Shown piece by piece: positions 1 to 64,000 of a DNA stretch of 64,000 nt. A program made the position numbers and the translations under genes. Where the stretch lies: contig NZ_BAFK01000001.1 of the NCBI RefSeq assembly GCF_000296695.1, forward strand, positions 124,001-188,000, in the 5' to 3' direction. This DNA comes from Rheinheimera nanhaiensis E407-8 (lineage in GTDB: Bacteria > Pseudomonadota > Gammaproteobacteria > Enterobacterales > Alteromonadaceae). The first letter of the stretch is position 1. Every line of letters starts with the position of its first letter. Below the pieces are notes generated by a model, which was not told the origin of the DNA, made no database searches, and worked only from the letters and a program-made list of their open reading frames with translations.

Positions 1-399
1 CCGCTGCTCGGCTGGTAGCTGGCGCAGCTGCAGCCTTACCTGCTGCTGTTGCTGCTTGCTGCTCAGTTGCTGACACAGCGCCGGGCTGTCGTCAGCAAGC
101 TCGGCCAGGCTTTGCTCGTCTTCGCTGTATTTGCGCCGGCGCAGTACGTCCATCGCGCGGTAATTGGCAATGCTGAACAGCCAGCTTTTAAAGCTGCTTT
201 CGCCGCGGTATTGGCCTAAATTGCGGCACAGCACCATTAACACGTCCTGCAACAGATCATTGGCATCCTCCTTTGAGCCCAGCAGGCGTAAGCCAAAATA
301 ATACAGCGCACTTTGGTAGCGGCTGACCAGTTGTTGCCAGGCATGCTGGTCACCTTCCAGTGCTTTGGCGATTAAACTTTCATCACTGCGTTTAAACAC
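1..399 (-). CDS. ECF-type RNA polymerase sigma factor, 3' end cut by window edge
   Basis: Reading the reverse strand from a GTG at 399 gives 133 codons that stay open to base 1. The protein begins MFKRSDESLIAKALEGD and contains a sigma-70 region 2 pattern: an SKEDANDLLQDV helix, then RGESSFKSWLFSIANYRAMD followed by a basic DVLRRRK stretch, as in ECF sigma factors that recruit core polymerase and melt the -10 element. Region 4 lies outside the window except perhaps the first residues (LRQLPAEQR). No ATG is available in frame just upstream, so GTG is the best start, with a weak GAGA about 10 bases before it. It diverges from the DUF3833 lipoprotein gene. Which ECF group it belongs to, and whether an anti-sigma follows, cannot be seen here. 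Confidence 0.85.
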   Translation of the reverse strand, partial: MFKRSDESLIAKALEGDQHAWQQLVSRYQSALYYFGLRLLGSKEDANDLLQDVLMVLCRNLGQYRGESSFKSWLFSIANYRAMDVLRRRKYSEDEQSLAELADDSPALCQQLSSKQQQQQVRLQLRQLPAEQR

Positions 400-456
400 G
401 ATATGGTTATTCTCTGTCGGTTTTGCATATAAGTCGGTGCTGGCCTGATTTTAGTT

Positions 457-495
457 GGCGGTTTTCACAGTTTTTTTCTATTTTTGTGAGCCGCC
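457..495. repeat. Interrupted inverted repeat between divergent genes
   Basis: GGCGG (457-461), N3, TCACA (465-469), a 15-base T-rich spacer, TGTGA (485-489), one base, CCGCC (491-495). Both half-sites pair, so this is either an operator with widely spaced arms or a hairpin in the leader of the downstream lipoprotein gene. The TCACA/TGTGA halves are in the opposite order to a CRP site. Function is not known. Confidence 0.4.
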
Positions 496-537
496 GCTGT
501 GTTGTAGCCGTAAGTGGGCGAAATACCGGAGGATAAC

Positions 538-1119
538 ATGCAAAAACCAGCCATTTTGCTTGCAGCTGTGTTGCTAAGCGGTTGTAGTCAGTCAGTCACC
601 GATTATGTCAACGAAACACCCAAACTTAAACTGGACCAGTTTTTCCAGGGCCAAAGCCGGGCCTGGGGTGTGCTGCATGACTGGCGCGGTAAGCAAAGTG
701 TGCGCTTTACCGCCGAGCTGTGCGGTAGCTGGCAGGGCGATAACGGCGATTTGTATGAGCTGTTTTATTTTAGCGATGGCCGTATTGAGCAGCGCCACTG
801 GCAGCTGAAGCAAAATGCCGATGGCAGCATCAGTGGCAGTGCCGGCGACGTGATTGGCGAAGCGACAGGCCAGCTGGCCGGCAATAGCCTGTACTGGGAA
901 TACACCCTGCGTGTGCCTTATGACGGTGATACGCTGGATGTTAAAGTAAAAGACTGGTTGTATCTGGTGGATGAGCAAAACCTGCTTAACCGCAGCACGC
1001 TGCATAAGTTTGGTGTGACGGTGGGCGAGCTGACCTTGTCTATTCAGCAGCAAGACACCAATGCGGATTGCGCGCCACTGCAGCAGAAAATTAAACAGCT
1101 GGTGTCAAACGCCAGCTAA
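538..1119 (+). CDS. DUF3833 family lipoprotein
   Basis: The 193-residue product starts MQKPAILLAAVLLSGCSQ, a short signal peptide with the lipobox LSGC, so it should be a lipid-anchored envelope protein. The ATG at 538 is preceded by GGAGG at 528-532; a GTG eight codons earlier is less likely. The mature part matches what I recall of DUF3833: an FFQGQSRAWGV segment, a CGSWQGDNGDLYELFYFSDG block, a GDVIGEATGQLAGN block, and KDWLYLVDEQNLLNRSTLHK. The biochemical role of the family is unknown. It diverges from the ECF sigma gene, so it could be one of that factor's targets, but nothing in the sequence proves this. It ends at a bidirectional terminator shared with the DUF4136 gene. Confidence 0.85.
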   Translation: MQKPAILLAAVLLSGCSQSVTDYVNETPKLKLDQFFQGQSRAWGVLHDWRGKQSVRFTAELCGSWQGDNGDLYELFYFSDGRIEQRHWQLKQNADGSISGSAGDVIGEATGQLAGNSLYWEYTLRVPYDGDTLDVKVKDWLYLVDEQNLLNRSTLHKFGVTVGELTLSIQQQDTNADCAPLQQKIKQLVSNAS

Positions 1120-1123
1120 AAAA

Positions 1124-1160
1124 ACGCCGCTTGGCACAAGGCGAAGCGGCGTACTTTGTT
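1124..1160. terminator. Bidirectional Rho-independent terminator
   Basis: Arms ACGCCGCTT (1124-1132) and AAGCGGCGT (1144-1152) pair perfectly around an 11-base loop. An A-run on the left and CTTTGTTT on the right give U-rich tails in both directions, so it serves the two convergent lipoprotein genes. Confidence 0.85.
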
Positions 1161-1187
1161 TAGTCTGTCGGTTAATCCGGCCTGTTG

Positions 1188-1778
1188 TTAGGGCTTCACT
1201 GTCTGACGAGTTGGGTACTGCTGGAAGATTAAGCCAACTACGTTAGCAATAGCCTGCTTGGGGTTTTGTAAATCGGCTTTTTTCAGCGTGCCCTCGGAAA
1301 TCCCCTCCCAAATCAGCTGTTTTTTCGCGGCGTCAACCACATCGATATTTACCGTGCCGTACTTGTAACGCACAGTATCAATGTCGTTACTAATCAGTGG
1401 GAAACCGGCATAAATACCGTGGCGGTAACTGTAGTACCCGTAATGGATGCTGGCGCTGGGGGTAGAGCGCACATCGGTACGGTTTTCTACATTAGAGTTA
1501 AAGTTGACCAGCAAATCGGCGTTGGCGTCACTGTACTGATACCCCAGTGCCGTCATCTCAGCGGTTATCGCATCTTTAAAATGCTGTGTCACTAAAGTGG
1601 CATAGCCTGCTTTGTCCGTGGCCGGCTCTGGCATAAAACCAAAGGTGCGGTAAGTGGAAAAATTCACGTTAGCGGCACTGTCAGAGCGCACTTTAGGCCC
1701 GGTAGCACAGCCCGTTAATATCAGGGCGGCCAACGCGACAGCGGCGATACTCAACTTTTTCATCATGCCAGGTTGCAT
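1188..1778 (-). CDS. DUF4136 domain lipoprotein
   Basis: The product reads MQPGMMKKLSIAAVALAALI then LTGCATG: a signal peptide with lipobox LTGC, so it is a lipid-anchored envelope protein. The body (SAANVNFSTYRTFGFM, then TLVTQHFKDAITAEMTALGY, ADLLVNFNSN, NIDVVDAAKKQLIWEG) follows the DUF4136 pattern of an FxxYxTF(x)W-like start and a late LIWxG motif. The family has no assigned activity. The ATG at 1778 has AGGA eight bases upstream; the reading frame extends further but into the neighbouring HD-GYP gene. ATGs at 1766 and 1763 are alternatives and do not change the mature protein. It lies directly downstream of the HD-GYP gene on the same strand and may be cotranscribed with it. Confidence 0.85.
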   Translation of the reverse strand: MQPGMMKKLSIAAVALAALILTGCATGPKVRSDSAANVNFSTYRTFGFMPEPATDKAGYATLVTQHFKDAITAEMTALGYQYSDANADLLVNFNSNVENRTDVRSTPSASIHYGYYSYRHGIYAGFPLISNDIDTVRYKYGTVNIDVVDAAKKQLIWEGISEGTLKKADLQNPKQAIANVVGLIFQQYPTRQTVKP

Positions 1779-1794
1779 ACTTCTGTTCCTATGC

Positions 1795-3321
1795 TTAATC
1801 CGGATAGGCATCGCGTATTGCAAGAAATGCCTCCAGGTTGTTTAACAAAATATCCACTAAAGCCGGGTCAAACTGTTGACCGCGTTCAGTGCGGATAAGT
1901 TCGATGATCTGCTCCAACGGCCAGGCTTTTTTATAACAACGATCGCTGCCCAGCGCGTCAAATACATCTGCCAGTGCGGTAATGCGGCCGGCAATATGAA
2001 TATTGTGCCCGCTTAAGCCCTGCGGGTAACCTTTGCCATTCCACTTTTCGTGATGCTGGTGGGCTATGATGGCACCCATCTGCAGGATCTCGTTAGTGGA
2101 ATGTTGTAAAATCTGGTAACCCAATTCAGCGTGCTGCAGCATGATAGCCCATTCGGCAGCGTCATGTTTACCCGGTTTATTTAAAATATGGTCGGGGATG
2201 GCGATTTTACCCAGATCGTGCAGTGGCGATGCTAGTTTTATCACTTCTGCCTCGTATTCCGACAAGCCACACTTTACCGCCAGTAAATGGCTGTAGTTGG
2301 CTACCCGTTTTACGTGGCTACCCGTCTCTTTGGATCGTTTTTCCACCGCTTCGCCCAAAATATATGACAGCTCACGCTGGCTATCACGCATCAGCTCGCG
2401 CAGGCGGATGTTTTCATAGGCAATAGCAATATTGTGCGAGAAGTAGCTGAGTAAGTGATGATCGGTGCTTTCCAGCTTGCTGCCTTTGCTGACATACAGA
2501 AAGTTTTCGCTGCCTTTATGGGTGGTAAAGTAGCTGATAAAACAGTCTTCCCCCTGATAAGACTGCTTTTGCTGTTGTACCTGCTGAATTTTGGCAAACA
2601 CCTCAGGCGGTAGGCCGCGTTCTTGCCCAGGATTACTGCTGGCAATGACATCCAGCATTAAACCCTGCGGGCGGGCGTTGTTTATGGCGGCACAGCAGAA
2701 AATTTGCTCGCGCTGTAAATCGAGCAGGTAGGCCACCTGGCCTAAAATCAGTGAGGCAAAGTCTTTCAGGGTGCTGCATTGCAGGAAGCTGGTGGTACAG
2801 CCGATAATTTTCTCCAGCCCGGCCTTATGGTGCTCGATAATGCAGATATCACGGTAAGAGCGCAGGCCGGCATACAGCAGGGTTTTTAGTTTAATGGCGG
2901 TAACTTCGGTTTTATTTTTATAGTCATTGATGTCGTAGTCGCGGATCACATGCTCTTCCGGCGCTTCACCCGGCTGGCCGGTGCGCAATATCAGCCGCAT
3001 GCGCTGATTTTTCAGCTGCTGGCGGATGGTTTTTATCAGCTCCAGGCCAGCATGCTGGGTTTCCATCACTACATCTATAAGCGCCAGCGCAATATCATCA
3101 TGCTGCTGAATAAGCACCAGCGCCTCGCGCGCGCTGAGGGCATGCAGCAATTTCAGCGGCCGCTGCTCAAACTCAAAGCTGTTTAGCACCAGCGCCGTAA
3201 TTTGATGAATGCTGTCATCGTCATCCACTACCAGCACCAGCCAGGGCGGTGCGGTATTAGCCGGCGCCGGCGTGTCGCCCTGAGCGCTGTCATCCTGAAA
3301 TAAAAAGTCTTCTTCAGTCAT
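1795..3321 (-). CDS. Response regulator with DUF3369 and HD-GYP phosphodiesterase domains
   Basis: 508 residues in three parts. An N-terminal receiver has the acidic pocket VVDDDDS at 31-37, phosphoacceptor Asp83 in LIDVV, and the ILRTGQPG/DYDINDYKNKTE segment typical of this family. A DUF3369 (GAF-like) segment runs roughly 165-305. The C-terminal HD-GYP domain carries HDLGK at 368-372, HHE at 423-425 and GYP at 431-433. HD-GYP enzymes hydrolyse cyclic-di-GMP in the cytoplasm; all metal-binding motifs I can check are intact, so it is probably active and controlled by phosphorylation. No cognate histidine kinase is adjacent. A paralogue with the same first two domains but a GGDEF-EAL output lies at 54782-57001. 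Confidence 0.93.
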   Translation of the reverse strand: MTEEDFLFQDDSAQGDTPAPANTAPPWLVLVVDDDDSIHQITALVLNSFEFEQRPLKLLHALSAREALVLIQQHDDIALALIDVVMETQHAGLELIKTIRQQLKNQRMRLILRTGQPGEAPEEHVIRDYDINDYKNKTEVTAIKLKTLLYAGLRSYRDICIIEHHKAGLEKIIGCTTSFLQCSTLKDFASLILGQVAYLLDLQREQIFCCAAINNARPQGLMLDVIASSNPGQERGLPPEVFAKIQQVQQQKQSYQGEDCFISYFTTHKGSENFLYVSKGSKLESTDHHLLSYFSHNIAIAYENIRLRELMRDSQRELSYILGEAVEKRSKETGSHVKRVANYSHLLAVKCGLSEYEAEVIKLASPLHDLGKIAIPDHILNKPGKHDAAEWAIMLQHAELGYQILQHSTNEILQMGAIIAHQHHEKWNGKGYPQGLSGHNIHIAGRITALADVFDALGSDRCYKKAWPLEQIIELIRTERGQQFDPALVDILLNNLEAFLAIRDAYPD

Positions 3322-3345
3322 GCTGATATCCGCTGCGTGTCGGCC

Positions 3346-3735
3346 TTAGCCATGTTGTAACGATTCCAACTCTATATTTATCGCGTCACATGAAATTTGG
3401 ATCTCATACAAAGAATAGAGCAGGCTGATTAATAAGCTAATCAGACTGACGACAAACAGCAATTGGCCGGCGGTTTGCCAGCGCATAAACAGACAAAACA
3501 TCGCTGCGGTGCACAGCACAAAGCTCAGCACGCCAAAGGCTTGCATGGTTTTAATCAGCACGATGCGTTTACGCAGGTTGGAAATTTGCCGTTTTGCCAG
3601 GTCGCGCACCTGGCCACCTTCGCGTTGGTTCAACTCGCGGATCAGCTGGGCTAACACCAGAAAACGGTTGGTATAAGCTAACAATAACAATGAGATAGCC
3701 GGAAACAGCAGTGCAGGGGTGGTCAAATCCATCAT
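3346..3735 (-). CDS. DUF2721 family membrane protein
   Basis: 129 residues. It begins MMDLTTPALLFPAISLLLLAYTNRF, with a first membrane segment at about 8-24, a basic cytoplasmic stretch (RELNQREGGQVRDLAKRQISNLRKRI), then two more hydrophobic segments around 60-80 and 88-108. The ALLFPAISLL-LAYTNRFL motif is the DUF2721 hallmark as I know it. The family has no known activity. AGGA sits about eight bases before the ATG. It is just upstream of the HD-GYP gene with a 24-base gap on the same strand, so the two are probably one transcript. The 210 bases between this gene and the divergent coiled-coil gene should hold both promoters; I could not pick out convincing hexamers there. Confidence 0.85.
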   Translation of the reverse strand: MMDLTTPALLFPAISLLLLAYTNRFLVLAQLIRELNQREGGQVRDLAKRQISNLRKRIVLIKTMQAFGVLSFVLCTAAMFCLFMRWQTAGQLLFVVSLISLLISLLYSLYEIQISCDAINIELESLQHG

Positions 3736-3945
3736 ATCGTTGTTCCTGTTATAACAATTTAACCGTTTGCGTCGCTAAAAGTATCATTAGCGTTAGCTAT
3801 CGGTGACAACTCATATTACACTAATCAGCGATCTGGTGTGCGCCGGCGCGAATAACTGATAAGGTAGCTGGTGAACTAATCTGAACAGAACGTAGCGTAT
3901 GCAGCGGTAATTGCAGGCGCTGCCGCAGTAAAGCGAGAGCTGATA

Positions 3946-5238
3946 ATGAATGCAGTGAAAAAGAACAATAATAAAAACGAGCAGCAAGTTATTGCCGATT
4001 TAACCGAGGCGGCACAGCAGCAGCTGGAAGCCAGTCTGGTGGAGTTTTCCAGCCAGCTATTAAATGCCCAGCAACAGCAGCTGCAGCAATTTGCCAGCAC
4101 GGTAGTGGCTGATAGCCAAAAGCAGTGGCAACAGCGCTTAATAGAGCAGGAACAAGCTTATCAGAAACTGTTTAAAGACTGGCAGCAAACCAAGCAGCAG
4201 CTGGATTTAGCCGTCCCGGTGGCCAGTGCCGATAATCAGGAACTGTCAAAGCTGCGCCAGCAGCATAAAGTGGTAAGCGAAGAGTTAGAGGCGGCGCGGC
4301 AAAAGTTAGTTAGCCTAAGCGCCGAGCGCGAAGCGCAAACCGCCCAGCTGGAGCAATTCCAACAGAAATTACAGCAGTTACAGCAGGCTTCTGCGGATCC
4401 GGCCGCGCAGCAAAAACTGCAGCAAACCGAGCAGCAACTGACGCAGCTGCAACAGCAATTAGCCAGCGCCGAGGCCGATGCCGAGCAAGCTAAAGCCACT
4501 GTGCACGAAATGAAGCTGGTAGTACAGCAAAGTAAAACCGAGCTGAAACTGGCCACCGAGCAGCAGCAAAAGCAGCTACAGCAAATTAACGACCTGCAGG
4601 CCGATTACCAGACTAAGCTGGCGCAATTAGAGCAGCAACTAAGCGAGCAGGCCGCCAGTTTCGCCAGCGAAAAGCAGCAGTTTGCTGAGCTTGAAGCCGC
4701 CAGCCAGGACAAATTACAAACCATCGCCCGCTTGCAGCAGGAAGTGCAGGACCGCAAGAAAACGCAGGAACTGCAGCAGCAAAAAATTCAGCAGTTACAG
4801 CAAGAGCTGCAGACGCAAGCCGAACAGCAGCAACAAAATCAACAGCTATTGCAGCAGCAATTAGAAGACGCCCGGCAACAACTGGCCGAGGCGCAGCAGC
4901 AGTTGCTGGCGATGCAGCACGAAACCGGTGGTTTGGGCTCGGAGTTAACCAAGTTACAGGCGGATTACGTTAACCTGACCGAGCAGTATCAGCATAGCCA
5001 GACTAAAGCGCAGAAAATGGAAACCCAGCTTGAACATGCGCAAAACCGCCAGTTCGCTGCCGAACAAAAGCAGCAGCAGGAAGCGGATGCCAGCCGTGAA
5101 TTGATCCGCACCCTGCGCCTGGAGCTGCAACAGCAGCAGGAAACGCATCAGCAGGCATTACAGGCGCTGGAAGAGCGCATGATGGAATACAAGCTGAAGT
5201 TTGAATACGCGCAAAAACAGCTGAAGGTCACCGGCTAG
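3946..5238 (+). CDS. Gln-rich long coiled-coil protein of unknown function
   Basis: 430 residues with almost no predicted structure other than coiled coil: from about residue 20 to 420 it is a run of heptad-like Q/L/E/A/K sequence (for example QQKLQQTEQQLTQLQQQLAS), with no Pro-rich breaks. There is no signal peptide and no membrane segment, so it is cytoplasmic or filament-like. The N-terminus is polar (MNAVKKNNNKNEQQ) and the C-terminus changes character (ERMMEYKLKFEYAQKQLKVTG), perhaps a small interaction site. I do not recognise a family. It is translationally adjacent to the DUF2007 gene, whose GTG follows its stop codon with no gap, so the two proteins are probably made together. An SMC/KfrA-like function would only be a guess. 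Confidence 0.85.
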   Translation: MNAVKKNNNKNEQQVIADLTEAAQQQLEASLVEFSSQLLNAQQQQLQQFASTVVADSQKQWQQRLIEQEQAYQKLFKDWQQTKQQLDLAVPVASADNQELSKLRQQHKVVSEELEAARQKLVSLSAEREAQTAQLEQFQQKLQQLQQASADPAAQQKLQQTEQQLTQLQQQLASAEADAEQAKATVHEMKLVVQQSKTELKLATEQQQKQLQQINDLQADYQTKLAQLEQQLSEQAASFASEKQQFAELEAASQDKLQTIARLQQEVQDRKKTQELQQQKIQQLQQELQTQAEQQQQNQQLLQQQLEDARQQLAEAQQQLLAMQHETGGLGSELTKLQADYVNLTEQYQHSQTKAQKMETQLEHAQNRQFAAEQKQQQEADASRELIRTLRLELQQQQETHQQALQALEERMMEYKLKFEYAQKQLKVTG

Positions 5239-5592
5239 GTGCAGTTGTTACACCCGGCTGATGTGACACAGTGGCAGCGGGTGTATCTGGCAGCAAACAG
5301 CGTCGAAGCGGCGCTGCTGCGTGGCTTGCTGCAGCGCGCTGCGGTGTTGGTGCAGCTACAGGGCGAGTTTCTGGCCGGTGCCGCCGGAGAGTTGCCGCTG
5401 ACTGACATAGGGGTGCAACTGTGGGTGCCAGAGCAGCAATTTGCTACCGCACAGCGTATAATCACGCAATATCTTCAACAATTACAGCATGAACCGGCAC
5501 AGTGGCGTTGCCTCTGTGGTGAGCTGAACTATGACAGTTTTGACCTGTGCTGGTCGTGCGGCCGAGACCAAGATGAAAGTAAAAGCCAATAA
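5239..5592 (+). CDS. DUF2007 domain protein with C-terminal zinc-ribbon remnant
   Basis: 117 residues from a GTG directly after the TAG of the coiled-coil gene. The DUF2007 pattern is clear: VYLAANSVEAALLRGLLQRA, then LVQLQGEFLAGAAGELP and a VQLWVPEQQFATAQRII segment, as in small proteins annotated 'putative signal transducing protein'. The C-terminus, WRCLCGELN followed by LCWSCGRD, resembles a zinc ribbon, but the first knuckle is C-x-C where C-x2-C is usual. The last 20 bases overlap the start of the YjaG gene in another frame, a sign of translational coupling. Function is unknown. Confidence 0.8.
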   Translation: MQLLHPADVTQWQRVYLAANSVEAALLRGLLQRAAVLVQLQGEFLAGAAGELPLTDIGVQLWVPEQQFATAQRIITQYLQQLQHEPAQWRCLCGELNYDSFDLCWSCGRDQDESKSQ

Positions 5593-6193
5593 TTTTCAGG
5601 CGATGCGTGAGCTGGGGTTCTATCAGCAAGCGGCCATTGCTGCCACCTTACTTGAACGCATGTTACCGAACTATCAGTTATTCGCTGAAGTGACCAACAC
5701 CGGTGATGCTGCGCTGCCGCGCCATATTTTAAACCTGGTGTGGGAGTGGTTAACGGTAAAAAAAGCCAAGATAAACTTTGGCAAATTAGCCGAAGAGCTG
5801 GAACTGATTACTCCCACCCTGACAGACTTTGATATTTTTGGTGTTTACCCGGCGCTGGATTGTGCCACCGCGCTGGATATGATGTTAAGCGGCATTAGCC
5901 AACAGGATGCCAGCGAGTTTATCAACGTGGCCAAGATCTCTCAGGCCACCGTGGCGCGGCTGATTGAGCATGACAGCATCGATGATGACATCACGACCGA
6001 AGCTGAGCTGAAAAAAATCGTCCGTGAGCATCCGCTGATGCAATACGAAATGGACTGTCTGGCCGAGCTGATTGCACTGGTGACGCCGCTGAAACAATTT
6101 GGCCGCGATGAGCGCCAGCTGCTGCAAAACTGGGTGGCCGAGCAGGGCCTGACCAATTTAGGCATGGAGCTTAACAGCAGCGACGCGCTGTAG
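5573..6193 (+). CDS. yjaG: YjaG family protein (DUF416)
   Basis: 206 residues starting MKVKANNFQAMRELGFYQQA. It matches YjaG through LLERMLPNYQLFAEVTNTGD, LVWEWLTVKKAKINFGKLAEELE, and DFDIFGVYPALDCATALDMML. The family is widespread in gammaproteobacteria, cytoplasmic, alpha-helical and without a known activity. The chosen ATG at 5573 overlaps the end of the DUF2007 gene by 20 bases; the frame remains open upstream, but those residues (MTVLTCAGRA) are not YjaG-like. It is the last gene of the coiled coil-DUF2007-yjaG unit and converges on rsmD. Confidence 0.85.
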   Translation: MKVKANNFQAMRELGFYQQAAIAATLLERMLPNYQLFAEVTNTGDAALPRHILNLVWEWLTVKKAKINFGKLAEELELITPTLTDFDIFGVYPALDCATALDMMLSGISQQDASEFINVAKISQATVARLIEHDSIDDDITTEAELKKIVREHPLMQYEMDCLAELIALVTPLKQFGRDERQLLQNWVAEQGLTNLGMELNSSDAL

Positions 6194-6214
6194 CCGTGCT
6201 TGCGTCACGTCGGT

Positions 6215-6838
6215 TTAGCTGGTGCGCTGATACAAGCGGTACGCCAGCTGGCCAGCCACTTTTTCTTTTAACAGCCGCCAGTTGGCCGGCAAAGCGGCGA
6301 CATCCAGTTCTTTCTCTGTTTCCAGATAAACCAGCGCATGGTCAGTTAACCACTGCTGCTGTTCCAGTTGCTGGCAGCAGGGTAATGCCAGGTTTTTCCG
6401 AAATGGCGGGTCAATAAACACCACATCGTAACGGCGTAGCGCAGGCTTTGCTAACCATTGCAGGCTATCGGTGTGAATAATATCGGCATTGGTGCAGGCT
6501 AATTTGCGCTGGTTAGCCAGCAACTGATTAGCGGCCGCTTTATCGCGCTCCAGCAAGGTACAGTGGCTGGCGTAACGTGACAAGGCTTCAAACCCCAGGC
6601 TGCCGCTGCCGGCAAAGCAGTCCAGCACTGTTGCTCCGGCAATATCGTGCATCAGCCAGTTAAACAGCGTTTCTTTTACCCTGTCGGTGGTGGGCCTTAA
6701 GCCTTCGGCGTCCAGCACGGCCAGTTTACGGCCACGCCAGCTGCCACTGATAATACGCACTTCACCCGGCGCGCCGCTAACGGCTGAGGGCTTTTTACCG
6801 GTGGCTGGCCGTTTGGCGGCGCTTTTTGCTTGTTTCAT
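6215..6838 (-). CDS. rsmD: 16S rRNA (guanine(966)-N(2))-methyltransferase RsmD
   Basis: 207 residues. RsmD methylates N2 of G966 of 16S rRNA in the 30S subunit, using S-adenosylmethionine. The SAM-binding loop DCFAGSGSLGFEAL is at 73-86 and the catalytic DPPF motif at 143-146; the RIISGSWRGRKL and RPTTDRVKETLFNWL segments before it are also characteristic. The Lys/Ala-rich first 25 residues are an unstructured extension. It is divergent from ftsY with only 82 bases between them, the arrangement seen in enterics. Confidence 0.95.
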   Translation of the reverse strand: MKQAKSAAKRPATGKKPSAVSGAPGEVRIISGSWRGRKLAVLDAEGLRPTTDRVKETLFNWLMHDIAGATVLDCFAGSGSLGFEALSRYASHCTLLERDKAAANQLLANQRKLACTNADIIHTDSLQWLAKPALRRYDVVFIDPPFRKNLALPCCQQLEQQQWLTDHALVYLETEKELDVAALPANWRLLKEKVAGQLAYRLYQRTS

Positions 6839-6855
6839 CTAATCCGTTTTGCCTT

Positions 6856-6878
6856 TAACACAAAGGTGTTAGTATAAC
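6856..6878. promoter_or_regulatory. Palindrome and -10-like hexamer between rsmD and ftsY
   Basis: TAACAC-AAAG-GTGTTA (6856-6871) is a 6-bp palindrome immediately followed by TATAAC (6873-6878), a good -10 hexamer for ftsY. No convincing -35 is found 17 bases upstream. The palindrome might be an operator; this is a weak call. Confidence 0.35.
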
Positions 6879-6920
6879 GGCCAAGTTTACCTTAGTTTTT
6901 ATCAGCATACACTTGGGCTT

Positions 6921-8111
6921 ATGAGCAAAAAAAATAAACTGTTTTCCTGGCTTGGGCTGGGCAAGGCTGACGAAGCCGAAACGGCCGACAGCGCTAAGCA
7001 AGCTAGCCAGCCAGCCCCGGCGCCAGATACCCAGACGGCAGTGGTGCAGGATACCCAAGCAGGCACTGAGCTGGCCAGTACAGCGCAGGCATCAGCTTCG
7101 GCGCACACTGAGCAACCAGACACCCTGGTAGCTGAAACGCCGGCTTCGCCGGCAACATCACCAATGACGGTCGCGGAGCCGGTAAAAAAGGCCGGCTTTT
7201 TCTCCCGCTTAAAACAGGGCCTGAGTAAAACCAGTCAAAACCTGGGCGCAGGCCTGGCCGGCTTATTCAGTGGCCGTAAAATTGATGACGAATTATATGA
7301 AGAGCTGGAAACCCAGCTGCTGCTGGCTGATGTGGGTGTGGACACCACACAGAAGCTGATTCGCCAGCTGGAGCAACATGCCGATCGTAAGTCGTTAAAA
7401 GACTCCGAATTGCTGTTTGACAAACTGCAGCAGGATATGGCGGCGCTGCTGGCTGATGTAGAGCAGCCTTTGGTGCCGCTGAACCCGGCCGGGCCCTTTG
7501 TTATTTTAATGGTAGGGGTAAATGGTGTGGGTAAAACCACCACTATCGGCAAAATGGCGCAGCAGTTTAAACAGCAGGGTAAAAGCGTAATGCTGGCCGC
7601 CGGTGATACCTTTCGCGCCGCTGCAGTAGAGCAGCTGCAGGTGTGGGGCGAGCGTAACCAGATCCCGGTGGTGGCTCAGCATACCGGTGCCGACAGTGCT
7701 TCGGTCATTTTTGATGCCTACCAGGCGGCTAAAGCGCGCAAAGTGGATGTGTTAATTGCCGACACCGCCGGCCGCTTACAAAATAAAGCCCACTTAATGG
7801 AAGAGCTGAAAAAAATCGTTAGGGTGCTACAGAAAATTGACCCCGCAGCGCCGCATGAGGTGATGTTAACGCTGGATGCCGGTACCGGCCAGAACGCGCT
7901 GAGCCAGGCCAAAATCTTTAATGAAGCGGTGACGCTTAGCGGTATCAGCCTGACCAAGCTGGACGGTACGGCCAAAGGCGGGGTAATTTTTGCTATTGCT
8001 GACCAGTTTAAATTACCGCTGCGCTACATTGGCGTGGGCGAGGGCATCGACGATTTGCGCGTGTTTAACAGCAAAGACTTTATTCGCGCTCTGTTTAACC
8101 GGGACGCTTAA
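6921..8111 (+). CDS. ftsY: Signal recognition particle receptor FtsY
   Basis: 396 residues. FtsY is the membrane-associated SRP receptor GTPase that hands ribosome-nascent chain complexes to SecYEG. An acidic, Ala-rich A domain (about 1-85) is followed by the N domain and the G domain with GVNGVGKTT at 199-207, GDTFRAAAVEQL, DTAGR near 282 and TKLDGTAKGG. The basic/aromatic AGFFSRLKQGL segment at about 91-101 is the usual lipid-binding helix. It leads the ftsY-ftsE-ftsX cluster, two bases before ftsE. Confidence 0.97.
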   Translation: MSKKNKLFSWLGLGKADEAETADSAKQASQPAPAPDTQTAVVQDTQAGTELASTAQASASAHTEQPDTLVAETPASPATSPMTVAEPVKKAGFFSRLKQGLSKTSQNLGAGLAGLFSGRKIDDELYEELETQLLLADVGVDTTQKLIRQLEQHADRKSLKDSELLFDKLQQDMAALLADVEQPLVPLNPAGPFVILMVGVNGVGKTTTIGKMAQQFKQQGKSVMLAAGDTFRAAAVEQLQVWGERNQIPVVAQHTGADSASVIFDAYQAAKARKVDVLIADTAGRLQNKAHLMEELKKIVRVLQKIDPAAPHEVMLTLDAGTGQNALSQAKIFNEAVTLSGISLTKLDGTAKGGVIFAIADQFKLPLRYIGVGEGIDDLRVFNSKDFIRALFNRDA

Positions 8112-8113
8112 GC

Positions 8114-8800
8114 ATGCTGGAATTTGCCGATGTCAGTAAAAGTTATCCCGGTGGTTTTGTCGCGCTGGACCGTGTCAGTTTTAAACTGGAAAAAGGTGAG
8201 ATGGCCTTTTTAACCGGCCACTCCGGTGCCGGTAAAAGTACGCTATTAAAACTGATTAGCCTGATTGAACGGCCGAGCGTGGGCCGGGTATTGATTAACG
8301 ATGTGGATTTAAGCCGCATCCGCCGGGCGCATATTCCTTATGTAAGGCGTGATATTGGCATTATTTTCCAAAATCACCGGTTGCTGATGAACCACACGGT
8401 GTTTGACAATGTGGCACTGCCGCTGGTGATTGAAGGCTTTAGCGGTAAAGACATGGTCAAACGGGTGCACGCGGCACTGGATAAAGTGGGTTTGCTGGAT
8501 AAAGTACGCTGCCTGCCGCATACCTTATCCGGCGGTGAGCAGCAGCGGGTGGGCATTGCGCGGGCGGTGGTTAATAAGCCGCCATTACTGCTGGCCGATG
8601 AGCCTACCGGTAACCTGGACCCGGATTTATCCAAAGACATTATGCGGGTATTTGAAGCCTTTAATCAGGTAGGGGTATCTGTGCTGGTGGCCACCCACGA
8701 CTTAGGCCTGGTGGCGCGGATGAAATACCGTACGCTGACACTAAAGCAGGGCAAGATGATCAATGACGGCCTGCTGCAATACCAGGAGGACCCGCTATGA
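8114..8800 (+). CDS. ftsE: Cell division ATP-binding protein FtsE
   Basis: 228 residues, full length for the family. It is the ABC ATPase that pairs with FtsX at the septum and drives activation of periplasmic EnvC and the amidases. Walker A is GHSGAGKST at 35-43, the signature LSGGEQQR near 138-145, and Walker B LLLADEPTGNLD follows. It overlaps ftsX by four bases (ATGA), so the two subunits are translationally coupled. EnvC, the partner activated by FtsEX, is also in this window (57918-59060). Confidence 0.97.
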   Translation: MLEFADVSKSYPGGFVALDRVSFKLEKGEMAFLTGHSGAGKSTLLKLISLIERPSVGRVLINDVDLSRIRRAHIPYVRRDIGIIFQNHRLLMNHTVFDNVALPLVIEGFSGKDMVKRVHAALDKVGLLDKVRCLPHTLSGGEQQRVGIARAVVNKPPLLLADEPTGNLDPDLSKDIMRVFEAFNQVGVSVLVATHDLGLVARMKYRTLTLKQGKMINDGLLQYQEDPL

Positions 8801-9780
8801 GTATCTTGTTCTCCGGTCGGGTCACCAGCGGTGCTTCCGAGCATAAAATTGGTATTGCCCGCCGCTTTGTCATGTTCTGGGTCAATCATGTGCGCCAGGC
8901 TGTGGCCAGTTTAGGCGAGCTTTGGCGTACGCCGTCGGCCTCTATTTTAACTATTGGGGTGCTGGGCGTCAGTTTAACCTTGCCGGCGACCTTACACCTG
9001 CTGGTAAAAAACGTGCAGCAGGTCAGTGACAGCTTTACCCAGGCAGCAGAAATCAGCCTGTTTATTAAAGAAGGCAGCAGCGACACCCAGATCCGCAGCC
9101 TGCAGCAAATTCTACAGGCCGATCCGGCCATTGCCCGTGTCAGCCATATCAGCAAACAGCAAGCGTTGGACGAGTTTGCCGCCGTGTCAGGTTTTGGCGC
9201 AGCGCTCAATTATTTAACCGACAACCCACTGCCGGATGTGCTGCTGGTGCTACCGAAAAATACCCAGGCCGCCAGCGCCCGCGAGCTACTGGCAAGGCTG
9301 AGCAAAGAGCGGATTGTCGAGTTTGGTAAACTGGATATTGACTGGCTAACCCGGCTGGATGCCATTGTCAGCTTATTGCGTCAGGCGGTGCTGGTAATTG
9401 CCGTGCTGCTATTGGGCGCGGTATTGCTGATTATCGGCAACACCATCCGCTTATCTATTATGAACAAAAAAGATGAAATTGAAGTGATGAAGCTGGTCGG
9501 CGCCACCGATGCCTTTATTCAGCGGCCCTTTTTGTACAGCGGCATCTGGTATGGCGTGTTTGGCGGCTTACTGGCATTTTTGATTGTCGAGGCCATGCTG
9601 TGGTGGCTACAAAGTGCCATTGTTAGCGTGACCTCGCTGTACGACAGCGACTTTAGCCTGCAAGCCCTCAGCTTTGTCGAGTTTGCCAGCCTGATGGCAC
9701 TGGCGATGGCACTGGGATTAGGTGGCTCTTACCTTTCAGTGCGCCGCCATATCACGGCCATTGAACCCACCGGCCCTTAA
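8797..9780 (+). CDS. ftsX: Cell division protein FtsX
   Basis: 327 residues. It is the membrane partner of FtsE. A cytoplasmic N-terminal part (about 1-50) precedes a first membrane segment around 51-72, a periplasmic loop of about 120 residues that in other species contacts EnvC, and three further membrane segments: LVIAVLLLGAVLLIIGNTI near 198-216, GIWYGVFGGLLAFLIVEAML, and FASLMALAMALGLGGSYL. The C-terminal RRHITAIEPT is conserved in FtsX. Its ATG lies inside the ftsE stop. Confidence 0.95.
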   Translation: MSILFSGRVTSGASEHKIGIARRFVMFWVNHVRQAVASLGELWRTPSASILTIGVLGVSLTLPATLHLLVKNVQQVSDSFTQAAEISLFIKEGSSDTQIRSLQQILQADPAIARVSHISKQQALDEFAAVSGFGAALNYLTDNPLPDVLLVLPKNTQAASARELLARLSKERIVEFGKLDIDWLTRLDAIVSLLRQAVLVIAVLLLGAVLLIIGNTIRLSIMNKKDEIEVMKLVGATDAFIQRPFLYSGIWYGVFGGLLAFLIVEAMLWWLQSAIVSVTSLYDSDFSLQALSFVEFASLMALAMALGLGGSYLSVRRHITAIEPTGP

Positions 9781-9804
9781 TAGCGTTTAATTATGACTGG
9801 TTAG

Positions 9805-9829
9805 TTTTTAGAATAAGCAGATCTAAAAA
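9805..9829. repeat. AT-rich inverted repeat between ftsX and rpoH
   Basis: TTTTTAGA (9805-9812) and TCTAAAAA (9822-9829) are perfect inverted copies around nine bases. The stem is too AT-rich for a normal intrinsic terminator. It sits 15 bases before the CIRCE element, so it could be an accessory operator. Confidence 0.4.
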
Positions 9830-9844
9830 AGGCGGCAACTAAAA

Positions 9845-9874
9845 TTAGCACTCTCAGTCAAAGAGTGCTAATAT
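9845..9874 (+). promoter_or_regulatory. Perfect CIRCE operator (HrcA site) overlapping the rpoH promoter
   Basis: TTAGCACTC at 9845-9853, nine bases, GAGTGCTAA at 9863-9871: all 18 defined positions of the CIRCE consensus. CIRCE is the binding site of the heat-shock repressor HrcA. It covers a plausible sigma-70 promoter: TTAGCA (9845-9850) as a -35, 18 bases, TAATAT (9869-9874) as a -10, which would start transcription near 9881 and give a leader of about 26 bases before rpoH. The site is seen directly; that HrcA exists in this genome is inferred. Confidence 0.92.
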
Positions 9875-9906
9875 TGCCCCACTTAGCTTAGGACAGGACA
9901 CTAAAG

Positions 9907-10758
9907 ATGAGCGATACAGCAGAAATGATGTCATTACCGGTAGCGGCCAGCAGTAGCCTGGAAGCTTATACCCATGCTGTCAGTGCTATACCTATGCTCA
10001 GCGCAGAACAAGAGCGCAGCCTGGCTGAACGGTTACACCAGCATGGTGATTTAGAAGCTGCTCGTCAGCTGATTATGTCGCACCTGCGTTTTGTAGTGCA
10101 TATTGCCCGCAGTTATTCTGGCTATGGTTTGCCGGTTAGCGACCTTATTCAGGAAGGTAATATTGGCCTGATGAAAGCGGTAAAACGCTTTGACCCAAGT
10201 GTAGGCGTGCGGCTGGTGTCTTTTGCTGTGCACTGGATTAAAGCCGAAATTCATGAGTATGTACTGAAGAACTGGCGCATCGTTAAAATTGCCACCACCA
10301 AGGCGCAGCGCAAACTGTTTTTTAACCTGCGTAAAGCGAAAAAGCACTTAGGCTGGTTTAATCAGGAAGAAGTGAAAAACGTAGCAGAGTCGTTAGGGGT
10401 AGCCGAGCATGAAGTGCGTGAAATGGAAGCGCGCATGAGCAACTACGATATGCCATTTGATGCGCCGGATGAAGACGATGAATCAGCTTACACTGCGCCG
10501 GTATATTACCTGGAAGATAAAGCCTCTGATCTGGCCCACCGGGTAGAGGAAGATCAGTGGGATAACGCCGCAGTGGATCGCTTGCAAGCGGCGATGCGCA
10601 CCCTGGATGACCGCAGCCAGGACATTATCCGCGCCCGCTGGCTGGATAATGCCAAGCTGACGCTGCAAGAGCTGGCCGATCGCTATGGCGTATCCGCTGA
10701 GCGGGTGCGTCAGTTGGAGAAAAACGCGATGAAAAAGCTACAGGCTGCCATGAGCTAA
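9907..10758 (+). CDS. rpoH: Heat-shock sigma factor RpoH (sigma-32)
   Basis: 283 residues. RpoH directs RNA polymerase to chaperone and protease genes. Region 2 includes [18 protein letters not shown], the 2.4 stretch [23 protein letters not shown], and the diagnostic RpoH box [13 protein letters not shown] (about 138-150), which sets it apart from RpoD and RpoS. Region 4 ends with the helix-turn-helix [26 protein letters not shown]. It follows ftsX in the enteric order but has its own promoter bearing a CIRCE operator, implying transcriptional repression by HrcA. It ends at a strong bidirectional terminator shared with metJ. Confidence 0.97.
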
Positions 10759-10781
10759 GCTAGTCGCGCCTAAAGCGGCAC

Positions 10782-10817
10782 GCATAAAAAAACCGCCGGC
10801 AGGCGGTTTTTTTATGC
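10782..10817. terminator. Bidirectional terminator between rpoH and metJ
   Basis: Sixteen-base perfect arms, GCATAAAAAAACCGCC (10782-10797) and its complement (10802-10817), around the loop GGCA. The GC core CCGCC/GGCGG is flanked by runs of seven A and seven T, so it ends transcription from both sides. Confidence 0.93.
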
Positions 10818-10828
10818 CTTACAGCAAC

Positions 10829-11164
10829 TTATTCTTCGTCGCTGTCGGCTTCAATAATCACCGGGATCGGTTTGCCCATGCTGGTCAGGATCTGACGCAC
10901 TTCAGCTGGGATCTGATGCGGGTTGTCTTTACGTAAGTCTTCATCGGCCGGTAATGGCTGGCCGGTGAAGGCATGTAAGAATGCCTCACATAATAACTCA
11001 CTGTTGGTGGCATGACGCAGGTTATTCACCTGACGCCGGGTGCGTTCATCTGTCAGCACCTTTAATACGTTCAGCGGAATTGATACGGTGATTTTTTTTA
11101 CCAGTTCTGATTTTTTACCGTGTTCCGCGTACGGGTGAATGTATTCCCCATTCCACTTAGCCAT
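10829..11164 (-). CDS. metJ: Methionine repressor MetJ
   Basis: 111 residues, slightly longer than the enteric protein. MetJ is a ribbon-helix-helix dimer that binds tandem met boxes with S-adenosylmethionine as corepressor. The core [20 protein letters not shown] then [20 protein letters not shown] is almost identical to the E. coli sequence; only the C-terminal 20 residues ([12 protein letters not shown]) differ. It diverges from metB, whose promoter region contains MetJ sites, so it probably also autoregulates. Confidence 0.97.
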
Positions 11165-11268
11165 ATGCTTACCTTGTAGTAGTCTGAATAATGTATTGCT
11201 CGCGCAAGTGGCGAAATTCTATCTTGTTATGCCGCTGAGTCAAACAGTGCACAACAAATAATCATTAT

Positions 11269-11330
11269 AGACGGCTAAATGGTTTGACATCTTTATTTCT
11301 GACATTATACTTTTGGACGTCTAAACATCT
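11269..11330 (+). promoter_or_regulatory. metB promoter with MetJ operator boxes
   Basis: A near-consensus sigma-70 promoter is visible: TTGACA (11284-11289), 16 bases, TATACT (11306-11311). Met boxes (consensus AGACGTCT) lie on it: AGACGGCT 11269-11276, TGACATCT 11285-11292 over the -35, GGACGTCT 11315-11322 and AAACATCT 11323-11330 as a tandem pair at the start site. Boxes score 6-7 of 8. The phase of multiples of eight, apart from the step between the two clusters, fits cooperative MetJ dimers. Confidence 0.88.
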
Positions 11331-11344
11331 AAATGAGGTTTATT

Positions 11345-12610
11345 ATGTCAAAGCATCATGCCGCGACCATCGCTGCCCGTGCCGGCATTGCCCAGGATCC
11401 TGCCTATGGTGCTGTTACGCCGCCACTGTATTTAACCTCAACCTACGAACTACCGGCATTTAAACAGCCGGGGCCTTATGACTATTCGCGCTCGAACAAC
11501 CCCACCCGTGACTTGCTGGCCGAGGCGTTAGCTGAGCTGGAGGGCGGGGCAAAAGCTATTGTGACGAATACCGGTATGTCAGCCTGTTTACTGGCGCTGC
11601 AGCTGCTGACACCGGATGACACCCTGGTGATCCCGCATGACTGTTATGGCGGCAGCTATCGGTTATTTACCAATTTAGCTACGCGTAAAAAGGCGTTTAA
11701 ACTGCTGATCGTCAATTTTCAGCAAGCGGATTGGGCAGCTCAGATAACTGCAGCCAGGCCAAAGATGATCTGGCTGGAAACGCCATCAAACCCGCTGTTG
11801 CAAATTACTGATGTGCGCGCCGTGTGCCAGCTGGCACAGCCATTACAGGCGTTGGTGGTGGTGGATAACACCTTTTTATCGCCGGTATTGCAGCAACCGC
11901 TGGCGCTGGGCGCGGATATAGTGGTGCATTCCACCACCAAGTTTATCAATGGCCACAGCGACATTGTTGGTGGCGTGCTGGTGTGTGCCTGTGCACAATT
12001 GGGCGATGAGCTAAAATGGTGGGCCAACTGTTTAGGCCTTACCGGCGCACCTTTTGACAGCTATATGACGCTGCGCGGCTTGCGCACGCTAGAGCCACGG
12101 CTGCGTCTGCAGCAGGATAACACCGCTAAGATCGTTGAATTTCTGTCCAGGCAGCCGCTGGTAAGCAAGGTGTATTACCCGGGCTTAGTACAGCACCCGG
12201 GCCATGCTATCGCCAAAGCGCAGCAAAGCGGTTTTGGTGCTATGTGTAGCTTTGATTTAGCAGTAGAGCAGGCACTGCTGCCGGTATTTTTCGAAGCGCT
12301 GCAGCTATTCACCCTGGCGCAGTCATTGGGCGGTATTGAAAGCCTGATTTGCCACCCCGGCACTATGACGCATGCGTCTATGGATGCCAAAGCGCAGCAA
12401 ACGGCCGGTATTGGCCCAACCTTGATCCGCTTGTCGGTAGGCATAGAAAACCTTGACGATTTACTGGCCGATTTGCAGCAGGCTTTTAATGCACTGGCCA
12501 GCGCACTGCGCCAGCACGCTGATAACGCTAAGCCTGCTGCAGCTAAAGCTGACTCAGCGCTAAATTCACCACAGTTTAGATTAAACCCGGCGCTTAGCGC
12601 CCTTTGGTAA
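11345..12610 (+). CDS. metB: Cystathionine gamma-synthase MetB
   Basis: 421 residues. It joins an O-activated homoserine with cysteine to form cystathionine, in the cytoplasm, using pyridoxal phosphate. The PLP lysine is Lys199 in HSTTKFINGHSD; SRSNNPTRDLLAEALAELEGG and VVVDNTFLSP are further Cys/Met-metabolism motifs. The C-terminal 35 residues are Ala-rich and unusual, extending past the usual end near SVGIENLDDLLADL. TGAGG lies seven bases before the ATG at 11345; an ATG at 11333 overlaps the operator and is less likely. It is followed after four bases by metL. Cystathionine beta-lyase was considered, but MetB next to metJ and metL is the better fit. Confidence 0.93.
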   Translation: MSKHHAATIAARAGIAQDPAYGAVTPPLYLTSTYELPAFKQPGPYDYSRSNNPTRDLLAEALAELEGGAKAIVTNTGMSACLLALQLLTPDDTLVIPHDCYGGSYRLFTNLATRKKAFKLLIVNFQQADWAAQITAARPKMIWLETPSNPLLQITDVRAVCQLAQPLQALVVVDNTFLSPVLQQPLALGADIVVHSTTKFINGHSDIVGGVLVCACAQLGDELKWWANCLGLTGAPFDSYMTLRGLRTLEPRLRLQQDNTAKIVEFLSRQPLVSKVYYPGLVQHPGHAIAKAQQSGFGAMCSFDLAVEQALLPVFFEALQLFTLAQSLGGIESLICHPGTMTHASMDAKAQQTAGIGPTLIRLSVGIENLDDLLADLQQAFNALASALRQHADNAKPAAAKADSALNSPQFRLNPALSALW

Positions 12611-12614
12611 CAAG

Positions 12615-14987
12615 ATGCATTCTAAAACACAACTGCAGCCGCAACAGGCGGCACAGGTACATAAATTTGGTGGCAGCAGCCTGGCCGATGCCAATCGCTT
12701 TGCTGCGGTAGCCAAGCTGGTGCAACAGCAGCACCAGCAGGCCGCCGGGCAGGCATTATGGCTGGTGGTTTCGGCGCCGGGCGACACCACCGATGCCTTG
12801 CTTAATATTATCGCCAGTAGCGACAACGAGGCTCAGTGTCAGCCTTTACGCAGTGCGTTGCAGCAACAGCTAAGCAGTTTGGTGCAGCAGGCACTTAGCG
12901 CAGAAGGTGCCGTGAGCGTGCAGGTACAACTACAGCAATGGCTGGCTGCTGTGCCGGCGCTACTGACACAGCAGCGGCATAACGAGGTGCTGGCGATAGG
13001 AGAGCGCTTATCTGCACTGCTGCTAAGCGCGGTACTGAAGGAGCGCGGCCTTAACGCAGCGGCGCTGGATGCGCGCGATTTTTTACGTTTACACCAGCAC
13101 CAGCCAGATCTGCCGCAATCGGCGGCCTTATTAGCGGCGCTAACCCAGGCAGATACTATTCATGTGGTGACCGGCTTTATTGCCCGTGATGAACAGCAGC
13201 GCAGTATTACGCTGGGCCGAAACGGCAGCGATTACTCGGCAACCTTGTTAGGTGCTTTGGTGCACGCCGCTGAAGTGACCATCTGGACGGATGTAAAAGC
13301 CATTTACAGCGCTGATCCGCGTAAAGTGGCCTCGGCGTTGCCTTATCAGCAGGTAAGCTGGCAGCAAGCCTGTCAGCTGGCGCGTCTGGGCAACCCGGTG
13401 CTGCATGCCCGCACCTTGTCAGCGCTTACCGGCACGACTACCCGGCTGCGGGTACGTAGCAGTTATCAGCCTGTGCATCAGGGGTGTCAGGTGCAGCAGC
13501 AGGTAAAAGCGCAGCATTTTATCACCGAGCTGAATGACGTCACTTTACTGACACTGGCCGCCGGCAGTTATGACGCTGAGCGGTTAGCACTGCAGCTGCA
13601 ACAGCCGGTCGTGACCCTGGCGCAGCACAGCGACCATGTGATCTGGTTATTACCGGCCAGCTGCGCCGAACAGGCGCTGGCGCTGTTGGCGGCAGAGCAT
13701 ATTCATGCGGTATGGGATACAAGGCGCTACCATGCGCTGGCCTGGCTAAAGGGCGAACAGGCCACTGATGTCAGTGCTAACCTGCTGCCACAGGCGCTAC
13801 ACCGCTACGAAAATGAGCAGCAGCTGATTTGGTTATTACCAACGCCACTGAATGCCGAGCAATTGCAGCAGCTGCATCAGGCCTTGGTAACGCCGGCAGC
13901 CGAGCTTAAGCTGGTAGTGGCCGGCAGTGGTAATGTCGGCGGCGAGTTTCTGGCAATGTTGCAGCACCAGCAACAGCGGTTACAGCCGCAGGTTAAGCTG
14001 TCGCTGGCCGGTGTGATGAATTCGCGCCGGGCGCTGTTAGAGCCCGATATTGCCCCAATCGACTGGCAGCAGGCCTTAGCCGAGGCCGCTAGCTGGCACA
14101 GTGATAGCTTGCTTAGCTATCTGCAGAGTTTGCCCGCACCCAAGGTGCTGGTAGACATTACGCCCAGTGCCGATTTTGCCCGCTTGTACCCACAGTTTAT
14201 TGCCGCCGGCTGTGACATTATCAGCGCGAATAAGCAGGGGGTTACCTTGCCGGGCAGCGAGTATCAACAGATCAAGCAAGCGCTGGCAGATCACCAGCGC
14301 CAGTGGTTAAGCAACACCACTTGCGGTGCCGGTATTCCGGTACAGCGTAGCCTGCAGGAATTGCTCAGCGCCGGTGATCGTATTCGCCAGGTCAGCGGTA
14401 TTTTCTCCGGCACCCTGTCATGGTTGTTTTGCCAGTTCGATGGCAGTAAGCCGTTTTCTGATTTTGTGCTGGAGGCGCAGCAAGCCGGGCTGACCGAGCC
14501 CGATCCGCGTGATGATTTATCCGGTAAAGATGTGCAGCGTAAATTGCTGGTGCTGGCACGTGAACTCGGCCTGACGCTGGAGCTTGGCGATATTGCGCTG
14601 CAGCCACTGCTGCCCGTTGAGTTGGAGCAAGGTAGCTGGCAGCAGTTCTGGCCAAAGCGTGCCTTGCTGGATAACGCTATGGCGCAACTGTTTGCCCAGG
14701 CGAAGGCGCAGGGCAAGGTGCTGCGCTATGTGGCCTGCTTAACGCTGCAGAATGAACAGGCGCAGGCCAGCGTGGCGCTGCAGGCGGTTAGCCCGACGCA
14801 TCCGCTGGCGGCCATAGCGCCGTGCGATAACGTGTTTGTCATTGAGTCAGACTGGTATAGCAGCAACCCGCTGGTGTTAAAAGGGCCTGGCGCCGGTAAA
14901 CAGGTTACTGCCGGCGGGTTACATGCCGATCTGGCGCAGCTTATCGATTTTTATTTTCGTCGGGCGCAGCCCGCTACACTGACGTAA
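12615..14987 (+). CDS. metL: Bifunctional aspartokinase II / homoserine dehydrogenase II
   Basis: 790 residues. It catalyses the first and third steps from aspartate to homoserine. The aspartokinase domain opens with VHKFGGSSLADANRF (about 15-29) and includes TLGRNGSDYSATLLGAL and a WTDVKAIYSADPRKV segment. A degenerate linker near 300-425 has lost obvious ACT sequence, as expected for the Lys/Thr-insensitive MetL. The homoserine dehydrogenase domain begins with LVVAGSGNVGGEFL near 433 and holds ISANKQGVTLPGSEY, NTTCGAGIPVQRSLQELL and SGIFSGTLSWLF. It is exceptionally rich in Gln and Ala. It lies between metB and metF and is presumably under the same MetJ control. Confidence 0.93.
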   Translation: MHSKTQLQPQQAAQVHKFGGSSLADANRFAAVAKLVQQQHQQAAGQALWLVVSAPGDTTDALLNIIASSDNEAQCQPLRSALQQQLSSLVQQALSAEGAVSVQVQLQQWLAAVPALLTQQRHNEVLAIGERLSALLLSAVLKERGLNAAALDARDFLRLHQHQPDLPQSAALLAALTQADTIHVVTGFIARDEQQRSITLGRNGSDYSATLLGALVHAAEVTIWTDVKAIYSADPRKVASALPYQQVSWQQACQLARLGNPVLHARTLSALTGTTTRLRVRSSYQPVHQGCQVQQQVKAQHFITELNDVTLLTLAAGSYDAERLALQLQQPVVTLAQHSDHVIWLLPASCAEQALALLAAEHIHAVWDTRRYHALAWLKGEQATDVSANLLPQALHRYENEQQLIWLLPTPLNAEQLQQLHQALVTPAAELKLVVAGSGNVGGEFLAMLQHQQQRLQPQVKLSLAGVMNSRRALLEPDIAPIDWQQALAEAASWHSDSLLSYLQSLPAPKVLVDITPSADFARLYPQFIAAGCDIISANKQGVTLPGSEYQQIKQALADHQRQWLSNTTCGAGIPVQRSLQELLSAGDRIRQVSGIFSGTLSWLFCQFDGSKPFSDFVLEAQQAGLTEPDPRDDLSGKDVQRKLLVLARELGLTLELGDIALQPLLPVELEQGSWQQFWPKRALLDNAMAQLFAQAKAQGKVLRYVACLTLQNEQAQASVALQAVSPTHPLAAIAPCDNVFVIESDWYSSNPLVLKGPGAGKQVTAGGLHADLAQLIDFYFRRAQPATLT

Positions 14988-15902
<915 letters not shown>

Positions 15903-15918
15903 GAGTGACGGCGGCAGT

Positions 15919-15938
15919 CAGCGCTTATAAAAGCGCTG
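15919..15938. other. Hairpin downstream of metF
   Basis: CAGCGCTT (15919-15926), ATAA, AAGCGCTG (15931-15938): 8-bp perfect stem. No T-run follows, so it is not a textbook intrinsic terminator, but it is the only stem between metF and the next gene. Confidence 0.5.
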
Positions 15939-16025
15939 TGCTGTGGCTTGGCGAGCGCCCTGTTTTGCGTTACTCTTGCGCTACTGTTGCTTTAGCAGCT
16001 GCTTAAGAATCAGGGATGTGCAGTG

Positions 16026-18992
16026 ATGTTAAGTAAAGCAAAACACCCATTCAGTGTTTTCAGCTATGTTTTAGCAGTGACTTTGCTGTGTCTCAGTATC
16101 AGGGTTGATGCCGGACAAACACTGCTCAGTGACTACTTTCAGGAAAGCTGGACCACCCGCGACGGCCTGCCGCATAACACCATTAACAGCTTTAATCAAA
16201 GCGAAGACGGCTACCTGTGGATCGGTACCTGGGAAGGCGCTGCCCGCTTTAACGGCCGCGAATTTGCCGTATTTGGCCGCGGTGAGCCTACCGGTTTGCC
16301 CGACTCTGGTATCAGAAGCATCAGCAAAGACAAGCAACATAACCTTATTCTGGCCGGTGCCCGTGGCGGCATTAGCAAACGCAGCGCCAGTGGCTGGCAA
16401 AGCTGGCCGGCCTTTAATGTACTCATCAACGCCGTCACCGAAGATCAGCACGGTAACCTGTGGCTGGCCAGTGAAGGCCAGGGCTTGTTCTGGCAAAATG
16501 CGCAGGGCGGGCGCCGGCAATTTACCACCGCCGGGGGCCTAACCAGTGATGTGGTGCACAGTGTGCTGGCTAGTACAGATGGCAAGGTATGGGTAGGCAC
16601 CGGTCGTGGCCTGCAATGGTTTAACAGCAGTGATACCAGTGTAAAACTGACAACGGTAAAGGGGTTACCCCAGGTGCCGGTATTTGCACTGCATCAGTAT
16701 GGCGACAGCGTGCTGATTGGCACTGAGCGGGGCTTATATCGCTATCACGCCGGCAGCGTCAGCGTATTTTCCGCAGCCTTAAGCGATTTACCGGTATCGG
16801 CGCTGCTGGTGAGCGGTGAGCAGCTGTGGATTGGCACCACCGATCGTGGCCTGCTAAGGCATAGCGCGCTGGGGCTGGAAACCCTCAGCATGGCCGGCGG
16901 CCTGCCGAATAACCGGATTTTATCGCTGTATCAAGACCGCGAGCAGAGTATTTGGGTGGGTACCAACGGTGGCTTGTTCCGCCTGCGCGATGCGCCTTTT
17001 GTCACCTATACCACCGCTCAGGGGCTGGCTGGTGATTATATCCGTGCTGTGCTGGCACACAGTGATGGCAGTGTCTGGATTGGCAGCAGTCAGGGGGTTA
17101 GCCGCTATACCGAGCAGGGTATCAGCAATATTGACTTATCCGCTGTCAGTACCGGTCAGTCGGTGCTCAGTCTGGTGGAAGCGCCGGATGGCTCGGTCTG
17201 GATTGGCACTTACTCTGATGGTGCCATTCAGTGGCGTGATGGCCGTATTGTGCGTCAATTTGACAGACGCAGTGGCCTGCTGGCCAATGAAATTCGTGCT
17301 ATCGCCATTGCTGACGACGGCGGCTTATGGTTTGGCACCGGGCAGGGCTTAAACCACGTTAGCGGACAGCAGGTAACCAGTTTTGCCAAAGAGCAGGGGT
17401 TGCCCACACCCTTTGTGATGGCGCTGTATTTACACCCAGATGGCCGTTTGTTTATCGGCACCGGCGGTGGGGTGGCAGTACGTCAGGCGGATGGCCGCAT
17501 TGAAACACTGGATTTTACCGGTTTGGATGATGCCGAGTATGCCTTTGGTTTTACACCGGACTTAGCCCGCGAGCTGCTTTGGATGGCAACTGATCGCGGT
17601 TTAGTTGCTTTTGATTTGCAAACTGACCACATGACCATGCTGGGGCGCAGCGCCGGCCTGCCGTTTGATAAGGTGTTTCAGGCAGCCATTGACCAACAGC
17701 AGCACCTGTGGCTTAGCAGTAACAGGGGCATACTACGCTTTGAACGCCAGCAGCTTGAGCAATTTTTAGCTGCACAGCGTAGCGACATCGATTATGAATT
17801 ATTTGGCGAAAGTGATGGCATGCAAAGCGCCCAGGCCAATGGCGGCTCCATGCAGGCGGCTGCGGTAGCGCGGGATGGCAGTGTCTGGTTTGCCACCTCT
17901 AAAGGCGCCAGTAAGGTGCAGCCAGAGGATTTAGCCCGCTTTGCTGCCAATATACCGCCGGTGGTTATTGAAGGCTTTAAGGTGAATGGTAAGGCGCTGC
18001 CGCTATACAGTGGCAGCCAGCTTGCTGCCGGTGCCAGCCGCATAGAGCTGCAATTTGCCGGTCTGGGTTTTGTCATGCCGCAGCGTATTCAATACCGCAC
18101 CAAACTCGAGGGTTTTGATACCGATTGGGTAGAGCGTGGCTCCAATACCAGCGCTGAGTACACTAACTTGTCACCAGGTAACTATCGTTTTATGGTCAGT
18201 GCGGCCTACCCGCAGGGCGACTGGAGTGAGCACAGTGCCAGTTTCAGCTTTAGCATAGCGCCGTATTTTTGGCAGCGGCCACTGTTTTGGCTGCTTTTGA
18301 CCGTGTTTAGCCTGCTAAGCGCTATGTTAGCACTGCGCTGGCGGTTGGGCAGTCTGAAACGGCGCGCTAAGCAGTTAAGTGCGCAGGTAGCGAAGAAAAC
18401 CTTTGAATTGCAGCAGCAGGCCGATCATCTGCGCCAGGTGGATCAGGAGCGCTCGGCGCTGTTGTTACAAGTAAAGCAGCAGGCGCAGGAGTTCGAGCTG
18501 CAGGCAAGGCTGGATATCCTGACTGGCCTGGCCAACCGGCGGGCTTTTGATGAAGCGCTGGCGCGTGAGTGCGCCCGCTCACGCCGTAATGCTTTACCGC
18601 TTTGTTTAGTGCTTCTGGACATCGACCACTTTAAACGGGTAAATGATAATTACAGCCACAGTGTCGGCGATCAGATCCTGAAATTGGTGGCCACTGAAAT
18701 CAGCCGGCATTGCCGGCAGGACGATACGGTAGCCCGCTGGGGCGGCGAAGAGTTTGCCTTGCTGCTGCCCAATACCGCCCTGGCCGATGCAAAAGACATT
18801 TGTGAGCGTATCCGCCTGGCAATAGAAAAAATCGATTGCTCGGCCTTCGCCGCTAATTTGCATATCAGTATCAGTATGGGCATCGCGCAATATGCCGGTG
18901 AGGCTGCCCACGACAAACTGTTAACCCGCTCAGACAGTGCGTTATATCAAGCTAAACAAAATGGCCGTAACCGGATAAATGTCGCGGTGTAA
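16026..18992 (+). CDS. Two-component-propeller diguanylate cyclase
   Basis: 988 residues. A signal peptide (to about residue 30) leads into a periplasmic pair of beta-propellers built of 'Reg_prop' repeats, visible as recurrent GxLWIGT/VWVGT/LWFGTGQGL motifs every 40 or so residues between 45 and 620. A Y_Y_Y-type Ig-like domain follows (RTKLEGFDTDWVERG, YTNLSPGNYRFMV), then one membrane segment near 748-770, a coiled coil, and a GGDEF domain (about 820-988). The active-site motif GGEEF is intact near 905 and an RxxD product-inhibition site (RQDD) lies just before it, so it should synthesise cyclic-di-GMP in response to a periplasmic signal. It sits alone between the met and arg operons. Confidence 0.93.
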   Translation: MLSKAKHPFSVFSYVLAVTLLCLSIRVDAGQTLLSDYFQESWTTRDGLPHNTINSFNQSEDGYLWIGTWEGAARFNGREFAVFGRGEPTGLPDSGIRSISKDKQHNLILAGARGGISKRSASGWQSWPAFNVLINAVTEDQHGNLWLASEGQGLFWQNAQGGRRQFTTAGGLTSDVVHSVLASTDGKVWVGTGRGLQWFNSSDTSVKLTTVKGLPQVPVFALHQYGDSVLIGTERGLYRYHAGSVSVFSAALSDLPVSALLVSGEQLWIGTTDRGLLRHSALGLETLSMAGGLPNNRILSLYQDREQSIWVGTNGGLFRLRDAPFVTYTTAQGLAGDYIRAVLAHSDGSVWIGSSQGVSRYTEQGISNIDLSAVSTGQSVLSLVEAPDGSVWIGTYSDGAIQWRDGRIVRQFDRRSGLLANEIRAIAIADDGGLWFGTGQGLNHVSGQQVTSFAKEQGLPTPFVMALYLHPDGRLFIGTGGGVAVRQADGRIETLDFTGLDDAEYAFGFTPDLARELLWMATDRGLVAFDLQTDHMTMLGRSAGLPFDKVFQAAIDQQQHLWLSSNRGILRFERQQLEQFLAAQRSDIDYELFGESDGMQSAQANGGSMQAAAVARDGSVWFATSKGASKVQPEDLARFAANIPPVVIEGFKVNGKALPLYSGSQLAAGASRIELQFAGLGFVMPQRIQYRTKLEGFDTDWVERGSNTSAEYTNLSPGNYRFMVSAAYPQGDWSEHSASFSFSIAPYFWQRPLFWLLLTVFSLLSAMLALRWRLGSLKRRAKQLSAQVAKKTFELQQQADHLRQVDQERSALLLQVKQQAQEFELQARLDILTGLANRRAFDEALARECARSRRNALPLCLVLLDIDHFKRVNDNYSHSVGDQILKLVATEISRHCRQDDTVARWGGEEFALLLPNTALADAKDICERIRLAIEKIDCSAFAANLHISISMGIAQYAGEAAHDKLLTRSDSALYQAKQNGRNRINVAV

Positions 18993-19015
18993 GCCAAAGT
19001 GCTGCAATTTTCAAT

Positions 19016-19078
19016 AAAATAAAAATTCAAAAAAGCAGCATAATAATTCTTGAAGCTGCATGGTGGCCGTTCTACACT
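19016..19078 (+). promoter_or_regulatory. argC promoter with two tandem ARG boxes
   Basis: Promoter: TTGAAG (19050-19055), 17 bases, TACACT (19073-19078). Two ArgR-like box cores lie upstream: AAAATAAAAATTCA (19016-19029, 8 of the 10 defined positions of TGAAT-W4-ATTCA) and AGCATAATAATTCT (19037-19050, 7 of 10). Their starts are exactly 21 bases apart, the spacing used by the hexameric arginine repressor in enterics. The boxes end at the -35, slightly further upstream than in E. coli. Confidence 0.78.
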
Positions 19079-19133
19079 AGCGGCTGTTTCGTGCTATACC
19101 TATACGTTATTTATTGTTTAAGAGCCGTTGCCC

Positions 19134-20177
19134 ATGTTATCGACTGACAAAACTTCTTCTTCTTTAGTACGCAGCATTGTATTAGGTGCTGCCGGTTACA
19201 GCGGTGCTGAACTGGCAGTGATTTTAGCGCGCAACCCGTATTTTCAGCTGGTAGGCGCTTATGCCTCAGCCGGCCGTGCTGCCGAGCCGTTCTCTGCGCT
19301 GTATCCGCGCTACAAGCAGCAACTGGATATTATGGTACAGCCCTGGACCGACGAGCTGGTGGCTGGTTTAACCGGCAAAGTAGAAGTGGCCTTTCTGGCG
19401 CTGCCACATGAAGCCAGCGAAGCGGTAACGCCACTGCTGTTGGCGCAAGGTATTGATGTAGTGGACTTATCCGGCGCTTTTCGCTTGAAGCAGTCGGCAC
19501 TGTATCCGCAGTATTATGGTTATCAGCATCAGCACCCTGAGTTGCTGGCCGAAGCGGTTTACTCATTGATGGAATGGCAGACCGAGCCACTGCCACGGCT
19601 GATTTCGGTGCCGGGCTGTTACCCAACGGCCTGCAGCCTGGCGCTGTTGCCGCTGATTAAAGCCGGCTTAGTGGCCGATGGCTGTATTCCGGTAATTAAC
19701 GCCACCAGTGGTGTCTCCGGTGCCGGCCGTAAAGCCGCATTAAATACCTCATTTTGTGAAGTAGGCTTAAATGCCTATGGCTTCTTTAAACACCGCCACC
19801 GGCCGGAAATTGAGCAAAACCTTGGCCGCAAGGTAGTGTTTACCCCCCATCTGGGCAACTTTAAACGCGGTATTTTAGCCACCAGCGTAGTGACACTTAA
19901 AACCGGTGTGACGCCAGAGCAAGTTACAGCTGCTTTTCATCAGGCTTACGCTGGCAAGCCGCTAGTGCGGCTGGTATCGCATTCGCCCAATGTGGCCGAT
20001 GTTGCCGGTACGCCTTATTGTGATATTCACTGGCAGCAGGATGGTGAGCAGCTGGTGGTGGTTTCGGCCATCGACAACCTGTTAAAAGGTGCAGCGGCGC
20101 AGGCGATGCAGGCGGCCAATGTGCGTTTTGGCAAACCGGAAACGGCCGGTTTATTTGCGGGGGTGGCACATGAATAA
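19134..20177 (+). CDS. argC: N-acetyl-gamma-glutamyl-phosphate reductase ArgC
   Basis: 347 residues. It reduces N-acetylglutamyl phosphate to the semialdehyde, the third step of arginine synthesis. The NADP-binding loop GAAGYSGAEL is at 18-27 and the catalytic Cys162 in SVPGCYPTA; FTPHLGNFKRGIL is also conserved. I chose the ATG at 19134, with AAGAG nine bases upstream, over a TTG two codons earlier. It overlaps argB by eight bases. Confidence 0.96.
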   Translation: MLSTDKTSSSLVRSIVLGAAGYSGAELAVILARNPYFQLVGAYASAGRAAEPFSALYPRYKQQLDIMVQPWTDELVAGLTGKVEVAFLALPHEASEAVTPLLLAQGIDVVDLSGAFRLKQSALYPQYYGYQHQHPELLAEAVYSLMEWQTEPLPRLISVPGCYPTACSLALLPLIKAGLVADGCIPVINATSGVSGAGRKAALNTSFCEVGLNAYGFFKHRHRPEIEQNLGRKVVFTPHLGNFKRGILATSVVTLKTGVTPEQVTAAFHQAYAGKPLVRLVSHSPNVADVAGTPYCDIHWQQDGEQLVVVSAIDNLLKGAAAQAMQAANVRFGKPETAGLFAGVAHE

Positions 20178-20940
20178 GTCACCTCTGGTGCTGAAAATGG
20201 GTGGGCGTTTGTTGCAGGACGAAGCGGCGCTGGATGCCTTGCTGGCGGTGTGCGCTGAGCTTAAACAGCAATACCCGCTGGTGCTGGTGCATGGCGGCGG
20301 CGATCAGGTCGATCAGTGGCTGGCCAAATTTGGTTTTCACACTGAAAAACTGGATGGCCAGCGTGTGTCCCCGCCTGAGCAAATGCCGGTGATCGCCGGC
20401 GCCTTAGCCGGTGCCGTTAATGCCCATATGGTAGCGCGGGCCGATTTACAGGGCTTAACGCCGGTGGGTTTAACCTTGGCAGCGGGTAATAGCTGCCGTT
20501 TTGAGCTGAATACCAGGCTGGGCGCTGTCGGGGTGGCAAAACCACAAGATGGCACTTTACTAAAAAACCTGCTGGCCGGCGGTTTTACCCCGGTGTTTTG
20601 CTCTATCGGGCACGGTGAACAGGGCCAGTTACTAAACGTCAATGCTGATTTAGCCGCTGCGGCAATTTGCCAGCTGGTGCAGGGGCAGTTAGTGCTGCTA
20701 ACCGATGTGCCGGGTATTTTAGACGGTGAAGGTAAGCTTATCAGCGAACTGAACAGCGAGCAGGCCGCAGCATTAGTACAACAAGGCGTAATTAAAGGCG
20801 GCATGAAAGTAAAACTGGACGCCGCCTTAGACACCGCTCAGGCACTGCGACGAAGCATTAGCGTCGCGGGCTGGCAACACCCGCAGGATTTATTAAATCT
20901 GATGCGACAGCAAGCAGTAGGCACCCGCATCGTCTGTTAA
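20170..20940 (+). CDS. argB: Acetylglutamate kinase ArgB
   Basis: 256 residues, the enteric length. It phosphorylates N-acetylglutamate, the second step of arginine synthesis. LVLKMGGRLLQDE, LVLVHGGGDQVDQWL, and the C-terminal GVIKGGMKVKLDAAL are the substrate and ATP sites of the amino-acid kinase fold. It lacks the long N-terminal helix found in arginine-inhibited hexameric kinases, so feedback probably acts elsewhere in the pathway. The ATG lies within the last codons of argC. Confidence 0.95.
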   Translation: MNKSPLVLKMGGRLLQDEAALDALLAVCAELKQQYPLVLVHGGGDQVDQWLAKFGFHTEKLDGQRVSPPEQMPVIAGALAGAVNAHMVARADLQGLTPVGLTLAAGNSCRFELNTRLGAVGVAKPQDGTLLKNLLAGGFTPVFCSIGHGEQGQLLNVNADLAAAAICQLVQGQLVLLTDVPGILDGEGKLISELNSEQAAALVQQGVIKGGMKVKLDAALDTAQALRRSISVAGWQHPQDLLNLMRQQAVGTRIVC

Positions 20941-20955
20941 TCCCTTAAACAAGGA

Positions 20956-20971
20956 TGCCGCTTCGGCGGCA
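20956..20971. other. UUCG-loop hairpin between argB and argF
   Basis: TGCCGC (20956-20961), loop TTCG, GCGGCA (20966-20971): a 6-bp stem capped by a very stable UUCG tetraloop. It lies 13 bases before the argF ATG with no T-run, so it is more likely an RNA stability or processing element than a terminator. Confidence 0.5.
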
Positions 20972-20983
20972 AGTCAGCTGAAC

Positions 20984-21898
20984 ATGAGTAAACTGAACCA
21001 ACTATTGAGCCTGGCTGAATTAAGCCCGGCCATGCTTAACGATTTGCTGAATTTAGCGTTAAACGTGAAGCAGCAACCAGAGAAATACACACAGGCGCTG
21101 GCCGGTAAAAGTATCGCGCTGATTTTTGAAAAGCCATCGCTACGGACCCGGGTCAGTTTTGATGTCGGTATTTATAAGCTCGGTGGCCACAGCGTTTATC
21201 TGGATCAGCAAAACGGCGCCATGGGTAAACGTGAAACCGTGGCCGATTTTGGCCGCAATCTGGCCTGCTGGACCGATGCCATCGTAGCGCGGGTGTTCTC
21301 GCAGCAAACACTGGAGCAGCTGGCGCATGCCAGCCATAAACCGGTGATTAATGCGTTAAGCGATCTGTACCATCCCTGCCAGGCGCTGGCCGATCTGCTG
21401 GCACTAAAAGAGCGTTTTGGTGATTTAAGTAAGGTGCATCTGGCTTATGTTGGCGATGGTAATAACGTTTGTCATTCATTAATGATTGGTGCTGCACTTA
21501 GCGGTATGAAGATGACGGTCGTTACGCCACAGGGCTTTTCACCCGATGCACAGGTGCTGTTAAAGGTGCAGAAAATCGCCATGGACACCGGCGCTGAGCT
21601 GGAGCTCAGCCCACATTTATCCGCCGCTGCCGGTGCCGATGCTATCTATACTGATACCTGGCTGTCGATGGGCGATAAAGCCGACCCTGAGCTGATCGAG
21701 CGGGTATTCAAACCCTATCAAATCAATACCGCCGTGATGCAGCGCCTGGCGGTGAAGTATTTTATGCACTGTTTACCGGCGCACCGCGAGCATGAGGTCA
21801 CCAGTGAGGTGCTCGACAGCGAAGCGTCGCTTGTTTTACTGCAGGCGGAAAACCGCATGCATGCCCAGAATGCCGTATTAATCAGTTTATTTGCGTGA
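20984..21898 (+). CDS. argF: Ornithine carbamoyltransferase
   Basis: 304 residues. It forms citrulline from ornithine and carbamoyl phosphate. The carbamoyl phosphate site reads SLRTR (52-56), a known variant of [32 protein letters not shown] and the ornithine-site [11 protein letters not shown] near 265 are all present. Acetyl- or succinylornithine transcarbamylases are less likely because the deacylated-ornithine motifs are intact. The stop codon overlaps the GAGGA ribosome site of argG. Confidence 0.94.
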
Positions 21899-21905
21899 GG
21901 ACACT

Positions 21906-23114
21906 ATGAGTATCAAAAAAGTCGTTTTAGCTTATTCCGGTGGTTTAGATACCTCGGCCATAGTGCCCTGGTTAAAAGATAACTATGACTGTGAAGTGAT
22001 CGCCTTTGTCGCCAATGTGGGCCAGGGTGATGAAGAACTGGCCGGCGTAGAGCAAAAAGCCATTAACTCCGGTGCCAGCAGCTGCTATATCGTCGATTTG
22101 CGCGAAGAGTTTGTCAAAGAAGTGATTTACCCGACGCTGAAAACTGGCGCTGTGTACGAGGGCCAGTATCTGCTGGGGACCTCTATGGCACGGCCGGTGA
22201 TTGCCCGTGCCCAGGTTAAACTGGCACTGGAGTTAGGTGCCGATGCGCTGTGCCATGGCTGTACCGGTAAAGGTAATGATCAGGTGCGCTTTGAAGGTGC
22301 TTTTGCCGCCTTAGCCCCGCAGTTAAAGGTGATTGCGCCCTGGCGCGAGTGGCAGTTTAATTCACGTCAGTCATTGCTGGATTATCTGGCGGAGAAAAAG
22401 GTGCCTACCACTGCCTCTGCTACCAAAATTTATAGTCGTGATGCTAACTTATGGCATATCTCGCACGAAGGTGGCGAGCTGGAAAACCCCTGGTGTGAGC
22501 CATCAGAACAGGTGTGGATGTGGACCAAATCACCGGAGCAGGCACCGGATCACGCCGCCTATATTGAGCTGAGCTTTACGAAAGGCGAACTGAGTAAAAT
22601 CAATGGCCAGGCGATAGCGCCGGTGGCAGCCATTGAGCTGTTAAACCAGATTGGCTCTGAGCATGGCGTTGGCCGTATCGATATCGTCGAAAACCGTTTG
22701 GTTGGTATGAAGTCACGCGGCTGCTATGAAACGCCGGGCGGCACTATTTTAATGGCGGCATTAAAAGGCTTAGAAGCGCTGGTGTATGACAGAACCTCAC
22801 TGAAATACCGCGAAGAAGTGGGGCTGGAATTTGCCCAACTGGTGTACGATGGCCGCTGGTTTACCCCGCTAAAAGATGCCTTACTGGCTGCAGCGACCTC
22901 ACTGGCGGAGCAGTTAACCGGTGATGTGGTAATCAAACTGTACAAAGGTAATGTGACGGTAGCGAAACGCCGCTCACCAAACTCGCTGTATTCTGAAGCT
23001 TTCGCCACCTTTGAAGGCGATGAAGTGTACAACCAGAAAGATGCCGCCGGCTTTATCCGCTTATACAGCCTGGCCAGCCGCATCCGGGCACTGCACCAGC
23101 AACAAAAGGATTAA
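21906..23114 (+). CDS. argG: Argininosuccinate synthase
   Basis: 402 residues. It condenses citrulline and aspartate with ATP. The N-type PP-loop AYSGGLDTS is at 9-17; [24 protein letters not shown] and the citrulline-binding [13 protein letters not shown] follow. GAGGA at 21896-21900 overlaps the argF stop and sets the ATG at 21906. It is followed by argH after four bases. Confidence 0.96.
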
Positions 23115-23118
23115 TATC

Positions 23119-24501
23119 ATGGCGATGTGGGGCGGACGCTTTCAGGAAGCCACCCTTAGCGAGTTTCGCAGTTTTAACGACTCGCTAAGCTTTGACTACC
23201 TGCTGGCACAACAGGACATTCAGGCATCACGCGCCTGGGCGCAGCAACTGGCGCAGGCCGCTATTATCAGCGCTGATGAAGCGGCGCAGCTTGATGCCGC
23301 GCTGGCCGATTTAGCGGTAGCGATAGAGGCAGATCCTAAGCTGCCGCTACAAACCAGTGAAGAAGATATTCATAGCTGGGTAGAAGCCCAGCTGACGGTG
23401 AAACTTGGCGCTGTTGCGAAAAAACTGCATACCGGCCGTAGCCGTAATGATTTAGTGGCAACTGACTTGCGGCTGTGGAGTAAGCTTAATGCGCAGGGCG
23501 TGCGGCAGTCGTTGCTGGCGGCTATTGCAGCACTGCTTAACTTTGCCGACAACGCCGGCACAGCAGTGATGCCGGGCTTCACCCATTTGCAGCGGGCGCA
23601 GCCGGTACTGGTGGCACATTGGGCGCTGGCTTATGTTGAAATGTTTAAGCGCGATTTAAGCCGGTTAGATGATGCGCTGGCACGGCTGGATGTCTGTCCG
23701 CTTGGCTGTGGCGCTTTAGCCGGCACCGGCGTGGCGGTAGACCGCGTGCAATTAGCACAGCGGTTGGGCTTTGCCAGCGCGGCGCTGAATAGCTTAGATG
23801 CGGTGTCAGACCGTGATTATGTGGTGGAGCTCTCTGCCGCCGCCAGTATCTGTATGACGCATTTATCGCGCCTTTCAGAAGATGTCATTTTCTTCTGCTC
23901 CGGCGAAGCGGGCTTTTTCAAATTGGGTGATGCGATAAGCTCCGGCTCATCATTGATGCCGCAAAAGAAAAACCCCGATGTGTTTGAGCTGCTGCGCGGT
24001 AAAACCGGCCGGGTGCTGGGCCACTTGGTGGCCATTTTGCATGTGCTAAAAGGCTTGCCACTGGCCTATAACAAAGATATGCAGGAAGACAAGCAGGGCT
24101 TTTTTGACCTGATGGCCACCTGGCAGCAATCTTTGCTGATACTGGCCACCGTATTGCCGCATCTAACGGTTAACGAGGCGCAGTGCCGCCAGGCGGCAGA
24201 GCTCGGTTACAGCAACGCCACTGACTTAGCCGATTATCTGGTCAGCAAAGGTATGCCGTTTCGTGATGCGCATGAAGTGGTTGGCGAGCTGGTGGTGCAT
24301 GCGGCCAAGCAGCAGCTGGCATTGGAAGCCTTGCCACTGCATGAGCTGCAGCAGTTCAGCAGTTTGATTGCTGAGGATGTGTATCCGGCACTTCAGCTCG
24401 AGGCTGGTTTGCAAAAGCGTGCGGCGTTAGGCGGTACGGCACCACAGCAGGTGCTGGCAGCTTTACAGCAGGCGAAGCAATGGTTTGAACAACAGGTTTG
24501 A
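23119..24501 (+). CDS. argH: Argininosuccinate lyase
   Basis: 460 residues. It splits argininosuccinate to arginine and fumarate. MAMWGGRFQ, SEEDIHSWVEAQL, LHTGRSRNDLVATDLRLW, the fumarase-family signature GSSLMPQKKNPDVFELL and KGLPLAYNKDMQEDKQG are nearly those of E. coli. It ends at the normal ArgH end; there is no C-terminal acetyltransferase, unlike the ArgH-ArgA fusions of many marine gammaproteobacteria, so N-acetylglutamate synthase must be encoded elsewhere. It is the last gene of argCBFGH. Confidence 0.96.
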   Translation: MAMWGGRFQEATLSEFRSFNDSLSFDYLLAQQDIQASRAWAQQLAQAAIISADEAAQLDAALADLAVAIEADPKLPLQTSEEDIHSWVEAQLTVKLGAVAKKLHTGRSRNDLVATDLRLWSKLNAQGVRQSLLAAIAALLNFADNAGTAVMPGFTHLQRAQPVLVAHWALAYVEMFKRDLSRLDDALARLDVCPLGCGALAGTGVAVDRVQLAQRLGFASAALNSLDAVSDRDYVVELSAAASICMTHLSRLSEDVIFFCSGEAGFFKLGDAISSGSSLMPQKKNPDVFELLRGKTGRVLGHLVAILHVLKGLPLAYNKDMQEDKQGFFDLMATWQQSLLILATVLPHLTVNEAQCRQAAELGYSNATDLADYLVSKGMPFRDAHEVVGELVVHAAKQQLALEALPLHELQQFSSLIAEDVYPALQLEAGLQKRAALGGTAPQQVLAALQQAKQWFEQQV

Positions 24502-24538
24502 GCTACAGCCTTGAGCTGTGAGTGAGTGCTGTTAACAT

Positions 24539-24575
24539 AAACAACAAGCCCGCATTACTCGCGGGCTTGTTGTTT
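24539..24575. terminator. Bidirectional terminator between argH and mrcA
   Basis: Fifteen-base perfect arms AAACAACAAGCCCGC (24539-24553) and their complement (24561-24575) around a 7-base loop. The GC core GCCCGC is flanked by A-rich and T-rich ends on each side, serving both convergent genes. Confidence 0.9.
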
Positions 24576-24581
24576 AAGCTG

Positions 24582-27206
24582 TTAAAACAGCTCGACTTCC
24601 TCTTCTTTGTCCTGATCAGCCGGCTTTTTCTCAGCGGTACTGTCAAAACTGATCTGCTGAATATCTGCACTGGCATACTGGCTGGGCTCGGTGCCGGGTT
24701 TAAAGTACTCAAAGCTGCTTGTATGATCCGTTTTACGGCTTAGCAAACCGGTTTGCAGGTCGATCCGCACCGATGCCAGGCCAACCGGTGGCGTAGCTTG
24801 CCGCTCAGGCACGCTGCTGCTAACGGCTTGCAGGTAACTTAACCAGGCGGGCAATGCGGTACGGGCACCCGATTCGGTGCCGGCGCTTTGTTGCTGGCCC
24901 ATATTGGCATGCCACTGGGCGCGACCTAAACTGCGGTTAGCGTCGTCAAAGCCAACCCACACAGTGACGGCCAGATCCGGGGTGAAGCCAGAGAACCAGG
25001 TATCCTTTGAATCATTAGTAGTACCGGTTTTAGCCGAGATATCACGCCGTTTCAGGCTTTGTACCCGCCAGGCTGTACCATTCCAGCCGGTGCCATGTTG
25101 CCAGCTACCGCCGCCCCAGACACTGCTTTTCAGCGCATCGGCGATTAAAAAGCTGTTCTGCTCTGAGATAACCTGCTCGGCCAGCCGCTGTTGGGGCTCG
25201 CTGATCGCGTCAGGCTCAGCTTGGCTGCTGCTATCGGCCGCCAATTGGCTAAATAGCTGATCCAGCTGTGCTTCACTGTCTTCATTGTTGCTTTGTTCTG
25301 CTTCACTTGGCGTCTGCTCACACTGCTGGCAAGCAATAGCCGGGTTATGCTCGAATATCACTTCACCTTCATCAGACAGTACTTTATCAATGACATAGGG
25401 TGTGACCAGATAGCCGCCGTTGGCGAACACTGCATAGCCTGTTACCAGTTCCAGTGGCGTTAATGAAGCAGAACCCAGAGATAAGGTTTCGTTACGGGGT
25501 AAATCACTGGCAGCAAAACCAAAACGTTGCAGGTGGCGAATACTGTTGTCTATACCCACACCACGCAGTAAGCGCACCGACACCACGTTTTTCGACTTCG
25601 CCAGTGCTTCGCGGATGCGGATAGGGCCGTCGTACACCGCTGGCGAGTTCTTCGGCCGCCAGGCGATACCGGCATTATCATCCCATTGGTGAATAGGGGC
25701 GTCGTTCATAATAGATGCCAGGGTATAGCCGTGTTCCAATGCTGCCGAATAAATAAACGGTTTTATGTTCGAGCCAACCTGACGCTTGGCCTGGGTGGCG
25801 CGGTTAAACTGGCTTTGGCTAAAGCTGTAACCGCCAACCAGAGAGCGAATGGCACCGTTATTAGGATCTATCGCCACAATAGCGCTGCTGGCCTGGGGCA
25901 CCTGAGACAGACGCCATTGTTGCTGCTGTTGCCGCACCAACACGTGCATACCGGGCGCCACTATATTAAAGGCAGTTTTAGGCGCAACGGCCTGACGCTC
26001 GTCGTTAATAAAACGCCGTGCCCATTTTAAGCCGTCCCACTCCAGGCTGATTTGCTGGCCGCCGGCGATAATAAGCTCGGCGCTTTGGGCTGCAACCTGT
26101 ATTACCACGGCGGGGATCAAATCTTCGATACCGCTTTGTTTATCCAGGTACGCCAGAATGTCTTCGCGTGGCAGCGGGTTGTCTTCAACAAATACCGGTT
26201 CGTTATCGGCGCTTTGTTGCAGCGTTGCCGGCCATAGCTGGGCAACAGGCCCACGGTAACCGTGACGCTCGTCGTAGTCATACAGGTTTTGCTGCAGTGC
26301 CTGCTTTGCTGCCGCCTGCTGCTGACTATTCACTGTGGTATATACTTTCAGGCCAGCAGAGTAGGCGGTCTCTTCACCAAAACGGTTTACCATGTCCTGC
26401 CGTACCATTTCGGCAATATAGGGCGCTGAGGCTGTGATTTGCGCACCATGCAACTTGCTGGTAATGGGCGCTGCTATCGCGGCATCATAGGCGGCTTTAT
26501 CAATAACGCCGGTATCGAGCATACGGCCAAGCACGATATTACGCCGGGCACGGGCATTGCTGGCTGAACGTATCGGGTTTAGCGCTGACGGTGCTTTGGG
26601 CAGGCCGGCGATAATCGCAATTTCGTCCACGCTAAGTTCATGCACAGTTTTACCAAAATAGACCTGAGCTGCGGCACCCACGCCAAAAGAGCGCTGGCCC
26701 AGTTCAATTTTATTCAGGTACAACTCGAGGATCTGATCTTTGCTCAGCAACTGCTCGATGTGAAAGGCGAGGAAAATCTCTTTGATCTTACGGATCAGCT
26801 TTTTTTCCCGGCTTAAAAAGAAGTTGCGCGCCAGCTGTTGGGTAATGGTACTGGCCCCCTGGCTAAAGTCACCCGACTGAGCCACCACCGTTGCCGCGCG
26901 GAAAATACCGATAATATCTATACCGGGATGTTCGTAAAACCGAGTATCTTCAACAGCTAAAAATGCCTGAACTAATAAAGGTGGCATTTCTGTCAGTTTC
27001 AGCGGGATACGGCGTTTTTCACCAAATTGCGAAATCAGCTCACCGTCTTCGGTAAACACCTGCATTGGGGTCTGCAATCTTACATCCTGCAAGGTGGTTA
27101 CGTCAGGTAGATCGTCCTTTAAATAGAAATAGATCCCCGCGATCGTTGTTGCACCGAGCAGGATCAGGATCAGACTGAGAATTAAAAGTTTTTTAACCCA
27201 AGACAC
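24582..27206 (-). CDS. mrcA: Penicillin-binding protein 1A
   Basis: 874 residues. This bifunctional enzyme polymerises and cross-links peptidoglycan in the periplasm. One N-terminal membrane anchor (about 7-28) is followed by the glycosyltransferase domain with catalytic Glu86 in AVEDTRFYEHPG and the QGASTITQQLARNFFLS motif near 115-132. The OB-like PBP1A insert runs about 310-430. The transpeptidase has Ser479 in GSNIK, SKN at 538-540 and a KTGTTN box near 745. The C-terminal tail is acidic and Lys-rich (KKPADQDKEEEVELF). It diverges from pilM across 150 bases, the enteric arrangement of mrcA and hofM/pilM. Confidence 0.95.
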   Translation of the reverse strand: MSWVKKLLILSLILILLGATTIAGIYFYLKDDLPDVTTLQDVRLQTPMQVFTEDGELISQFGEKRRIPLKLTEMPPLLVQAFLAVEDTRFYEHPGIDIIGIFRAATVVAQSGDFSQGASTITQQLARNFFLSREKKLIRKIKEIFLAFHIEQLLSKDQILELYLNKIELGQRSFGVGAAAQVYFGKTVHELSVDEIAIIAGLPKAPSALNPIRSASNARARRNIVLGRMLDTGVIDKAAYDAAIAAPITSKLHGAQITASAPYIAEMVRQDMVNRFGEETAYSAGLKVYTTVNSQQQAAAKQALQQNLYDYDERHGYRGPVAQLWPATLQQSADNEPVFVEDNPLPREDILAYLDKQSGIEDLIPAVVIQVAAQSAELIIAGGQQISLEWDGLKWARRFINDERQAVAPKTAFNIVAPGMHVLVRQQQQQWRLSQVPQASSAIVAIDPNNGAIRSLVGGYSFSQSQFNRATQAKRQVGSNIKPFIYSAALEHGYTLASIMNDAPIHQWDDNAGIAWRPKNSPAVYDGPIRIREALAKSKNVVSVRLLRGVGIDNSIRHLQRFGFAASDLPRNETLSLGSASLTPLELVTGYAVFANGGYLVTPYVIDKVLSDEGEVIFEHNPAIACQQCEQTPSEAEQSNNEDSEAQLDQLFSQLAADSSSQAEPDAISEPQQRLAEQVISEQNSFLIADALKSSVWGGGSWQHGTGWNGTAWRVQSLKRRDISAKTGTTNDSKDTWFSGFTPDLAVTVWVGFDDANRSLGRAQWHANMGQQQSAGTESGARTALPAWLSYLQAVSSSVPERQATPPVGLASVRIDLQTGLLSRKTDHTSSFEYFKPGTEPSQYASADIQQISFDSTAEKKPADQDKEEEVELF

Positions 27207-27356
27207 TGAATAGCCCCAATTTTTACTCCCAATTCCTTTACAACGCTGCTAGTATATATTTATTAGCTTTAGATTAAACGCTTTTTCTTGCCAAAAATTA
27301 GCGACTGAGCTAACAATGAGACAATAATCATAACTATAAATTGGCCGCAGGAAGCT

Positions 27357-28436
27357 ATGATAAATCGCCTGTTCAGTAAACAAACACCGATGATGGTGGG
27401 GATCGATGTCGGTGCACACTCCGTTAAGGCTGTGTTACTCAGCCAGCATAACGGCGTCTGTAAAGTAGAAGCCTTTGCCGTTGAACCTATGGTTAAAGGT
27501 GCTATGTCTGATCGGGAGATCCAGGACATTGAAGCAGTAGGTAATGTACTGGCTAAGATCCGCAAGAAGATCCCGAGATCAGTCAAATTCGCCGCCACTG
27601 CTGTTTCCGGATCCACCGTGATCAGTAAAGTCATTTTTATGGATGTGTCCTTAACTGATGCTGAACTTGAAAGTCAGATCGAAGTTGAGGCAGACACCCT
27701 TATTCCTTATCCACTTAATGAAGTTAGCCTCGACTTTGAAAAGCTCGATGTTAACGAAGCCGATCCATCAAAAGTTAATGTCTTGTTAAGTGCGGCCCGT
27801 ACCGAGAGTATTGAGGCCAGAGTAGCTGCGTTAGAAAACGGTGGTTTTAGCGCCAAAGTCGTGGACATTGAAAGCTACGCACTAAGCCGCGCCTCAGAGC
27901 TTTGCCTGAAGCAACTGCCAGATGATGCCAATAAAAAAGTCGTTGCCATGGTAGACATAGGTGCGACCATGACACTGCTTAGTATTATCGAGAATGGCAA
28001 AACGCTGTATACCCGCGACCAGGTATTTGGTGGTGATCAATATACCCGCAGCATTTTGTCCTACTACAATAAAAGCTATGAAGAGGCCGAACAGGCTAAA
28101 GTCAGTGGTGATTTACCGCCCAACTATACGTTTGAAGTACTGGCTCCGTTTCAAACCATGCTGTTACAGCAGGTACGCCGGGGTATTCAAATGTACCTGA
28201 CCAGCAGTGGTAAGGACGCGGTAGATTATCTGATCATCTCTGGTGGTACTGCGCTTATTGACGGTATCGACCGGTTGTTAATTGACGAGCTGGGTATTCA
28301 CACTGTAGTGGCAAACCCTTTTAAAACGATGGAAGTGGCGACTGCGGTAGACCGCGATCAGCTTAACCGTCATGCACCTCAGTTAATGGTTGCCAGTGGC
28401 CTGGCGTTAAGGAGTTTCTCGTCATGGCATATATAA
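27357..28436 (+). CDS. pilM: Type IV pilus assembly protein PilM
   Basis: 359 residues. PilM is the cytoplasmic actin-fold protein that binds the N-terminus of PilN and links the motor to the alignment complex. The ATPase-fold motifs are GIDVGAHSVKAVLL near 14-27, VAMVDIGATMTLLSI, and IISGGTALIDGIDRLL. AGGA lies just before the ATG. The last 13 bases overlap pilN, starting a tightly packed pilMNOPQ operon. Confidence 0.95.
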   Translation: MINRLFSKQTPMMVGIDVGAHSVKAVLLSQHNGVCKVEAFAVEPMVKGAMSDREIQDIEAVGNVLAKIRKKIPRSVKFAATAVSGSTVISKVIFMDVSLTDAELESQIEVEADTLIPYPLNEVSLDFEKLDVNEADPSKVNVLLSAARTESIEARVAALENGGFSAKVVDIESYALSRASELCLKQLPDDANKKVVAMVDIGATMTLLSIIENGKTLYTRDQVFGGDQYTRSILSYYNKSYEEAEQAKVSGDLPPNYTFEVLAPFQTMLLQQVRRGIQMYLTSSGKDAVDYLIISGGTALIDGIDRLLIDELGIHTVVANPFKTMEVATAVDRDQLNRHAPQLMVASGLALRSFSSWHI

Positions 28437-29017
28437 ACCTGTTGCCGTGGCGCGACGCAGCGCGCAAAGAACGGCAAAAACAATATCTTACGTTATTAAC
28501 CGGCACAGCAGTACTGAGCTTTTTACTGGTGTTTGTCGTGAACATGATCTACAGCGCCCGTATCGACGGTCAGTTGCAGCGTAACCGCTTTTTAGAAAGT
28601 GAAATCAAAGTGTTGGATCAGCGCATTGCTGAAATTCGTACTTTGAACGAAACCAAGAAAAGCCTGCAGCAACGTATGTCGCTGATTTCTCAGCTACAAA
28701 GCAGCCGAAACCTGGGCACCCAGATAATGGATGAGATTGCCAGTGCGGTACCGGCTGGCGTCTATCTGACGCAGTTAGACAAAAAAGGCACTGCTTTACT
28801 GTTAGTGGGTAAAAGCGAGTCGAATAACCGTTTGTCTAACATGTTACGTGAGGCCGAAGAGTCTGAGTTATTAACAACGCCTTATCTGGAATTTATCGAA
28901 GCAGGTAAGGATTCTGTTAGCTTGCTGAGCAACTTTAAAATGCACCTGAAAGTAAAAGGCTTTGAAGAAGTACAAGGCGCTGAAACTACGCCGCCGGCCA
29001 ACGGAGGTGCAAGATGA
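28424..29017 (+). CDS. pilN: Type IV pilus assembly protein PilN
   Basis: 197 residues. It begins MAYINLLPWRDAARKERQKQ, whose INLLPWR motif is the PilM-binding peptide. One membrane segment lies at about 22-44, followed by a periplasmic coiled coil and a ferredoxin-like fold that pairs with PilO. AAGGAG at 28409-28414 sets the ATG inside the end of pilM. It overlaps pilO by four bases (ATGA). Confidence 0.94.
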   Translation: MAYINLLPWRDAARKERQKQYLTLLTGTAVLSFLLVFVVNMIYSARIDGQLQRNRFLESEIKVLDQRIAEIRTLNETKKSLQQRMSLISQLQSSRNLGTQIMDEIASAVPAGVYLTQLDKKGTALLLVGKSESNNRLSNMLREAEESELLTTPYLEFIEAGKDSVSLLSNFKMHLKVKGFEEVQGAETTPPANGGAR

Positions 29018-29613
29018 GCATGAATTTCAACTTGTCCGAGATCGACATTAATGATCTGGACTTTGAAAACATGGGCTCCTGGCCCACACCTGCCAAAGTT
29101 ATCTTTGCGGCGTTATTGGCTCTGTTAGTGTCGGTAATTAGTTACTTTTTGCTGGTAGATAGCAAGATTGATGAGCTGGCGTTTGCGCAGAATAAAGAAC
29201 AGGAACTGCGTCAGGTTTACCGCACCAAGTACGCCTCGGCGGTTAATTTAGACTTGTATAAACAGCAGATGGTTGAGATGGAACAAACCTTCTCATTCCT
29301 GTTAAAGCAGCTGCCGACCACACACGAAACACCGGGCTTGCTGGACGATATTACCTACGTCGGTACTACCAGCGGCTTAACCTTTATTCGCATCAACTGG
29401 GAGCCGGAGATTGAAAAAGAGTTCTACACTGAGCTGCCGATAAAAATTGAAGTGATCGGTGATTACCACCAGTTTGGTAACTTCGTTAGCGAAGTGGCGA
29501 AATTACCGCGGATTGTCAGCTTGCATGACTTCTCTATTCAGACCGAAAAGGATGAGCGCTTACGTTTTAACGTTGTGGCAAAAACCTACCGCTATAAAGA
29601 GGTGCAGCCATGA
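29014..29613 (+). CDS. pilO: Type IV pilus assembly protein PilO
   Basis: 199 residues. A short cytoplasmic part rich in acidic residues (INDLDFENMGSWP) precedes a membrane segment at about 28-49 (AKVIFAALLALLVSVISYFLL), a coiled coil, and a periplasmic ferredoxin-like domain. It forms the inner-membrane alignment complex with PilN and PilP. GGAGG at 29003-29007 precedes the ATG; it overlaps both neighbours by four bases. Confidence 0.93.
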   Translation: MSMNFNLSEIDINDLDFENMGSWPTPAKVIFAALLALLVSVISYFLLVDSKIDELAFAQNKEQELRQVYRTKYASAVNLDLYKQQMVEMEQTFSFLLKQLPTTHETPGLLDDITYVGTTSGLTFIRINWEPEIEKEFYTELPIKIEVIGDYHQFGNFVSEVAKLPRIVSLHDFSIQTEKDERLRFNVVAKTYRYKEVQP

Positions 29614-30146
29614 TTAAACGCTTAGCCGTAGTGTCACTGGCGTTATTGCTAAGTGGCTGTTTTGACGATTTAAGCGATGTGCAAAACTACATTGCTGACG
29701 TGAAAGCCAATACCCGGGCCAGGGTCGAGCCGTTGCCGGAAGTACAGGAGTTTGTCCATATTCCGTACCGCTCGCAGGATGCCCGTAGTCCGTTTTCCGC
29801 ACCAAGGCCTGAGGCCATTCAGGACAAATTCTTACAGGTGCAGGATTGTTTGCACCCGGATCCGCGGCGCAGAAAAGAGCCTTTGGAAAAATACGCACTG
29901 GATAACTTAAAGATGCGTGGCACTTTGGGCGATATAGGTAATATCTGGGCCCTGATCGAAGCGTCAGATAAAACACTACACCGGGTTACCCTGAACAACC
30001 ACATAGGGTTGTTTCACGGCCGGGTGATTAACGTTGAACCAACTCATATAGAGTTGCTTGAATTAATCCCAGATGGCGCCGGTTGCTGGAAAGAACGGAC
30101 GACCATGTTGCAGATGGCCGATGCGTCATCAGTAGCAAGTAATTGA
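29610..30146 (+). CDS. pilP: Type IV pilus lipoprotein PilP
   Basis: 178 residues. The signal peptide MIKRLAVVSLALLLSGCFD has the lipobox LSGC. The mature protein has an unstructured N-terminus (YRSQDARSPFSAPR) that in other species binds PilNO, then a small beta domain (LKMRGTLGDIGNIWALIEAS, VTLNNHIGLFHGRVINVEP) that contacts the secretin PilQ. Its start codon overlaps the pilO stop. Confidence 0.94.
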   Translation: MIKRLAVVSLALLLSGCFDDLSDVQNYIADVKANTRARVEPLPEVQEFVHIPYRSQDARSPFSAPRPEAIQDKFLQVQDCLHPDPRRRKEPLEKYALDNLKMRGTLGDIGNIWALIEASDKTLHRVTLNNHIGLFHGRVINVEPTHIELLELIPDGAGCWKERTTMLQMADASSVASN

Positions 30147-30164
30147 TAGGTATGCGAGTAAATC

Positions 30165-32231
30165 ATGGATAAAATAATCAAAACAATGTCTGACAGCATC
30201 CAGCGCACCATACTGTGCTTTGCAGCCTTAATGCTACTTTCATTGCCGGCATCAGCAGTACCACTGCTGTACGACGTGCGATACAACCCTTTATTGACCG
30301 GCGAAACCGAAATTGAGTTCGTCTTTGATGAAGAGTTATACGCCGATCCGAGTATTCAGGTGTTTAACGAACCCGCCCGTATTGAGCTGTTTTTCGACGA
30401 GTCAGACTACGAAGAAAAACTGAATGAAGTGCTGATAGACAAGGCGGGTGTAAAGCGCATTACCTCAGAATTCTCTGGGGATGGCTTTAAAACCGTCATT
30501 TTTTTAGATTACTTGAAAATCTACCGTACCCGTGTACGTGGTAATGTGTTTTATATAAACATCTCAGACAATCCAACGGCAAGTGATGTTGGGCAGGCGG
30601 CAGATGTTAAGCCCACCTATATTAACCGGGTGAATGCCATCGATTTTCGCCGTGGTGATAAAGGCGAGGGTCGGGTATTAATATTTTTGCGTGACAACAC
30701 TGCCGCGGTTGATGTGTCAGAGCGTCTGGGAAAACTGGAAGTTGAATTTCACAATACCGACATTCTCGATGAGTTACTGTACCAGTTAGACGTGGTGGAC
30801 TTTGGCACTATCGTCAAAGGCATTGAAACCTTTAAAGACGGTTCCTCTGCCCGGCTGGTGATTGATACCACCGCAGAATTTACCTACACCTATCAGCAGA
30901 TTGATAACATTTTCACGCTCAATGTCGAGCGTGACACCACCAACCGCAGTATTTTAGGCGGCGGTAAAGAATATAAAGGCCGGGCTATTTCGCTGAATTT
31001 CCAGGATATACCGGTACGTACTGTATTACAGATTATCGCTGACTATAACGGCTTTAATCTGGTAACCAGCGACTCTGTAACAGGCAATATTACCCTGCGT
31101 TTAGACGGTACCCCTTGGGATCAGGCATTAGACATCGTGTTACGTGTTAAGGGCCTGGATAAGCGGATGGAAGGTAACATCCTGATGGTAGCGCCTACCG
31201 ATGAGCTGGCTGCGCGCGAAGCCCGTGAGCTGGAAGCAAAGCAAACGGTAGCCGATTTAGAGCCGCTGTACTCTGACTTCTTATCGGTAAATTATGCCAA
31301 AGCGGCAGATATCACCAAGTTACTGAGCAACAAAGATGCCACCCTACTGTCTTCCCGTGGTTCGGTTAACGTTGATGAGCGCACCAATACTATTTTGATC
31401 AAAGATACTGCGGTTAACATTGAAAACGTCCGTAAGTTAATTGAACGCTTAGATGTACCGGTACGTCAGGTATTAATTGAATCACGTATGGTAACGGTGC
31501 GTGACAGCGTAACGGATGAACTGGGTATCCGCTGGGGCTTTAGTGATCAGCAAAGTAGCAGCAGTTCTAACCAGGGTACTTCCGGCACTGCCGGCGGTGC
31601 TAATACCATTGCCAACGGTGTTATTCCTTCACTGGACGACCGCTGGAACGTTAATCTGCCTGCCAGCAACCCGGCCGGCAGTATCGCGTTCCATATTGCC
31701 CGTCTGGCTGATGGCACCTTGCTTGATTTGGAGCTGTCTGCACTGGAGCAGGAAAATAAGGGTGAAATTATTGCCAGCCCGCGCATTACCACGGCTAACC
31801 AGAAAGAAGCCCGGATTGAGCAGGGTGTGGAAATTCCTTACGTCCAGGCTGCATCAAGTGGTGCAACCACGGTGGAGTTTAAAAAGGCGGTATTAAGCCT
31901 GACGGTGACACCGCAGATCACGCCGGATAACAAAATTATCCTCGATTTGGTTATTACGCAAAACACCCGTGGCGAAACCGTACAAACGCCAACCGGTCCG
32001 GCTACTGCCATTGATACGCAGCAGATCCAGACCCAGGTATTGGTCGATAACGGTGAAACTATCGTTCTGGGTGGTATTTATCAGCAGCAGATCTTATCGA
32101 CAGTAAGTAAGGTACCCCTGTTCGGTGATATTCCTTATGTGGGTAACCTGTTTAAGTCTACCCGTGAGGTTAACGAGAAGAACGAATTGTTGATCTTCGT
32201 TACACCGAAGATTATCACTGACGGTTTATAA
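30165..32231 (+). CDS. pilQ: Type IV pilus secretin PilQ
   Basis: 688 residues. The outer-membrane ring through which the pilus passes. A signal peptide (cleavage near SLPASA, about residue 31) is followed by AMIN-type beta domains (about 35-260), a secretin/TonB N-terminal domain (ISLNFQDIPVRTVLQIIADYNGFNLV), an N1-like repeat (TNTILIKDTAVNIENVRKLI) and the C-terminal secretin barrel ending in VPLFGDIPYVGNLFKST and ELLIFVTPKI. A Ser/Gly/Thr-rich insert (SSSSSNQGTSGTAGG) falls in the secretin core near 465-480. Confidence 0.95.
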   Translation: MDKIIKTMSDSIQRTILCFAALMLLSLPASAVPLLYDVRYNPLLTGETEIEFVFDEELYADPSIQVFNEPARIELFFDESDYEEKLNEVLIDKAGVKRITSEFSGDGFKTVIFLDYLKIYRTRVRGNVFYINISDNPTASDVGQAADVKPTYINRVNAIDFRRGDKGEGRVLIFLRDNTAAVDVSERLGKLEVEFHNTDILDELLYQLDVVDFGTIVKGIETFKDGSSARLVIDTTAEFTYTYQQIDNIFTLNVERDTTNRSILGGGKEYKGRAISLNFQDIPVRTVLQIIADYNGFNLVTSDSVTGNITLRLDGTPWDQALDIVLRVKGLDKRMEGNILMVAPTDELAAREARELEAKQTVADLEPLYSDFLSVNYAKAADITKLLSNKDATLLSSRGSVNVDERTNTILIKDTAVNIENVRKLIERLDVPVRQVLIESRMVTVRDSVTDELGIRWGFSDQQSSSSSNQGTSGTAGGANTIANGVIPSLDDRWNVNLPASNPAGSIAFHIARLADGTLLDLELSALEQENKGEIIASPRITTANQKEARIEQGVEIPYVQAASSGATTVEFKKAVLSLTVTPQITPDNKIILDLVITQNTRGETVQTPTGPATAIDTQQIQTQVLVDNGETIVLGGIYQQQILSTVSKVPLFGDIPYVGNLFKSTREVNEKNELLIFVTPKIITDGL

Positions 32232-32239
32232 CAACCTCA

Positions 32240-32269
32240 TCCGGATAGCTGCCAGTGCAGCTATCCGGA
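32240..32269. other. Perfect 13-bp hairpin between pilQ and aroK
   Basis: TCCGGATAGCTGC (32240-32252), loop CAGT, GCAGCTATCCGGA (32257-32269). It is a very stable stem nine bases after the pilQ stop but has no T-run, so it may be a 3'-end stability or processing stem or a tail-less terminator separating pil genes from aroK. Confidence 0.6.
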
Positions 32270-32386
32270 CATCTCAGAATTAGCTTGCCAACAAAAGGCT
32301 ATTCCTGACATAATTCAGCGCTTCAAATTTTCGTGGGAGCCTTTTGGTCCTTGAATTCAACTTTTCGCTGATTAGTAATACGACTT

Positions 32387-32905
32387 ATGGCAGAAAAACG
32401 TAATATCTTCCTCGTAGGGCCGATGGGTGCGGGTAAAAGCACAATCGGACGTCACTTAGCAGACATGCTTCACCTGGAATTCTACGACTCAGATCAGGAA
32501 ATTGAGCGCCGTACCGGAGCGGATATTGCCTGGGTATTCGATCTGGAAGGTGAAGAAGGCTTTCGCGTACGTGAAGAAAATGTCATTCAGGATCTGACCG
32601 AACTACAAGGCATAGTGCTGGCTACCGGCGGTGGCTCGGTGCTGAGCAAAGAAACCCGTAACCGCCTGTCGGCACGTGGCATCGTAGTTTATCTGGAAAC
32701 ACCTATCGAAAAGCAGGTGGCCCGTACTCAGCGTGATAAGCGCCGCCCTCTGCTACAAACTGAAGAAGCGCCCAGAGAAGTGCTGGAGCGCCTGGCCGCT
32801 GAACGCAATCCGCTGTACGCTGAAATTGCTGACTTTACGGTGCGTACTGATGAGCAAAGCGCACGGGCCGTTGCCAGCCAGATTATAGATCAGCTGGGTT
32901 TTTAA
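32387..32905 (+). CDS. aroK: Shikimate kinase I
   Basis: 172 residues. It phosphorylates shikimate in the aromatic pathway. Walker A is GPMGAGKST at 11-19; the shikimate site includes [16 protein letters not shown] and the LATGGGSVL loop; the lid carries RDKRRPLLQ. It follows pilQ and precedes aroB as in enterics, after a 155-base gap that probably contains its own promoter. Confidence 0.96.
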
Positions 32906-32931
32906 TTTTTGTCTGAATCAGGGAGCTGCAG

Positions 32932-33990
32932 ATGCAAAGAGTTGACGTCCAACTTGGCGAGCGCAGCTACCCGATTAATATCAGCGCTACCTTCAGCCCG
33001 CTTTTACCTGCATTAGCAGCGAAAAAGCAGGTTGTTGTCATTTCAAATCCTACCGTCGCGCCACTTTACCTTGACGCTGTTCAGACGCTGTTTAGCCAGA
33101 CTAAGGTGCAGCATTTTTTGTTGCCTGACGGTGAGGCTTACAAAACATTACAGTCGTTCGAGCAGGTATTAAGCTTTTTATTGCAACAGCAGATGTCGCG
33201 GGATCTGCTGTTAGTTGCGCTTGGTGGCGGAGTTATCGGCGACCTTACCGGTTTTGTCGCTGCCTGCTATCAACGCGGCGTCAGCTTTATTCAGATCCCG
33301 ACCACGCTGTTATCTCAGGTAGACTCTTCGGTGGGGGGTAAAACCGCGGTGAATCATCCGCTGGGTAAAAATATGATCGGCGCCTTCAAACAGCCGGCAC
33401 AGGTGCTGATCAATACCCGCGTACTTGTCAGTTTACCTAAGCGTGAATTTGCCGCAGGCATGGCTGAAGTGATCAAGTATGGCCTGATTGGCGATGCAGC
33501 TTTCTTTAGCTGGCTGGAGCAGCAGCAACAAGCCATACGGCAGTTGGACGATACCAGCCTGGCACAGATGATACGCCATTGCTGTCAGATGAAAGCTGAT
33601 ATTGTCAGCCGTGATGAGACTGAGCAGGGTGAGCGGGCCTTGTTAAACCTGGGCCACACCTTTGGCCATGCTATTGAAGCCTGGCTTGGTTATGGCAACT
33701 GGTTACATGGCGAGGCCGTCGCTGCAGGCATGGTCATGGCCGCTAAGGTGTCTGTGGCGCGCGGTTGGCTCAGCGAGACGGAGTTAGCACGGATCTGCGC
33801 TTTACTTAGCGCCTTTGATTTGCCTATAGTAGCGCCATCCGGTATGCAGCTGACAGATTTTATGCCCTACATGAAAACTGATAAAAAAGTCCGTGATGGC
33901 AAAATGCGCTTTGTATTACCTACGGCGTTTGGCCAAACTGCGGTGGTCGATGATGTGACTGAACAGGAACTGATAAGGATATTTGCCTGA
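32932..33990 (+). CDS. aroB: 3-dehydroquinate synthase
   Basis: 352 residues. It converts DAHP to 3-dehydroquinate using NAD and a divalent metal. LLVALGGGVIGDLTGFVAACY, QIPTTLLSQVDSSVGGKTAVN, GMAEVIKYGLI and the metal-ligand region LNLGHTFGHAIEAWLGYGNWLHGEAV are all intact. Its TGA shares one base with the ATG of damX, so the two are coupled. Confidence 0.96.
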   Translation: MQRVDVQLGERSYPINISATFSPLLPALAAKKQVVVISNPTVAPLYLDAVQTLFSQTKVQHFLLPDGEAYKTLQSFEQVLSFLLQQQMSRDLLLVALGGGVIGDLTGFVAACYQRGVSFIQIPTTLLSQVDSSVGGKTAVNHPLGKNMIGAFKQPAQVLINTRVLVSLPKREFAAGMAEVIKYGLIGDAAFFSWLEQQQQAIRQLDDTSLAQMIRHCCQMKADIVSRDETEQGERALLNLGHTFGHAIEAWLGYGNWLHGEAVAAGMVMAAKVSVARGWLSETELARICALLSAFDLPIVAPSGMQLTDFMPYMKTDKKVRDGKMRFVLPTAFGQTAVVDDVTEQELIRIFA

Positions 33991-35384
33991 TGGACATCAC
34001 ACTGTTACAGCAAAAGTTGGCGCAACAAACGCAGTTACTGCCGTCGCAACGTGAATGGCTTGAGCGCCTTCTGTTCCAGTTGGCCTTTAATGAGGTGCAG
34101 CAGATAGAGGCGCCAGGCGCTGAGGGCAGTGGCAAATCGACACTGGCAATGGCAACGGCCGAGTTGTTTTCTGAGCAGTACAATGTCGCACTGCTGGATG
34201 GCAAAGTGGCTGCCGCGCAAGCGGGCGAGCAACTGATGCAGCAGTGGTTTTCACAGCCCCTGCAGCCACACACTGATCTGGCGCAGCAGGTGGCTACAGC
34301 GCTTACGACAAGCCCGCTGCTGTTAGTTGTCGATGATGCCGAACAGCTACCGCTGACTGTACTGCAGCAACTCGCCGGCTTGCCGTGTTTGCTGATTTAT
34401 TTTTCCAGCGAGCCGCTGGCTGTAGCGCCGCTGAGTTTAACGCTGAACCGGCTAAGCGCAGACGACGCTGCCATGTTATTGCAGCATGAAGCTCTTAACA
34501 GTATCGAGCTGGCCAGCCGTCTGGCAGCTGCCGATGGCAATTTACATGCGCTATTGCTACCAGCACGGCCATCATCAGCGACCGCTGCGGCTGATACGCC
34601 TAAAAGCCGCATACCACTATGGGCCATCGGTGCTGGCGGCGCTGCTGTTGTGCTATTGCTGTTATTGCTGTGGCCGGGCGAAGATAAAGCGCCTAAACGG
34701 CAGCCGGTGTCGGCTAAGCCGGACATCACGCGTCCTGATAACATTACAGCGACAACCGCCAACAATGACACCGTCACCGGGCGCGCTGATGCAACCACCA
34801 GCAATGTGGCTGCAGGCGTCAATGATGCAGACGTTGGTGTGGATAACCTCAGCGACTCTGGCAGCGCAGCGCCTGAAGCCAACGCGTTACCACCGCAAAC
34901 CGAAACAGCTGACACGGCGGCTTTGACAACTGAAGCGCAAGAGTTTGCAATACCGCAGCCTGAGACTGAACCTGTGGATGAGCAGATGCCAAACCCGCCA
35001 GCTGAGGTTGCTGACGCAGCCGGCGACACGCAGGCAGCCGGTCAGGCCGATAATGCTGTGCCTGCCTATGTTTATCAGGAAGCGTCTTTGCTACAAATGG
35101 CAAAAAGTGATTTTGCCGTGCAGCTGGCAGTGTTGTCCAGTGATGCAGCGCTGACACGTTTTACCACAGCCTACCCGGAGCTGGCAGTGCTTAGCTATCA
35201 GCGCCAGTGGCAAGGTAAGATGCAATTGGTATTGTTATTGGCCCCTTTTAGTTCATCTGAACAGGCAAAGCAGCAGATGGCACTGTTGCCGGCAGCACTT
35301 CGTGCTACAGGCCCCTTTGTTAAGAGTGTGCAGGCGATACAGGCCGAGATCAAAGCGCGACAGCTTAGTCTGCAGGCGCAATAG
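33990..35384 (+). CDS. damX: DamX-like SPOR-domain cell division protein with N-terminal ATPase domain
   Basis: 464 residues. An N-terminal AAA-type domain has Walker A GAEGSGKST (43-51) and Walker B-like LLLVVDDAE (110-118). A membrane segment covers about 209-228. A long disordered Thr/Ala/Asp-rich periplasmic linker (230-365) leads to a C-terminal SPOR domain (about 370-450), which in this family binds denuded septal glycan. Position between aroB and dam matches enteric damX. The nucleotide-binding domain is the larger, non-enteric form of the protein; E. coli DamX lacks clear Walker motifs. It overlaps aroB by one base and dam follows after seven. Confidence 0.85.
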   Translation: MDITLLQQKLAQQTQLLPSQREWLERLLFQLAFNEVQQIEAPGAEGSGKSTLAMATAELFSEQYNVALLDGKVAAAQAGEQLMQQWFSQPLQPHTDLAQQVATALTTSPLLLVVDDAEQLPLTVLQQLAGLPCLLIYFSSEPLAVAPLSLTLNRLSADDAAMLLQHEALNSIELASRLAAADGNLHALLLPARPSSATAAADTPKSRIPLWAIGAGGAAVVLLLLLLWPGEDKAPKRQPVSAKPDITRPDNITATTANNDTVTGRADATTSNVAAGVNDADVGVDNLSDSGSAAPEANALPPQTETADTAALTTEAQEFAIPQPETEPVDEQMPNPPAEVADAAGDTQAAGQADNAVPAYVYQEASLLQMAKSDFAVQLAVLSSDAALTRFTTAYPELAVLSYQRQWQGKMQLVLLLAPFSSSEQAKQQMALLPAALRATGPFVKSVQAIQAEIKARQLSLQAQ

Positions 35385-35391
35385 GCGGATA

Positions 35392-36264
35392 ATGGCTGCT
35401 GTGCAAAAAAGCCGGGCATTTTTAAAATGGGCAGGCGGCAAGTATAACCTGGTTGATGCCATCAGCCGCCATCTGACACCGGCCGATACTCTGGTTGAAC
35501 CCTTTGTTGGCGCAGGCTCAGTGTTTTTAAACACCGATTATCCTGCCTACCAGCTAAACGACATTAATGCCGATCTGATTGCATTGTACCAATTACTGAA
35601 AAATCGCCATCAGAGTTTTATCGCCGATGCTAAAGCCTTATTCACCAGCCAGAGCAATCAGCGTGATGCTTATCTGAGCCTGCGCCAGCAGTTTAATTTA
35701 AGCCAGGACCCGTACGAGCGCTCGGTGCTGTTTTTATACCTTAACCGGCATGGCTACAATGGTTTGTGTCGCTATAATTTGTCGGGCAAATTTAATGTGC
35801 CGTTTGGCAGCTATAAAAAGCCCTATTTTCCGGAAGCGGAGTTGCATTACTTTGCTGAGAAAGCGCAGCGTGCGACCTTCAGCTGCAGCAGTTATCAGCA
35901 GGTGATGCAGCATACCCAGCCCGGTGCGGTTATTTACTGCGATCCGCCTTATGTGCCGCTGAGTAAAACGGCCAGCTTTACCAGCTATGCCAGACAGGGC
36001 TTTGATTTGGATGATCAGGCACAACTGGCCAATTTGGCGGAAAAAGCCCAGCAACGCGGTGTAACAGTAGTGATCAGTAACCACGATACCACCTGGACGC
36101 GTAAAATTTATCAGCAAGCAGCATTACATAGTTTGCAGGTCGGCCGTTCAATCAGCCAAAAAGGCTCTGGCAGGGGCAAGGTAGCGGAATTGTTTGCGGT
36201 TTATCAGGCTAGGCCAGCACCAGTTTCACCACCAGTAATAGTACAGCCACAAAAAGCAGGGTAA
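35392..36264 (+). CDS. dam: DNA adenine methyltransferase Dam
   Basis: 290 residues. It methylates adenine in GATC for mismatch repair and replication timing. FLKWAGGKYNLVDAI is the SAM-binding motif I, the catalytic motif CDPPYVPLS is at about 183-191, and RNRHGYNGLCRYN-type sequence (LNRHGYNGLCRYNLSG) is typical of Dam. GGCGG precedes the ATG at 35392; in-frame residues further upstream are not Dam-like. The last 56 bases, coding for a Pro/Val-rich tail, overlap the DUF2970 gene on the other strand. Confidence 0.95.
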   Translation: MAAVQKSRAFLKWAGGKYNLVDAISRHLTPADTLVEPFVGAGSVFLNTDYPAYQLNDINADLIALYQLLKNRHQSFIADAKALFTSQSNQRDAYLSLRQQFNLSQDPYERSVLFLYLNRHGYNGLCRYNLSGKFNVPFGSYKKPYFPEAELHYFAEKAQRATFSCSSYQQVMQHTQPGAVIYCDPPYVPLSKTASFTSYARQGFDLDDQAQLANLAEKAQQRGVTVVISNHDTTWTRKIYQQAALHSLQVGRSISQKGSGRGKVAELFAVYQARPAPVSPPVIVQPQKAG

Positions 36265-36400
36265 CGACCAGGCCGACTATGATGTAGGGTAGCGGGCTAC
36301 TGGTGGCAAAATCCTGCTGTCGTTGCCGCTCTGACTGCACGCCAACAAAAGCGCCCAGCACCGCTTTAATAACCTGTTTAAGAGTAGGCTTATTCGCCAT
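36209..36400 (-). CDS. DUF2970 small membrane protein
   Basis: 63 residues: MANKPTLKQVIKAVLGAFVG, then a polar QSERQRQQDFATSS stretch, then one C-terminal membrane segment (about 39-62). The KQVIKAVLGAFVGVQSERQRQQDF motif is the DUF2970 signature as I recall it. Function unknown. Its ATG shares a base with the stop of the upstream 85-residue gene, so they are translationally coupled. Its 3' end runs 56 bases into dam, antisense. Confidence 0.82.
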   Translation of the reverse strand: MANKPTLKQVIKAVLGAFVGVQSERQRQQDFATSSPLPYIIVGLVVTLLFVAVLLLVVKLVLA

Positions 36401-36657
36401 TAAGGTTTTTGTGCCGGGCTTAGCCGGCTAAGCAACTCCAGCAAATCAACAAAATGAAACTGGGTAGAGCGACTATTGCCCTGAAACCAGCTAAACCAGC
36501 TTTGTTGCTGCGTTGCCATGCACTGTTGCTGTGCGGTGATGTCGTCTAGCGCCGCGCAATGTGGGCTGGACAACAGCTCGGGTGCCACAACATAAAGAGC
36601 ACCGGCACTAATGCCAGCTGAAATTAAAGCAGCTTTATATAGCTTGGTAAATTTCAT
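36400..36657 (-). CDS. Small exported or anchored protein, unknown
   Basis: 85 residues: MKFTKLYKAALISAGISAGA then LYVVAPELL gives a hydrophobic N-terminal segment (about 8-27) that is either a signal anchor or an uncleaved signal. The rest is polar and Gln/Trp-containing (QQSWFSWFQGNSR) with two Cys (about residues 34 and 46) that could form a disulfide. I do not recognise the family. Coupling to DUF2970 suggests a two-component membrane unit. The coding potential is supported by the overlapping stop/start and a plausible signal. Confidence 0.65.
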   Translation of the reverse strand: MKFTKLYKAALISAGISAGALYVVAPELLSSPHCAALDDITAQQQCMATQQQSWFSWFQGNSRSTQFHFVDLLELLSRLSPAQKP

Positions 36658-36699
36658 GTTAAATCCATTTGCTCTTTTAAAACGCCTAGATAATAAAAC

Positions 36700-36763
36700 A
36701 TCTGGCTGTTTGAAACAAGCTGATTATTAATTCAGCAATCTGGCTGTTATAAGTAATCTGGCC
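36700..36763. repeat. Short direct repeats ATCTGGCTGTT
   Basis: ATCTGGCTGTT at 36700-36710 and 36738-36748, plus ATCTGGCC at 36756-36763, upstream of the 85-residue gene. They may be regulator half-sites or chance; nothing else supports a function. Confidence 0.3.
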
Positions 36764-36785
36764 GGTATTGGATCAATGGTGGGAG

Positions 36786-36810
36786 AAAAAGCTGGCAGCG
36801 TTCTGCCAGC
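36786..36810 (-). terminator. Rho-independent terminator of the TorF porin gene
   Basis: On the reverse strand GCTGGCAG (36803-36810), loop AACG, CTGCCAGC (36791-36798), then TTTTTCTC. It lies eight bases past the porin stop codon. Confidence 0.85.
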
Positions 36811-36818
36811 CGGTGATA

Positions 36819-37499
36819 TCAGAAGCTTTTTGATATGGCAAAAATGACCCGGCTGTCTGCCAGATAAGAGCCATCAATATCGGTATCGACGTAAGTCAGG
36901 CTGACGCCGGCACCCAACACTTCAGTGCTTAAACCGATACTCCAGTCTAAATAACTGGCGCTGCTGTCATCATATTCGTTTTGACCGACATGTAAGTCCA
37001 GGCTCAGGTTATCGCTAAGTGCATAGATATAATTGGCGTATACATAGATAAAGTTGCCACTATTGGCATAGTAGTCATCGCTATAAGCCAAACCGAAGGT
37101 CAGATCTTTGTAAGACAGCGAGCCATATAGCTCATAAAAGTTAGAGCCATCGATTTCTGCATTCGGATAGCCATAACGCATAATGCCGACATCGGTCGAC
37201 CAATCGTCATTAATGGCACCACTCCAGCCTAACATCACATCCAGCTCCAGCGTGCCCTCAGCCAGAAAGTCGACGTTAGAGCCCCAGACAGAAGCGTAAA
37301 AGCCTGATGCGGTGCTAAGTGATAAACCACCTTGCAATGCAGGAGCTTCTTCGGTTTGTGATATACCGCGAAAGGCATAGTCAGACGCAAAGGTAACATC
37401 ACCGCTTAACGTCAGCTCTGATGCGCCCGCGCTGCTCAGGCCAGAGCCCAGCATCCATAAACTTGCTGCTAAAATCGTACGTTGTGTTGCTGTTTTCAT
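36819..37499 (-). CDS. TorF family putative porin
   Basis: 226 residues. A signal peptide (MKTATQRTILAASLWMLGSG, cleavage near ASA/GAS about residue 27) leads to a beta-barrel with alternating aromatic strands: LSGDVTFASDYAFRGISQTE, GFYASVWGSNVDF, ELDVMLGWSGAI, YELYGSLSYKDLTFGLAYSDDYY, and a C-terminal Phe (AISKSF) typical of outer-membrane proteins. The DYAFRGISQTE motif identifies the TIGR02001/TorF group. AAGG precedes the ATG at 37499. Substrate unknown. It lies where enterics have nothing between dam and rpe, so its location is accessory. Confidence 0.88.
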   Translation of the reverse strand: MKTATQRTILAASLWMLGSGLSSAGASELTLSGDVTFASDYAFRGISQTEEAPALQGGLSLSTASGFYASVWGSNVDFLAEGTLELDVMLGWSGAINDDWSTDVGIMRYGYPNAEIDGSNFYELYGSLSYKDLTFGLAYSDDYYANSGNFIYVYANYIYALSDNLSLDLHVGQNEYDDSSASYLDWSIGLSTEVLGAGVSLTYVDTDIDGSYLADSRVIFAISKSF

Positions 37500-37733
37500 C
37501 TTATTAGCCCTTTTCTCTGTTCCCTGCCTCTGGCATTCCAAGATGTATGCCAGTTAAATAAAGTCAATATTTTCAATGGTATATTTAATTTTGTAGATTC
37601 GGTGCGGCGCTGTCTTGTGCATTATTGGTGCGTTGTTGCTTAATTTGCGTGCAGTAAGGCATCTTAGTGTCAGCGTGTGTTTTGGCCGCAAATCCAGTAA
37701 AGTATCGGCTTTGCTGATTTTGGGGGTGTTGCT

Positions 37734-38411
37734 ATGCAACCTTATCTGATTGCACCATCGATTCTATCGGCTGACTTTGCCCGCTTGGGTGAAGAGGTGT
37801 CAGCTGTACTGCGCGCCGGCGCCGATGTGGTGCATTTTGATGTGATGGACAATCACTATGTGCCCAACCTGACTATTGGCCCTATGGTATGTCAGGCGCT
37901 GCGTAACTACGGTATCAGTGCACCCATTGATGTGCACCTGATGGTAGAGCCGGTCGACAGCCTGGTACCACAGTTTGCCCAGGCCGGCGCCAGTATGATT
38001 ACCTTTCATCCTGAAGCCTCACGTCATATTGATCGTACGCTGCAACTGATCAAAAGCCATGGCTGTCAGGCCGGTTTAGTGTTTAACCCGGCAACCCCGC
38101 TCAGCTACCTGGATTATGTGCTGGATAAAGTCGATATGGTGCTGCTGATGTCGGTAAACCCGGGTTTTGGCGGGCAAAAATTTATTCCGGCTACCTTAAA
38201 TAAGCTGTCGCAGGCGCGCCGGTTAATCGATCAGAGCGGTTTGCCCATCCGGCTGGAAATTGATGGCGGTGTCACGGTAGATAATATTGCCGAGATTGCC
38301 GCCGCCGGCGCGGATATGTTTGTCGCCGGCTCGGCCATTTTCAACGCGCCGGACTATAACGCAGTAATAAAGCAGATGCGGCAGCAGCTGGCTAACACAA
38401 CAGCCGGTTAG
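37734..38411 (+). CDS. rpe: Ribulose-phosphate 3-epimerase
   Basis: 225 residues. It interconverts ribulose-5-P and xylulose-5-P in the pentose phosphate pathway. [62 protein letters not shown] and the phosphate loop VAGSAIF are conserved, including the metal ligands (His/Asp/His/Asp). In enterics gph follows; here trpS follows after about 120 bases with no gph. Confidence 0.96.
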
Positions 38412-38533
38412 CGGCGCGCTAAAAAAGCATTTTTACTGCCCGTCCTCAGTCTGAGCAGATATAATGGCGCGCAAAGCGGCTGGTGTTGCCGGCCTTAAGT
38501 TAACCTGAAACAGTGGTAATAGTGGATACAATA

Positions 38534-39538
38534 ATGAGCAAAAAGCCCATAGTACTCAGTGGCGCACAGCCTTCCGGCCAACTGACAATAGGAAATTATC
38601 TGGGCGCGCTGCGCCAGTGGGATAAAATGCAGGACGATTATGACTGCTTATATTGTATCGTTGATCTGCACGCGATTACGGTACGGCAAGAACCCGCCGC
38701 GCTGCGCAGTGCCTCACTGGACAGCCTGGCCCTTTATCTTGCCTGCGGCATCGACCCTAAGCGCTCAGCGGTGTTTATGCAGTCGCATGTGCCGGAACAT
38801 AGCCAACTGGCCTGGGTGCTAAATTGCTATACCCAATTTGGCGAGCTAAGCCGTATGACGCAGTTTAAAGACAAGTCAGAGCGGCATAACAACAACGTCA
38901 ATGCCGGTTTGTTTACCTACCCGGTGCTGATGGCGGCTGACATTTTGTTGTACCAGGCTAACCAGATCCCGGTAGGGCATGACCAAAAGCAGCATCTTGA
39001 GCTGGCCCGCGATGTCGCTATGCGCTTTAATGCGGTGCATGGCGATATTTTTACCGTACCGGAGCCTTATATTCCGCCGGTGGCCGCCCGCGTGATGAGC
39101 CTGCAAGATCCGACGAAGAAGATGTCAAAATCGGATGATAACCCGTGGAACTTTGTCGGCTTGCTTGAAGATCCGAAGATGATCAGTAAGAAATTCAAAA
39201 AGGCGATGACTGACTCGGAAGATCCGCCGCGAGTGCGCTTTGATCTGGATAACAAACCCGGTGTGGCTAACCTGCTCAGTATTTTAAGCGGTGTTACCGG
39301 CAGAACCATCGCCGCGCTGGAAGCCGAGTACGAAGGCAAAATGTACGGTCATTTAAAGGGCGATGTGGCCGATGCCGTTATCAGCCTGTTAGAGCCGGTA
39401 CAAAAAACCTTTAGCGAGCTGCGCGCAGACTTACCCACCTTACAAGCGGTCATGCGTGACGGTGCCGAAAAAGCCCGTAGCCGCGCCGCCGCCACCCTGG
39501 CCAAAGTGAATGACGCTGTGGGCTTTGTTGCACCTTAA
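38534..39538 (+). CDS. trpS: Tryptophanyl-tRNA synthetase
   Basis: 334 residues. A class I synthetase. The HIGH-type motif is in [14 protein letters not shown] and the KMSKS motif is intact in [24 protein letters not shown] and [16 protein letters not shown] form the Trp and ATP sites. The ATG at 38534 gives the enteric start [15 protein letters not shown]; a GTG seven codons earlier is unlikely. Confidence 0.96.
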
Positions 39539-39558
39539 GCACGCAGCAGGCCAAGGTT

Positions 39559-40161
39559 ATGTTACTGCTGATTGATAACTACGACTCTTTTACCTATAAC
39601 CTGATGCAGTATTTTGCTGCATTGGGCCAACAGGTGATGGTGCGGCGTAATGATGATATTAGTCTGGCGCAAATACAGGCGTTGGCACCGGCCTATCTGG
39701 TGATCTCTCCCGGGCCAAAAACACCGGACGATGCCGGTATTTCACTGCGGGCAATCGAGCATTTTGCCGGCAAACTGCCTATGTTAGGCGTTTGCCTCGG
39801 GCATCAGGCGATAGCCCAGGTGTTTGGTGCCAAAGTCGTGCGCGCCGCTCAGGTGATGCATGGTAAAAATTCGCTGATCCGCCATAACAACCAGTCGGTG
39901 TTTGCAGGGCTGGCTAACCCACTGGATGTTACCCGTTATCATTCGCTGGTGGTTGAGCGGCAAAGCCTGCCCGCAGCGCTGGTTGAAACCGCCTGGACGA
40001 CTGACGGCAATGGCGAGCCGGCCGATATTATGGGCCTGATGCATGCCAGTTTACCTATTCATGCTGTGCAGTTTCATCCGGAGGCGATATTAAGCCAGCA
40101 GGGTAAAGATCTGCTGGCCAACTTTCTAACGCTAACGGCTGGCACAGCACGGCTTGACTGA
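39559..40161 (+). CDS. pabA: Aminodeoxychorismate/anthranilate synthase glutamine amidotransferase subunit
   Basis: 200 residues. A class I glutaminase that supplies ammonia to PabB (or TrpE). [17 protein letters not shown] opens the domain, catalytic Cys is in [12 protein letters not shown], and His/Glu in VQFHPEAIL. The RYHSLVVER segment fits the PabA/TrpG type rather than CarA or GuaA. No pabB or trpE is adjacent; pabA near argD is the enteric arrangement, so I favour PabA. Confidence 0.88.
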
Positions 40162-40219
40162 AACCCCGCCGCACCGCAGTATGGTCTAAGTTAAACAAAG
40201 TTAATGGAAGTAACGATAC

Positions 40220-41350
40220 GTGACGAGCCCCACAGTGCCTGCAACTGATACGCTGCAGCAACGTTTTTTCGACCAGTTGGTTGGCGTGCATCCTGACAGC
40301 AAACGGCTGGGCTATCAAATTCGGGCCGGACAGGCAGAAGGTGGCCGTACTTTGTTGGATGTCGAGGCCCGTGCTGCACAACTGCGGGCGGCCGGTGCGC
40401 AGGCCAAAGCCCAATTCAGTGAATTTGCCCAGGCGCATTTACACGACGAAGTCGCCGATGAGTTGCTGCGTAAGCTGCACAATATCGATCAGGTAACGGC
40501 TTCGCTGTTCGACCCCGGCCAGAGTTTTTACCCCTTGCTGGACGCGCTCAGCACCAAAGTGGTGACGGTAAACAAACTGGATGGGTTAATATCGGCCGTA
40601 CCCTGGCTAGTGGAAGACTTATTGAGGCTGGTAAATCAGCCACAATACCGCAACCGCACAGCGTCAGCTGCTATGGTGAAAGACATTAAAACGGCCCTGC
40701 GTTTTCTTGGTGTGGAAAGCCTGCAACTGATCCTGCCGGTGTATGCCATGCGTCGTATGCTGCCGCATTCGACTGATCCCTTTACCAGCCTGAAAAGCCG
40801 GCTCTGGGACTATTCGCTGGCGGTGGCGATAGCGGCACGCAAACTGGCCGAAAACAGCGCCGAGCTGCCGTATAACGCCTTTTGCGTTGGCCTGTTTCAT
40901 ACGCTGGGACACCTGGTGGTGACACGTAATTACCTGCGTACCTTCCAGCAGGTGCGCCAGCAGCAATTGCTGCTGGCGCGGGAAAACCGCGATGTACAGC
41001 TGACCGATGCGCTGGATGCGTTAGCGCCCGATGCCAGTTTCTTGTGTGAAAGCATGCACGAATTTGCCGCTATTCTCAGTGCCGATATCACCTCATGCTG
41101 GCAGTTACAGTCATTGCCATTGTGTCAGACGCTGGATCAGCTGGCTGAAGGTATCGGTTACAGCGGCTGCAGCCCCTTGGCCCGTCTGGTACAGCAGGCG
41201 CAAACCTATGTGCAGTGGCAAGAGCTGAAAAGCCGCCAGCAAGTCTCGGAAGCCGAGCGTCAGGCCTGGTTTGCCAAAGTACAGCTCAGTGCGGAAAACA
41301 TCGAACTGCTGGCTAAAACCAACCTGAAACGCTTGGGTGTCGATATTTAA
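40220..41350 (+). CDS. HDOD-domain protein
   Basis: 376 residues from a GTG with GGAAG about 11 bases upstream. The central part (about 75-275) has the HDOD fold: LHNIDQVTASLFDPGQSFYPLLDAL, LLRLVNQPQYRNRTASAAMV, DIKTALRFLGVESLQLILPVYAM, and LAENSAELPYNAFCVGLFHTLGHLV. HDOD proteins resemble HD hydrolases without full metal sites and act in signalling; no receiver, GGDEF or EAL domain is attached. It separates pabA from argD, which are adjacent in enterics. Confidence 0.82.
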   Translation: MTSPTVPATDTLQQRFFDQLVGVHPDSKRLGYQIRAGQAEGGRTLLDVEARAAQLRAAGAQAKAQFSEFAQAHLHDEVADELLRKLHNIDQVTASLFDPGQSFYPLLDALSTKVVTVNKLDGLISAVPWLVEDLLRLVNQPQYRNRTASAAMVKDIKTALRFLGVESLQLILPVYAMRRMLPHSTDPFTSLKSRLWDYSLAVAIAARKLAENSAELPYNAFCVGLFHTLGHLVVTRNYLRTFQQVRQQQLLLARENRDVQLTDALDALAPDASFLCESMHEFAAILSADITSCWQLQSLPLCQTLDQLAEGIGYSGCSPLARLVQQAQTYVQWQELKSRQQVSEAERQAWFAKVQLSAENIELLAKTNLKRLGVDI

Positions 41351-42876
<1,526 letters not shown>

Positions 42877-42929
42877 CAGCACGCCAAAACCATATAGCAA
42901 GCAGCATTAAGACTGCAAAAATGAAGCAA

Positions 42930-42945
42930 GGGGCCTTGGGGCCCC
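42930..42945. other. GC hairpin between argD and astA
   Basis: GGGGCC (42930-42935), TTGG, GGCCCC (42940-42945), followed by GAAAA. With no T-run it is likely an intercistronic RNA stem that could set different levels of ArgD and AstA. Confidence 0.5.
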
Positions 42946-42978
42946 GAAAACTATAAAGCAAAACTGGAGTAAGCGACG

Positions 42979-43995
42979 ATGATGGTGATTCGCCCAATCC
43001 GAGCGGATGATTACCCGGCGCTGTATGATATTGCAGTGGAGTCCGGGCATGGCTTTACGTCCCTGCCGGTCAATGACGAGCTGCTGATGCGTAAAATCAG
43101 CCGCTCTGAGCATTCGTTTAGTAAGCAGGTGACGCAGCCTGGCGATGAAGGTTATCTGTTTGTGCTGGAAGATACCGCCACCGGTGAAGTTTGTGGCACC
43201 AGTGCACTGGAGGCGGCAGTAGGCCTGGACGATGCCTTCTACCATTATCATCTGGGGAAAGTGGTGCACAGTTCACGCTCGCTGGGCGTGTACAAAACGG
43301 TGGATATTTTAACCCTGTGCAACGACTACACCGGCGTCAGTGAGCTGTGTACGCTGTTTTTGCGTGAAAGCCGGCGCGAAAAACACAACGGCCGCTTATT
43401 GTCGAAAATGCGCTTTTTATTTATGGCGGAATTTTCTGAGCGCTTTGCTGAGCGGGTGATTGCTGAGATGCGTGGTGTGTCGAATGACGATGGCAGCTCG
43501 CCGTTCTGGCAGTGGTTGCAGGAGCATTTTTTCTCGCTGGATTTTCCCACCGCCGACTACCTTACTGGCATAGGGCAGAAAGTCTTTATTGCTGAGCTGA
43601 TGCCAAAGTACCCGATTTATGTCAGTTTACTAAGCAAACAAGCGCAGGCAGTGATTGGCAAAGTACATGAAAAAACGAAGCCGGCGCTGGCGTTACTGCA
43701 GTCTGAAGGGTTTTCTAACCGCGGTTACGTTGATATTTTCGACGCCGGCCCCACCGTAGAGGCAAGGGTAGAGCATATTCGCTCAGTGCGGAACAGCCGC
43801 CGCTTGCAGGTGGTGATTGGTGAGGTGAGCCAGGGCCAGCCGTATTTAATCAGCAATACGCAGCTGATAAATTTTCGCGCCACCTGGCTGTTATTACAGC
43901 CAGACGAATACAGTGAGCAGGTAACCATACCGGCCGATGTTGCAGCCGCGCTGCAGGTTGATGCCGGCGATTGGGTCAGGGTTACCCGCATCTAA
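42979..43995 (+). CDS. astA: Arginine N-succinyltransferase
   Basis: 338 residues. First enzyme of the arginine succinyltransferase pathway, joining succinyl-CoA to arginine. VIRPIRADDYPALYDIAVES, GHGFTSLP, LGVYKTVDILTLCNDYTGVSEL, LFLRESRREKHNGRLLSKMRFLFMAEF, and FSNRGYVDIFDAGPTVEA match AstA. GGAG lies about 11 bases before ATGATG; either ATG is possible. It belongs with argD(astC) and astD. Confidence 0.95.
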   Translation: MMVIRPIRADDYPALYDIAVESGHGFTSLPVNDELLMRKISRSEHSFSKQVTQPGDEGYLFVLEDTATGEVCGTSALEAAVGLDDAFYHYHLGKVVHSSRSLGVYKTVDILTLCNDYTGVSELCTLFLRESRREKHNGRLLSKMRFLFMAEFSERFAERVIAEMRGVSNDDGSSPFWQWLQEHFFSLDFPTADYLTGIGQKVFIAELMPKYPIYVSLLSKQAQAVIGKVHEKTKPALALLQSEGFSNRGYVDIFDAGPTVEARVEHIRSVRNSRRLQVVIGEVSQGQPYLISNTQLINFRATWLLLQPDEYSEQVTIPADVAAALQVDAGDWVRVTRI

Positions 43996-44020
43996 GGCCC
44001 ATTTTTAGCAGGGGAGTAGC

Positions 44021-45490
44021 ATGAAGCACGCAGAGCAGTTTATTAATGGTGAGTGGGTGTCGGGCGAAGGTAAGGCCTTTGTTTCGTTAGATCCGGCAAA
44101 AAATGTGCAGATCTGGCAAGGCCAGGCGGCCACCGCAGCGCAGGTGGCGCAGGCGATAAGCGCGGCACGCCAGGCGCAGTATGACTGGGCCGGCTTAAGT
44201 TTTGACGAGCGGGTGGCGGTGGTGAAAAAATTTGCTGAGCTGCTCACCCAACATAAAGAAGCGATGGCGCTGTCGATTGCAGAGGAGACCGGCAAAGCGC
44301 TGTGGGAAGCCCGCACAGAGGTGGGCGCCATGATTGGTAAAATTGATATTTCCGTGCGCGCCTATCAGGAGCGCACCGGTACCAAAGAAAACCCGATGCC
44401 GCAGGGCCGGGCGTTTATCCGCCATAAGCCACATGGTGTGGTGGCGGTGTTTGGCCCTTATAACTTCCCGGGGCATTTGCCCAATGGCCATATAGTACCA
44501 GCGCTGCTGGCCGGTAACGCCGTGGTGTTTAAGCCTTCAGAGCTGACGCCAAAAGTGGCGGAAGATACAGTAAAACTGTGGCAGCAAGCCGGTTTGCCTG
44601 CTGGCGTGCTAAGCCTGCTGCAAGGCGAAGTCGACACCGGTAAGGCGATAGCGGCCCATGATGGTATCGACGGTATTTTCTTTACCGGCAGCTCACGTAC
44701 CGGCCATTATTTACACCAGCAATTTGCCGGCCGGCCAGATAAAATTCTGGCACTGGAGATGGGCGGCAATAATCCGCTTATCGTGCAGGAGGTCAGCAAT
44801 ATTGATGCCACGGTACACGATATTATTCAGTCTGCCTTTATTTCTGCCGGCCAGCGCTGTACCTGTGCCCGTAAATTGTTTTTACCAGAGGGCGCGCAGG
44901 GTGATGCCATTTTAGCGCGCTTACTGGACGTTAGCCGTAATATCAAAGTCGGCATATACGATGCGCCCGAGCAGCCCTTTATGGGTTCGATGATTTCGGT
45001 TGCCGCAGCCAAGGGCATGTTAGCGGTGCAGCAACAGCTGGCAGAGTTGGGCGGCAAGGTGCTGCTGGAGATGCGTCACCTGGATGAAAACACCGCCCTG
45101 GTGACACCGGGTATTATCGAATGCTCGGCTGTAACTAACTTCCCGGACGATGAGCACTTTGGCCCCTTACTGAAAGTGTTTCGCTTTACCGACTTTGACC
45201 AGGCGATTGATCAGGCCAACAGCACCGCCTTTGGCTTATCAGCCGGCTTGCTCAGCGACAGTGCCGAGCTGTACCAGCACTTTTTCCGCCGTATCCGCGC
45301 CGGTATTGTCAACTGGAACCGGCCCATTACCGGCGCCAGTTCAGCGGCACCTTTTGGTGGCATAGGCGCCAGTGGTAACCACAGAGCCAGCGCTTATTAC
45401 GCCGCCGATTATTGCGCCTATCCGGTGGCATCGGTAGAGCTGGAGCAGGTGGTGATGCCGGAGCAACTGTCCCCCGGGCTTAGCTTTTAA
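44021..45490 (+). CDS. astD: Succinylglutamate semialdehyde dehydrogenase
   Basis: 489 residues. It oxidises succinylglutamate semialdehyde with NAD in arginine breakdown. Aldehyde dehydrogenase motifs are [48 protein letters not shown], catalytic Glu in [13 protein letters not shown] and Cys in [13 protein letters not shown]. The HLPNGHI motif is specific to AstD. AstB and AstE, the remaining enzymes, are not in the window, so the ast genes are split. A terminator follows. Confidence 0.95.
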
Positions 45491-45509
45491 CTAAAATAAA
45501 AATAATTAC

Positions 45510-45540
45510 AACCGGGGCGTCAGCCCCGGTTTGTTTTATG
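45510..45540 (+). terminator. Rho-independent terminator after astD
   Basis: AACCGGGGC (45510-45518), GTCA, GCCCCGGTT (45523-45531), followed by TGTTTTATG; a 9-bp stem with a U-rich tail 20 bases after the astD stop. Confidence 0.9.
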
Positions 45541-45607
45541 CTATGGTTTTTGCTTAAATAACGAAAACTTATTGCTGTTTTGCCAGCAGCCAGGTGTAAA
45601 GCAAGTT

Positions 45608-45955
45608 ATGGTTACAGACAAACCCGGATACGAGCATCTGATCCAGTTTCTGACTGAACATCTGTCATTGTTTGAGCAGGGCGGCAACAATGGTAGCGGT
45701 AAAACCATCGGCGAGCTGTTAGAAGAGTCGATTGCCGAACAAATTATCACCCTGTGCACCCAACACACCGAGCTGGAAATGAACCATCGCAGCATGATTA
45801 TCCGCGAAGTGGACGGCATCATGTACGACTTTCAGGAAGTGTTAAGCAGTGTGCTGGAAAAAAAAGCTACTGCGCAGCAAGCTGAACTCATCAACGAAAT
45901 CTCTCTGTTAATCAAAAACCTGTTTGATAACGCCATCGCCGATCTGCTCGATTAA
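45608..45955 (+). CDS. DUF3802 family protein
   Basis: 115 residues starting MVTDKPGYEHLIQFLTEHLS. All helical and acidic, with GKTIGELLEESIAEQIITLC and IREVDGIMYDFQEVLSSVL; no signal or membrane segment. It matches DUF3802 as I recall it from Shewanella and Pseudoalteromonas relatives, a family with no known role. It stands alone between the astD terminator and yhfA. Confidence 0.7.
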   Translation: MVTDKPGYEHLIQFLTEHLSLFEQGGNNGSGKTIGELLEESIAEQIITLCTQHTELEMNHRSMIIREVDGIMYDFQEVLSSVLEKKATAQQAELINEISLLIKNLFDNAIADLLD

Positions 45956-45984
45956 CCGGCCAGACTGCGCAATTATGCTAGATA

Positions 45985-46030
45985 CCTGCCGCCGTTTTAC
46001 GTAAAATACCGCCCTTGTTTTTTCGGCAGG
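45985..46030. promoter_or_regulatory. Palindromes upstream of yhfA
   Basis: A 12-base perfect palindrome TTTTACGTAAAA (45995-46006) nested within inverted copies CCTGCCG (45985-45991) and CGGCAGG (46024-46030). The AT palindrome looks like a dimeric regulator site, and the outer arms could fold the mRNA start over the ribosome site. Not assigned. Confidence 0.4.
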
Positions 46031-46038
46031 GGTAGCCC

Positions 46039-46476
46039 GTGCAAGCAAAAGTTAAATGGCTGGACAATAACACCTTTATTGGTCGCTCAGGCAGTGGCCA
46101 TGCGGTCGTGTTTGACGGTAATAAAGACGGCAGCATTGCCGCCAGCCCAATGGAAATGGTACTGATGGCCGCCGGCGCCTGCTCGTCGGTGGATGTGGTG
46201 AGCATTTTACAAAAAGCCCGCCAGCAGGTGCAGGATTGTGAAGTTGAGCTAAGCGCCGAGCGCGCTGACACTGTCCCCAGAGTGTTTACCAAGCTGCATC
46301 TGCATTTTGTTGTTACCGGCACTAACCTAAGTGAAAAGCAGGTCGAGCGCGCGGTGCAATTATCCGCCGATAAATATTGTTCGGTATCTATTATGTTGTC
46401 GGGCAGTGTGGCTGTAAGCCACTCGTTCAGCGTAATCGAAGCAGCAACGGCGCCAAGCGGCAGCCAGCAGCAGTAA
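46039..46476 (+). CDS. yhfA: OsmC-like protein YhfA
   Basis: 145 residues from a GTG preceded by AGGGG. It is collinear with E. coli YhfA: VKWLDNNTFIGRSGSGHAVVF, SPMEMVLMAAGACSSVDVVSILQKARQ, and LSADKYCSVSIML. The two conserved Cys of the OsmC peroxidase fold are present (AGACSS and DKYCSV), so it may reduce organic peroxides, although YhfA itself has no proven activity. In E. coli it lies next to crp; crp is not seen here. Confidence 0.92.
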   Translation: MQAKVKWLDNNTFIGRSGSGHAVVFDGNKDGSIAASPMEMVLMAAGACSSVDVVSILQKARQQVQDCEVELSAERADTVPRVFTKLHLHFVVTGTNLSEKQVERAVQLSADKYCSVSIMLSGSVAVSHSFSVIEAATAPSGSQQQ

Positions 46477-46486
46477 TTCAGTTAAT

Positions 46487-46505
46487 AACCGCGCTGCGGT
46501 TTTTT
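46487..46505 (+). terminator. Terminator-like hairpin directly before speD
   Basis: AACCGC (46487-46492), GCT, GCGGTT (46496-46501), continuing as TTTT. It sits between the yhfA stop (46476) and the speD GTG (46522), leaving only 16 bases before the start codon. It may end yhfA mRNA or act as an attenuator for speD. Confidence 0.72.
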
Positions 46506-46521
46506 GCGGAGACAAAGTTAA

Positions 46522-47328
46522 GTGGTTAAACCTTTTGAAAAATTGAAACTGCATGGGTTCAACAACCTGACGAAAAGCCTGAGTTTCAGCCTTTACGATA
46601 TCTGCTATGCCAAAACAGAGCAGCACCGGCAGGAATATATCGAATATATTGATGAGCAGTACAATGCTGACCGCTTAACCGACATTCTGACCGAAGTGAC
46701 CGATATTATCGGTGCGAATATTCTGAATGTGGCCCGCCAGGATTATGATCCGCAAGGTGCCAGCGTTACCATACTGGTGAGTGAAGAGCCGGTACTGGTT
46801 GACCCGGATAACTCAGAAAACCCTGGCCCACGGCCTGATGTGGTAGTGGCGCATCTGGATAAAAGCCACATTTGTGTGCACACCTATCCGGAAGTGCATC
46901 CGCATGATGGCATCTGTACTTTCCGTGCCGATATCGAGGTGTCGACCTGCGGTATTATATCGCCACTGAAAGCACTGAACTTCCTAATTCACAGCTTCGA
47001 ATCTGACATTGTAACTATCGATTACCGGGTGCGGGGTTTTACCCGTGATGTCAGTGGTACCAAGCACTATATCGATCATCCGATCAGCTCTATTCAGAAC
47101 TTTATGGACGAAGAGACCAAGCGTGCCTTTCAGATGATCGACGTAAACGTGTATCAGGAAAACCTGTTTCACACCAAGATGATGCTAAAAGAAGCCGATC
47201 TGAACAATTATTTGTTTGGCATGGGTACCGACTCGATGACGGCGGAAGAGCAAAAGATCATCAGCAAAAAAGTGTTTCGTGAAATGCGCGAAATTTTCTA
47301 TGGCCGTAACCTGCCGGACATGAAATAA
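46522..47328 (+). CDS. speD: S-adenosylmethionine decarboxylase proenzyme SpeD
   Basis: 268 residues. After self-cleavage it makes decarboxylated SAM, the aminopropyl donor for spermidine. The cleavage serine is Ser115 in [18 protein letters not shown]; the following [20 protein letters not shown] is also enteric-like. Start is a GTG with GGAG ten bases upstream. The spermidine synthase gene speE, next to speD in E. coli, is not here. A terminator-like hairpin lies immediately upstream. Confidence 0.95.
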
Positions 47329-47330
47329 GC

Positions 47331-48326
47331 ATGCGCAATCAGGTGCTTGCTGCTCATCAGTTTTCTGTCGCGCCGATGCTGGACTGGACTGACAAGCACT
47401 GCCGCTATTTTCACCGTCTGTTAAGCCGCCATGCGGTGCTGTATACCGAGATGGTGACCACTGGCGCCATTATTCATGGCAGCGGTGACTATTTAGCCTT
47501 TAATGAGCAAGAGCATCCGCTGGTGCTGCAGCTGGGCGGCTCTGAGCCGGCCGAGATGGCGCACTGCGCAAAGCTTGCCGAGCAGCGTGGCTATGATGCG
47601 GTAAACATTAACGTCGGCTGCCCGTCGGATCGGGTGCAAAACGGCATGTTTGGCGCTTGTCTGATGGCGCAGCCGGCGCGGGTGGCCGATTGTGTTAAAG
47701 CAATGCAGGATGCGGTGTCTATACCGGTGACGGTGAAAACCCGCATCGGCATTGATGACTCTGACGACTATCAGTTTTTGCAGGATTTTGTCAGTATGGT
47801 GGCGGCTGCCGGTTGCGAGCAATTTATAATCCACGCCCGTAAAGCCTGGCTAAAAGGCCTAAGCCCGAAAGAGAACCGCGAGATCCCGCCGCTGAATTAC
47901 CCACGGGTACAGCAGCTGAAACAGGAGTTTCCACAGCTTAATATCAGCCTTAATGGCGGTATTAAAACGTTGCAGCAGGCCAAAGAGCAACTACAGTACC
48001 TGGATGGTGTTATGGTTGGGCGTGAAGCCTATACCAACCCGCTACTGTTAAGCGAAGTCGACTCACTCATTTATGCTGATACCACCTTGCCCCTAACGCC
48101 AGAGCAGGTTGTGCTGCAGATGCTGCCTTATATTGAGCAGCAAATGCAGCAAGGCGCGCGTTTTTGGCATATTGCCCGCCATATGCTGGGGTTATTTCAG
48201 GGCCGCCCCGGCGCCCGCCAGTGGCGGCGCTTACTCAGTGAGCAAGGCCACTTTGCTGAGGCGAAACCGGAATTATTGCTGCAGGCGCTGGCCAAACTTA
48301 AGCCAGTAGCCGATTTGACCAGCTAG
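47331..48326 (+). CDS. dusA: tRNA-dihydrouridine(20/20a) synthase DusA
   Basis: 331 residues. This FMN enzyme reduces U20/U20a in the tRNA D-loop. [21 protein letters not shown] is the DusA start; catalytic Cys is in [14 protein letters not shown]-type sequence ([16 protein letters not shown]); [22 protein letters not shown] is specific to DusA rather than DusB or DusC. The gene starts two bases after speD, so the two are likely cotranscribed. Confidence 0.95.
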
Positions 48327-48360
48327 TTAGTTAATTTCACTATTTTTTTGGTTTTTATTT

Positions 48361-48400
48361 AAGGCGCCACTGTGTAGTAGTCGGCGCCTTTTCATTTTAT
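48361..48400 (+). terminator. Rho-independent terminator after dusA
   Basis: AAGGCGCC (48361-48368), 14-base loop, GGCGCCTT (48383-48390), followed by TTCATTTTATTT. Confidence 0.85.
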
Positions 48401-48437
48401 TTATTTAAAATCAAATGTTTACCTTGTCCGTGTGGGT

Positions 48438-48452
48438 TGGCATAACACTTGA
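48438..48452 (+). promoter_or_regulatory. Possible sigma-54 promoter of the small-protein/pspC operon
   Basis: TGGCATAACACTTGA keeps GG at -24, the 4-base spacer and TTG at -12 of the TGGCACG-N4-TTGC consensus (8 of 11 defined positions). It lies 57 bases before the first gene. The E. coli psp operon is sigma-54 dependent, which makes the position notable. An alternative sigma-70 reading (TTGAAA at 48449) has no good -10. Confidence 0.4.
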
Positions 48453-48508
48453 AATACCCAGTTATCTCAACAGTGTAGTACCGACTAACATGTAACAAGG
48501 ATATGACA

Positions 48509-48778
48509 ATGAACCGCTTAACTACTCTGGCTTTAACTTGTTCTTTCGCTGCAGCGCTGAGCAGTAATCCGCTGTCGGCGGATGAGGTCTCTGCTGAATT
48601 ACAGCAGGTGGTGCAGCAACAACTGAACAGCTTGTCCAACGAAACACAGCAACAGGTGCGTCTGGCACTGCAAAGCAGTGTGCTGGATCTGATAGCACAG
48701 CAAAGTGCCCGTCAGGACGTGAGTGAACTGGCCAGGCATGAGGTTGCCCGGCTTGACCCAACAGTGATAGCTGAATAA
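48509..48778 (+). CDS. Small secreted helical protein, unknown
   Basis: 89 residues. A signal peptide (MNRLTTLALTCSFAAALSSN, cleavage near LSA-DE, about residue 24) is followed by 65 residues of Gln-rich amphipathic helix (QQVVQQQLNSLSNETQQQVR) with no Cys. It should be periplasmic. AAGGAT at 48497-48502 favours the ATG at 48509 over one two codons earlier. I do not recognise a family. First gene of a four-gene unit ending with pspC-like. Confidence 0.75.
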   Translation: MNRLTTLALTCSFAAALSSNPLSADEVSAELQQVVQQQLNSLSNETQQQVRLALQSSVLDLIAQQSARQDVSELARHEVARLDPTVIAE

Positions 48779-48781
48779 GCC

Positions 48782-48904
48782 ATGCTGATCCCGTCATTCT
48801 GGTTATTACTGGCTTATTTAAGCCCGGTACTGAGCATAGTGCCGGTGATGCTGGCCTGGCAGCTGCTGGCACCGCTGGCAACCCGGTTAACAGGAGAACA
48901 CTGA
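48782..48904 (+). CDS. 40-residue membrane microprotein
   Basis: Reads MLIPSFWLLLAYLSPVLSIV then PVMLAWQLLAPLATRLTGEH. A continuous hydrophobic segment (about 5-33, with Pro15 and Pro21 kinks) suggests one or two membrane helices and a short cytoplasmic tail. It starts three bases after the upstream stop and its TGA shares a base with the next ATG. No strong Shine-Dalgarno is visible, so it may rely on coupling. No family recognised. The position between two better-supported genes and the tight overlaps support it being real. Confidence 0.6.
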   Translation: MLIPSFWLLLAYLSPVLSIVPVMLAWQLLAPLATRLTGEH

Positions 48905-49005
48905 TGAGCTGGTTAAACATGGAACTGGTTACCTTTGCTTTGTTTAGCAGCCTGCTGTGGCTGGCAAAGTCAGCCACTCAGCCGAACAACAACACAGGAG
49001 ACTAA
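48904..49005 (+). CDS. 33-residue membrane microprotein
   Basis: Reads MSWLNMELVTFALFSSLLWL then AKSATQPNNNTGD: one membrane helix (about 6-22) and a polar Asn-rich tail. AGGAG at 48892-48896, eight bases before the ATG, is a near-ideal ribosome site, and the ATG overlaps the previous stop (TGATG). No family recognised. A second ribosome site (GGAG, 48997-49000) for the pspC-like gene lies inside its end. Confidence 0.65.
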   Translation: MSWLNMELVTFALFSSLLWLAKSATQPNNNTGD

Positions 49006-49008
49006 CTT

Positions 49009-49206
49009 ATGGCGACTTATGACACCGACCGCTGGTATTGCGCGCGTAATTATCGCAAAGTTGCCGGCGTTTGTGCCGGCCTGGCGGGTTATTATCAGCA
49101 GCCGCGCTGGCTGGTCCGTACTCTGGCTGTCATCTTATTATTGTTGTTTCCGGTGGCGACCCTGATCGCCTATTTGGTGGCTGCGGCCGTACTGCCCGAT
49201 CGCTAA
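49009..49206 (+). CDS. PspC domain envelope-stress protein
   Basis: 65 residues: WYCARNYRKVAGVCAGLAGYY followed by one membrane segment (about 38-60, LVRTLAVILLLLFPVATLIAYLVAAAVL). RKVAGVCAGLA is the PspC hallmark. In enterics PspC senses inner-membrane or secretin stress and binds PspA; here it is a minimal domain without pspA, pspB or pspF nearby, in an operon with two microproteins. The role of such stand-alone PspC proteins is unclear. Confidence 0.88.
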   Translation: MATYDTDRWYCARNYRKVAGVCAGLAGYYQQPRWLVRTLAVILLLLFPVATLIAYLVAAAVLPDR

Positions 49207-49286
49207 ATTGGCTACCTTAGTGTTACAGGCTGTGCCAGCGGTTAAACTGGTGTAATATAAGACTGTGACGGATAAGGAGAAAAGTA

Positions 49287-49718
49287 ATGCGATTGCTAAG
49301 CACAACTCTGTTGTTACTGGCGTTAGCCAGCCCGCTGCTACAGGCCGCTAGCCCCACAATGCAAGATGGCCAGGTGCGCCAGCCAATGCCCGGACGCAGC
49401 GTTACCGCAGGTTACTTTACCCTGACTAACCCTGCCGATACCGCACTGCAGCTGGTGTCGGCGCAAAGCCCGCTGTTTGCCCGGGTAGAATTACATCAGC
49501 ACAGCCATAAAGATGGCATGATGCGAATGGAACAAGTCAGCGCCATTGATATTCCAGCCGGTGCCACTGTCGAGCTGTCGCCCGGCGGCCTGCATCTGAT
49601 GCTGTTTGAACCACAGGCTGAACTGACACCCGGCATGCTGGTGCCGCTGACATTAGGCTTTGCCGATGGCCAACAACTGCCGGTTGAGCTGCCGGTAGTT
49701 GCGATGCCAAAACGCTAA
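49287..49718 (+). CDS. PCu(A)C family periplasmic copper chaperone
   Basis: 143 residues with a signal peptide (cleavage near LQAAS, about residue 22). The Cu(I) motif H-x10-M-x21-H-x-M is recognisable across ELHQHSHKDGMMRMEQV and GGLHLMLFEP. Such proteins pass copper to the CuA or CuB site of cytochrome oxidase. GGAG precedes the ATG. No Sco or oxidase gene is adjacent; the next gene follows after nine bases and could share its transcript. Confidence 0.9.
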   Translation: MRLLSTTLLLLALASPLLQAASPTMQDGQVRQPMPGRSVTAGYFTLTNPADTALQLVSAQSPLFARVELHQHSHKDGMMRMEQVSAIDIPAGATVELSPGGLHLMLFEPQAELTPGMLVPLTLGFADGQQLPVELPVVAMPKR

Positions 49719-49727
49719 GGAGCTGTT

Positions 49728-50705
49728 ATGTTTAATGCCCGTGTGTTAGCTGCGGCTGCCGCTGCAGCACTGTTGGTGCTTTATATTGTTGGTTGGTGGG
49801 CCAGCCGGGAACCGGATTTGCTGGTAGACGATATCGCCCATAGCCGGCAGCAGTTGGGTGACAGTGCCATTATCGGCTACAGCACGACAACAGCGCTTAT
49901 CAGGGTCAGCGAAACCTTACTGGATAAAAACGCCGGTTACCTGGCCAATGATGTGATACCGCCTTTTGTGCTGTTAGACAATATGCCGGCCTGGGAGTTG
50001 GGTGTGCTGGAGATGACCCGTGATCTGGCGCTGGCGCTGCGCAAAGATTTAAGCCGCTCCCAGTCGCAATCTACCGAAAACCCTTATCTGAAAATCGCCC
50101 AGCCAAAGTTTAATATTGACCATCGCAGCTGGGCAATTCCCAGTGCGGAGAGTGAATATCGCAAAGCGATTGAGCAACTGTACCTATACCGCACTGAGCT
50201 GATGGACCCGCAGCGACCCGACAGCCAGTTTTATGCCCGCGCCGATAACCTGCGAGACTGGCTAAAGGCAGTGGAAAAACGCCTGGGCAGCTATTCGCAG
50301 CGTTTAAGCGCCAGTGTCGGGCAAGACCGGCTAAACACCGATTTAGCCAATGATGCCTCCGCCCGTCAGTCTACCGACACGCCGGCACACCGGCGCATTA
50401 AAACCAGCTGGTGGAAGCTGGATGATGAGTTTTACGAAGCCCGTGGTGCCTGCTGGGCGCTGCTGCATTTTTTAACAGCGGTCGAGGCTGATTTTGCCGA
50501 TGTGCTGGTGCGTAAAAATGCCATGGTGAGCTTGCGGCAAATTATCCGCGAGCTGGAAGCGACACAACAACCTATTTGGAGCCCAATGGTGCTTAACGGC
50601 AGTGGCTTTGGTCTGATGGCAAACCACTCGCTGGTAATGGCGAACTATATCTCCCGTGCCAATGCGGCGCTGATTGATTTATCAGAATTATTAACACAAG
50701 GGTAA
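49728..50705 (+). CDS. DUF2333 family protein
   Basis: 325 residues. One N-terminal membrane segment (about 8-25) and a large soluble, presumably periplasmic, part with GYSTTTALIRVSETLLDKNAG, LDNMPAWELGVLEMTRDLALALR, RIKTSWWKLDDEFYEARGACWAL and MANYISRANAALIDL. These are DUF2333 motifs as I know them; the family has no known activity. It lies eight bases from the TIGR04219 barrel gene, suggesting an envelope-related pair. Confidence 0.85.
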   Translation: MFNARVLAAAAAAALLVLYIVGWWASREPDLLVDDIAHSRQQLGDSAIIGYSTTTALIRVSETLLDKNAGYLANDVIPPFVLLDNMPAWELGVLEMTRDLALALRKDLSRSQSQSTENPYLKIAQPKFNIDHRSWAIPSAESEYRKAIEQLYLYRTELMDPQRPDSQFYARADNLRDWLKAVEKRLGSYSQRLSASVGQDRLNTDLANDASARQSTDTPAHRRIKTSWWKLDDEFYEARGACWALLHFLTAVEADFADVLVRKNAMVSLRQIIRELEATQQPIWSPMVLNGSGFGLMANHSLVMANYISRANAALIDLSELLTQG

Positions 50706-50713
50706 ATACACCA

Positions 50714-51472
50714 ATGAAACACTCCGTTTTAATGCTTGCGCTGGCTGGCAGTCTGGTTACTACAGCGGCGCAAGCCGATACTTTACTGGGTTTGTATATC
50801 GGTGCCGATGGTTGGCGCACCTCTACTGATGGCAGTTTTGCCAATGATGAGCAGCTACAACAGTTTAATTTTAATGACAAAACCCAGAGCTCTTACTATG
50901 TGGCGCTGGAGCACCCGCTGCCACTGCTGCCAAATCTTCGCCTGCAGCATAATCAGCTGGAAACTAATGGCGTAACGGCATTAAACGCCAGCTTCAGCTT
51001 TGCCGGCGAAACCTTTGCTGTCGACACCGACATTGCCAACCAGGTTGATCTGACTAACACAGATTATGTGCTGTATTACGAAATCCTCGATAATGATTTG
51101 CTGAGCCTGGACCTGGGCATTAACGCCAAGCATATTAATGGCAGCGTGGCCGTGGCTGACCTTGGTGCTGATGGCGCTGTTGCTGTGCAGGATACGTCTA
51201 CTGTTATCCCTATGCTGTACAGCTCAGCTATTGTGGGGCTACCGCTAACTGGCCTGGAGCTGTTTGCCAATGGCAGCTTTGTTTCTTACGATGGCAGCCG
51301 GGTATATGATATGCAAGCGGGTGTGGCTTATGCACTGCTGGATAATCTGGCGGTCGATTTACGGCTGAAGCTGGGTTACCGCGCCGTTAATCTGCGTTTG
51401 GATGATATTGACAATCTGTACGCCGATCTGGATTTTAAAGGTGCGTTCGCCGGCGTTGAACTGCATTTTTAA
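50714..51472 (+). CDS. TIGR04219 family outer-membrane beta-barrel protein
   Basis: 252 residues. Signal peptide MKHSVLMLALAGSLVTTAAQ, cleaved near AQA-DT. The mature protein has alternating strands (LLGLYIGADGWRTS, SYYVALEHPLPLLPNLRLQ, TDYVLYYEILDNDLLSLDLG) and a C-terminal aromatic (FAGVELHF) that targets the BAM machinery. Function unknown; the start LGLYIGADGW is diagnostic of the TIGR04219 group. Confidence 0.87.
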   Translation: MKHSVLMLALAGSLVTTAAQADTLLGLYIGADGWRTSTDGSFANDEQLQQFNFNDKTQSSYYVALEHPLPLLPNLRLQHNQLETNGVTALNASFSFAGETFAVDTDIANQVDLTNTDYVLYYEILDNDLLSLDLGINAKHINGSVAVADLGADGAVAVQDTSTVIPMLYSSAIVGLPLTGLELFANGSFVSYDGSRVYDMQAGVAYALLDNLAVDLRLKLGYRAVNLRLDDIDNLYADLDFKGAFAGVELHF

Positions 51473-51532
51473 TCTGTACGCCGTGGGCAGCGCCGCTGCA
51501 GCGATGCCCACGCTGTTCCGTCCGGGCCAGCC

Positions 51533-53761
51533 TTGTTCGTATTGGCGAATCGATTTATAGTTAAGCCAATCTCCGTTAAAGCAGAAGCGATTTTGATAAA
51601 TTTTTTCAGGCAGTTAACCCTTCCCTGGTTAGTATCGCTACTGGCGATAGCACTGTTTACCGGCCTGTGGTATCAATACGAGGCCAAAACGCAGCAGCAG
51701 CTTCAACTGACACGTTTTGCCGCTACCCTGCAGTTGAGTATCAGGCCTTTGCTAACCACCAGCGATCCGCAGTGGTTAAAAGCCCAGTTAACCCATATTG
51801 GCCATAACAGTGGCCTAAAGCTTACCGCCATAGCGGTGTTTGACCGGCGACATCAACTGCTGATCAGCACAGGGCCGACTGATATGGTGCGGCCGTTAAG
51901 CGCGGATGAAAATATAGACCGCTTTCAACTCGTCACCGTTGGTCATTACCTGATCGCGTTTCAACCGGTTGCTGAGCCCGGTGCTGCTAATCACAATACG
52001 CGTAAACCGACAGCAGAGCAGCACTATTTGATGCTGGTGGTCGAGCAGGCGCCGCTGTCGGTTGCCTGGCTGATGCCAGTGTTAATGGTGGCACTGATAG
52101 GTGGCGGCGTCTTGTTGTTATTCCGCCGCACAGTGGCGCAGCACCAGCAACGTTTGCAAATCGATGTTAGCTTATTAACGCATAAACTGAATCAGCTGCG
52201 ACATGGCCAGCTTAATGTAAAAGTAGAAGACCAGCTGGTTAGTGAATTAACGCCATTACAGCAGGGGCTGAATGCGTTAGCGTCTGCGCAGGCCACGACG
52301 CAGCAGCAGTTGCAGATGCAGCTTCAGCAGCAACAACAACAGCTGGAAGCCTTGCAGCAGGCACAGGCGCAGGCAAAAGCACAAACTGCGCTGATGCAGC
52401 AACGTAACAGCCAGCAACAACAGCAACTGCAAATAGCCGGGCAAAATATGCAGCAGCTGCTGGAGCAGCACCTGCCCGGTGATGAACTGGCCTGGCAGCT
52501 TAATGCGCAATTATTTCTGTTACAACATACCAGCGGCCACACCACGGCAGAGAGCATAAATTTAGCGCAATTTTTGGCCGCACTGTTACCGCAGTTGCAA
52601 GCGCCGCTGGCCAGCCGTAATGTCAGCCTGCAGCTATTTGAAGCCGCCGATAACTGCCGGTTTAACACTGTGCTCTGCCAGCAAACCCTGGCTATTGTGC
52701 TGCAGGCCATGCTGCGGTTGGGCTGTCGTAGTAGTGACGTGAGCGAAATCAGCTTATACCTGCAGCTTAAGGCCGAGCAGCGGCAGCTGCAACTGACATT
52801 AATTTGTGACGGTGATGGCCTAAGCAGTGCGGTGCGGCAAAAGCTTATGCAAGACGCGGCAACCGCGCAGCCGTGGCAGGATGCCGATATCGCCATTGTT
52901 GCCAGCGCCAGGCAAAGTTTGGCAGCGCAGCTAAGTGTGCAGTCGCTTGATGGCCTGGGCTGTACCTTGCAGTTAACCCTGGCCCTGACTGAGCTTTCCC
53001 CTGCAGATACTGCAGTGCTGCAGCATATGCTGCTGTTTGACAACCAGCCGGCAAGGTTAAAAGAGCGCGCGGCCAGTCTCAGTGCTGTAACAGGTTATCT
53101 GGCCAGCTGTAACGATCTGGCTGAGCTTGAGCGCAAAGTGGCACTACATCTGTACGATGCGGCCATTATCTTTTTACCGGCAGAAGAACCGGCGCCGGCC
53201 GAGCTACAGCGCTGGCAGGCACTAATACAAGCGTTAAGCAGCTGCCAGCGGATACTCTGTTATGCCAGCGCTAACACCGGCCGACGTTGGCAGCAACTAC
53301 TGCAATTACCGGTAAGCGCCGCCCCGTTTTGTCTGCAGCAGTTAATGCATACTGCGCTGCCTGGTGCGGCACTGCCAAAATTGCTGGTGGTAGATGATAA
53401 TACGACTAATCTGGCGTTTGTCCGGGTGTTGTTACAACAGCAGGCGCTGCAGCTTCAGACCGCCAGTACCGGCGCCGAGGCGCTTCAGCTTTGCGCGCAG
53501 CAGCGGTTTGACTTGATTTTGCTGGATATTCAGTTGCCCGATATCGCCGGTACTGAGGTGGCGCGTCAGTTAAGGCAGCTGGCGGAGTATCAGCATACAC
53601 CAATACTGGCATTCACCGCTCATGCGCTTGATGAGGAGATTGAGCAATTTTTGCAGGCCGGCATGAACGACGTCATCATCAAGCCGCTGGGCGCTGACAA
53701 CCTGCAGCAGATTATGCGCTGGTGCCAGTCAGCCCGCAAAACGGATAGTCGTGCGCAGTAG
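51533..53761 (+). CDS. Degenerate hybrid sensor kinase with intact receiver
   Basis: Up to 742 residues. Two membrane segments (about 29-46 and 182-200) flank a periplasmic domain. A HAMP-like stretch and a Gln-rich coiled coil (about 210-310) follow, where the HisKA domain would be, without any H-box. The ATPase-like part (330-490) lacks the Asn box (it reads TLAIVLQAMLRLG) and has only a broken G1 (DGDGLSSAVR). A second region (505-615) resembles a pseudo-receiver. The final receiver is complete: VVDDN, Asp665 in LILLDIQLPD, and Lys in IIKPLG. Overall layout is BarA-like. Start is TTG at 51533 or TTG at 51593; no ATG is available. The last 33 bases overlap the convergent TIGR03899 gene. Confidence 0.82.
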   Translation: MFVLANRFIVKPISVKAEAILINFFRQLTLPWLVSLLAIALFTGLWYQYEAKTQQQLQLTRFAATLQLSIRPLLTTSDPQWLKAQLTHIGHNSGLKLTAIAVFDRRHQLLISTGPTDMVRPLSADENIDRFQLVTVGHYLIAFQPVAEPGAANHNTRKPTAEQHYLMLVVEQAPLSVAWLMPVLMVALIGGGVLLLFRRTVAQHQQRLQIDVSLLTHKLNQLRHGQLNVKVEDQLVSELTPLQQGLNALASAQATTQQQLQMQLQQQQQQLEALQQAQAQAKAQTALMQQRNSQQQQQLQIAGQNMQQLLEQHLPGDELAWQLNAQLFLLQHTSGHTTAESINLAQFLAALLPQLQAPLASRNVSLQLFEAADNCRFNTVLCQQTLAIVLQAMLRLGCRSSDVSEISLYLQLKAEQRQLQLTLICDGDGLSSAVRQKLMQDAATAQPWQDADIAIVASARQSLAAQLSVQSLDGLGCTLQLTLALTELSPADTAVLQHMLLFDNQPARLKERAASLSAVTGYLASCNDLAELERKVALHLYDAAIIFLPAEEPAPAELQRWQALIQALSSCQRILCYASANTGRRWQQLLQLPVSAAPFCLQQLMHTALPGAALPKLLVVDDNTTNLAFVRVLLQQQALQLQTASTGAEALQLCAQQRFDLILLDIQLPDIAGTEVARQLRQLAEYQHTPILAFTAHALDEEIEQFLQAGMNDVIIKPLGADNLQQIMRWCQSARKTDSRAQ

Positions 53762-54619
53762 CGTTTTAAGCGCCTCCAGATACGCCTGATGCGGCTCCCG
53801 CGTTACCAACGGCAACAGCTCAGCACCGCTGGCGGTGTATTTGTAGTACTGCAACACCACATTTTTACTGCTAACGGTGCCGGTTAAGCTGGCCTGCTGA
53901 TATTGCCAGTGAAGCTGTTGGCCATAGGCCAGCTCACCGCTTTCAATTTCAGAGCTGTGCAGCAGGCCAATATCGACCAGGCTGAGTATTTGCGGATAAG
54001 ACAAGCCAAACTGGTTCAGGTTTAACAGCGCTCTGCTGCGCCCGGTCAAAAAGTGCCACAATGACGGCCGGCGAATATAACCAAAGTAAATACGCGGCGT
54101 CGGATCCTGACGGGTGCGGCAGCTGAGCGCTGCCGCTTGTTGCAGTGCCAGTGCTTCTTTCATACTCATCCGCTTTAGCGTATGCAGGGTTTTTAAGGCA
54201 AACTTACCGGGGCTGGCGATTTCACCGGCCAGAATTTTGGCCCACAGCTGCTGCATACTGGCGTTGGAAATATCCAGCGTTAACTCGCAAAATTGGGTAA
54301 ACCAATCAGGGTCTACTTCCTGGCCCGACACTGTATCCGGGCAGTACTCCAGTGCCTGGGCGATTACCCGTTCTAAATTGTGCTGCTGGCGCTCACGTTG
54401 CATCTGAAGCCGCCGCTGCGCCCGTTCGGCCAGGCTTAAATGGCTGCTTTGTGCCCCTGAGCGGGCCGCCAGCTGCTGGTGTTTGTCGTTAAACTGGCCA
54501 TGTCCGGCCGGCTCTGGCGCGGTATCTGGCTCTGTTGGCGACACGACACTATTACCCAGCTGCATTTTGGCTAATTGCCGCAGGCGTTGTTGGCCGCTAA
54601 CACTGTTAATCTTCACCAT
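53729..54619 (-). CDS. TIGR03899 family protein
   Basis: 296 residues from the ATG at 54619 (MVKINSVSGQQRLRQLAKMQ). A charged helical region (LAERAQRRLQMQRERQQHNLERVIAQAL) precedes DWFTQFCELTLDISNASMQQLWAKILAGEIASPGKFALKTLHTLKRMS, then FGLSYPQILSLVDIGLLHSSEIESG. This matches TIGR03899, whose middle resembles DUF2806 proteins; activity unknown. The frame is open for 42 more codons, but those lie in the promoter region of the divergent EAL gene. Its 3' end overlaps the hybrid kinase by 33 bases. Confidence 0.82.
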   Translation of the reverse strand: MVKINSVSGQQRLRQLAKMQLGNSVVSPTEPDTAPEPAGHGQFNDKHQQLAARSGAQSSHLSLAERAQRRLQMQRERQQHNLERVIAQALEYCPDTVSGQEVDPDWFTQFCELTLDISNASMQQLWAKILAGEIASPGKFALKTLHTLKRMSMKEALALQQAAALSCRTRQDPTPRIYFGYIRRPSLWHFLTGRSRALLNLNQFGLSYPQILSLVDIGLLHSSEIESGELAYGQQLHWQYQQASLTGTVSSKNVVLQYYKYTASGAELLPLVTREPHQAYLEALKTLLRTTIRFAG

Positions 54620-54781
54620 AACGTTGATTATCCTGAAACTCGTGGCATGGCTATCTTGGCACTGTGGATATTTTGCAGCAAGTTTCGCTAACTGCTTTGC
54701 ACAAAATAAAATCTGGTATAACTTACTCTTATTAAGTTTAAGCATGTATATTTAAACGGAATCATTCAATAAGGCTTAATA

Positions 54782-57001
54782 ATGGTGTCAAAAGAAACAG
54801 ATGAGGATTTTCTGTTTTTAGCAGAAGACGAACCCGTAGCAGCTGGTCAGCAACAGACACTGGGTGAATGGCACCTGTTAATTGTTGATGACGATGAAGA
54901 GATCCACACTGTTACCAAGCTGGCACTGAGTGATTTAACGGTACTCGGACGTAAACTGCTGTTTCATCATGCCTATTCTGGCAAAGCCGCCGTTGAATTT
55001 TTGCGCCAGCATCCTAACACCGCGTTGGTGCTACTGGATGTGGTGATGGAGTCCGATGATGCCGGCCTTAAAGTAGTGCAGCAGATCCGTGAAGAATTGA
55101 GCATGGATGAGATCCGCATTGTACTGCGCACCGGGCAGCCAGGTTATGCGCCTGAAGAGAGTGTGATCAAAGAATATGATATTAATGACTACAAAACCAA
55201 AACCGAATTAACCCGCAGTAAACTGGTCACCTCTATCATAGCGTCACTGCGCTCATATCAGCAGATCCGCACCATTAACCAAAGCCGGCGCGGTCTGGAA
55301 AAAATTATTAATGCCGGCGCTAATCTGCTGGAGCAGCATTCGCTGCATGAGTTCTCTGAGGGCGTCGTCACGCAAATTTCTTCGTTAATTGGCTTGCATG
55401 CTGAAGGCGTGCTTTGCGCCCAAATTGAAGATGACGGCAGTGCCAGTGAGACCATTTATGTATTAGGTGCCGCCGGCCACTATGCGCCTTTTATCAAATG
55501 TCAGCTGGAACGGCTGGATAACCCGCGTATTGTCAGCCAGATCACCAAGTGTCTGGCGACCCGCCAGCATATCTTTACCGATATGGATACCGTACTGTAT
55601 CTGGGTAATGATAAGCATAGCGCAGCGGTTTACATTGAAACTAACCGGCCAATTGAAGAGCTCGATCGTCAGCTGATCCAGGTGTTTTTAAGCAATATCT
55701 CAATTGGTTATGAAAACGTGACGCTGTTTCAGCAGTTAAAACATGCGGCCTATATCGATCCGCTGACCAAAACGCCCAACCGCAATGAGTTTATTCAGAT
55801 TTTGCAGGATACCAAGCGCTACGAAGCCGCCAACAATGTTGCAGTGCTTATCGATATTGATCATTTTTCTGACGTAAACGATGGCTTAGGCCAGGATGTT
55901 GGCAATGAGTTACTGATTGCAGTGACACTGAGGCTTATCGAACATTTTGGCGCTTTTGCCCAGCTAGGCCGCATTGGCGCCGATGTGTTTGGCTTGGTCG
56001 GGCCCGAGCAGGAGCTTAGCCCCGAGCGCTTGCAAGCGGTATTTGAGGCGCCGTTTCAGGCCTCTGAGCATGCGCTGCAGGTAAATGCCACCTTTGGTCT
56101 GTGCCGGCTAACCGACACAGCCGAGCAAGGCCTGACCATTTTAAAACATGTCTATATAGCGCTGAATAAAGCGAAAAAGCAGCTTGGACAAAATTATCAG
56201 TATTATCAGGAGGATATGGAAGAGCAAATGGCCGAACGGCTGGCGCTGTTGCGGATGTTGCGACAGGATTTTGCCCATGACCGGCTGCAGCTGTGGTACC
56301 AGCCTCAGGTGTCGTTAAACACTGAGCGGGTGGTGGGCATGGAAGCGCTGCTGCGCTGGCCGCAAACGAATGGCCAGTTTGTCTCGCCGGCCGTATTTAT
56401 TCCATTGGCTGAATATTCCGGCCTGATCGTCGATATTGGTAGCTGGGTGCTGGAACAGGCATGTTTACAAATAAAACAGCTACAGAAACAAGGCTTTGCC
56501 CAGCTGCGCATCGCAGTGAATGTGTCTATGCCGCAATTTAGGAATCATGGCTTTGTGCAGTCGGTCATTGAGTGCGTGCAGCGACACCAGATTGACCCGC
56601 AATTGCTGGAGCTTGAGATCACCGAGTCTGTGGTGATGGACGAACCTAAAATAGTGATAGAAGCGCTGCAGAAGCTGAAAAACTTTGGTATCAAAGTGGC
56701 GATTGATGACTTTGGTATTGGTTTTTCTTCGCTCAGTTATCTGCAACAACTGCCGCTGGATCGGATCAAAGTAGACCGCGCCTTTATCCGTGACCTGGAT
56801 AAAGTAGAAGGTGAGGTGATCGCCGAGACCATTATCAGTCTGGGTAAAAGATTAAACTTATCTACCATTGCCGAGGGCGTGGAAACCGCTGCCCAGGAAC
56901 AGGCGGTAAAAGCCATGGGCTGTGATGAGGTGCAAGGCTTTATGTATGCCAAACCGATGCCAGCTGCCGAGTTGCTGCTGTTTTTACAACAACAAAAATA
57001 A
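54782..57001 (+). CDS. Response regulator with DUF3369, degenerate GGDEF and active-type EAL
   Basis: 739 residues. Receiver: VDDDEE (35-40), Asp86 in LLDVV, and RTGQPGYAPEESVIKEYDINDYKTKTE. DUF3369 spans about 165-315. The GGDEF domain (320-480) has GADVF at 399-403 instead of GG(D/E)EF, so it is unlikely to make cyclic-di-GMP. The EAL domain (490-735) keeps EAL (521-523), Asn580 in NVSMPQF, Glu612, DDFG (642-645), KVD and AEGVE (697-701), so it should hydrolyse cyclic-di-GMP. AAGG precedes the ATG. The first 315 residues are paralogous to the HD-GYP regulator at 1795-3321. A terminator follows. Confidence 0.93.
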   Translation: MVSKETDEDFLFLAEDEPVAAGQQQTLGEWHLLIVDDDEEIHTVTKLALSDLTVLGRKLLFHHAYSGKAAVEFLRQHPNTALVLLDVVMESDDAGLKVVQQIREELSMDEIRIVLRTGQPGYAPEESVIKEYDINDYKTKTELTRSKLVTSIIASLRSYQQIRTINQSRRGLEKIINAGANLLEQHSLHEFSEGVVTQISSLIGLHAEGVLCAQIEDDGSASETIYVLGAAGHYAPFIKCQLERLDNPRIVSQITKCLATRQHIFTDMDTVLYLGNDKHSAAVYIETNRPIEELDRQLIQVFLSNISIGYENVTLFQQLKHAAYIDPLTKTPNRNEFIQILQDTKRYEAANNVAVLIDIDHFSDVNDGLGQDVGNELLIAVTLRLIEHFGAFAQLGRIGADVFGLVGPEQELSPERLQAVFEAPFQASEHALQVNATFGLCRLTDTAEQGLTILKHVYIALNKAKKQLGQNYQYYQEDMEEQMAERLALLRMLRQDFAHDRLQLWYQPQVSLNTERVVGMEALLRWPQTNGQFVSPAVFIPLAEYSGLIVDIGSWVLEQACLQIKQLQKQGFAQLRIAVNVSMPQFRNHGFVQSVIECVQRHQIDPQLLELEITESVVMDEPKIVIEALQKLKNFGIKVAIDDFGIGFSSLSYLQQLPLDRIKVDRAFIRDLDKVEGEVIAETIISLGKRLNLSTIAEGVETAAQEQAVKAMGCDEVQGFMYAKPMPAAELLLFLQQQK

Positions 57002-57023
57002 TCTGCTAAGTAAGTAAACAGCC

Positions 57024-57050
57024 TCAGGCCCGCATAGCGGGCCTGATGTT
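57024..57050. terminator. Bidirectional terminator between the EAL regulator and yibQ
   Basis: TCAGGCCCGC (57024-57033), ATA, GCGGGCCTGA (57037-57046), then TGTTTATT on the right; a 10-bp GC-rich stem between convergent genes. The reverse-strand tail is less U-rich. Confidence 0.8.
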
Positions 57051-57823
57051 TATTGCGGGGCAGATACTGCCGGTGCGGTAAAGCCGGCGGCCACAACGTC
57101 ATGATGCTGTGGCAGTAACTGCGAAATACTCACCAGCTTTATTCCTTGCTGCTGCAGCGTTGGCAGATGTTTGCGTAAAAACTGATGCGTTTGCGGGTAA
57201 GGATGCGCAATAGCGATAGCACTTTGCCGCTTTCGGGCAATATTAATTAAGATCGCCAACTGCTTCAGCATGGCAGCTTCGTTTTGTTCGTTATCTAAAA
57301 ACACCTGCCGGCTTAAGTTGGTAACGCTAAATTGTTTGGCGTATTTACTGGCCTGGCTGCGGGAGGTGGTCAGGCTGTCAACAAAAAACAAATGTCGTTT
57401 GCTTAAGTATTCCATGGTCCAGGCCATGGCATCGGCCTGCTCGGTATAATAACTGCCCATGTGGTTGTTAATGCCGATGGCATAGGGAATGTCTGCCAGC
57501 GCCGCCTGCAGGGTTTGTTGTACCTGATGTTTATCCATCCCTACGGTTAAAGCGCCGGGGCCCAGTGCCATGCCGTTTGACGCCTGCATTGGCATATGCA
57601 GCATTACGTCTTTGTTGTGCTGAAAAGCATAACGGGCCGCGCGCTGACCATAAGGGGTGTGGGGTAACACCGCAAAGGTTAGCGGGTAGGGCAGGTCAAT
57701 TAAAGCTAAGTCGGTTTTTTGATAGCCTATGTCGTCGATAATAATTGCAACACGTGGTGTCTCGGCGGCATAAGCGCCGGCCAGAGTGAACAGCCCTATG
57801 ATAAAAAACAGTAGTGGTCGCAC
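57050..57823 (-). CDS. yibQ: Divergent polysaccharide deacetylase family protein YibQ
   Basis: 257 residues with a signal peptide (cleavage near AYA-AE, about residue 20). The NodB-like fold has VAIIIDDIGYQKTDLALIDL, VMLHMPMQASNGMALGPGAL, IGINNHMGSYYTEQ, and FFVDSLTTSRSQASKYA. The IDDIG, HMP and NNHMGS motifs define this divergent group; the enzymatic substrate is unknown and it is periplasmic. It lies downstream of envC as in enterics, with a 94-base gap. Confidence 0.9.
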   Translation of the reverse strand: MRPLLFFIIGLFTLAGAYAAETPRVAIIIDDIGYQKTDLALIDLPYPLTFAVLPHTPYGQRAARYAFQHNKDVMLHMPMQASNGMALGPGALTVGMDKHQVQQTLQAALADIPYAIGINNHMGSYYTEQADAMAWTMEYLSKRHLFFVDSLTTSRSQASKYAKQFSVTNLSRQVFLDNEQNEAAMLKQLAILINIARKRQSAIAIAHPYPQTHQFLRKHLPTLQQQGIKLVSISQLLPQHHDVVAAGFTAPAVSAPQ

Positions 57824-57917
57824 GTCGTTATTATTCTCGTTTTATGTCGTTCGCCCGCTTGGATGCGGTTTATGCTGGCAAAAGTATAAACTGAAGTTTG
57901 TCACTTTTGCCATGCTT

Positions 57918-59060
57918 TTAGCGCCGGCTTTGTTGGAGCCATTGCAGCGGATTTACTGCCTCACCTTTGTCACGTATTTCAAAATACAAACCTGCGGTGG
58001 CCTGGCCACCACTCATGCCGGTTAAGGCAATGGTTTCACCGGCGCTAATGCGGGAGCCGGGTTGTTTTAGCAGGCTTTGGTTGTGGCCATACAGGCTCAT
58101 ATAGCCGGCGCCGTGGTCCAGTACGATCACCCAACCATAGCCTTTTAACCAGTCGGCATAAATGACCTGGCCATCAGCGATGGCTTTTACCGCGTCACCT
58201 TCGCGGCCCTGAATTAATATCCCGCGCGCCGGCATACCGCCCTGACGGTTTTCACCAAAGCGCTGCAGTATGGTGCCGCTAAGCGGCCAGGTCAGCTGAC
58301 CTTTTTGCCGGGTTAAACCGGCCAATTCGCGCGCTTGCTGCGCCATACGACGCAATTCCTCCAGCTTGGCCTGCAGGCTGTTTTCGTTCTGGCGCAGGTA
58401 GTCAAGCTGGCGTCCCTGCTGCTTTAAGGTGTTACTGAGTTTATCAACCGCTTGTTGTTGCTGCGTTTTGGCCTGTGCCAGTTGTTGCTGCTGTTGCTCA
58501 AACCTGGTTAGCTGCTGTGCCAGCTGTTGCTGTTTGTCGCTTAGCTCCGTAAGTACCTGTTGTAACTGGCTGATGGTGCTGTTGATCTCGGCAAGGTGTT
58601 TTAAACGGGCGCGGTTAAAATACTGATAATAACTGAGTACCCGCTCCAATTTGGCGGCGTCCTGCTGATTGAGCAGCATGCGGCTGTAATCATGCTGCCC
58701 CAGGCTGTAGGCGCTTTTTAGCTGCTCTGCCAGCAGTTGCTGCTGCTGTTGTAACTGTTGTTCGAGCGTGCTTTGCTGCGTCAGCAGTTGCTGCTCTTGC
58801 TGGCGCAGCTGGCTGATTTGCTGCTCGGTATCGCGTTTGGCGTTGGCGGCATTGGCCAGGGCGCGATCAGATTGCTGCAATGCCGCTTCTGCTTGTTCCA
58901 GCTGCTTTTGCTGCTGTTTCACTTCGCGCTCAGTCAGCTGGATTTGCTGTTGTAGCTGCGCCAGCTCCTGCTCCTGCTGCGTCTGGCTGTACGCAAGTTG
59001 TGCCAAGCACAGCAGGGCAGCGCTAAACAGCAGCAGGTAAGGCCTACAGGTAAGCGTCAT
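57918..59060 (-). CDS. envC: Murein hydrolase activator EnvC
   Basis: 380 residues. After a signal peptide (cleavage near LAYS-QT) a long Gln-rich coiled coil (about 27-250) leads to a LytM domain (250-378). The LytM zinc ligands are degenerate (ARGILIQG where HxGxD is expected, YGHNQS for HxH), so it activates amidases AmiA/B rather than cutting glycan itself. FtsEX, which controls EnvC, is in this window at 8114-9780. It is directly downstream of gpmI with no gap, the enteric order. Confidence 0.93.
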   Translation of the reverse strand: MTLTCRPYLLLFSAALLCLAQLAYSQTQQEQELAQLQQQIQLTEREVKQQQKQLEQAEAALQQSDRALANAANAKRDTEQQISQLRQQEQQLLTQQSTLEQQLQQQQQLLAEQLKSAYSLGQHDYSRMLLNQQDAAKLERVLSYYQYFNRARLKHLAEINSTISQLQQVLTELSDKQQQLAQQLTRFEQQQQQLAQAKTQQQQAVDKLSNTLKQQGRQLDYLRQNENSLQAKLEELRRMAQQARELAGLTRQKGQLTWPLSGTILQRFGENRQGGMPARGILIQGREGDAVKAIADGQVIYADWLKGYGWVIVLDHGAGYMSLYGHNQSLLKQPGSRISAGETIALTGMSGGQATAGLYFEIRDKGEAVNPLQWLQQSRR

Positions 59061-60605
59061 TTAGCGGGGTTGCATCAAAATTTTGCCTGTCATCTCTGCC
59101 GGTACCGGCAGCCCCATCAGACTTAGCATAGTGGGGGCAATGTCGCTTAAAATGCCACCTGGGGTAACACTGGCCGGCCGGCCGACATAAATAAGTGGCA
59201 CCGGACCGCTGGTGTGGGCGGTATGTGCCTGGCCTGACGCAGTGTCCAGCATCATTTCGGCATTACCATGATCGGCGGTGATTAAACACTCACCGCCCAC
59301 TTCCTGCAGCGCCTTCACTACCCGGCCAATACAGCTGTCAACGGTTTCAACGGCTTTAATCGCTGCCGACATAACGCCGGTATGGCCGACCATGTCACCG
59401 TTAGGGTAATTGCAGATAATGACATCAAAGTCACCACTGTGAATGGCCGCGACCAGCTTGTCGGTCAGCTCTGCTGAGCTCATTTCTGGCTGCAAGTCGT
59501 AGGTTGCCACTTTAGGCGAGTCGATCAAAATGCGCTGCTCGCCGTCAAACAGCTGCTCGCGGCCGCCACTGAAAAAGAAAGTGACATGGGCGTATTTTTC
59601 CGTTTCTGAAATTCTCAGTTGGGTTTTACCTTGTTTGGCCAGCCATTCACCCAGCACATTATCCAGGCTTTCTGGCGGATAAGCGCAAGGCGCGTTAATG
59701 TCGGCAGCGTATTCGGTCAGCATGACAAAACGGCTGAGCTTGGGCCAGTGCTTGCGCTTAAAGCCGGCGAAGTCAGCATCAATAAAGGCACGGCTGAACT
59801 GACGGGCCCGGTCGGCGCGGAAGTTCATAAAAATCAGCGCGTCGCCATCCTGCATCTGCACAGGGCTGCCGTTTTTAGTCAAAATGGCGGTGGCTTTAAC
59901 AAACTCGTCGTTCTCGTCACGCTGATAGGCCATATCCAGTGCTTGCAAGGCATTTGTTGCCTGATAAGCACCCTGGCCCAGCGTGAGTAAATCATAGGCT
60001 TGTTCTACCCGGTCCCAGCGCTTGTCGCGGTCCATCGCGTAGTAACGGCCCACTACTGAGGCAATTTGGCCGCTGCCGGTGCGCGCAAAATGCTGCTGAA
60101 TTTTTTCCAGTGAGGCTTTGGCGCTGCGCGGGGGCGTATCGCGACCATCTAAAAACGCATGCAGGTAAATGGGCCCGGCGCCCTGGCGCTCTGCCAGTTC
60201 AATCATCGCCAGAATATGGTCTTCATGGCTGTGTACACCACCTGGTGATAACAGACCCATAATATGTACTGCTTTGTGTTGCTGTTGTGCACTGTTTACC
60301 GCATCGACCAGCGCCGGGTTAGTAAAAAAGTCGCCGTCGGCAATTGCTTTAGTGATGCGGGTAAAGTCCTGATACACCACCCGGCCAGAGCCTAAATTAA
60401 CATGGCCTACCTCTGAGTTACCCATTTGGCCATCGGGTAAACCCACATCCAGGCCGGAGCCTGAAATTAACGTATGCGGATAATCACGCCACAGTGCATC
60501 CATTACCGGTGTCTGTGCCTGGGCAATAGCATTATTGTCAGTCTCTTCGCGGTAGCCCCAGCCATCAAGAATTAATAACACCAAAGGTTTTTTGCCACTT
60601 GTCAT
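59061..60605 (-). CDS. gpmI: 2,3-bisphosphoglycerate-independent phosphoglycerate mutase
   Basis: 514 residues, the usual length. It interconverts 3- and 2-phosphoglycerate using two Mn ions. Asp14 (LLILDGWGY) and the phosphoserine Ser64 in [15 protein letters not shown] are intact, as are [30 protein letters not shown] and the C-terminal [14 protein letters not shown] five bases before the ATG at 60605 fixes the start; in-frame residues upstream are not conserved. It diverges from yibN. Confidence 0.96.
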
Positions 60606-60767
60606 GCTAGCTCCGGCTTTGTTAGCGAAAAAAAGAGTGGTTATCTTACCGAAATCTGGATAATTCTCCAGCCCCATGCGCGGGCTTATGCCGTTACAGG
60701 GCTGCTTTTAATCAGCAAACTCAGTATACTCAGCGCTGGTTTTTTTCTAAGCGTAAGCAGAGTAAAT

Positions 60768-61202
60768 ATGCAGCAGTATATTGAGTTTTTTTCCAATCAT
60801 CCGATTTTAAGCGCAGTTTGGGTTGTGCTGTTTGTGATGTTAATCGCCAGCATGATTAAATCGCGTTTCTCCGCTGTTAAACAGCTAAGCCCCACCGAGC
60901 TGACCCTGCAGGTTAACCGTGACGATGCATTGGTGGTCGATATCCGCGCCGAGGCCGATTTTGCCAAGGGCCACATTACCGGCGCCCGTCAACTGGCGCT
61001 TGGCGATATTGAAAAACAGCAACTGGCCGGGCTTGAAAAACACAAAGCGCAACCCATTATTGTGGTATGTCAGGCCGGAATGACGGCACAAAAAGCAGCT
61101 GCCAGCCTTATTAAGCAAGGCTTTAATAAGGTGTCGGTACTGCAAGGTGGCATGAGTGGCTGGACTGGCGCCAGCTTACCGGTGGTAAAAAGCAAGAGGT
61201 AA
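60768..61202 (+). CDS. yibN: Membrane-anchored rhodanese-like protein YibN
   Basis: 144 residues. One N-terminal membrane segment (about 13-29) and a rhodanese domain: LVVDIRAEADFAKGHITGARQL, then catalytic Cys in VVCQAGMTAQKAAASL. It may transfer sulfur or act in membrane protein biogenesis; the E. coli homologue is not fully defined. TATACT at 60725-60730 is a likely -10. Its stop lies three bases before grxC begins. Confidence 0.92.
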   Translation: MQQYIEFFSNHPILSAVWVVLFVMLIASMIKSRFSAVKQLSPTELTLQVNRDDALVVDIRAEADFAKGHITGARQLALGDIEKQQLAGLEKHKAQPIIVVCQAGMTAQKAAASLIKQGFNKVSVLQGGMSGWTGASLPVVKSKR

Positions 61203-61204
61203 TG

Positions 61205-61462
61205 ATGTCGCAAGTGACTATTTACACCAAAGCCTATTGTCCTTATTGTGTCCGCGCTAAGTCAGTGCTGGACAATAAAGGCGTAAGCTATACCGAACTG
61301 CGTATTGATGAGCAGCCAGAACTGCGTCCCCAGATGATTGAACGTGCCGGCGGGCGCAGCACAGTGCCACAGATTTTTATCGGTGAGCGCCATATTGGCG
61401 GTTGCGATGACATGTTAGCGCTTGATGCCAGCGGGCAACTCGATCCTTTATTACACAAATAA
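61205..61462 (+). CDS. grxC: Glutaredoxin 3
   Basis: 85 residues. A glutathione-dependent thiol reductase with active site CPYC at 12-15 ([16 protein letters not shown]), the cis-Pro in [10 protein letters not shown] and the glutathione-binding GGCDD. Of two adjacent ATGs, 61205 has the better distance from GAGG (61196-61199). Between yibN and secB as in enterics. Confidence 0.95.
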
Positions 61463-61479
61463 CTACAGTAGGAATTATC

Positions 61480-61968
61480 ATGGCCGAACAACAAGCAAAC
61501 GGCGTTGCAACTGAGCAGCAAGGTTTACAATTTGCGATCCAGCGTATTTTTGTCAAAGACATTTCGTTTGAAGCGCCTAACGCGCCTGCTATCTTCCGCA
61601 AAGAGTGGAAGCCGGAAGTTAAGCTGGACCTGGACACCCGCAGCGAAAAGCTGGACGACAACGTTTATCAGGTGGTGCTGTCGTTAACTGTCACTACGAC
61701 AGTAGAAGGCGAAACCGCGTTTTTATGTGAAGTACAGCAGGCCGGTATTTTCTCTATTGGTCAGTTAGAAGACGCACAAATGGCGCATATGCTGGCGTCT
61801 TTCTGTCCTAATGTGCTGTTCCCTTATGCCCGCGAAGCCGTGTCTAACCTGGTTAACCGTGGCACCTTCCCACAACTGAACCTGGCGCCGGTGAACTTTG
61901 ATGCACTGTTTGCGCAATATGTACAAAAACGCCAGGCAGAAGCCCAGGCGGTAAAGGCTGACGCTTAA
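61480..61968 (+). CDS. secB: Protein-export chaperone SecB
   Basis: 162 residues. A tetrameric cytosolic chaperone that keeps preproteins unfolded for Sec[57 protein letters not shown] and [32 protein letters not shown] match the family. AGGA precedes the ATG. gpsA follows after three bases, so the two are coupled. Confidence 0.97.
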
Positions 61969-61971
61969 GCA

Positions 61972-62979
61972 ATGCAGCCTTCAGCTATTGCTGTGCTCGG
62001 GGCGGGGTCTTATGGCACCGCTCTGGCAATTTGTCTGGCCCGTAACGGCAATACCATCAGCTTATGGGGCCGCAACAGCGACGATATGGCACAGATGGCC
62101 GCGCAGCGTGTTAATCAGAAATACCTGCCGGACATTGCCTTACCAGACAGTTTGCAGCTGACCGCCGATTTAGCCGCCGCCGTAGCCAGTAGCCGCGATA
62201 TTCTGGTGGTGGTGCCAAGCCACGCCTTTGCCGACACCTTACGGCAGATAAAACCGCTGCTACAAGCTGATGCGCGGGTTGCCTGGGCGACCAAAGGCTT
62301 AGAGCCGGAAACCGGCCGCTTGCTGCAGGATGTGGCGCGCGAAATTTTAGGCGAGCAGGTGTCACTGGCGGTGTTGTCCGGCCCGACCTTTGCCAAAGAA
62401 ATGGCGATGGGCTTGCCAACGGCGATTTCACTGTCGTCAACCGATGCTGACTTTATCCGGCAGTTATCTGACTTGTTACACTGTGCTAAGAGTTTTAGGG
62501 TTTACACCAACCCGGACTTTATCGGTGTGCAACTCGGTGGCGCGGTGAAGAACGTTATTGCTATTGGCGCCGGCATGGCCGATGGTATTGGCTTTGGTGC
62601 TAATGCCCGTACGGCGCTGATTACCCGCGGTTTAACCGAGATGTGCCGCCTGGGCTGTGCCTTAGGGGCAAAGAAAGACACCTTTATGGGCATGGCAGGC
62701 CTTGGCGATTTAGTGCTGACCTGTACCGATAACCAGTCGCGTAACCGGCGCTTTGGCTTATTGCTGGGGCAGGGTAAGCCAGTCGCTGAAGCCATGCAGA
62801 GTATTGGCCAGGTGGTTGAAGGCTATCGTAACGCCAAAGAGGTGTTTAACCTGGCACAGCGGGTAGGCGTGGAAATGCCTATCACTGAGCAAATTTATCA
62901 GGTGCTGTATCAGGGCAAAGACGTAAAACTGGCCGCGCTGGATTTGCTCGGCCGTGAGAAGCGCGACGAAGTCAGCTAA
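61972..62979 (+). CDS. gpsA: Glycerol-3-phosphate dehydrogenase [NAD(P)+]
   Basis: 335 residues. It makes glycerol-3-phosphate for phospholipids. The Rossmann loop [13 protein letters not shown] is at 8-20; [56 protein letters not shown] (with the catalytic Lys) and [12 protein letters not shown] are conserved. Its 3' end overlaps the convergent EAL gene by eight bases. Confidence 0.96.
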
Positions 62980-64000
62980 CCTGTTTGCGTACCAGTTTGT
63001 TCTCTTTTGCCAGTAGCAGCGGGATCTCTGCTGCTGGCAAGGCTTTACTGAATAAGTGACCCAGTAAAATATCGCAACCCATTACGTGCAGCAAATAGGC
63101 TTGCATTTCGTTTTCAATGCCACTGGCAATCACATCTAACTGCAGGTAAGACGCCAGCCGGATCAAACTGGCCGTGATATTACGCTGCTGTTCGTTATGC
63201 TCCATATCTTTAATGCACAGCGCGGCAATTTTCAGGCCGTGTAGCGGAAATTGTTTCAGCACCGACAGCGATGACACACCAGTACCAAAATTGTCTAATG
63301 TCAGATGCAGCCCCATCTGGGCCAGTTGTTGCAAGTTATCGTTGACCAGGCTATCGGCCTCTAACAGTAATGGCTCTTCAATTTCAAATTCGAACTGATC
63401 TGCCGTTAAACCACAGCGCTGTAACTGCGCTGCAATTTGGCTGACAAATTGGGTTTGCTTAAGGCTCAGGCCGGAGATATTCAGGCACATACGGCCCCGG
63501 CTAATGTCCGTTTGTTGCCAGCGTAGCTGCTGTTCACAGCATTTTTGAAATACCAGCTGGTCCAGCTGCGCAATAAGGCCGGTTTCATCGGCCAGCGTTA
63601 GAAAGTGTTGCGGCAATAACACGCCGCGGCGCGGGTTGTGCCAGCGTAACAGGGCTTCATAGCCAACAATACGGTTGCTGCCGATGCTATAACGTGGCTG
63701 ATAGTACAGCTCAAACTCGTCACGCTGCAGGGCTTTATGCAGCTCGGCTTCTAATGCCAGATATTCCGGCGCCCGTTGCTGCAAAGTGCGGCTGGCAAAG
63801 GCCAGCTGGCTGTCACCGGTTTTGCTGGCCTGTTGCAGCGCGGCATTCGCCGCAAACAGCAGCTCAGAGGCATGCTGGCCATCATTAGGATAAAGGCTGA
63901 TGCCTACCAGGGTTTGTACCGCCAGCCCGGGGTTGAACCCGGCTGACTCACTTAGGGTAAGCAGCTTATGCCCCAGCCGGTTAAGGGTAATTTCGACGTG
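62972..64000 (-). CDS. GGDEF/EAL protein with degenerate EAL domain, N-terminus outside window
   Basis: The reverse frame is open from base 64000 for 342 residues. The first 80 look like the end of a GGDEF domain ([32 protein letters not shown]). The EAL domain begins [22 protein letters not shown] and keeps EAL and the NIS Asn, but DDFG reads DNFG, KxD reads KIA (LKIAAL), and AEGVE reads ASGIE. These are metal or general-base positions, so hydrolysis of cyclic-di-GMP is unlikely; it may be a binding protein. The GGDEF active-site motif itself lies beyond the window. Confidence 0.88.

Follow-up and report, generated by a model that had tools for sequence, protein, structure and literature searches.

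HrcA and sigma-32 are generally presented as two heat-shock systems working in parallel, with some targets, groESL among them, in common. In the classical model, HrcA is inactive when GroEL is occupied by unfolded protein. The rpoH promoter region of Escherichia coli includes P3, a promoter that depends on sigma-E. Closer to the locus presented here, a CIRCE operator has been predicted before rpoH in Geobacter sulfurreducens, where it is perfect and lies 51 bases from the start of the gene (PMC545781, Table 8); that study names groESL as the sole constant member of the HrcA/CIRCE regulon in the delta-proteobacteria it covers. For Agrobacterium, a groESL with a CIRCE plus a sigma-32 promoter has been reviewed (PMC11764788). 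As far as the accessible portions of the open literature extend, CIRCE at rpoH is not described for Gammaproteobacteria, and elsewhere only for the delta-proteobacteria of PMC545781.

Here we describe a CIRCE operator before rpoH of Rheinheimera nanhaiensis E407-8. Within the window, the whole 64 kb stretch of DNA that was analysed, the operator occupies positions 9845–9871 of the plus strand and reads TTAGCACTC TCAGTCAAA GAGTGCTAA in full. Its two 9-base arms flank a 9-base spacer (TTAGCACTC-N9-GAGTGCTAA) and match the motif at 18/18 bases, which bears out the preliminary description of a perfect site with the exact spacer; of the extent given there, 9845–9874, the last three bases (TAT) lie outside CIRCE, which ends at 9871. 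The window contains this single CIRCE at up to 3 mismatches, whereas 100 shuffles average 0.03 at that threshold, and a chance match was rejected as its origin on this ground. The 3.99 Mb genome as a whole likewise has no CIRCE within 3 mismatches other than the one before rpoH; the control, the same pattern read backwards, gave one chance match there at 3 mismatches.

The rpoH gene (9907–10758, plus strand) starts 35 bases downstream of the operator. It encodes a sigma-32 protein of 283 amino acids with the motif QRKLFFNLR, in which sigma-70 regions 1.2, 2 and 4 are found and the RpoH equivalog model is over its cut-off (TIGR02392, 417 bits, cut-off 323); the RpoH of R. pleomorphica is 98.6% identical to it. 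Upstream on the same strand lie ftsE (8114–8800, TIGR02673) and the immediate neighbour ftsX (8797–9780, TIGR00439), and metJ (10829–11164, minus strand, NF003622) converges with rpoH from the other side. Between rpoH and metJ, a GC-rich inverted repeat at 10786–10815, flanked by A and T runs, is by eye a likely shared terminator.

The operator is fixed across the genus. Comparison of the rpoH upstream regions of relatives, proposed in the preliminary description, places a perfect CIRCE, one per genome, in 31/31 genus genomes, with rpoH downstream in all 31; one of them, G018, has an extra 2-mismatch CIRCE elsewhere. In the alignment of these sites, 18/18 arm columns are invariant and 5/9 spacer columns vary (columns 11–15), columns 10 and 16–18 being invariant as well. 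A wider pattern scan, whose named loci place this genome among Rheinheimera, Alishewanella and Arsukibacterium, finds rpoH behind CIRCE in 48/51 stretches; of the remaining three, two (L153 and L176) end just past CIRCE and one (L170, an Erysipelotrichaceae MAG) comes from another phylum. The L170 site, a perfect CIRCE at 4035, stands 33 bases before an 851-aa open reading frame that by eye has a ClpB-type look.

Candidate promoter elements are interleaved with the operator. The last bases of the right arm and the three that follow CIRCE form an extended -10, TGCTAATAT (9866–9874, plus strand), which 29/31 genus genomes keep and which likely belongs to a sigma-70 type rpoH promoter. The candidate -35 is TTAGCA, which lies 18 bases ahead of TAATAT and fits poorly (4 mismatches over both hexamers), and a sigma-70 scan of 9700–9960 returned no promoter at the scan threshold. 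The earlier claim that the site covers the likely -35 and -10 of rpoH is partly supported, the candidate -10 overlapping the right arm. A weak sigma-E-like promoter could also be read on the plus strand, as GCAACTA (9835–9841; two -35 mismatches), 16 bases and TCAAA (9858–9862), the TCAAA sitting inside the CIRCE spacer and beside it. Relative to the geometry of the class described below, this motif is displaced by 6 bases; its TCAAA is kept in 21/31 genus genomes, the other 10, of which at least one is Arsukibacterium, having either no motif or a GTAAA variant only. Because 21 sigma-E-like sites equal to or better than this one occur on both strands of the window, a sigma-E promoter at this rpoH, weak on its own, is only possible, and because the TCAAA occurs in only 21/31 genomes, we do not rest the case for the window on it. 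A candidate sigma-32 promoter for rpoH, GTCAAA-14-CCCCAC, was considered and rejected: it has 3 mismatches, and its CCCC falls at columns that vary in the genus.

The repressor that would read this operator is present. The preliminary description made its proposal depend on hrcA, and a genome search found one copy (G000:C30), flanked by grpE on one side and by a divergently oriented NAD kinase gene on the other. Its product scores 237 bits against TIGR00331 (cut-off 197) and 131 bits against PF01628, which covers the C-terminal HrcA domain over residues 108–322, and residues 7–157, the winged-helix DNA-binding region included, align to the solved Thermotoga HrcA 1stz (E = 9e-18). HrcA of the genome's own family is more diverged than that of other families in the order, at 131 against 164–217 bits for PF01628. 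In 31/31 genus genomes, hrcA is present and free of internal stops, with a median dN/dS of 0.03 (75 of 435 pairs within dS limits), where rpoH has a median of 0.015 (79 pairs) and grpE one of 0.071 (189 pairs); by this measure, hrcA is under strong purifying selection.

The hrcA gene itself carries a sigma-32-like promoter, 56–60 bases upstream, in 30/30 genus genomes read (the hrcA locus of the 31st was left out), with at most 1 mismatch in 22 and 2 mismatches in 8; mononucleotide shuffles give a background of 0.13% at 1 mismatch and 2.9% at 2. In none of these 30 does a CIRCE precede hrcA, even with 4 mismatches allowed. The preliminary description mentions neither the hrcA promoter nor the sigma-E motif at rpoH. 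In other families of the order, hrcA promoters fit sigma-32 less well, and CIRCE before hrcA was not seen there either.

A similar picture holds for the chaperone genes. Sigma-32-like sites precede the genome's own grpE and dnaK (1 mismatch each) and its groESL (2 mismatches); among the four genus groESL upstreams read, that of G013 has no sigma-32 site at the threshold used. The window as a whole has one sigma-32-like site at up to 1 mismatch and nine at up to 2, the former at 61033 (TTGAAA-13-ACCCAT). Contrary to the preliminary description, which looked for more CIRCE copies at groESL and grpE, the genome has no second copy within 3 mismatches. Looser searches agree: no CIRCE precedes groESL at up to 5 mismatches in four genus genomes, this one included, or the genome's own hrcA, grpE or dnaK at up to 6, and a hidden CIRCE before any of these genes was rejected by searches at 4–6 mismatches. 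Two features of the classical class I regulon, CIRCE before groESL and CIRCE autoregulation of hrcA, are absent at these thresholds.

Taken together, the operator is very probably the site at which HrcA represses rpoH, which would be its only detectable target in the genus. By occupying CIRCE, HrcA would cover the rpoH promoter and hold sigma-32 low. Once HrcA is inactivated, presumably through the GroEL signal, rpoH would be transcribed, and sigma-32 would then drive groESL, dnaK, grpE and hrcA from their sigma-32-type promoters. Fresh HrcA and GroEL would in turn shut rpoH off again, closing a negative-feedback loop with its own predicted dynamics, while post-translational control of sigma-32 probably continues. 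The cascade of HrcA over sigma-32 proposed in the preliminary description appears to be the best reading, because hrcA is present and under strong purifying selection and because CIRCE and hrcA occur together across genomes, as detailed below.

Other readings differ on how exclusive and how strong this control would be. HrcA may also bind at sites that a 3-mismatch search misses, and it could then be a broader regulator for which rpoH is merely the best-conserved site, groESL or dnaK being reached through degenerate ones. The divergence of HrcA within its own family, through which specificity could have relaxed, would suit such a regulator, as would the CIRCE before groESL in Kangiella and family f14; against it stand the upstreams of groESL, hrcA, grpE and dnaK, empty at the thresholds given above, and the lack of a second site anywhere in the genome at up to 3 mismatches, and we regard this reading as quite improbable. 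Alternatively, the operator might be occupied to minor effect: translation and proteolysis would chiefly set sigma-32, as they do in E. coli, and HrcA would be a minor brake or a relic. RpoH does retain the QRKLFFNLR motif, in keeping with such control, and three genomes of the class retain an rpoH CIRCE with no HrcA detected. A relic would, however, decay in both operator and hrcA, whereas the 18 arm bases are invariant over 31 genomes despite a changing spacer, and the dN/dS of hrcA is 0.03. The predicted 5′ mRNA (9881–10120) also folds no better than its shuffles (z = +1.0), which speaks against control of the E. coli kind, although a thermometer like that of E. coli is still compatible with this value. 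We consider a minor role unlikely, without dismissing it.

Finally, the inverted repeat between ftsX and rpoH could be read as an RNA hairpin acting as terminator, attenuator or thermometer. The repeat could indeed fold, and a scan reads it as terminator-like on the minus strand, but that strand is opposite to both ftsX and rpoH. Moreover, what the arms preserve is their exact sequence and not just the ability to pair, the site follows hrcA from genome to genome, and the conserved -10 overlapping the right arm would place the transcription start downstream of the repeat, leaving the hairpin reading with very little credibility.

The association of operator and repressor on which HrcA control of rpoH partly rests extends beyond the genus. 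In a sample of 148 genomes from the order, the 17 that have a CIRCE with at most 1 mismatch are exactly the 17 that have HrcA over cut-off (Fisher p = 1e-22), and CIRCE stands at rpoH in 17/17; one further genome, G177, has an HrcA match below cut-off and no CIRCE. Four families account for these 17 genomes: f1, with two of its eight sampled genera, f7, f14 and f20. Those of f1 and f20 have one CIRCE in total, at rpoH, and the two f7 and three f14 genomes read also have one at groESL, so within the order the constant HrcA target seen appears to be rpoH and the target lost groESL. In Kangiella-type f7 genomes (L033–L039 and L120), CIRCE at rpoH is a tandem pair, 31 bases start to start, in 8/8, and a tandem pair 33 bases apart is found in G069 of family f14 (L119).

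Across 276 genomes of the class, 192 have both CIRCE and hrcA, 5 CIRCE only, 13 hrcA only and 66 neither (p = 5e-44); the 5 and the 13 make the coupling less than strict beyond the order. Of the five CIRCE-bearing genomes with no HrcA detected, three (G191, G288 and G372; stretches L284, L307 and L141) have their only CIRCE at rpoH, with 1 mismatch. The 13 genomes with HrcA over cut-off and no CIRCE at up to 1 mismatch, such as G187, G251 and G294, may use a changed operator. A further genome, G033 (L380; 89% complete, no HrcA at cut-off), has a degenerate CIRCE with 3 mismatches some 107 bases upstream of rpoH, which may be an operator that has been decaying since hrcA was lost.

CIRCE at rpoH is also far from the rarity that the preliminary description implied. 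Every listed site was classified in 74 of the 197 CIRCE-bearing genomes of the class, comprising the first 37 in listing order, which are not a random draw, and 37 from a second selection of 40 among the remaining genomes (3 left out). CIRCE precedes rpoH in 60/74 by tblastn (58/74 by comparison of open reading frames), at the same frequency, 30/37, in each set; it precedes groES or groEL in 66/74 and hrcA in 20/74.

The rpoH and groES sites of the class differ in promoter geometry. At rpoH, AT occupies the second and third base after CIRCE in 44/60 sites, against 1/66 at groES, and together with the right arm completes TAAnAT. The groES consensus has the reverse arrangement: ahead of CIRCE, TAT occupies -5 to -3 and A occupies -1, which would fit an operator lying just behind a -10. 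A sigma-E motif, defined as GGAACTT, 15–17 bases and TCnnA, marks the rpoH sites in particular: at up to 1 mismatch it is found in 41/60 rpoH, 0/66 groES and 0/21 hrcA CIRCE sites (0.7% in shuffled flanks) and is not found in the other 19 rpoH sites; at up to 2 mismatches, the counts are 48 rpoH, 2 groES and 1 hrcA. In 34 of these 48 rpoH sites, the sigma-E -35 begins 16 bases before CIRCE with a spacer of 16, which puts the sigma-E -10 on CIRCE positions 8–12. Among order relatives without HrcA over cut-off, 10/28 rpoH upstreams (27 genomes) have the motif (0.8% in shuffles) and 18/28 do not at the threshold, so the motif does not depend on the presence of CIRCE.

This arrangement suggests that, class-wide, HrcA gates a relay from sigma-E to sigma-32. 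We lean, on balance, towards a composite CIRCE/sigma-E promoter, in which the end of the left arm is the -10, as the ancestral rpoH promoter of the class, with HrcA, responding to cytoplasmic folding, gating the passage from sigma-E (envelope stress) to sigma-32. Enterics would then have lost hrcA and CIRCE and kept a bare sigma-E promoter, and in the Rheinheimera group HrcA would have been cut to a single site and placed under sigma-32, leaving a pure feedback loop. If this holds class-wide, the E. coli state, rpoH transcription without HrcA, would be derived, and rpoH transcription would merit more weight in other Gammaproteobacteria.

How, then, does the locus compare with known systems? 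It resembles E. coli in having ftsX as the neighbour of rpoH, and the sigma-E scan finds TGAACTT-16-TCTGA 121 bases upstream of rpoH in K-12; unlike here, the region upstream of rpoH in E. coli contains no CIRCE even with 6 mismatches allowed, and E. coli has no HrcA. With the class I regulon of the Bacillus subtilis type, it shares the repressor family and the operator and differs in that its groESL has no CIRCE and that the predicted target is a sigma factor, the chaperones being reached indirectly. Geobacter sulfurreducens, as predicted in PMC545781, likewise has a perfect CIRCE before rpoH and hrcA in the genome; there, however, CIRCE also precedes groESL and the operon hrcA-grpE-dnaK-dnaJ, whereas here it precedes rpoH only, and a sigma-32-like promoter replaces the CIRCE of that operon at hrcA. 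What differs from known relatives is thus the apparent one-site regulon and the sigma-32-like promoter on hrcA; the class-wide CIRCE/sigma-E composite may be new as well. A natural HrcA regulon of one operator would make the input–output behaviour of HrcA directly measurable. In Kangiella and family f14, both heat-shock systems also meet, through a CIRCE and a sigma-32 promoter at groESL. There they act in parallel on the chaperonin promoter, whereas in Rheinheimera HrcA and sigma-32 appear in series, through rpoH and with feedback.
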